From a virus: DNA of 24,880 nt. This document shows, in pieces, positions 1 through 24,880 of this stretch (the first letter of the stretch is position 1; each line of letters starts with the position of its first letter). Location: positions 1 to 24,880 of the IMG/VR virus record IMGVR_UViG_3300041411_000144; one strand, written 5' to 3'. The notes beneath the pieces are model-generated. The model was not told where the DNA came from, searched no databases, and saw nothing but the letters and a program-made list of their open reading frames with translations. Made by a program: the position numbers and the translations under genes.

Positions 1-176
1 GATTCAACCCAAATGGGACGAACCGGAATGTTCCGCAAAACAACCTCGACATATTTATCGGACGCGTGAAACGCCACAATGTCTTCACGGTTGAATTTCC
101 ATTCCCGCGCACCGAGCTTGTACAGAAACTCAAACGTCGGTTTCGCGACTTCCAATTGTGCTGTCGTGTCCTGCAT
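1..176 (-). CDS. Hypothetical protein, 3'-truncated by the window edge
   Basis: The first 58 codons of a gene that runs off the left edge. It begins at the ATG at 176, preceded by an AAGGAC Shine-Dalgarno sequence. The visible protein starts MQDTTAQLEVAKPTFEFLYK and has a patch rich in Trp, Lys and Phe (about residues 27-31). I do not recognise the family. It starts nine bases after the stop of the muramidase-like gene, so the two are probably co-transcribed. The reading frame is open throughout, and the ribosome-binding site is the best evidence that it is real. Confidence 0.7.
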   Translation of the reverse strand, partial: MQDTTAQLEVAKPTFEFLYKLGAREWKFNREDIVAFHASDKYVEVVLRNIPVRPIWVE

Positions 177-185
177 GGTTTGTCC

Positions 186-794
186 TTACGTGTTGAGCAA
201 AGCCAGCAAGTCTTTCAGTTCGTTTTTCGCACGTTGTGCAACGCTATCCTGAACTTTCTTGCTGCTGGATTTGAAGTAGATCGCAACCGAAGAGGCGCGA
301 TAGTTCTGAACCTTTTCGATGAATTCTTTGTCGGTTCCTTTGAAGTTCGGGCCGAGTGCCTTGATGATAAAGCTGGTATTCGGCCCGTACTGAATGGAAA
401 CGCTCAGTACGCATTCGCGCACCGCCACATGACGCGGATAAACGTCGATGTAGTTGACTTTCAATTTCGCAACTTGTGGTTCGTAGTGAGTTTCTGCGAT
501 GTACAGGAATTGATTGGTTTCGAATTCCAGAGGTTTTTCTGCTGCGATCTTGTTATAGACCGCAGTGAATTCCTTGGTGCCCGGTTGCAGGTTGCCGAAC
601 GCAGCGCGATACGGCGCACCGAATTTCGAGGCGAGATATTTCGCCATGGAACCGTTATTCGAAGCCAGTTGGTGTTTGCCGTAGCTCACACCGCCAGCAT
701 CGCCTTTGCCAGTGCTAACGGTTTTTACACCACGGCCACCAGATTCATATTTACCGGCGATGGTGCCAGTAATCTCACGTCGTGCTTCAGTCAT
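186..794 (-). CDS. Candidate endolysin: stand-alone VgrG3-C-terminal-type muramidase-like domain
   Basis: This 202-residue protein consists almost entirely of one predicted peptidoglycan-cutting domain. Its N-terminal half has the signature KYESGGRG (residues 15-22), then TVSTGKGDAGGVSYGKHQLA (25-44), as in the domain at the C-terminus of VgrG3-like type VI secretion spikes. Glu17 in the ESGG motif is the likely catalytic acid by analogy. The same domain lies inside the large tail protein at 17768-21295. The two share most residues through the GKGD-GGVSYGKHQL block and keep matching in SVS-QYG and in the C-terminal helix. No signal peptide or membrane segment is visible, so it would need a holin to reach the wall. 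The ATG at 794 has an AAGGA ribosome-binding site. Its role as the lysis enzyme is inferred; a second virion enzyme is the alternative. Confidence 0.8.
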   Translation of the reverse strand: MTEARREITGTIAGKYESGGRGVKTVSTGKGDAGGVSYGKHQLASNNGSMAKYLASKFGAPYRAAFGNLQPGTKEFTAVYNKIAAEKPLEFETNQFLYIAETHYEPQVAKLKVNYIDVYPRHVAVRECVLSVSIQYGPNTSFIIKALGPNFKGTDKEFIEKVQNYRASSVAIYFKSSSKKVQDSVAQRAKNELKDLLALLNT

Positions 795-842
795 AGGACT
801 TTCCTTGCGGTTGGGTTCTATAACTAAATTACGACGATCAAT

Positions 843-1352
843 TTACTGTTTAATTGCAGTCAGTGGAAGCAGCGTTCCGCCGAGATTTACCCATTCCGAA
901 GAACTCTGACATTTCGCGCAATCGAACTTGAATTTTCCGTCTGCCAAAACTTCCAGCATCAGACCCTGCGACGGGTGATCGCTGATAAACTGTTCGCAGT
1001 GCGGACATTGCAGGTCGTGAACGCTACGGGCTTTGCCGTCTCTGCCCGGTGGCCCCACATCACCACATGCACCCATTGCACCCTGCCATCCGGGCGGGCC
1101 TTGGAATACTTTCAACCAGCGTGCAAGCAGCGTAGTGTAGCGAACGTGGCCCTGATAATCCCGTTGATTTCCGACGTAGCGTTTTGCGCAGTCTTCCGCG
1201 ACGGTACGAGGATCAAGATCGTTGTTGTAGCAATCCAGTTTTTCGGATTCTTCTTCAAAGATCGTGTCAGAAATATTGTGCCACAACGGCCACAACATCG
1301 GGCGCGCTTGCGGAATGTAGCTACCCTCTTTGTACAGCACTCGACTGAACAT
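843..1352 (-). CDS. Unknown protein with a short collagen-like Gly-X-Y tract and a zinc ribbon
   Basis: A 169-residue protein of unknown function. Residues 85-108 form eight uninterrupted Gly-X-Y triplets, beginning GPPGWQGAMG and ending GPPGRDGKA. The C-terminal part has a four-cysteine zinc-ribbon pattern: C116-x2-C119, then C145-x2-C148, followed three residues later by Ser-Glu-Trp. The same CPxC...CxxC-x3-SEW layout occurs in the protein at 3940-4380. The ATG at 1352 is chosen over an in-frame GTG at 1367 because it forms a TAATG overlap with the stop of the upstream gene. Collagen-like triplets are known in phage tail fibres and other structural proteins. A zinc ribbon is more typical of nucleic-acid or regulatory proteins, so the function stays open. 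Confidence 0.75.
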   Translation of the reverse strand: MFSRVLYKEGSYIPQARPMLWPLWHNISDTIFEEESEKLDCYNNDLDPRTVAEDCAKRYVGNQRDYQGHVRYTTLLARWLKVFQGPPGWQGAMGACGDVGPPGRDGKARSVHDLQCPHCEQFISDHPSQGLMLEVLADGKFKFDCAKCQSSSEWVNLGGTLLPLTAIKQ

Positions 1353-1567
1353 TAGAAACGCCCCCACGTTTGGTAATCGGCTTCGGACATGTGTGAATCA
1401 TGCTTGCGCATTTTCTTTTCGTATTCACGCAAGTTTTCGGTGTGGTTTTCACACGCTGCTTTGCTCAACCCACCCAGTCCACTTTTGCGAAAGCACGCTG
1501 CGACTTTTTGCCCGGCTTCCATACACCACGTGCAACCGTAGTGTTCGGTTACTTTGACTTTTTTCAT
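1352..1567 (-). CDS. Small cysteine-rich protein, possible zinc finger
   Basis: A 71-residue basic protein starting MKKVKVTEHYG. It has C-T-W-C near residue 13, a further Cys about 12 residues on, and a C-x2-H pair near residues 38-41, so it could bind one zinc. The C-terminal half is charged and probably helical (Arg-Glu-Tyr-Glu-Lys-Lys). The ATG at 1567 is preferred to an upstream alternative start at 1597 because it overlaps the upstream stop as ATGA. Its own stop overlaps the next start as TAATG, so translation is probably coupled across three genes. I do not recognise the family. Confidence 0.7.
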   Translation of the reverse strand: MKKVKVTEHYGCTWCMEAGQKVAACFRKSGLGGLSKAACENHTENLREYEKKMRKHDSHMSEADYQTWGRF

Positions 1568-1866
1568 TTGGCGTCGGTGGCGTCGAACACATGCCACATC
1601 AGAGAACCGCCGACAGTTGCAACGGTGCCGAGGAAAACACCCGGCGTCGTTTGAGGCTCGCCCATGTAGGTGCTGCGCTCTTTCGGAATGGTGTGGCCGG
1701 TGCCGTAAATGTCGATCACTTTCGTAACGGTTTGTGTACCCTCTTCGATGATCGCGTACAGGACGATTTCACCGCGCTGTTCAACCACGGAAAGGATTTG
1801 TGCAGGGGTTGGAATTTCCAACACTTGGCGGTCGGTTGTTTCCAGCGTGTACTTACCAATGATCAT
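1564..1866 (-). CDS. Conserved phage protein of the DUF7352 type
   Basis: A 100-residue beta-rich protein. The opening (IIGKYTLETTDRQVLEIP), the central RGEIVLYA, the IDIYGTGHTIP motif and the closing GTVATVGGSLMWHVF match from memory a small conserved phage family annotated as DUF7352. Proteins of this family are near 90-110 residues, so this one is full length. The biochemical role is unknown. The gene overlaps both neighbours by four bases (ATGA), placing it within a coupled operon of small proteins. Family assignment rests on motif recognition only. Confidence 0.8.
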   Translation of the reverse strand: MIIGKYTLETTDRQVLEIPTPAQILSVVEQRGEIVLYAIIEEGTQTVTKVIDIYGTGHTIPKERSTYMGEPQTTPGVFLGTVATVGGSLMWHVFDATDAK

Positions 1867-2171
1867 GCTTTGTACCCTACGGAATAATTGCTGTGAGATT
1901 GTTTTTTGATGGCGTCCGTGATGCGCTTGACCTGCACCGGATGCGCTACGATTTTACCGCCCAACATAATGATTTCATCAGAGGGCACTTGGTACGGAAT
2001 AAAGTTGAAGCGGCGTTCAGGTTTCCAGCGTTTGCGGTGTGACCATTTCCGCTCTTCTTTACGATGTTTTGTTTTCAGCATCGTCGGGTCGGAAACCACT
2101 TGGAATCCTTGAATAGAACCGAGGCCCGGCATAGTAGGGTACAAGTTTCCGTTTCGATCCGGCGACAACAT
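1863..2171 (-). CDS. Basic hypothetical protein
   Basis: A 102-residue protein with a very basic centre (about residues 33-54, including KTKHRKEERKW and RKRWKPERR), which suggests binding to nucleic acid or another acidic partner. The ATG at 2171 has an excellent ribosome-binding site (GGAGAAG, nine bases upstream). Its 3' end overlaps the next gene by ATGA. Oddly, its first 113 bases lie inside the 3' end of the upstream gene in another frame. The good ribosome-binding site supports this start, although a shorter version from an internal Met near residue 31 is possible. No family is recognised. Confidence 0.7.
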   Translation of the reverse strand: MLSPDRNGNLYPTMPGLGSIQGFQVVSDPTMLKTKHRKEERKWSHRKRWKPERRFNFIPYQVPSDEIIMLGGKIVAHPVQVKRITDAIKKQSHSNYSVGYKA

Positions 2172-2517
2172 TGTTCACTTCTCCAAAAAGGCCCACTAAA
2201 ACGCGTGACGCTCGATACTGCCCTTCAGTGTTCAGCAGTTTCGTGTAGCAGTGGTCGCGCAGGTAGTGCCAGTTGTTCAAATACTCCCGGCGACTGCATG
2301 TGTGCCGGAGGATTGAGGAAATTCGTGTTGGTTCTTTTATCTGGTGTGCCGCCATCAAAAGCAAGTCTGTTTGTTCGTCATTACGCTTATGCTTGGGGCC
2401 ATGCACCCAATCAAAAGTGTGTTCCATGAAAAACGCGCAGAACTCACGATGGCTGCAATCCGAATTTGCGTTGGTAATAATTGAGTTGATCATGAGTTCA
2501 CCAAAAAGGCCGTCCAT
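2059..2517 (-). CDS. Hypothetical protein with long out-of-frame 3' overlap
   Basis: A 152-residue protein rich in His, Cys and Arg in its central part (residues 20-92), for example CSHREFCAFFMEH and RHTCSRREYL. I do not recognise the family. Its last 38 codons overlap the next gene in a different frame, longer than any other overlap here. An in-frame ATG at 2493 has a better ribosome-binding site (GGTGA) than the ATG at 2517, so the true start may be eight residues later. The five residues GLFGE occur twice, at residues 3-7 and 109-113, each encoded by a copy of an 11-base repeat that also supplies a ribosome-binding site. Confidence 0.65.
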   Translation of the reverse strand: MDGLFGELMINSIITNANSDCSHREFCAFFMEHTFDWVHGPKHKRNDEQTDLLLMAAHQIKEPTRISSILRHTCSRREYLNNWHYLRDHCYTKLLNTEGQYRASRVLVGLFGEVNNVVAGSKRKLVPYYAGPRFYSRIPSGFRPDDAENKTS

Positions 2518-2528
2518 GGCCCACCAGA

Positions 2529-3518
2529 TTATTTGGAGATTTCTTCCATAAACACAATACGTTTCTTCGGTTGCTTCTTGCCGCCGCCAGCACAGGCCAT
2601 GCCCATTTCGTCAGGGCCGTCATTGTAGTAAGGCAGGTTCGGGCGAATGGAACCGATGAACATTTTCCAAGCTACAGAATTATGTACGCAGATATCACGC
2701 GGTGGCCCAGCTTCGGCTTCGTCGAGGCTGATACCCGGATAGGTTTTCAAATCGCTCAAAATATCGAAGAGCGTATTGGAATCGAATTTGCGGAAATCTT
2801 CACCGATGCGGATAGGGTGCATCAGCGAGCGGTCGAATTCTTCACGTGGGTTCATGTACGACATAAAAGTTTTGGCTGCGTCGAGAATCCAAGGCGCTGC
2901 GAGTTGCGCTTCGCCTTCGGCCAAAACTACGTCGAATTCTCCGTCAAGGCCGAGGCCACGATTGCGCCGTTCCAGCTTCCGGGCAGATGTGGCATGCTCA
3001 CGGGAAAATTTGTCATCTTCATCGTAGAAAAACCAGCGGTAATCGTTGTCCGTTTTCCAGTCCTCGAACATCGCACCCAGCAGGTTTTCCAGAATGTCGG
3101 TGCTTGGAAGCAACAGATGCATTTCGCAGCCGCTACGGTGGCGATCCACATGCGTGCCGATTATTTTTATCAGCTGTGCAAAAAGCACAAAAGAATAATC
3201 ACGCAGGTACGAAATTTCAGGGCAGAAAATAATGTGCCCGGTGAAGTTGTGTTTCTTCAACACTTCGTTCGTGTGGTCGATATCGGAGTCGGCCCCAAAG
3301 ACGCCTACGTTCGGAGGCACTTCGCCTTTGAAGCAGTTGCGTACACGCTGCTCTGCCGAGTCGCACGTGGCACCGATCACGATTATGTTGATGTGATCCG
3401 CCAGACCTTTCGAGACGGTCATTGTTTTGGTTGCAGGCAGGCCGTAACCGAACATGACGGAACGTGAAACTTTGTCGAACATTTCCGTATCGGAAATAAC
3501 GCTATGATGGAATTTCAT
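2529..3518 (-). CDS. Hypothetical protein, 329 residues
   Basis: The largest unknown in the left half. The protein starts MKFHHSVISDTEMF; the ATG at 3518 has an AAGGATC ribosome-binding site and is preferred to an upstream alternative start at 3572. The N-terminal part contains an alternating hydrophobic stretch (HINIIVIGATCDSAEQRVRN) that looks like the first strand and helix of a Rossmann-like fold, but I see no Walker A motif. The C-terminus is GGGKKQPKKR-rich. The tract EMHLLLPSTDILENLLGAMF suggests a well-folded alpha/beta core. A promoter-like ACTGTAAATA lies 82 bases upstream, so it may head its own transcript. Function is unknown. Confidence 0.8.
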   Translation of the reverse strand: MKFHHSVISDTEMFDKVSRSVMFGYGLPATKTMTVSKGLADHINIIVIGATCDSAEQRVRNCFKGEVPPNVGVFGADSDIDHTNEVLKKHNFTGHIIFCPEISYLRDYSFVLFAQLIKIIGTHVDRHRSGCEMHLLLPSTDILENLLGAMFEDWKTDNDYRWFFYDEDDKFSREHATSARKLERRNRGLGLDGEFDVVLAEGEAQLAAPWILDAAKTFMSYMNPREEFDRSLMHPIRIGEDFRKFDSNTLFDILSDLKTYPGISLDEAEAGPPRDICVHNSVAWKMFIGSIRPNLPYYNDGPDEMGMACAGGGKKQPKKRIVFMEEISK

Positions 3519-3599
3519 TTGATAAGATCCTTCGCGCTTTCCACGCGTAAGTAATGGGCAGTGTGTATGCACCGCCCGGTGGGTTGGTGTTGCATGGTT

Positions 3600-3609
3600 T
3601 ATTTACAGT
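3600..3609 (-). promoter_or_regulatory. Candidate phage late promoter element ACTGTAAATA (copy 1)
   Basis: An exact copy of the recurrent motif, read on the minus strand. Its TAA is also the stop codon of the gene at 3603-3932. TGTAAATA differs by one base from the T4 late promoter core TATAAATA. It lies 82 bases upstream of the start at 3518. Function is inferred from recurrence and position. Confidence 0.5.
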
Positions 3610-3932
3610 TTATCGCCTGCATCATCCATCAGCGTGTCGATGGCCGATGGTTGGATTCCGCTGGTGGTGTGATTGAAGACTTTGCGAATTTCAGAAATAC
3701 GTGCCAGCAGGAAATTTTCCAGCCCGTCTTCACCGAGGTACATATCGTCATTGACGGTGTTCCACAGGTTGAAACCGCAGAATTCCACACCGAATTCACC
3801 GGCTGCATAATTGAACGACAGCAGCGGAACCAAATGTTCCAGACGTTCAGGCAAACCATCGTAAACGAGGTGGTCATTGATTTTGTCCACGATGCGAACA
3901 AGCTGATCAGGTGTACTAGCGTCGAATTCCAT
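3603..3932 (-). CDS. Hypothetical acidic protein
   Basis: A 109-residue protein starting MEFDASTPDQLVRIVDKIND. It is acidic and predicted mostly helical, with a hydrophobic centre (HLVPLLSFNYAAGEFGVEF). The ATG at 3932 is preferred to an upstream alternative start at 3980 because a GTGAGG ribosome-binding site, formed partly by the stop codon of the upstream gene, lies just before it. That arrangement suggests coupled translation with the zinc-ribbon gene at 3940. The stop codon falls inside the promoter-like ACTGTAAATA motif. No family is recognised. Confidence 0.7.
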   Translation of the reverse strand: MEFDASTPDQLVRIVDKINDHLVYDGLPERLEHLVPLLSFNYAAGEFGVEFCGFNLWNTVNDDMYLGEDGLENFLLARISEIRKVFNHTTSGIQPSAIDTLMDDAGDKL

Positions 3933-3939
3933 AACCGCC

Positions 3940-4380
3940 TCACTTAATGATTTTGATGTTCTTTGTGCGAGACTCAACACGTTTGATATAGTTGAGTAGT
4001 TCTTTACGTGTGTACTGTGAAAAATTGCAACGATCCGGACGCATGCTGTGATGGCCGCGCTGAATCAGTTTGATGTTGTAGCGGGCTTGCGTGTCCTGTG
4101 CCAGCTGAATCAGGTCACGGTGGATCATCCGATTGTGCGGGTACGTTGTGCGCAGATACACAAACGGTTTTCCATCACCTACGGTTCCGCACCATTCCGA
4201 CTGACCTTCGCAGCGCCCACAATGCAGGGTGAAAATATCATTGTAGTTCGGAACCATTTGGCAGCGGCGACGTTGGAAAATACTCATTTGCTTTTTCAGA
4301 TTGCGACCGCACACCGGGCACTCTTTGATGCCGTAGGTGAGAATCGCAGGGCTGAACCACGATTTAATCCATGCAATCAT
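3940..4380 (-). CDS. Zinc-ribbon protein of unknown function
   Basis: A 146-residue basic protein. An N-terminal hydrophobic segment (MIAWIKSWFSPAILTYGI) is followed by a four-cysteine zinc ribbon, C21-P-V-C24 and C54-G-R-C57, with Ser-Glu-Trp at residues 61-63. This layout matches the ribbon in the protein at 843-1352, so the two probably share a domain. The C-terminal half is strongly basic (RHH, KELLNYIKRVESRTKNIK) and could bind nucleic acid. The start overlaps the upstream stop as ATGA. The specific role cannot be read from the sequence. Confidence 0.75.
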   Translation of the reverse strand: MIAWIKSWFSPAILTYGIKECPVCGRNLKKQMSIFQRRRCQMVPNYNDIFTLHCGRCEGQSEWCGTVGDGKPFVYLRTTYPHNRMIHRDLIQLAQDTQARYNIKLIQRGHHSMRPDRCNFSQYTRKELLNYIKRVESRTKNIKIIK

Positions 4381-4682
4381 TGGACTTTGATCCCAAGTGC
4401 ATTGGCAATGCGGACGATATCGGAGAATGTACCTTTTTCCGGAAGCGCATCGAGTTCCGCACGGATTGTTGCGGTCGGAGCCATCAGCTTTTCCAGTTCG
4501 GCCAGCACATCGCTAAGCGTCGAAGTCTTCGGCACTTCAGACGGAGTAAAACGGACTGCCCTATCTGGATTATTCGCACACTCCAAACGGTGGCGCAAAC
4601 GATCCAGTTGGCCGCAGGCTTTCAGCAATGCAGCACGGGCCAATGTGTAACGGATTTGTTCCTGCTTATTCTGATCGGTCAT
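4377..4682 (-). CDS. Hypothetical helical protein
   Basis: A 101-residue, largely helical and charged protein. The first 40 residues look like an amphipathic helix pair (TLARAALLKACGQLDRLRHRLE), followed by a Pro/Thr-rich link and a second helical part (LSDVLAELEKLM). It overlaps both neighbours by four bases (ATGA), so it sits between the SLOG-like gene and the zinc-ribbon gene in a coupled set. No family or catalytic motif is recognised. Confidence 0.7.
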   Translation of the reverse strand: MTDQNKQEQIRYTLARAALLKACGQLDRLRHRLECANNPDRAVRFTPSEVPKTSTLSDVLAELEKLMAPTATIRAELDALPEKGTFSDIVRIANALGIKVQ

Positions 4683-5266
4683 CCGTAAAGTCCTTCGCGC
4701 ATGAGTCGTTGTTTGATTGGATTAATATCGGTTCCGTGCCGGTCGATTCGGGCCAGCACTTTTTTCATGTCTGGTTTTAGGCGTAGATTGTAAATCGGGA
4801 TATCGAATTCCCATGCAATCAAAATCGCAATGCCGGTGCCGCCTGTACGCCCACGCAAATAACCAGATGGGCTGACACAACCGTCTGGCGTCCAGCACAT
4901 CAAAAATTCGGATGGATCGGAATCCTCTACGCAGGTCGTGAGTCCAACCACTTGAAAAGCATTGCGTCGAAACAGTTTCATGTGTTGCGGATTCTGGATG
5001 ATAATCGGGTAGACTTTCTGCGCCAGATATTCGCCCCATTGGGTTTGTTGTTCGGTGTATTGCCAGATACCTGTTTGGTGCCCACGGAACCCGCGATTGG
5101 GCAGGTAAATTTCCGTATGTTTTGCACCATTTTCAAATGCTTCGTCGGAACCTTTCGCGGCCCCGGATCGCATAATGGAATTCGGCTTTGTTGCAGCAAA
5201 CAGCGTCATGACTTCGCAAACGCTTTCGGGTGTTTTCTGACTGCCGACGCCCGTGTACTTTTTCAA
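4679..5266 (-). CDS. DprA/SLOG-like Rossmann-fold nucleotide-binding protein (TTG start)
   Basis: A 195-residue protein with the hallmarks of the SLOG/DprA superfamily common in phages: an opening YTGVGSQKTP, then MRSGAAKGSDEAFENGAK (residues 32-49), EIYLPNRGF, and a C-terminal GGTGIAILIAWEFDIPIYNL in which Gly-Gly-Thr-Gly would contact a nucleotide. SLOG domains bind or process nucleotides or nucleotide-derived ligands; DprA itself loads recombinase on single-stranded DNA. The start is unusual. The only possible in-frame start is TTG at 5266, because a stop lies six codons further upstream, with an AAGCGGA ribosome-binding site. An ATG at 5280 opens only a five-codon reading frame whose TGA overlaps this TTG. 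The 3' end overlaps the next gene by ATGA. Confidence 0.8.
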   Translation of the reverse strand: MKKYTGVGSQKTPESVCEVMTLFAATKPNSIMRSGAAKGSDEAFENGAKHTEIYLPNRGFRGHQTGIWQYTEQQTQWGEYLAQKVYPIIIQNPQHMKLFRRNAFQVVGLTTCVEDSDPSEFLMCWTPDGCVSPSGYLRGRTGGTGIAILIAWEFDIPIYNLRLKPDMKKVLARIDRHGTDINPIKQRLMREGLYG

Positions 5267-5284
5267 GTTCCGCTTACCATTTGA

Positions 5285-5566
5285 TCACCACTGATTGATA
5301 TGGATCGGAGTCAGGTTGAGGCGTGTCGCGTGCTTGATCACAGTGTGCAAAAACGCACCGGAAAAATCATCGTTCACCGTCTGGTGCATATAATGATTTC
5401 CTTGCAGATGCGCGTAGGAAACCGATTCACGAATCACGCCCCAAGGGAGGAAGGGAAGAACTAGACGCACGGCACGCACTTGCATAATCGTGGTCAGGTA
5501 GGCTGCTTGCAGCCCGGCCCGTTCTGCATGCTGATCGTCTGCAAACAAAACGATGTATTCATTCAT
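5285..5566 (-). CDS. Hypothetical protein
   Basis: A 93-residue protein starting MNEYIVLFADDQHAERAGLQ, with a hydrophobic central segment (VRAVRLVLPFLPWGVI) and a His-rich second half. The start suggests a beta strand followed by a helix, perhaps a small alpha/beta fold. It overlaps the upstream gene by ATGA. The stop is followed 18 bases later by the TTG start of the SLOG-like gene. No family is recognised. Confidence 0.7.
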   Translation of the reverse strand: MNEYIVLFADDQHAERAGLQAAYLTTIMQVRAVRLVLPFLPWGVIRESVSYAHLQGNHYMHQTVNDDFSGAFLHTVIKHATRLNLTPIHINQW

Positions 5567-6051
5567 GGGAATATTTGCAGCGATTCCTGTTCAGGAAGAA
5601 ACCACGTGCCGATGGGGCGGCCTTCGGAATTGAAATAGCCGTCCGCGATCAGATAGGCCATGAGTTCCCAGTGGGATTTTATGACTTCCAGATTGTCCGG
5701 ATTGTGACCGGTGGAAATACCGGTGGAATTCTTCACGAAATTCGGATTGTGTACGCTGTGTTCGATACCCACCAAACGCCACTTGAAACATAGGTTGTAC
5801 AGCGGGGTGCCGTCGCAGTCGCGGGTGTGGCCCTGTACAAACAGACGTAGACCTTCCATCGAGCCGCTTTGAACTTCCACCAAAGTTAACAGCGGAATTT
5901 CGTGCTGCAATTTCATGTTGCGTTCTTTGCGTGTGGTGCCGTCTTCTTCGACGATGTGGTGGCCGGTGATTGCAGAGCCACGCGCATCGTTGAAAATCAC
6001 ACCTTCAGGGCGCACCAGAATTCCGTTCACATCCACGGCGTCATTTGACAT
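5563..6051 (-). CDS. Hypothetical protein
   Basis: A 162-residue beta-rich protein. Its middle (EIPLLTLVEVQSGSMEGLRL and LYNLCFKWRLVGIEH) looks like a compact beta fold, and its C-terminus resembles a short helical tail with IADGYFNSEGRPIGTWFLP. I do not recognise the family. The ATG at 6051 overlaps the upstream zinc-ribbon gene by 11 bases, and the stop overlaps the next start by ATGA. It may be a small accessory or host-takeover protein, but nothing in the sequence says which. Confidence 0.7.
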   Translation of the reverse strand: MSNDAVDVNGILVRPEGVIFNDARGSAITGHHIVEEDGTTRKERNMKLQHEIPLLTLVEVQSGSMEGLRLFVQGHTRDCDGTPLYNLCFKWRLVGIEHSVHNPNFVKNSTGISTGHNPDNLEVIKSHWELMAYLIADGYFNSEGRPIGTWFLPEQESLQIFP

Positions 6052-6367
6052 GGGCAGGTTTCTCGATTTCGTAGATTACGAATTCCTCGTTTCCGTGTTC
6101 GATATGTTCGAGATTTCCACGGTCGTTGGTCTTGAATTCACCAATAGGCAAAAACCGGCGTTTGAATTCGTCGTGCCATACGCCGTATTCAGTTTTATCA
6201 CCGTTGCGGTAATGGGTTGGGCCGCACGCGCTACACAAATACTTGCCTTCGCGTTCTGGTGCATACGACCAGTCGAAAAGTTTGCGCATGAAACTTGGTT
6301 TGAAACCCTGTGCAGCCAGCGCAGTGTTTTCACAGCAGCCGCAATGCTCGCATTGAAACAAACTCAT
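6041..6367 (-). CDS. Conserved phage zinc-ribbon protein
   Basis: A 108-residue protein whose N-terminus MSLFQCEHCGCCENTALA carries C-x2-C-x-CC, paired with a distal CSAC (about residues 45-48), giving a zinc ribbon. The later segments YGVWHDEFKRRF, EFKTNDRGNLEH and the acidic end match from memory a small family found widely in phages of Gram-negative bacteria, whose function is unknown. The ATG at 6367 has a strong GGGAGAA ribosome-binding site and is preferred to the ATG at 6412. The upstream one would place the terminator-like hairpin at 6381-6404 inside the coding region. Confidence 0.8.
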   Translation of the reverse strand: MSLFQCEHCGCCENTALAAQGFKPSFMRKLFDWSYAPEREGKYLCSACGPTHYRNGDKTEYGVWHDEFKRRFLPIGEFKTNDRGNLEHIEHGNEEFVIYEIEKPAHVK

Positions 6368-6380
6368 AAATTTCTCCCTA

Positions 6381-6404
6381 AAAGAAAAGGGCCTTCCTTG
6401 GCCC
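6381..6404 (-). terminator. Rho-independent terminator
   Basis: Read on the minus strand: GGGCC, loop AAGGAA, GGCCC, then TTTTCTTTT. It follows the stop of the poly-glutamate gene and precedes the ribosome-binding site of the zinc-ribbon gene. It probably ends or attenuates transcription between them. The stem is only five base pairs but all G-C. Confidence 0.65.
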
Positions 6405-6412
6405 GATTTCAT

Positions 6413-6775
6413 TTACACGTTGACTGGTGCAGGCGGTACGTCCGGCTCTTCTTCCTCTTCGAGTTCTTCCTCTTCCTCTTCTTCCTCTTCGAGTTCTTCC
6501 TCTTCCTCTTCTTCCTCTTCGAGTTCTTCGCCTTCTGGCAGACCGAACGCGTACTGGAAAGCGCCGCTGGAAAACGCGAGTTCTTCACCGAAGCCGATAA
6601 ACGAATCAGGCTTGCCGGTGTGGTGATTCAGCTTGTTGCCGGTGAAGTAAACGCACTGCACATAATCGAGGACTTGTTCGCCGTCCACGTCGATATGATG
6701 CAGTTCGTTTACGGTCATGGCGACCGGGCTATTGATCAGGGCAGTCAGGGCGCCAACATACGGAACATCAGACAT
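6413..6775 (-). CDS. Acidic protein with a poly-glutamate tail
   Basis: A 120-residue protein with a short folded N-terminal part (residues 1-80, MSDVPYVGALTALINSPVAM onward) and a tail of about 30 residues that is almost pure Glu, punctuated by Leu every ten residues. The tail ends in a Pro-rich PDVPPAPVNV. The Glu tract is encoded by a perfect 30-bp tandem repeat. Such tails could mimic DNA or bind basic proteins, or act as a flexible spacer; none of this is shown here. The ATG at 6775 has a GGAGA ribosome-binding site. It lies directly downstream of a Lys-rich-ended protein (6788-7531), a possible electrostatic partner. No family is recognised. Confidence 0.75.
   Translation of the reverse strand: MSDVPYVGALTALINSPVAMTVNELHHIDVDGEQVLDYVQCVYFTGNKLNHHTGKPDSFIGFGEELAFSSGAFQYAFGLPEGEELEEEEEEEEELEEEEEEEEELEEEEEPDVPPAPVNV
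6446..6529. repeat. 30-bp tandem repeat encoding poly-glutamate
   Basis: Two identical 30-bp units begin at 6461 and 6491 with GAGTTC (plus strand). They are flanked by a partial copy of 15 bases at 6446-6460 and one of nine bases at 6521-6529. Each unit encodes ten residues, Glu-Leu followed by eight Glu. Unit identity at the DNA level points to recent slippage or unequal recombination. Confidence 0.9.
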
Positions 6776-6787
6776 GTGAATCTCCAG

Positions 6788-7531
6788 TTATTTGCGTTTT
6801 TTCTTACGGGCTTTTTGCTTCTTGCGTACCGCAGCAGCGGCTTGTGCAGAAAGCATTTGAACGCTGTAGAACGGATCACGTCCTTCAGCGACCAATTCTT
6901 CGTTGAGCATTTCGACAATGGATTCTTTGGAGAAATCCATTTCCATTTCTTCGAGTTCTTTTTTGAACTGTTCGTCTTCGGCGGCGTGTATTTTATCCCA
7001 ACCGTCACGGAACTGCTTTTCCAGTGGGTTAAGATTACTGTCTGCTGCGATTTCTTTTTTCCAGAGTTCGTCTTCGGCTACGCACATAGCATCAACGGCG
7101 TCGAGAGCCATTGCGCTTTCCAGCGTAGTCGGATTGCCGTCAGCATCCAATTCGAGGTCAGGCGAACCGATAGAAATATTCGCTTTGATTTCGATTGGTT
7201 CCGGGCGAGTTGCGATCACCAGAGAATCGACCAATTGCTTCAGGCCTTCCAGCTGGCCGGGCGTATGTTGCTGCGTGAAAAATGCACGGGCTTTTTCGTC
7301 GTGTGTCAGATTTTGTGCATGCGACTGGCGGGTATACGCAGCAGCATACGCAGAATTCACATTCGGTGCTTCACCCGGAATAAATTCCATGGCGCTTTTA
7401 GTGCGACCGCGAGTGTCCAACCAGCTAAGGCCGCCGCCAATATCTGAAGGTTCCATGTTCTGGTGGGTGCTTTCGCCGCTCAGAAACGAATCATCCAGCC
7501 GTTTCACTTCGGTGTATTCAGTTTCGTTCAT
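6788..7531 (-). CDS. Hypothetical protein with charged helical region and Lys-rich tail
   Basis: A 247-residue protein starting MNETEYTEVKRLDDSFLSGE. The N-terminal third is polar and probably disordered. The middle is acidic and helical (about residues 150-215, including EDEQFKKELEEMEMDF). The extreme C-terminus is a lysine/arginine tract (KKQKARKKKRK). The ATG at 7531 overlaps the upstream stop as ATGA and is preferred to an upstream alternative start at 7546. The basic tail could bind DNA or the acidic poly-Glu protein encoded next to it, which is inference. I do not recognise the family; a virion or scaffold-like role is possible. Confidence 0.75.
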   Translation of the reverse strand: MNETEYTEVKRLDDSFLSGESTHQNMEPSDIGGGLSWLDTRGRTKSAMEFIPGEAPNVNSAYAAAYTRQSHAQNLTHDEKARAFFTQQHTPGQLEGLKQLVDSLVIATRPEPIEIKANISIGSPDLELDADGNPTTLESAMALDAVDAMCVAEDELWKKEIAADSNLNPLEKQFRDGWDKIHAAEDEQFKKELEEMEMDFSKESIVEMLNEELVAEGRDPFYSVQMLSAQAAAAVRKKQKARKKKRK

Positions 7532-7884
7532 TTTGCTTCCTGCCATTTCTTCGTGTTGCCTTGCAGCTTCACGATATAGGTATAACCGACGCCGTTTGCT
7601 TCGCGGTCAGAGCGCACTACGCGAACAGGCACACGGCACGAATTGTTGTCCAGCACCACATAAAATTCCTGATCGAAATCGTAGGCGCGTTGGTGGGTAA
7701 AGAACTCCACAACCAGCAACAGATTTTCTTCGTGGCTCATGCGGGAATTGTGGTGAATATAATCACACTGCTGGAAACCGCGTTTGGTACACAGTTTCAC
7801 GTCAGAAGGGCTAGTCGCATTCTCGCTTTCTTTGCGCATGCGCAGCAGTGCTAAGTGAAAATCTCTTTCCTGCATTTTGCTCAT
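7528..7884 (-). CDS. Hypothetical protein
   Basis: A 118-residue mixed alpha/beta protein starting MSKMQERDFHLALLRMRKE. Its C-terminal half alternates strands (EFYVVLDNNSCRVPVRVVRSD, then VGYTYIVKLQG). The ATG at 7884 overlaps the upstream phosphoesterase stop as ATGA and is preferred to an upstream alternative start at 7914. Its own stop overlaps the next start in the same way. No family or catalytic motif is recognised. Confidence 0.7.
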   Translation of the reverse strand: MSKMQERDFHLALLRMRKESENATSPSDVKLCTKRGFQQCDYIHHNSRMSHEENLLLVVEFFTHQRAYDFDQEFYVVLDNNSCRVPVRVVRSDREANGVGYTYIVKLQGNTKKWQEAK

Positions 7885-8438
7885 TGTGTCAGTGCCCGGT
7901 AGGCGGCCTTCCATCCCAGCGTATGCAGCACGTAGTTCACCGATTGCCGACGGTCGAATTCATCGAGAACTTCGTCCATGTGGATCGGACGCATGTCGAT
8001 TTGTTCCAGTGAGCAATTGAAATAACGACGGTCGCGCACAAGTTGCGAATGCAGGTGGCCGTGAAGGTTACGTTTGCCGCGCAGGTGTTCCGGATGCAGC
8101 GGCGCATGCGACATGATCATACCGTTTTTGTAACGATACAAACTATGTACACTATTTACAGTTTTCAACCCTGCGATAAAATGCGCGCTCACTTTCTCGG
8201 TGCAGTGGTTGCCGAGGATTACAACCTTGCGTCCGGGTAACGAATCGAAGCGCAGCCAGCCCTCTTCGGAGAACGCAATGTCGCCCAGCACATACGAGGT
8301 ATCGCGCTTATTGGAACGCACGGTATCAGACCAGTTATCGCACACAAATTCATCGTGTTGTTCCACGCTGTCGAATTTGCGGTGAATGTGAATACTGGCG
8401 TGAGTCAGGTGCAGGTCAGCACAAAGAAATGCGGCCAT
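7881..8438 (-). CDS. Calcineurin-like metallophosphoesterase
   Basis: A 185-residue protein with the metal-binding motifs of the calcineurin-like phosphoesterase superfamily in the correct order: Asp-Leu-His near residue 8 (ADLHLTH), Gly-Asp near 52 (VLGDIAF), Gly-Asn-His near 76 (ILGNHCTE), a lone His in MSHAPLHP, and His-Gly-His-Leu-His in NLHGHLH. These residues bind two metal ions and support hydrolysis of a phosphoester. The small size matches single-domain phage phosphoesterases; the substrate (nucleotide, nucleic acid or protein) cannot be read from sequence. The start at 8438 forms a TAATG overlap with the upstream gene. One copy of the promoter-like motif lies inside this gene. Confidence 0.9.
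   Translation of the reverse strand: MAAFLCADLHLTHASIHIHRKFDSVEQHDEFVCDNWSDTVRSNKRDTSYVLGDIAFSEEGWLRFDSLPGRKVVILGNHCTEKVSAHFIAGLKTVNSVHSLYRYKNGMIMSHAPLHPEHLRGKRNLHGHLHSQLVRDRRYFNCSLEQIDMRPIHMDEVLDEFDRRQSVNYVLHTLGWKAAYRALTQ
8153..8162 (-). promoter_or_regulatory. Candidate late promoter element ACTGTAAATA (copy 2)
   Basis: An exact copy inside the phosphoesterase gene, coding Thr-Val-Asn. The next downstream start is 7884. An internal position makes this copy less certain than the intergenic one. Confidence 0.35.
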
Positions 8439-8788
8439 TATTCAGTCTCGACAAAGAAACTCAGGTAGGTATCGTAGTCCGGAACTTCGAATGATTCCAA
8501 ACCGGTTTCGTTTTCGTCCGGATAAAACTCGGCACCCTGTTTGAATTGCACACCTTCCCACACGCAGGTCAACGTGCCTTCCTGCATGAGGTGGCGGATG
8601 GTTGCAGACGGTTCCGGATCGTTAATACCCATCACGATTTCGAAGCGCTTGTTTTTGAAATCCTGCGTGCCGCAAAAGATGTGGCAGATTGGGCGCTCGT
8701 TGTTGATTTGCACGGGCACCGGCAGTTGCATCACGGCACCGACTGCGTTGGACAGACGCTCACTTTCGGCGCGGGTAATCTTACGCAT
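8438..8788 (-). CDS. Hypothetical protein
   Basis: A 116-residue protein starting MRKITRAESERLSNAVGAVM. A short N-terminal helix is followed by what looks like a beta-rich domain (PICHIFCGTQDF, RFEIVMGIND, LTCVWEGVQF) and an acidic C-terminus. The ATG at 8788 has a GGTGAA ribosome-binding site and is preferred to a GTG at 8797. It overlaps the upstream gene by eight bases and the downstream phosphoesterase start by TAATG. No family is recognised. Confidence 0.7.
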   Translation of the reverse strand: MRKITRAESERLSNAVGAVMQLPVPVQINNERPICHIFCGTQDFKNKRFEIVMGINDPEPSATIRHLMQEGTLTCVWEGVQFKQGAEFYPDENETGLESFEVPDYDTYLSFFVETE

Positions 8789-9260
8789 TTTGTTCACCAG
8801 TTTTTGATCCGAGTTTAGGGAACGCCTGAAGAACCAGTGTGGTTATCGTGGGTTTGATTCCCTTATCGAGTAATTTCTTACGGGCTTCCGGAGTGTCATA
8901 GGATTTGTTCACGTTTTCGAACATCCGTTCTTCACCGAAACGCTCTTTGAAAAAGTCGCAGCCTGCTTTGTAATAGGCGTCGAATTCTGCAAGTTTTTCC
9001 GTGTCGTTTTTATCGAGGGCAGTGCAGAACAAAATCCAACGCAAACCAGACAGGCGTGGCGAGTAAGCCATTTCCATCATCTGGTCGGCAATCGTCTTAC
9101 CGAGTTCTTGCCAGCGGTCGTCCGGAGTATCTGCCAGTTCTTCAATCAGTTCGCGGTCATGGCTGTTCGGTTTCCCGTCAGCAGCTTTCATCAGGCGTTT
9201 AACCTGTTCCAACAATTCTTTCTTGTCGTCGTTCGTAAACGGTTTATTGTCGTCGCTCAT
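8781..9260 (-). CDS. Hypothetical helical protein
   Basis: A 159-residue, highly charged and mostly helical protein (for example DDKKELLEQVKRLMKAADG near the start, and LAEFDAYYKAGCDFFKERFG in the middle). No membrane segment or catalytic motif is visible and I do not recognise the family. The ATG at 9260 is preceded by a GTGAGAA ribosome-binding site. It lies seven bases after the DUF1353 gene and overlaps the next gene by eight bases. Confidence 0.7.
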   Translation of the reverse strand: MSDDNKPFTNDDKKELLEQVKRLMKAADGKPNSHDRELIEELADTPDDRWQELGKTIADQMMEMAYSPRLSGLRWILFCTALDKNDTEKLAEFDAYYKAGCDFFKERFGEERMFENVNKSYDTPEARKKLLDKGIKPTITTLVLQAFPKLGSKTGEQNA

Positions 9261-9267
9261 GGTTTTC

Positions 9268-9720
9268 TCACGCAGCTAAAACGTCGGTGAAATACTTCGG
9301 ATCGTTCGCAGCTTTTTGCGCATCGGCTTTGTCGATACCTGTAGTGATTGCGTAGGCGCGGACGGCACAGAACATCGACCACTTTTGCCACGCTGGAACC
9401 TTCAACACGCCCATGGCTTCGAGAAAGATCATGTCGCCTTGCTTGCGTGTGACGTACACGTTGATACCGTTTACATTTACAGTTCTGTAGCTGCAAATAT
9501 AATCGTGAATAACGGCGGCCTTTCCGTACTTGCCGTTAGGCGGCAACAGCCAGCGAATCCACCACGGCACCGATGCCAAATCCGTGCGATAACCCACGGG
9601 CACATGCACCGCGATGCCGGAACCGAGCATGCCGATTAGGTAGGTGAACATTTGCCAAATAACGTAATGGATTCCGTCGTCTTCAAACTCTGCAACGAGC
9701 TTGCTTGTAAAACTACTCAT
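9268..9720 (-). CDS. DUF1353 family protein
   Basis: A 150-residue protein carrying the DUF1353 signature: VPVGYRTDLASVPWWIRWLL (about residues 40-59), then GKYGKAAVIHDYI (63-75), where the DLASVP and HDY blocks are the family's conserved core. The family is widespread in phages and prophages, often near lysis or tail genes, and its biochemical role is unknown. The His-Asp-Tyr pair could be catalytic or metal-binding, but this is inferred. The start at 9720 overlaps the upstream gene by ATGA. A near-copy of the promoter-like motif lies inside the gene. Confidence 0.85.
   Translation of the reverse strand: MSSFTSKLVAEFEDDGIHYVIWQMFTYLIGMLGSGIAVHVPVGYRTDLASVPWWIRWLLPPNGKYGKAAVIHDYICSYRTVNVNGINVYVTRKQGDMIFLEAMGVLKVPAWQKWSMFCAVRAYAITTGIDKADAQKAANDPKYFTDVLAA
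9474..9483 (-). promoter_or_regulatory. Near-match to late promoter element (ACTGTAAATG)
   Basis: Nine of ten bases match the recurrent motif, on the minus strand. It lies inside the DUF1353 gene, about 215 bases upstream of the start at 9260, and codes Thr-Val-Asn there. Confidence 0.25.
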
Positions 9721-10076
9721 GGTTCTGAATAACTCATCTGCACAGTCCAGAGAAACTGACCGCGTTCGTTAGTGATAACTTCGTGGGTTTCCGCAATGGC
9801 CCACTCAAGTCGTTTAGGGGAAAGCAGTTCGACAACTGCATGATTACCATCCAGCAGTAGCCGGATAATGCTTTGCTGAAATTGCACCAGTTCTTTTGCA
9901 TCACCACAAATACGCAAAGAGGCGTAAACAAATTTGTGCTGATAAACAAAGTTCGTTTCGATGCTAACGCTCAACACCTCGGCGTCAAGCGCGTGGTTGT
10001 CCAGCATGACACGCACCGTGCCTTTGTGGGCGCGGATCGCTTCCAGCTTATCCTTGATTGTGTTCAGGCTACCCAT
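9717..10076 (-). CDS. Hypothetical protein
   Basis: A 119-residue protein. Its pattern of strands (GTVRVMLDNHALDAEVLSVS, FVYASLRICGD) followed by a helix (ELVQFQQSIIRLLL) and further strands suggests a small alpha/beta fold. The ATG at 10076 has an AAAGGAT ribosome-binding site, and the stop overlaps the DUF1353 start by ATGA. I recognise no family. Confidence 0.7.
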   Translation of the reverse strand: MGSLNTIKDKLEAIRAHKGTVRVMLDNHALDAEVLSVSIETNFVYQHKFVYASLRICGDAKELVQFQQSIIRLLLDGNHAVVELLSPKRLEWAIAETHEVITNERGQFLWTVQMSYSEP

Positions 10077-10085
10077 GGCAATCCT

Positions 10086-10721
10086 TTAGGTTAGTGATGC
10101 GAATTGTGCGAAACGTTTTTTGTGTTCAGTTTCAGCATCACGCAGGCGTTGGTGCAGCATTTGTTTCGTGTCGGCAGGTAACTGGAATCCGATTTCGACT
10201 TCCGATCCCGGTAGGAAGCTGTAGTCTAGGTTCACGGCATACCAACGTTCGCCGCAGATTGTGGCGCTCAGATGTTCGTGAAAATGCGTGCGGAGATATT
10301 CGTATTTACGTCCCAGTTCTTTTTCGTTGGCTGCCACCACGTGTGCGGTCAATGTGATGTTCGGCGGGGCTGAAGGGAATCGTTGTATAACGCCGTAGAA
10401 CTCAACTTCAATGAACGGTGTTTTCTGTTCCACGGATTTAGGATCGAGAGCAAAATACTCAGTGCCCAGCCGCACGCACAGCAGTTTCTTTTTCGGTTGC
10501 TTGTCTGCGCCAAATTCCAACCACGTGAAAAGTTTATGCAAATCCCGCACAAATTTACGAAACTTCAGGTCGTAGCTGTAGTAGGACAGGCGGGTAGACA
10601 ACGGCAACGGTGGGGAAGCCGGGTAATATTTGGGTTTGCTCGGAGGCTCTTCGAAATAGTCTTCCGCGTAACCGAATTCGTCACCGTCCACTTCGGTTTC
10701 TTCGATAAATTCTTCACACAT
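10086..10721 (-). CDS. Hypothetical protein with acidic N-terminus
   Basis: A 211-residue protein. The first 35 residues are strongly acidic (EEFIEETEVDGDEFGYAEDY), followed by a Pro/Tyr-rich link (residues 27-40) and a mixed alpha/beta domain. That domain contains LLCVRLGTEYFAL, FIEVEFYGVIQRF and ITLTAHVVAANEKELG. The C-terminus is a charged helix. The gene starts two bases after the upstream stop. No family is recognised; the acidic head may be an interaction segment. Confidence 0.7.
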   Translation of the reverse strand: MCEEFIEETEVDGDEFGYAEDYFEEPPSKPKYYPASPPLPLSTRLSYYSYDLKFRKFVRDLHKLFTWLEFGADKQPKKKLLCVRLGTEYFALDPKSVEQKTPFIEVEFYGVIQRFPSAPPNITLTAHVVAANEKELGRKYEYLRTHFHEHLSATICGERWYAVNLDYSFLPGSEVEIGFQLPADTKQMLHQRLRDAETEHKKRFAQFASLT

Positions 10722-10723
10722 TT

Positions 10724-11146
10724 TTATTGTCTCGCGCTAATTTCAAGGTCGATGATTATTGACCGATCACCATCGCTCTTTTCGAAAGCCGTCATGAGGA
10801 ATGCGTGGTCGTCCACTACGATGCGCAGAGCATCCATGGCGTAAGTTGGGCCATGGAATTTATGTAGGCAGGACATAGCTTCGTCCAGCTGGCGCTTGAG
10901 CATATTGTGAAAAGTTTCGGCTTCATTTTGCGGGAATTTTTCGATGATCATACGCACAGTGGGGAACGTCGTCCGTCCTGCGAAAGTCATCCCGCCTTTT
11001 GTGAAGCTGGTATACCGCACAGCTTCGGTCAGCTGTTCCGGATTGAACACCCTGCACACAACAGGCCAGCCGAAAATGGTCAGGGCGTAGCGCATGCCCT
11101 TGGTTGCCAGCGTCTGATAAACCTTGTTGTAATCCAAATCTTTCAT
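10724..11146 (-). CDS. Hypothetical protein, first gene after a terminator and promoter-like site
   Basis: A 140-residue protein starting MKDLDYNKVYQTLATKGMRY, with a mixed alpha/beta composition (ALTIFGWPVVCRVF, then a helix EAETFHNMLKRQLDEAMSCL). The ATG at 11146 has a GGAATTCACC leader. The recurrent motif ACTGTAAATA ends 28 bases upstream, and a rho-independent terminator lies before that, so this is probably the first gene of a transcript running left. No family is recognised. Confidence 0.75.
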   Translation of the reverse strand: MKDLDYNKVYQTLATKGMRYALTIFGWPVVCRVFNPEQLTEAVRYTSFTKGGMTFAGRTTFPTVRMIIEKFPQNEAETFHNMLKRQLDEAMSCLHKFHGPTYAMDALRIVVDDHAFLMTAFEKSDGDRSIIIDLEISARQ

Positions 11147-11174
11147 GGTGAATTCCAGTCAGATACATGACCTA

Positions 11175-11184
11175 TATTTACAGT
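11175..11184 (-). promoter_or_regulatory. Candidate late promoter element ACTGTAAATA (copy 3, intergenic)
   Basis: The best-placed copy, lying in the gap between the terminator at 11200-11233 and the start at 11146. If TGTAAATA acts like the T4 late core, transcription would start near 11168, giving a leader of about 22 bases. No clear -35 element is seen, as expected for T4-type late promoters. Confidence 0.6.
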
Positions 11185-11199
11185 ATCTGCCCAAATGAA

Positions 11200-11233
11200 A
11201 AAGCCCCCGAATCCAAAAGGAAACAGGGGCTTT
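11200..11233 (-). terminator. Rho-independent terminator after the frameshift gene
   Basis: On the minus strand AAAGCCCC and GGGGCTTT pair around an 18-base loop, followed by TTTCATTT. It begins four bases after the stop at 11237 and is followed by promoter copy 3. The A-rich and T-rich flanks could make it work in both directions. Confidence 0.85.
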
Positions 11234-11236
11234 CTT

Positions 11237-12043
11237 TCACGCAAGCACCAGAGTTTTTGCAACGAAGTTTTCGAACGTGTGTAGCAGTTCGAACGTCGCC
11301 CAATCCGTCGTGGTGTAAATCGCATCGCTGGTCAGCATCGCACCATCAGCCAAATCAACGGCTTCCGGAACGCCCATCACAATGTTGAATTCCCATCCGT
11401 TTTTATAGACTGCAAAAATCGGAGAGTTGTCGAACATGGCACTGACTACTACGCATTTGTTTTGTTGGTCGTACCAGCAATCGTAAACCGTAAGGCCTTC
11501 GAGTTCTGACACGCCTTCGGATACCAACGCGCTTAGTGGCCCACTGAAAGTTTCAAGCAGATCACCGTTATGCAAAACAACGCGGAAATCTGTCGAAGTA
11601 TTCGTCAACCAAACGCGGCCAGTACCTACCGTTATCGAGTTCCATTCCGGCCCGATCAAGATCGTTCCTTGATCAGTTCCGAACGCAGGGCCATCGACAT
11701 TTCTGGCGCACACAAAATTGCCAGTAAACTCATGAACCAGCGTCCAGTCTTCATCGAGTGCATAGATCCCAACCCCGTCAACGCAGGCGTAAAACTTATC
11801 TGCGAAAACGACGTGCGAAAACACTAAATCAACATCCATTGCAGTCCACTCAATCTTGTCGAAAGATTCGTAGACTTTAGAACCCACTGCGATGTATCGA
11901 CCGTCTCCAGCCGCCACACCAACAATGGACGCCGCAACAGATGCAGGTACGAAACCATTAGACTGAACGAATAAACCGTTTCCATCTTGGTCAGTACCTG
12001 AACCACCGACAACATACGAACGTCGCGGAACAGGTTTTACGAC
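11237..12043 (-). CDS. Downstream part of a predicted -1 frameshift fusion; beta-propeller-like domain
   Basis: A 268-codon reading frame with no good start of its own. It is open from inside the end of the 308-residue gene, contains no ATG before 11917, and has only a GTG at 11917 with no clear ribosome-binding site. Codons upstream of that GTG look coding, with VVGGSGTDQDGNGLFVQSNG leading into GDGRYIAVGSKVYESFDKIEWT. The repeated pattern of Gly-rich turn, I/F-A-V, S-x-D and Trp-Thr resembles blades of a beta-propeller or BNR/Kelch-like repeat. Such folds are common in receptor-binding and carbohydrate-binding phage proteins. It is best read as the C-terminal domain of a 575-residue fusion made by slippage at 12043-12049. 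Separate initiation at 11917 is the alternative. A terminator follows directly. Confidence 0.7.
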   Translation of the reverse strand, partial: VVKPVPRRSYVVGGSGTDQDGNGLFVQSNGFVPASVAASIVGVAAGDGRYIAVGSKVYESFDKIEWTAMDVDLVFSHVVFADKFYACVDGVGIYALDEDWTLVHEFTGNFVCARNVDGPAFGTDQGTILIGPEWNSITVGTGRVWLTNTSTDFRVVLHNGDLLETFSGPLSALVSEGVSELEGLTVYDCWYDQQNKCVVVSAMFDNSPIFAVYKNGWEFNIVMGVPEAVDLADGAMLTSDAIYTTTDWATFELLHTFENFVAKTLVLA

Positions 12044-12963
12044 TTTTTTGTGATATTTGCCAACACTTCTACGGAAACCGCATCGCCTTCAGCCAAGCGT
12101 GGACGGGCTTCCAACTTCAGACTGAAAATACCCAACGGCACGCCGTCTTCGGTACGTTCAACACCAGCAGGAATTGCATGGTTGATATACGGGAAGGTGT
12201 ACTGCTGAATCATCTGCGTTACGCTATGGTCTGCGTTGGTTGCAGAATCATCGACAACACGAATGCCTTGGTTGTACCAAGTATAATTCGTGAGCGTTTT
12301 ACCATCCTTGCTCGGCGTATTTTGCAAATCCCATTTCATCGGGGCAATGGTGCCCGTTGGATCGGTGTCGATGTACAGGGAAATATCGTACATTTCTGTC
12401 AGGTCTGGAACGCCTTCCAAAACAGAACCGGCAGTGAGCGCAAAGGTCCAACGCTCGCCCGCGTCCAATTCGATATCGAAAGTGCCCGCGCCATCACCGA
12501 AGTATTCTGGATTGTTGTACTTACGCACAGCCAAGCCGAGTTCGATGTTTGCGTTTTTACCGATCACGAAATCATCGGCTGGATTACCGGTGCCGACAAG
12601 CATGTAATTTTGGCCGTTAACTTCACGAACAAAAACGGTTTCAGCTTTCAGTGTTTCGATCAGCGGGCCATAAACCACACCCGCCAGTGGGCCGGTGGCT
12701 GCCCAAGGGCCGAGGCAAATCAGCGTGTCACCGAAGTAAAACGAAATGATCTTGCCGTCATTGCCCGCTTCGATTTGCGTCATCACCGGAACTTCAGAAG
12801 AACCGTAATGCGATGCAACAGTTTTACGAAACGCGCCAGATTTTACGATTTCATCCATTTCCCCTTCGGAGACTTGGATGCGGCGCACGTTAGACGGATC
12901 GCCCTTGTCTTGAAGGGCTTCAATAATCTCGGCCCAAATGCCCGAGTACGTTTGGACATTCAT
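12037..12963 (-). CDS. Virion-like structural protein, upstream partner of a -1 frameshift
   Basis: A 308-residue protein starting MNVQTYSGIWAEIIEALQDK. After a helical N-terminal part (residues 1-60) it is beta-rich, with many Gly, Asp and Thr turns, for example LICLGPWAATGPLAGVVYG and DISLYIDTDPTGTI. This composition suits a tail or capsid-decorating protein, but I recognise no family. The last codons read ACA AAA AAG TCG TAA and contain the slippery heptamer A AAA AAG in the correct phase. A minority of ribosomes should therefore enter the -1 frame and add 268 residues. The ATG at 12963 has an AAAGGAA ribosome-binding site and overlaps a tiny upstream reading frame as TAATG. Confidence 0.75.
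   Translation of the reverse strand: MNVQTYSGIWAEIIEALQDKGDPSNVRRIQVSEGEMDEIVKSGAFRKTVASHYGSSEVPVMTQIEAGNDGKIISFYFGDTLICLGPWAATGPLAGVVYGPLIETLKAETVFVREVNGQNYMLVGTGNPADDFVIGKNANIELGLAVRKYNNPEYFGDGAGTFDIELDAGERWTFALTAGSVLEGVPDLTEMYDISLYIDTDPTGTIAPMKWDLQNTPSKDGKTLTNYTWYNQGIRVVDDSATNADHSVTQMIQQYTFPYINHAIPAGVERTEDGVPLGIFSLKLEARPRLAEGDAVSVEVLANITKKS
12043..12049 (-). promoter_or_regulatory. Programmed -1 ribosomal frameshift site (A AAA AAG)
   Basis: The heptamer A AAA AAG, in zero frame, is the same slippery sequence used by E. coli dnaX. It lies two codons before the zero-frame stop at 12037. After slippage the frame reads GTC GTA AAA CCT and stays open to 11237. A weak downstream pairing (AACC with GGTT, enclosing CGAC with GTCG) starts six bases after the heptamer. 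No dnaX-like upstream Shine-Dalgarno stimulator is evident. Confidence 0.65.
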
Positions 12964-13022
12964 TAAAGAATTCCTTTATTGGTGAAAGACATGCGCAGAA
13001 CATCACGCGGTGTGCCTTCCAT
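12963..13022 (-). CDS. Possible 19-residue leader peptide
   Basis: A tiny reading frame coding MEGTPRDVLRMSFTNKGIL. The ATG at 13022 has an AAAGGG ribosome-binding site at good spacing. Its TAA overlaps the ATG of the 308-residue gene as TAATG, as most gene junctions in this genome do. It may couple translation from the membrane-protein genes to the structural gene. Chance cannot be excluded at this length. Confidence 0.35.
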   Translation of the reverse strand: MEGTPRDVLRMSFTNKGIL

Positions 13023-13026
13023 TAAA

Positions 13027-13281
13027 TTACCCTTTAATGGCGGAAATTTCCCTTTTCAATCGACGCATTAGCATATAGCCATCACGTAATGTCCACGCAC
13101 CAAACCAAACCACAACCATCGCCGCAATAGAAAAGGCAATGGAGTGTTTGTGCATTTCATGTTCTTCCATCCACAACCAACCGGCTAGGGCCTTGTGGGA
13201 TACAGCTGCAATCAACGCCACCATGATTGCCATGGACAGCGGAACAAACACCAGCGAGCAACGTAGAACGAAAAGACGCAT
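13027..13281 (-). CDS. Small membrane protein with two helices (holin-like, second of a pair)
   Basis: An 84-residue protein starting MRLFVLRCSLVFVPLSMAIM. It has two predicted membrane segments (about residues 4-27 and 46-65), a short polar loop containing EEHEMHKH, and a basic C-terminal tail (RRLKREISAIKG). Size, two helices and a basic tail fit class II holins, but such features are not specific. The ATG at 13281 overlaps the upstream stop as TAATG, so it is coupled to the other small membrane protein. An antiholin, a superinfection-exclusion protein or another membrane accessory would look the same. Confidence 0.7.
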   Translation of the reverse strand: MRLFVLRCSLVFVPLSMAIMVALIAAVSHKALAGWLWMEEHEMHKHSIAFSIAAMVVVWFGAWTLRDGYMLMRRLKREISAIKG

Positions 13282-13538
13282 TAAAAGAAATCCGGTAAAT
13301 TGGGTTCGCGTTTGAATAGGCGGCAGACTGCCCATTTAATAGTGACAAGACAAACAGAAATCATGAATGCCAAAAAGAACAATGGAATGATCGACGCGAC
13401 AGTGTAAGTGCCGAAAAGTTCCACGTAACGATTATCCGTCTGACGCCACAGTGTCATCAGCAGGATTCCCGCGTGACAAAAACCAATGGCGGCCAAGGTA
13501 CTGCACAGGCAAGCAATCCAAATATATAGCACACGCAT
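13281..13538 (-). CDS. Small membrane protein with two helices (holin-like, first of a pair)
   Basis: An 85-residue protein starting MRVLYIWIACLCSTLAAIGF. It has two strongly hydrophobic segments (about residues 3-30 and 46-70) and a basic, Pro-rich C-terminus (KREPNLPDFF). The ATG at 13538 has an AAGGA ribosome-binding site and is preferred to a GTG at 13568 that lies almost on the terminator. It is the first gene after the terminator at 13573-13603 and is followed by the second membrane protein with a TAATG overlap. A holin/antiholin pair is an attractive but unproven reading. The candidate endolysin is about 12 kb away. Confidence 0.7.
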   Translation of the reverse strand: MRVLYIWIACLCSTLAAIGFCHAGILLMTLWRQTDNRYVELFGTYTVASIIPLFFLAFMISVCLVTIKWAVCRLFKREPNLPDFF

Positions 13539-13572
13539 CAGGCAAATCCTTTTATAGTTTTTAACCACAAAA

Positions 13573-13603
13573 AACGGGATCTACCGCAAAGGCAAACCCC
13601 GTT
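13573..13603 (-). terminator. Rho-independent terminator
   Basis: On the minus strand AACGGG pairs with CCCGTT around a 19-base loop and is followed by TTTTGTGG. It lies just after the stop at 13608 and upstream of the membrane-protein pair. A weak late-promoter-like ACTATAAAAG follows on the same strand at about 13550. Confidence 0.7.
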
Positions 13604-13607
13604 CATT

Positions 13608-13781
13608 TTAGTTCAATTCACAAACCAGTTTGCAATAGCTGGTGTGTGCGTCCTGCATAGTTGAGCCATACGACGCGTAATGACCGAGCCAGCTGTACGC
13701 CAGAAATTGGCCGTCGGTAAGGCAACGAATGCGGATTTTAAATTTGCGTGCTTTCGTGTCGCGGTTATCGTTAGGAGCCAT
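13608..13781 (-). CDS. Small hypothetical protein
   Basis: A 57-residue basic protein starting MAPNDNRDTKARKFKIRIRC, with a compact, probably beta-rich remainder (DGQFLAYSWLGHYASYG) and two cysteines near the C-terminus. The ATG at 13781 is preferred to an upstream TTG at 13805. It overlaps the upstream gene by 11 bases and is followed directly by a terminator, so it is the last gene of its transcript. No family is recognised. Confidence 0.6.
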   Translation of the reverse strand: MAPNDNRDTKARKFKIRIRCLTDGQFLAYSWLGHYASYGSTMQDAHTSYCKLVCELN

Positions 13782-14142
13782 CTGGAATTCGCTCGAAGTC
13801 GTCAATCATGCCGTTAGGAACAGATAGAATTTCCCCGTTCGGTCGATTGAAAATAACGTGAGTAGAAGTCGAAATATTCACGACCAAAATATCGTCGGTC
13901 GTTACGTTGTCCCACCACTCGTTGGCCTTAACGCGATATTTCGCACCCTCTTCGAAGCCCGGTAGAACTGGTGACTTGCGCAGTTCCTGTTTTTGTTCCG
14001 GCGTGAGGGGCGTTGCGCTCATGGCCGTGGCCGTAGAAACCGTGTCGCCATCAGGCAGCATGGAATTAAACGTGACCATATCAATCAGGCCGCCGATTAA
14101 TTCCGCAGCACCTTCAAACAAACCATCGAAATCATCGCTCAT
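13771..14142 (-). CDS. Hypothetical protein
   Basis: A 123-residue protein starting MSDDFDGLFEGAAELIGGLI. An N-terminal acidic and hydrophobic helix is followed by a polar linker (residues 35-60) and a C-terminal beta-rich segment (AKYRVKANEWWDNVTTDDIL, then THVIFNRPNGEILSVPN) that resembles a small SH3-like barrel. The ATG at 14142, after a GTGAGAA ribosome-binding site, is chosen over a far-upstream start at 14280 that would overlap the deaminase gene deeply. No family is recognised. Confidence 0.7.
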   Translation of the reverse strand: MSDDFDGLFEGAAELIGGLIDMVTFNSMLPDGDTVSTATAMSATPLTPEQKQELRKSPVLPGFEEGAKYRVKANEWWDNVTTDDILVVNISTSTHVIFNRPNGEILSVPNGMIDDFERIPDGS

Positions 14143-14152
14143 GTTTTGTTTC

Positions 14153-14896
14153 TCACAACATTTTCGGAGAGACGGGCACCGCCGCTTGATGCATGTATTT
14201 CCCTTTGCGATCCGCATAGGAAACTTCGCATTCTTCGTCGCCGCTGAAGAACAGGATTTGTGCGCAACCTTCACCCGCATAAATCTTCGCAGGCAACGGC
14301 GTTGTGTTCGAGAATTCCAGCGTCAAACTGCCTTCCCATTCGGGTTCTAACGGTGTGACGTTTACGATGATACCGCACCGGGCGTAGGTCGATTTGCCGA
14401 GGCAGATAACGAGGGTGCTGCGATCAATTTTGAATTGTTCCGGTGTGTTCGCCAGCGCAAAAGAATTCGGCGGAATGATGATCGCTTCGCCGTCAACTGC
14501 GCGCTTGGTTACGAAGTTATCGTCGGTGAAATTCTTCGGATCAACAACCGTTGTATTCAGGTTGGTGAAAATCTTGAATTCATTACCGCAACGAATGTCG
14601 TATCCGTAGGAACTCAGGCCGTAGGGAATGATCGACCGGGTAGAGCGTTCGCCGTCGCCGTCATTGTGGGCCTTGTACTCGACCTGCGAAATTTGCTTGT
14701 CGGAGAATGGCGAAATCATTGGTTTGATTGGCACTTCGCGATAGCTGATAATGCGCCCGGCTGTGCGTTCCAAACCCAATTCGCGCTGTTCACCTTCGCT
14801 ACCTTGCCACGCGTGGAATTCACCATTTAAAAACATGGCAGTGCGCGTAGGTTGGCACATCTTCCTGATCCAGCGATCCGACATAATTCCCGGCAT
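14153..14896 (-). CDS. dcd: dCTP deaminase with N-terminal insertion
   Basis: A 247-residue protein of the dCTP deaminase/dUTPase superfamily, which converts dCTP to dUTP on the way to dTTP. The core is clear: [19 protein letters not shown] (about residues 93-111), [32 protein letters not shown] (the Lys/Ser/Arg loop equivalent to GRSSLAR in E. coli Dcd), and [12 protein letters not shown] with the catalytic Glu. Typical bacterial enzymes with this core are about 190 residues. This one has about 45-50 extra residues between SDRWIRKMC and MISPFSDKQ, a region I have seen expanded in other phage homologues. The start at 14896 overlaps the upstream stop as TAATG; a Met at 14884 is an alternative. 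It sits among small unknowns beside the tail module, away from any replication genes visible here. Confidence 0.93.
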
Positions 14897-15231
14897 TACA
14901 ATTCCCCCGATTGAATCTTTTGAATAGCCGCAAGAAATTTCTTCATTACGACACTGGTGTGCATCTTTTCAGGTTCGAGCGTGCTTGTAGCACCCATCAC
15001 GTCCGTCATGAGATTATTCAGCACCGAAACCATCTGCAATTTCTGATCAGAGTCTTCACGCTGTGCATGACGTGTGATCAGCGCTACAACTTCTTCCCGG
15101 CGCAGATAGTTTCCTGCAAATTGTCCGGAAAGTTGGAACGGCACCAACGTACAACAAACGTCTTCGATCAGATTGTCGAATCGTCCGCGTACACCCGGCA
15201 CGCCCGGTTCCCCTTTAGAGGCTTCGTTCAT
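14896..15231 (-). CDS. Hypothetical protein with short Gly-X-Y start
   Basis: A 111-residue protein. Residues 7-16 read [10 protein letters not shown], three collagen-like triplets. The rest is mainly helical ([16 protein letters not shown], then [14 protein letters not shown]). It overlaps the upstream gene by ATGA and the deaminase start by TAATG, so the three are probably translated together. No family is recognised. Confidence 0.7.
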
Positions 15232-15419
15232 TTTTCACCCGCTTTGCGCACGTGCATTACATCCAGTGCGTACAATGGTTCAATACCGATAGCGCCATGC
15301 AAATAGATGCAGCTTACGCTATCGGCGTGTTCAAACTTTATGACCTGTATTCCCAGTTTATTTACAGTTTCTTCGACGTGGCTGGGTTGGTCGTGGTTGT
15401 CGATGTAGACTTCGATCAT
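15228..15419 (-). CDS. Small hypothetical protein
   Basis: A 63-residue protein starting MIEVYIDNHDQPSHVEETVN. The order strand, helix, strand (GIQVIKFEH), strand suggests a tiny alpha/beta fold. It overlaps the hub gene stop as TAATG and the next start as ATGA. One exact copy of the promoter-like motif lies within it. No family is recognised. Confidence 0.65.
   Translation of the reverse strand: MIEVYIDNHDQPSHVEETVNKLGIQVIKFEHADSVSCIYLHGAIGIEPLYALDVMHVRKAGEK
15359..15368 (-). promoter_or_regulatory. Candidate late promoter element ACTGTAAATA (copy 4)
   Basis: An exact copy inside the small gene at 15228-15419, about 130 bases upstream of the start at 15231. It codes Thr-Val-Asn here. It would allow transcription of the deaminase group apart from the tail module. 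Confidence 0.4.
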
Positions 15420-16693
15420 TAGTTGAAATTTCGGCTGCTTGTATTGACGCCGGACGCACTGGCACTCACTGTCTTTTTAGGTGCCGCTGTGCCCGATGGA
15501 TTACCGGCTTCAGTCAGGAACGGTCGGTACAAGTAGTAAAGCTCTGCGTATTTCTTCCCGCCTTTCACCATGATCGTTTTACCGCCGACGATGTAACGAC
15601 CGGCAATATCATTTGGTGTTGGTGCAGCAGGGCCTTTCGCACCCGCGCCCTGTTGATAATCAATCGACTGGAATGTTTGAATTTCCGTTGCCGTATCCGA
15701 CAGCGCAATCACGCTTTCGCTGAACATGGAAAGCAGCCGAACGTTTTGATAATAAGCACGTTCGTATTGTTCGTGAATGTTGAAACCTTCGTCAGGGCCT
15801 GTGCCCGGATCAAGGCCACTGTATGTCACACGGGCTCCGCGTTCTTTTAATTCGGCTGCCACTTCCATATTCACCGGAACACCAGCTGCACCCGGCGCTT
15901 TAATGTCCATGGATTCAATGGAGAACGTGCCTTCTTCGTCCGATCCGAAATCGTGACCGAAAAGTTTGTGGCCGTAGTTCACGTAGTGCGAAAACAGTCC
16001 CGAATAACTTCGGTCTTTTGCCGAACGAACATCAATCGCTTTCCCGCTGGCTCCAGAACCGTCTTTGTTGTGAATCAACGTGAATTTCGGTTCTTCTTTC
16101 AACACTGCAATCAGGTCTTTGTAAACCAGTGTGCCATCCATACGCACAACGCGGGCCATGCAACTTTCGTCACTGATATAGCCACGCATTGCCAAGTCTT
16201 CAGAGAACGACAAACGCGTTTGCCCAATGTTGAGCCAGACTTGTGTGTCCTTCGTGGCAGCTGGTGGGCCTTCAAAACGCAGGCCGCTTTTCTCTGCCAA
16301 TTGTTGCATTACGTTTGCGCTGTGCCCGTCGAATGATTCCGTCATGGCACCCGCGCCGAATTTCGGTGAATCCAGAATGCAGGCAACGTGAATAACTTTA
16401 CCGCTACTGTTTCGCGGGCGGCCCCAACCGAACACGCGGAATTTCATTTCCGGTGCAGTGTCGGCGGTTTTTCCGAGGCGAATTGAAATCGTGGTTCCTT
16501 CCTTGAGATTGAGGTCGCGGCTCAAGGTTTCTTTTTCGTCGTACAGACTAAGTTTCATAGTCGGTAGACCCATGCCGAACCCTTCCATGATCCAGATATT
16601 TTCGATCATGTTCATGGAAGGGGGCATAGGGCTTCCCGCAATATCCAGCGTGCAGAACGCCATGCCTTCAATGTTTAGGGATGCTTGAGCCAT
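15419..16693 (-). CDS. Baseplate hub protein (gp27/gpD-like)
   Basis: A 424-residue protein at the place where contractile-tailed phages encode the baseplate hub that joins the tail tube to the spike. Its N-terminal half has the usual order: two beta-barrel-like segments (MKLSLYDEK, TTISIRLGKT, KFRVFGWGRP, VIHVACILDS), then a helix and linker SANVMQQLAEKSGLRFEGPP. A VWLNIGQT and DGTLVYKDL pair follows, typical of hub proteins that compare a short peptide strand with a barrel. The C-terminal 90 residues are Gly, Ala and Ser-rich. The ATG at 16693 has a GAGAA/AAAGGA ribosome-binding site. It follows a LysM/gp53-like gene and a tube-initiator-like gene. The assignment rests on fold-like patterns and gene order, not on a strong motif. 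Confidence 0.7.
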   Translation of the reverse strand: MAQASLNIEGMAFCTLDIAGSPMPPSMNMIENIWIMEGFGMGLPTMKLSLYDEKETLSRDLNLKEGTTISIRLGKTADTAPEMKFRVFGWGRPRNSSGKVIHVACILDSPKFGAGAMTESFDGHSANVMQQLAEKSGLRFEGPPAATKDTQVWLNIGQTRLSFSEDLAMRGYISDESCMARVVRMDGTLVYKDLIAVLKEEPKFTLIHNKDGSGASGKAIDVRSAKDRSYSGLFSHYVNYGHKLFGHDFGSDEEGTFSIESMDIKAPGAAGVPVNMEVAAELKERGARVTYSGLDPGTGPDEGFNIHEQYERAYYQNVRLLSMFSESVIALSDTATEIQTFQSIDYQQGAGAKGPAAPTPNDIAGRYIVGGKTIMVKGGKKYAELYYLYRPFLTEAGNPSGTAAPKKTVSASASGVNTSSRNFN

Positions 16694-16711
16694 ATCCTTT
16701 TTCTCTTTTGT

Positions 16712-17041
16712 TTACAGGGTTACGATAATGCCGGACGTGGCACCAGCTTTCGCCCGTTGCAGGCGCGTACTCATTTCGTTGATATCCGGAATTTTGATCT
16801 TCGTATTTTCTACGATTTCCCAAATGTCCGCATACCCGTTGTAGATCATGATCGCCTTCCACCACTTCGCATTCCGGTACACGTTATATGCGATCAGAGC
16901 CGGGTTAAATTGCTCTGTTGCATTTACAGTATATTGCCGGTACGACGTGGTGCCTTCGATGGCCTCATACGAGGGATCAAGCAACGGGTCGATACCGAAT
17001 TCATCCACGCTTACGAATTCACGCTGATCATAAACCGGCAT
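16712..17041 (-). CDS. LysM/gp53-like baseplate wedge protein
   Basis: A 109-residue protein. Its second half (NPALIAYNVYRNAKWWKAIMIYNGYADIWEI, residues about 46-76, then TKIKIPDINEM) follows the LysM-like pattern of phage baseplate proteins such as T4 gp53 and P2 gpX: a helix ending in Tyr, two aromatic residues, an Asn-Gly turn, and a final I-x-I-P strand. In those proteins the domain holds the inner baseplate to the hub. The ATG at 17041 has an AAGGAAC ribosome-binding site. It sits between the tube-initiator-like gene and the hub gene, which supports the assignment. Confidence 0.75.
   Translation of the reverse strand: MPVYDQREFVSVDEFGIDPLLDPSYEAIEGTTSYRQYTVNATEQFNPALIAYNVYRNAKWWKAIMIYNGYADIWEIVENTKIKIPDINEMSTRLQRAKAGATSGIIVTL
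16921..16930 (-). promoter_or_regulatory. Near-match to late promoter element (ACTGTAAATG)
   Basis: Nine of ten bases match the motif, inside the gp53-like gene and about 230 bases upstream of the hub start. It codes Thr-Val-Asn. Support comes only from similarity to the other copies. Confidence 0.25.
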
Positions 17042-17050
17042 AAATGTTCC

Positions 17051-17767
17051 TTAGATCATAGTGAAGAATTTATCGAGGTCTTCTTTCGTGGTAGTCCAGA
17101 AGGCTTCGAACTCGACGTTAATGGTTGCAGCGATTGGATTGCCCGACTGGTCAAACTGCGAGTCGAAAGTGGTGTGAACCGAGTTGATAATGCACGGTGT
17201 GAATTTCAGAAAGCGTCCAATACGCAAAGTGATTTCATCACCGCCCAACTGCACACCGCCCGAGAAATCACCGGCCAGAAGCGCAGTGGTGTTACCCACG
17301 TGCGGCCCCGGCGCGACCAACGTACCCGCCGCGCTTTCTGAAGGCGCAGCAAGTTGCGTTAGCTTTTTGATTTTATCGGTTACTTCCAAATACGCGTTAT
17401 CGTGCGCGACGATCACGAACGGAATCGAAATGGTCATCGCAGAACCCGACGACCAAACCGCACCCGAAAGATATTTCATGATCGAGGTCAGGCCGGTAGA
17501 CGCACGCGCCACGTTTTCAGCGGTATTCGCCGCGCCGCCCATGCCCGCAGCGTCACCGGCAATTTCCGACAAGGGTTTTGCAAACGGACGATCATAAGTG
17601 GACGCCAAAGAAAAACCGAAGTTTTCAGGCAATGGCGTATCCAGTGTTAAGTAGCTCGCCCCTTCACGCCGCACATCCAATTGAATCGTGTAGATACTGG
17701 AAATATCCGGTTTGGATCGCGTGGTGCCGGGAATTTTTGGATTGTACGGATTTGCGATAATTCCCAT
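17051..17767 (-). CDS. Baseplate tube-initiator-like protein (gp48/gp54-like)
   Basis: A 238-residue protein encoded directly after the tape-measure-position gene. An N-terminal strand-rich part (ISSIYTIQLDVRR) leads into a Gly/Ala-rich insertion (residues 70-100), then a beta core. The core ends in EITLRIGRFLKFTPCIINSV and NPIAATINVEFEAFWTTTKEDL, with the long curved strands expected of a tail-tube-fold protein. In T4-like phages the proteins that cap the hub and start the tube lie at this position, so a tube-initiator role is proposed. The start follows the stop of the upstream gene at once (TAAATG). Confidence in the exact T4 counterpart is low. Confidence 0.6.
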   Translation of the reverse strand: MGIIANPYNPKIPGTTRSKPDISSIYTIQLDVRREGASYLTLDTPLPENFGFSLASTYDRPFAKPLSEIAGDAAGMGGAANTAENVARASTGLTSIMKYLSGAVWSSGSAMTISIPFVIVAHDNAYLEVTDKIKKLTQLAAPSESAAGTLVAPGPHVGNTTALLAGDFSGGVQLGGDEITLRIGRFLKFTPCIINSVHTTFDSQFDQSGNPIAATINVEFEAFWTTTKEDLDKFFTMI

Positions 17768-20700
17768 TTAAACCATTCCCATATTTACGAACAGAAGGCC
17801 GAAGTCATCCATGATTGCTGGTGCGTCGTCGATTTGAGGCATTTCGTTTTTCGCACCGCCACTTCCGCCACCGCCAGCAGCTGCACCACCGCCCGCACCG
17901 CCACCACCGCCTGCATCAACAGAAGGTGCAGCAGATGCAATCGAAACTTTCTGCACACCGTCAAAAGCATTTCTTTCAACAGATTCCGGGGCAGGCGAAG
18001 AAACCGCTTGCACTGGCGCAGACATTGGCGAGATTGGAGCGGCACCCGCACTTTTCGTAACTACTGGCGCATCATTGTTGTAATACGTTGGGCTTGCTGG
18101 TGACATTGCGGCCACCGGAGCATTCAACGAAGTCACACCGATTTGATCAGTTGAAGTTACGGCGGGGCCATCATAGGTAACTTTCTGGCCGTTCATGATT
18201 TTCGGGCGTTCGGAATACGGCACGTTGGTTGGTGCAGGATCGCCACCACCAAAGAAACTTCCGATTTTATCTGCTGCACCGGTAACGATATTTCCGAAAC
18301 TAGGCAGGCCCGAAGACAGGCGCGGAATTTGTGGAAGGCCCGGAATACGCGAAAGCTCACGCAGCCCCGGAACCTTGTTGAACACACCGTTTACTTTCGA
18401 ATCAATTCCGCGCAAACCTTCGTTCACACCGGGAGCCATTGTCCCGAAACCACCCAAACCATAAACGCCACCGATTTTCGTAATTGCACCGGTAACTGCG
18501 CGTCCAGTTTGAGTTTGTGAAACGGGGCGAGCGCGTTGGCCGTAACCCGGTGTTCCCGGTGTACCGCCGCCCATGGTTTGACCCATTTGCCCGTGCTGCT
18601 GCGACCACGTTGGTTTCCCATTGGCACCAACAGCGGGTTTTCCATTTGCACCCACCCCCGGCACAGTAACTGGCGTGCCACCCATCACGTTAACCGATGG
18701 CGGAATTGCTTCCGTTTTTATTTGGTGCGTTTCTGGATTTGCGCCGCCCGTAGTAACCGGGGTTTCCCCCATCACGTTAACAGTTGGTGGGACTGCTTCC
18801 GTTTTTATTTCGTGTGTTTCTGGCCCTTCTTCTTTTTCGTCTACCTCTTCCTCCTCTTCCTCTTCCTCGATTAAATCTTTGCTACCGGCCACACCAGATT
18901 TAACAACCGTGCCGCCACCAGCTTCGTCGGCACCAGATGTTGTGGCTTTTCCACCAGCAGGGGCCGCACCTTTCGTGTTTTCTTCAGCACTATTTGTCGC
19001 TACCGCTTTTGCCGATGCATCCATTTCCGCAGTGGCTGCTTGCATCAATTGTGGCGCAGCGCCAGCGGCTTTAGTTTCCGGTGGAGTGCCACCACCTTTC
19101 CCGGCACCGATCATTTCAACGTGCCAAGGCTCGTTAGAAAGTGGACGATGAAAACCGTATTTTTTGAACAGGCCTTTGCCTTCCATCGCAGCAGCAGAAT
19201 TGCGGTCAATGTCGATTGCAAAACCAGATTCGTGGCGCGACGTACCGGGACGTGCAACGCGTTTGGTATTACGACCGTATTTAATCCACAACTGTTCCTG
19301 TTCTGCACGGGTACGGAAAGCCGACGCAACTTTTACCTGCGTACCGCCTTGGTTCTGAACCCAATCGCCAACCATTGTGAAAAACGCTTGCTTGAACTTG
19401 GAATTCAGGCCGCCCATGTTCACGGAATTATCGTTTGGAATTGTGTTCTTTTGTCCGAGTGCATAAAGCGCACCGTCACCGGGACTAAGCATTTCCGCAG
19501 CAGTGCCACCACCAGCTTCGTCACCGGCTCCAGTTGTCGCACCACCGCCAGAAGTCGGGGCCATGATTCCGACAGTACCATTCGACGCAGCGCCTGTACC
19601 GGTGCCGCCGCCCGATGGTTTACCACCGTAAGCACCGATCATTTTCTGTGAATAAGCAGCACCAATTCCGGAACCGTCTTTTGCAGCAGAACCCGGCCCG
19701 GCTTTTTCTTCGTTAAGCATATTCAACAGCGCGGCTTTCTCAGTACCCGCACGTTTGTAAACGCTTTCCTGTGTTGCTTTGTCGCTGGAACGGAAACGCG
19801 TCGATACAGTGTTGGCCCGTGTTTCTTGGATGTAGTCGATCAGTGTCGCATCGTCCATTTCCGCAATATCACGATTGCCGAACGCGTCACCCAAAACAGA
19901 TTTACCGGTAGAAACACCGTACTGAACCGACACAGAATAAAGTGCTTCTTTCAAAGCACGCGAGCGCTTTTCAAGATCAACGCCATACTGTTTGGTGAAC
20001 CACTCGGCCAGTGGATCGTAGTGCGTTTTGGTTACGAATTTCTGCTGCGATTTATCGAAGCCTTCACCATCACGTTCTGCGACTTCTTTGTACTTCGCGT
20101 CGAACTCTTTCGAGCCGGGTGCCAGTCCACGGAAATCGTTGTAATACTTCTGGCCGTCTTCCGAACGTAGGTACGCGGTCATGGTTCCAGATTTAGAACT
20201 CAGCTGGTGTTTCCCGTAAGAAACGCCGCCGTTATCGCCCTTGCCCGTGGAAACAGTACCGACGCCTTTTGTTCCGGATTCAAACGCAGCACTAACCGAA
20301 CCGAATTCCTGATGGCGAGCTTTTTCGCCAATCATTTTCCCTTGTTTATCGCGTCCGTCTTGGCGTGCAAAGTTATCGCTTGGCGAATTACCTTGATCAG
20401 GACGCAATTTATCCTGAAGCCAATCGTTACCGCTTTGCCAGCCTTTACGAACGGTGCCCGCTTCGCTTTTTTCAAACGTCGCACTGTCGTACATCGCATC
20501 CATGGCTTTGCCGCCATAGTATGCAGTTGCCAACGCAAGGATGGGGCCTAATGCAGCAGCGCCCATACCAGCAGCACGACCACCAAGGCCACCCAATCCA
20601 CCGGGCATTCCACCGGGGCCGCCACCGCCCGGCAAACCACCACCAACGCGTTGCAATTTCGGGCCGGTGCGTTTGAATCGTCCGAGTTGATCACGTTCCT

Positions 20701-21295
20701 GTTTCGATGCGCGCTCACGTTGTTTTTCACGACGCTTTTCGCGAATGTCATCCATGATCGTGCGGCGACGTTCTTGGGCTGCTACTTGTTTGTCATTTAC
20801 GCGGCTGAATTCACCTTCGTAAGTATTGCCCTGCACTTTCGGTTCTGGCTTGGTCATCTGCCGTTGCATAAATTCTGCAAGGCGATTCATCACGTCCGAA
20901 ACTTCGTGCGTGGCGGCCAATTGATCCTGCATCAAACCGGATTGCTGTTGCAGCAAATTCGATTGTTTATTCGAGGCCATTACCTGCGTGCGGATAACCT
21001 GCGTCTGCCCGTCGATAGCGTCAGCATTAGAGCGATCACCGCCGCCCCGTTGTTGCGTTTGGGTACGAACAGCCGGGGAATTCTTTTGCTGATTTTGTTT
21101 CTGATCAGCACGACCGGTGCGTGCATACGAATGGCGTTTCTGCCCAGTCAAACGCACGTCGTCATCTTGCGCTACGTGCGCATGCTGCATGAGACGTGGT
21201 TTGGTTTCGGTTTTACGCTTTGGCCCCACTTCGCGTTCGTTTTTTTCCGACGCATGTTTATCAACAATTTCGTTCAGCGTATCTAGAGCAGCCAT
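17768..21295 (-). CDS. Large tail protein with muramidase-like and M15 peptidase domains (tape-measure position)
   Basis: An 1175-residue protein at the usual place of the tape measure, between chaperone-slot genes and baseplate genes. Layout: basic, Gln-rich N-terminus with a coiled coil (about 95-200); Gly-rich hydrophobic stretch (217-262); VgrG3-type muramidase-like domain (330-530) with FESG, Glu339 as likely acid, and GKGDNGGVSYGKHQL; linker; M15-type D,D-carboxypeptidase/L,D-endopeptidase-like domain (625-730) with zinc ligands His688 and Asp695 in SRHESGFAIDID and Glu722-x2-His725 in EPWHVE; acidic run (809-824); a 29-residue repeat; and a Pro/Gly-rich C-terminal region. It could cut both the glycan and the peptide of the host wall during DNA entry. 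It is shorter in helical content than typical tape measures, so a separate tail-lysin role is possible. The ATG at 21295 has an AAGG ribosome-binding site. Confidence 0.85.
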   Translation of the reverse strand: MAALDTLNEIVDKHASEKNEREVGPKRKTETKPRLMQHAHVAQDDDVRLTGQKRHSYARTGRADQKQNQQKNSPAVRTQTQQRGGGDRSNADAIDGQTQVIRTQVMASNKQSNLLQQQSGLMQDQLAATHEVSDVMNRLAEFMQRQMTKPEPKVQGNTYEGEFSRVNDKQVAAQERRRTIMDDIREKRREKQRERASKQERDQLGRFKRTGPKLQRVGGGLPGGGGPGGMPGGLGGLGGRAAGMGAAALGPILALATAYYGGKAMDAMYDSATFEKSEAGTVRKGWQSGNDWLQDKLRPDQGNSPSDNFARQDGRDKQGKMIGEKARHQEFGSVSAAFESGTKGVGTVSTGKGDNGGVSYGKHQLSSKSGTMTAYLRSEDGQKYYNDFRGLAPGSKEFDAKYKEVAERDGEGFDKSQQKFVTKTHYDPLAEWFTKQYGVDLEKRSRALKEALYSVSVQYGVSTGKSVLGDAFGNRDIAEMDDATLIDYIQETRANTVSTRFRSSDKATQESVYKRAGTEKAALLNMLNEEKAGPGSAAKDGSGIGAAYSQKMIGAYGGKPSGGGTGTGAASNGTVGIMAPTSGGGATTGAGDEAGGGTAAEMLSPGDGALYALGQKNTIPNDNSVNMGGLNSKFKQAFFTMVGDWVQNQGGTQVKVASAFRTRAEQEQLWIKYGRNTKRVARPGTSRHESGFAIDIDRNSAAAMEGKGLFKKYGFHRPLSNEPWHVEMIGAGKGGGTPPETKAAGAAPQLMQAATAEMDASAKAVATNSAEENTKGAAPAGGKATTSGADEAGGGTVVKSGVAGSKDLIEEEEEEEEVDEKEEGPETHEIKTEAVPPTVNVMGETPVTTGGANPETHQIKTEAIPPSVNVMGGTPVTVPGVGANGKPAVGANGKPTWSQQHGQMGQTMGGGTPGTPGYGQRARPVSQTQTGRAVTGAITKIGGVYGLGGFGTMAPGVNEGLRGIDSKVNGVFNKVPGLRELSRIPGLPQIPRLSSGLPSFGNIVTGAADKIGSFFGGGDPAPTNVPYSERPKIMNGQKVTYDGPAVTSTDQIGVTSLNAPVAAMSPASPTYYNNDAPVVTKSAGAAPISPMSAPVQAVSSPAPESVERNAFDGVQKVSIASAAPSVDAGGGGGAGGGAAAGGGGSGGAKNEMPQIDDAPAIMDDFGLLFVNMGMV
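18650..18823 (-). repeat. Tandem 29-residue repeat in the large tail protein
   Basis: Two adjacent 87-bp units encode residues 825-853 and 854-882. They share PETH-x-IKTEA-x-PP-x-VNVMG-x-TPVT. A shorter GANGKP duplication follows at once. The region is Pro and Thr-rich and probably an extended linker between the enzymatic part and the C-terminal part. Confidence 0.85.
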
Positions 21296-21300
21296 GCGGT

Positions 21301-22269
21301 TTACCTTCTTCTGGTGCCCATCACAGGTTTGCCACCATTCTGTTGTGCTTTTGCTTTCTGTTCCGCTTCGCGCCGGTCAGCTGCCAAAGTGGAATGGTGA
21401 TAGAGGAACATCCGCACCGGCATATTCATATCAGGCATAACCCCGAATTGCGACATGAGGTTGTAGCACATAACATAAACGTCTTTGTCGGAATTATCCG
21501 CAAAGAAGCTCAGCATTGATGGACTCGATTCGTGGAACATTACGTGGTTGCATTGACCGCAACGCAGCCGCACTTTTTCAGTGACGCCATGAAACCATTT
21601 CGTTTTTACTTTCTCGATTTCTTCGAATAGTTTCATGTCGGGCTGCGACATTAGGTAATTCAGCTTGGCTTTAAACGTCTTGCCTTGCTTAACCCAGCGC
21701 GCAATATCACCGACGTACTTATCACGCGGGTGATCGTCGATGTGTTCGTAATAATCGGTCAGTGTGCCCACGCGAGGCAGCGAGATTTTCGGATGGATCA
21801 GACGGTTGTTATCGTCGTCCAAAGTGTTCAGCAGAATTTCTGTTTGCGGAACAATTTCCGATTGCGTGTGGCCGCACGGTTGCAGCGTAAAACCCAACCG
21901 CTTTGCATCCTTGGCCTGCATACCGAAACCGATATTGTTTTTGCTGTTGACGTACACCATGTTGTTGCAAGTGTACTGCGCACGCACCGGGAATTCCGGA
22001 AAAGAGTTTTTGCGCAGGCGAGCCATGATGTACATGAAATCGCCGTCTGTTAATTCGTTCACGTCGATGTTGCAACACATTTGCACCGCACGAATAATGT
22101 GCTGGTGGGGCCGTGTCTTCGCCGTCATACCAGTGTGCAGCAGCGGCAATTCTTTCAGGACAAATTGCCGCAAATAAACGCGATCAAAACTGTAGAAGTC
22201 ATCAATTGCAGGGTTGCCAGTCAGTAAGTCCCCAACTTCTACAAAGAGCGCATCCAGATCGGTCGCCAT
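21301..22269 (-). CDS. gp26-like baseplate hub assembly protein, paralogue 2
   Basis: A 322-residue protein. The block DVNELTDGDFMYIMARLRKN (about residues 69-88) and the later C-G-Q-C pair in VRLRCGQCNHVMFHESSP resemble the T4 gp26 baseplate hub assembly family, whose members combine a DGDF-Y-I helix with a zinc pair near the C-terminus. The same features occur in the adjacent gene at 22269-23051, so the two are paralogues. This copy has a longer C-terminal extension (about 85 residues, ending in basic GTRRR). In this genome they occupy the slot where tail-assembly chaperones lie in many other phages. The start at 22269 overlaps the upstream stop as TAATG, and the stop lies five bases before the tape-measure-position gene. 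Confidence 0.7.
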   Translation of the reverse strand: MATDLDALFVEVGDLLTGNPAIDDFYSFDRVYLRQFVLKELPLLHTGMTAKTRPHQHIIRAVQMCCNIDVNELTDGDFMYIMARLRKNSFPEFPVRAQYTCNNMVYVNSKNNIGFGMQAKDAKRLGFTLQPCGHTQSEIVPQTEILLNTLDDDNNRLIHPKISLPRVGTLTDYYEHIDDHPRDKYVGDIARWVKQGKTFKAKLNYLMSQPDMKLFEEIEKVKTKWFHGVTEKVRLRCGQCNHVMFHESSPSMLSFFADNSDKDVYVMCYNLMSQFGVMPDMNMPVRMFLYHHSTLAADRREAEQKAKAQQNGGKPVMGTRRR

Positions 22270-23051
22270 TACACGAAGAACGAATGAGCATCGACGTTTA
22301 CATCGAACGCATGTTCACGCCCGCAACGTGGGCATTTCTTGTGTACGCGCTGCATCACGCCGTGGTCGAATTGGAAGTGGGCACGTGTGGCTTTATCGAA
22401 CAATTCCATTTCGATATTGTCGAGCGAGTTCAGTCGGTCGTGCAGGGTTTTACCTTCTTTCAGGTAACGCACGGGGCCGATTACTTTCTGGTTGCGCACG
22501 TCGGAACCGAGTTCTTTGTAGGCCACCAAATCGCGGACGCGTGGATAATCCAGTTCCGGATCGAGTTCGGATTCATCCATGAATTTCACGGTGAAATCTT
22601 CGAACGCTACGGTCTGGTTATTGTATTCGTCGCAATCGTGTTCGAGGAAAACAATTTTGCTCGGGTCTTCCATGTGTTCTTCGGCTTCGGTGCCTTTGGC
22701 CGCGTCATATTGCTCGGCCATGGTGTCGATTTCTTCCATGGTGTAAATCTTGCCGGAGTCGTCACCTTCGCGAGTGAAAACAATACCGGTGCATTCCCAT
22801 TCGCAAAAGATCGGGAGGTCACGCGAAAAGAAACGCAGCCACGTCAGGATGTAATAAAAATCCCCGTCGGTAAGCTGGTTTACATCGAAGTCCATAACCT
22901 GCCCTACAGCTTCGATCAGAGGCGCATCATTTTTTGTCAGGATCGCTTCCGAAAGATACGGCAGATGGCGCGGGCGAAAAGGATTTGCCTCGATGCTTTT
23001 AACGGCGTAAGGAATCCCACGGGACGGCAGATTAGAACTATCGAATTTCAT
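22269..23051 (-). CDS. gp26-like baseplate hub assembly protein, paralogue 1
   Basis: A 260-residue protein with DVNQLTDGDFYYILTWLRFF (about residues 56-75) and a C-terminal zinc-type pair in KKCPRCGREHAFDVNVDAHS. Both match the paralogue encoded next. Compared with it, this copy has an acidic middle (EEHMEDPSKIVFLEHDCDEY) and no long tail. T4 gp26 helps assemble the baseplate hub. The family link rests on these blocks and on gene order. The ATG at 23051 overlaps the upstream stop by ATGA. Together the pair may form a heteromeric chaperone, which is inference. Confidence 0.7.
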   Translation of the reverse strand: MKFDSSNLPSRGIPYAVKSIEANPFRPRHLPYLSEAILTKNDAPLIEAVGQVMDFDVNQLTDGDFYYILTWLRFFSRDLPIFCEWECTGIVFTREGDDSGKIYTMEEIDTMAEQYDAAKGTEAEEHMEDPSKIVFLEHDCDEYNNQTVAFEDFTVKFMDESELDPELDYPRVRDLVAYKELGSDVRNQKVIGPVRYLKEGKTLHDRLNSLDNIEMELFDKATRAHFQFDHGVMQRVHKKCPRCGREHAFDVNVDAHSFFV

Positions 23052-23551
23052 TCGTATGTCACCCTATCAATTGCAAAGTTTTGTTGAATCTTAATTGCTT
23101 GACCGCCGTTGTTCACTAAGCCGATGGGGCTTGTGGTGGTAGGCCAAACGTCTTCTAGCGATACGGTCATGATGGGCGAGTCAGTCGTGCGCCCGTCAGT
23201 CAGAGCGAATTTCATATTGCGTTTGTAATTGCCGGGCAGGTAGTAATAACCTTCCGTTGGATGCATTACGCGATTGCGCCAGTCATCGACATATTTGAAA
23301 CTGCGCATTGAAACGTCTTCGTAAAAAGTAATGTCGAATGCACTCAATTCACGAAAACCGGGATACTGTGCAAAGCGGCCAGCCATGAAAACAGGTTTCA
23401 TGTTGATCGACGGAATCGGCAACGTCACCGTTTCCACGTAGCTTGGATCTAGGTCGAAAGGAAGTTCGACGCAGTACCAATAAAAATCAAGCATCGGGCT
23501 TCTATCACCCGACCGTTTTTCTGCGAATTCTTCGAGTGAAAGGATTGGCAT
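23048..23551 (-). CDS. Second tail-tube-fold protein (gp19-like)
   Basis: A 167-residue protein starting MPILSLEEFAEKRSGDRSPM. It carries the pattern of T4 gp19-like tubes: SAFDITFYEDVSMRSFKYVD (about residues 75-94), followed by DDWRNRVMHP, a TVSLEDVWPTTTSP strand-turn, and a final QQNFAIDRV strand. The main tube protein at 23615-24124 shows the same order, with more divergent sequence. The ATG at 23551, after a GGAG ribosome-binding site, is preferred to an upstream start at 23599 that would run through the terminator hairpin. It may be a tube terminator, a baseplate-proximal tube protein, or a second tube subunit. Confidence 0.75.
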   Translation of the reverse strand: MPILSLEEFAEKRSGDRSPMLDFYWYCVELPFDLDPSYVETVTLPIPSINMKPVFMAGRFAQYPGFRELSAFDITFYEDVSMRSFKYVDDWRNRVMHPTEGYYYLPGNYKRNMKFALTDGRTTDSPIMTVSLEDVWPTTTSPIGLVNNGGQAIKIQQNFAIDRVTYE

Positions 23552-23574
23552 TTTCAGACTCCACACAAGCGAAA

Positions 23575-23607
23575 AAAGCCCAATGCAAAAAATATGCACC
23601 GGGCTTT
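23575..23607 (-). terminator. Strong rho-independent terminator between two tube genes
   Basis: On the minus strand AAAGCCC and GGGCTTT pair, with an inner TGCA/TGCA stem and a T-rich loop, followed by a run of six T. It begins eight bases after the tube gene stop. Placed after the sheath and tube genes, it would raise their transcript level above the baseplate genes, which must be reached by read-through or by a separate promoter. Confidence 0.85.
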
Positions 23608-23614
23608 CCGCGAA

Positions 23615-24124
23615 TCAGATAATGCGCTCTACATAACCGTAGGCGAAGGTCGCATCTTGACGCAATGCTTGACCGCCGCTGCCTTCGAAGGCGTACTCGG
23701 AAATTTCAGTAGGGAACATCCGGTGAATGTTCCAAGCCGCAGCATCCGCACCAGTTTGGTCGAACACGGTCAGCTGTGCGGTACGCATGTACGCATCGTG
23801 GAAACCACCGGTTTGCGTTTGCGTGGCACGGCCAACAGCCGCCCAATCTTTCAGAGCCTGATAAGTGCGTGCATCGTAAACTTCGTGCAGCGCCACGGTC
23901 ATGCTATGGCTGAAGGTTTTACGCGCAGCAAAAATCAGTTTGTGGCCGAACAATTCGACCTCAACAGTTTGCAGGCTAGCGCCGGGGAGCGAAGCGCCCA
24001 AGCACTGAATCCGCAATTGACGGCCATCGCCACCGCCCGGAATGTCAGTGAACAAAAGTTCAAAGTTGTCATTCAGCATCGGGTCGAGCAGGCTATACGC
24101 TTCGTCCAATGTTACTTTAGGCAT
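23615..24124 (-). CDS. Tail tube protein (gp19-like)
   Basis: A 169-residue protein of the length and pattern of T4 gp19 tail tubes. The N-terminus MPKVTLDEAYSLLDPMLNDN leads into a strand pair (FELLFTDI, LRIQCLGASLPG), an internal helix (YDARTYQALKDWAAVG), and the closing block NIHRMFPTEISEYAFEGSGG followed by DATFAYGYVE. The tube is the rigid inner cylinder through which DNA passes. The ATG at 24124 has an AGGTGA ribosome-binding site. It directly follows the sheath gene, the usual order in contractile tails, and is followed by a strong terminator. Confidence 0.85.
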   Translation of the reverse strand: MPKVTLDEAYSLLDPMLNDNFELLFTDIPGGGDGRQLRIQCLGASLPGASLQTVEVELFGHKLIFAARKTFSHSMTVALHEVYDARTYQALKDWAAVGRATQTQTGGFHDAYMRTAQLTVFDQTGADAAAWNIHRMFPTEISEYAFEGSGGQALRQDATFAYGYVERII

Positions 24125-24146
24125 AAATCACCTGTTCCTTTTTTGG

Positions 24147-24880
24147 TTACGCCGCGATTTGTTCCACGGCGGTGGACAGTTGGCCGGTAGCCGCAACGGT
24201 CGTCGTGAATTTAATCCGCTTCGCATAACGAGTCGGCTGAATCACGTAAACCAGTGCAACGTCACCGTTTGCAATCTGCGATTTCGGGTTGGTATTCTTG
24301 TCGCAATACACCGCCGAGAAATACAGACCGCGTGCGCGTTTGATCGGATCGAGAATGCGTTCCACGACGCCTTTCAATTGCGCCCACAGGAATTCGTCGT
24401 TCGGATCAAACAGGCCGACCAGAACGTCATATTTCGCAGTGGTTTCAATCAAGTTGATCAGACGGCGAACCGGAACATCTTGCAATGCCGATTTCTGCGA
24501 TTGCAGAGTCTGTGCGCCCCACACGCAATAACCGTAACCGGCTTGCTTGTGGATCATGTTGATTTGGTTTTGGTCGAGGATGTTCCGTTCTGGCAGCGAG
24601 TATTTGTGACGCACGCCGCTGATTTCGGTGATCACACCACGAATAACACCAGCCGGTGCCCAAAACACATCCCGCGCTTCGTCAGACTGTGCGAACACAG
24701 CAGCGATGGCACCGGAACACGGCACATAAACTTCTTGGTTATCGTCGGTAACTTCCAGAATATCCGCGCAGTAAAGTGCGGCGAAACTGGTGTTCGTGTT
24801 GAGAACGTTGCGACGGTAATTAACCGCACGCGTTACCGTTTGTTGATCGGACGGAATATCGAGGATCGCGAAACAGTCAC
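24147..24880 (-). CDS. Tail sheath protein, C-terminal part (5' end outside window)
   Basis: The last 243 codons of a gene entering from the right edge. The frame is open to 24880, reading AILDIPSDQQTVTRAVNYRR near the edge. Sheath features are clear: PCSGAIAAVFAQSDEARDVF and WAPAGVIRGV (the PPSG and WKAPAG-type block), then ILDQNQINMIHKQAGYGYCV and WGAQTLQSQKSALQDVPVRR with LINLIETTAKY, and DPNDEFLWAQLKGVVERIL. This is the conserved C-terminal domain that contracts around the tube and links neighbouring subunits. The stop lies 22 bases before the tube start. The window does not show the variable outer domain. Confidence 0.9.
   Translation of the reverse strand, partial: DCFAILDIPSDQQTVTRAVNYRRNVLNTNTSFAALYCADILEVTDDNQEVYVPCSGAIAAVFAQSDEARDVFWAPAGVIRGVITEISGVRHKYSLPERNILDQNQINMIHKQAGYGYCVWGAQTLQSQKSALQDVPVRRLINLIETTAKYDVLVGLFDPNDEFLWAQLKGVVERILDPIKRARGLYFSAVYCDKNTNPKSQIANGDVALVYVIQPTRYAKRIKFTTTVAATGQLSTAVEQIAA

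Follow-up and report, generated by a model that had tools for sequence, protein, structure and literature searches.

The window analysed here is a stretch of 24,880 bases from an IMG/VR virus record, and every feature of the frameshift locus described below lies on its minus strand. A gene of 308 aa (12963..12037) has the 3′ end ATC ACA AAA AAG TCG TAA, in which the heptamer A AAA AAG (12049..12043) occupies the zero-frame phase X XXY YYZ (ACA AAA AAG), as tandem slippage needs, and the TAA stop (12039..12037) follows one codon later. Starting at the heptamer, the -1 frame (12049..11237) is free of stops as far as a TGA at 11239..11237, a run of 270 codons that includes the Lys-Lys of the heptamer and adds 268 new codons. 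Tandem slippage would join residues 1–307 of the zero-frame product to these 268, giving a fusion of 575 residues in which the zero-frame Lys-Lys is followed by a -1-frame Val. The first ATG, GTG or TTG of the -1 frame is found 44 codons in. Downstream of the heptamer, after a spacer of 7 nt, lies a stem-loop (12035..11996), and a terminator-like hairpin with a T run (11235..11198, about -27 kcal/mol with its flanks) directly follows the stop of the long frame. A sequence-only reading of this DNA had earlier proposed a dnaX-type programmed -1 frameshift here, with the strand not given; the ending of the 308-residue gene, the phase of the heptamer, the 268 open codons, the lack of an ATG near their beginning and the size of the long form were all confirmed.

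An alignment search of IMG/VR returned seven loci, and repeat searches gave no more; with a single protein as the query, the same database yielded no relatives, and no relative of either domain was found among GTDB genome contigs. Ten further contigs matched a DNA pattern of the stem arms and were rejected, as tblastn showed that none of them encodes a relative. Both parts of the arrangement occur together in the Pseudomonas phages HRDY3 (313,683 bp) and Lu11 (280,538 bp). The comparison set consists of five distinct jumbo-phage sequences of one lineage, i.e., the window, HRDY3, Lu11 and the IMG/VR phages L008 (from a 314-kb contig) and L010. L009 is identical in sequence to L008, as is L013 to L012, and each pair was counted once. 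The nearest homologue (L011, 84% identity) is on a contig that ends before the junction. A more distant homologue of the 308-aa protein (L012, 40% identity) has a different ending (EFVEQP) and carries neither the heptamer nor the -1 domain; the domain was not found elsewhere in its 124-kb record, which may be a fragment.

Alignment with related phages had been set beforehand as a test of the proposal, and it showed that the heptamer and the open -1 frame are both conserved. The in-phase A AAA AAG is present in all five sequences, followed by TCG TAA in four of them and by TAA at once in Lu11, which places the zero-frame stop 0–1 codons past the heptamer throughout. In ORFs of at least 90 aa, the window and the four homologous loci each contain a single in-phase A_AAA_AAG, and because this sole occurrence lies 0–1 codons before the stop in every case, its placement is not due to chance. 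The -1 domain is uninterrupted in all five phages (270–275 open -1 codons past the heptamer), and its identity across them is 44–71%.

Pairwise pN/pS values are 0.32–0.55 for the -1 domain and 0.32–0.54 for the zero-frame gene, and therefore both frames behave as coding sequence. Together with its conservation in the five phages, this bears out the impression that the -1 frame looks coding. The stretch near the junction shows an additional constraint. At positions that encode the same residue, codon identity is 88% in -1 codons 4–23 compared with 52% over the domain, a level reached by none of 100,000 permutations, and the first 18 codons of the -1 frame rank top of 259 windows (median 46%). 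This points to a constraint on the RNA, beyond the needs of the protein.

The stretch 12035..11996 folds as ACCUG-UU-CCGCGACG / UGUC-G-GUGG-UU-CAGGU, with a minimum free energy of -17.1 kcal/mol, about two standard deviations below shuffled sequences (z -2.1). In the three sequences that were folded, energies range from -17.1 to -18.5 kcal/mol (z -1.6 to -2.1). The 13-pair stem-loop is found 7 nt downstream of the heptamer, within the range of about 5–9 nt for stimulatory structures, in four of the five phages, while two pairs are broken in the fifth (L010). Pairing is retained in 96.9% of pair cells across the five sequences, with one U-A to U-G change in Lu11. No compensatory changes were seen in the stem among the five, a covariation test that says little as the hairpin hardly varies. 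Synonymous change is suppressed across the stem-loop region, and an Rfam search gave no match. Fold energy, pair conservation and suppressed synonymous change suggest that the stem-loop is probably a frameshift stimulator.

The term dnaX-type applies in part. The locus shares with E. coli dnaX the heptamer A AAA AAG, its phase and a stem-loop a few nt downstream, whereas a conserved Shine-Dalgarno-like stimulator upstream of the heptamer, which in dnaX lies about 10 nt before it, was not found in the five sequences. Upstream anti-SD duplex energies are -2.6 to -7.0 kcal/mol (background mean -3.2, sd 2.2), and a GAGGT about 15 nt upstream of the heptamer is present only in Lu11 and L008. The genes themselves are unrelated, and frameshifting yields the short product in dnaX but would yield the long one in the Lu11 group.

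The same long frame could be reached if RNA polymerase added an A within the six-A run, so that some mRNAs carried it directly. The run is invariant in all five phages and an extra A gives the same frame, but six A is a short run for transcriptional slippage by bacterial RNA polymerase, and in every case a G follows the run, giving AAAAAAG, which is the slippery form for ribosomes. The hairpin is also at ribosomal spacing, and the suppression of synonymous change reaches about 20 codons past the run. Polymerase slippage is an improbable source of the long form.

Initiation of the -1 domain as an independent gene, from an internal start codon or by re-initiation past the TAA, is more doubtful still. 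It is how the domain is annotated in HRDY3 and Lu11, whose records show the second half solely as ORFs that begin at internal start codons, at differing places. However, the first ATG, GTG or TTG lies at codons 44, 89, 42, 90 and 12 in the five phages, with no place in common, and a product begun internally would lack the most conserved stretch of the domain, KKVVKPVPRRSLVVGGSGT. A terminator-like hairpin with a CTTTTTC tail is located within a few nt of the long-frame stop in all five phages, and only there, from which it follows that the two frames end as one unit, as had been proposed for the window. A simple terminator scan did not list this hairpin, presumably owing to the loop limit of the scan. 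The internal-start ORFs (L001 7194-7807 in HRDY3; L002 7038-7727 in Lu11) look like annotation errors, as does an antisense ORF in the HRDY3 record that also covers the end of the -1 domain.

A wrong or lost base in the six-A run, homopolymers being the usual place for errors, or a dead second half would make this one long frame or a decaying gene, but the frame relation is the same in five distinct sequences, which come from separate projects and differ in their zero-frame endings (TCG TAA or TAA), and both frames are under purifying selection, which leaves such an origin with a negligible probability. Sequencing error, pseudogene and separate initiation are effectively excluded; the outcomes named beforehand as counting against a frameshift (a relative with a separate start for the second frame, a variable heptamer or a base error) were looked for, and none of them holds.

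The short form is probably a capsid decoration protein, because it is homologous to gp9 of Sphingomonas phage PAU and to a PA5oct protein whose annotation as structural is based on ESI-MS/MS, and is weakly similar to linking protein 1 of Agrobacterium phage Milano. Its homologues include those in HRDY3 and Lu11. PAU gp9 matches the short form over residues ~106-305, with E-values of 8e-12 (tblastn) and 8e-20 (profile); the name 'capsid decoration protein' for gp9 comes from a note in its record. The profile match to Milano linking protein 1 covers residues 121-240 (E 0.0027). Homology to annotated capsid and virion proteins supports the earlier assignment of a structural protein. Searches of Pfam and PHROGs with either frame returned nothing significant, a Hoc-like match standing at 0.22. 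The structural model of the short form (pLDDT 58) has no significant fold match in the PDB. Ig-type sandwiches lead its matches at Z 6-7.6, which can reflect a common arrangement, and the modelled second half resembles such sandwiches at a level that can arise by chance.

The domain encoded in the -1 frame is hardly known to sequence libraries, apart from one family member that matches a Pfam beta-propeller at 0.0016. Its model is of low confidence (pLDDT 53, pTM 0.45), and the best structural matches of this model are beta-propellers, confined to residues 35-162 (Z up to 11.5), among them designed propellers and a chain of a cyanophage tail complex. Both lines agree with the beta-propeller-like character proposed at first, and from the model the domain is probably a beta-propeller. 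Its profile had no match in PAU, PA5oct, MIJ3, PaBG, Motura, AD1, Y3, Alexandra or NCTB.

We consider a programmed -1 ribosomal frameshift in the capsid decoration gene of Lu11-like jumbo phages to be the best explanation of these data, with a probability of about 0.93 on the sequence evidence. This reading is based on the heptamer, stop and open, conserved -1 domain in five phages, the constraint on codons at the junction, and the downstream hairpin. It is also based on the lack of a shared start in the -1 frame, the terminator-like hairpin placed only after the long frame, the joint absence of heptamer and domain in the 40% homologue L012, and the homology to capsid decoration and virion proteins. 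A fraction of the ribosomes would terminate at the TAA and release the 308-aa decoration protein. Others would pause at the hairpin, where both Lys-tRNAs on A AAA AAG would slip back one base together, and translation of 268 further codons would then add the probable beta-propeller as a C-terminal domain.

We infer that frameshifting takes place in cells, that one form, in the earlier proposal the long one, would be in the minority and that both would enter the virion. The shared part would attach both forms to the capsid, and the predicted added domain would face outwards and bind something, possibly a receptor as suggested at first. The rate of slippage would then set the number of copies per head that carry the large outer domain. 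It seems somewhat more probable than the reverse that the frameshift in Lu11-like jumbo phages sets the fraction of decoration proteins with a beta-propeller, so that each head would bear an adjusted number of large outer domains for binding.

C-terminal domains added to phage structural proteins by frameshifting have been described for T3/T7 gene 10, Lactobacillus phage A2, Listeria phages A118, A500 and PSA, and SPP1 gp17.1* (PMC5009743, PMC9022992). These resemble the present locus in that a slip site lies at the end of a structural gene and a fraction of ribosomes adds an outer domain, resulting in two forms of one protein. Their extended proteins are major capsid or tail proteins and the domains are mostly Ig-like (not in T7), whereas in the Lu11 group sequence analysis predicts that a probable decoration protein gains a domain that is probably a beta-propeller. 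Outer domains added by frameshifting are therefore already known, and the present case differs in which protein is extended and in the kind of domain it would gain. The literature searched contained no earlier case in which frameshifting adds a beta-propeller to a component of a phage head, and no paper on HRDY3.

In PAU gp9 (L003 2027-4333), the homologous domain is followed by an in-frame C-terminal extension of ~480 residues, a different solution with the same layout, and the -1 domain profile is without a match in PAU. A 93-aa gene, PaBG_00061 (L021 5001-5282), corresponds to just the first ~90 residues of the decoration protein. In the sections of the Milano report drawn on here, cryo-EM shows linking protein LP1 (gp16) anchored to the capsid through an N-terminal arm, and LP1 is believed to bear an outer domain of Ig type that is loosely attached (PMC10491603). 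The same sections mention no frameshift extension of the linking proteins (PMC10491603). LP2 (gp128) resembles the LP1 arm alone, much as PaBG_00061 is the N-terminal module on its own. The match between LP1 and the short form is weak (E 0.0027) and limited to residues 121-240, outside the N-terminal part. The decoration protein may serve as a mount that bears different outer parts in different phages, the outer part in the Lu11 group being one that would be reached by frameshifting.

The locus represents a well-supported recoding event in cultured jumbo phages that is unannotated in the public records of HRDY3 and Lu11, and these two cases show that automatic annotation misses halves of proteins reached by frameshifting. 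Outer domains gained by frameshifting were known from major capsid and tail proteins and were mostly Ig-like; this case widens their range to a probable decoration protein whose added domain is probably a beta-propeller. With the Lu11 group, it can be tested directly whether phages use the slip rate to adjust how many outer domains a head carries.

Elsewhere in the window, two adjacent minus-strand genes (24124..23615 and 23599..23048) both match the tail tube family phrog_45, and because of this the lineage may build its tail tube from two paralogues. Two further adjacent genes on the same strand (23051..22269 and 22269..21301) both match phrog_13792, the second also matching a baseplate hub family, so that a probable baseplate gene is apparently duplicated in tandem.
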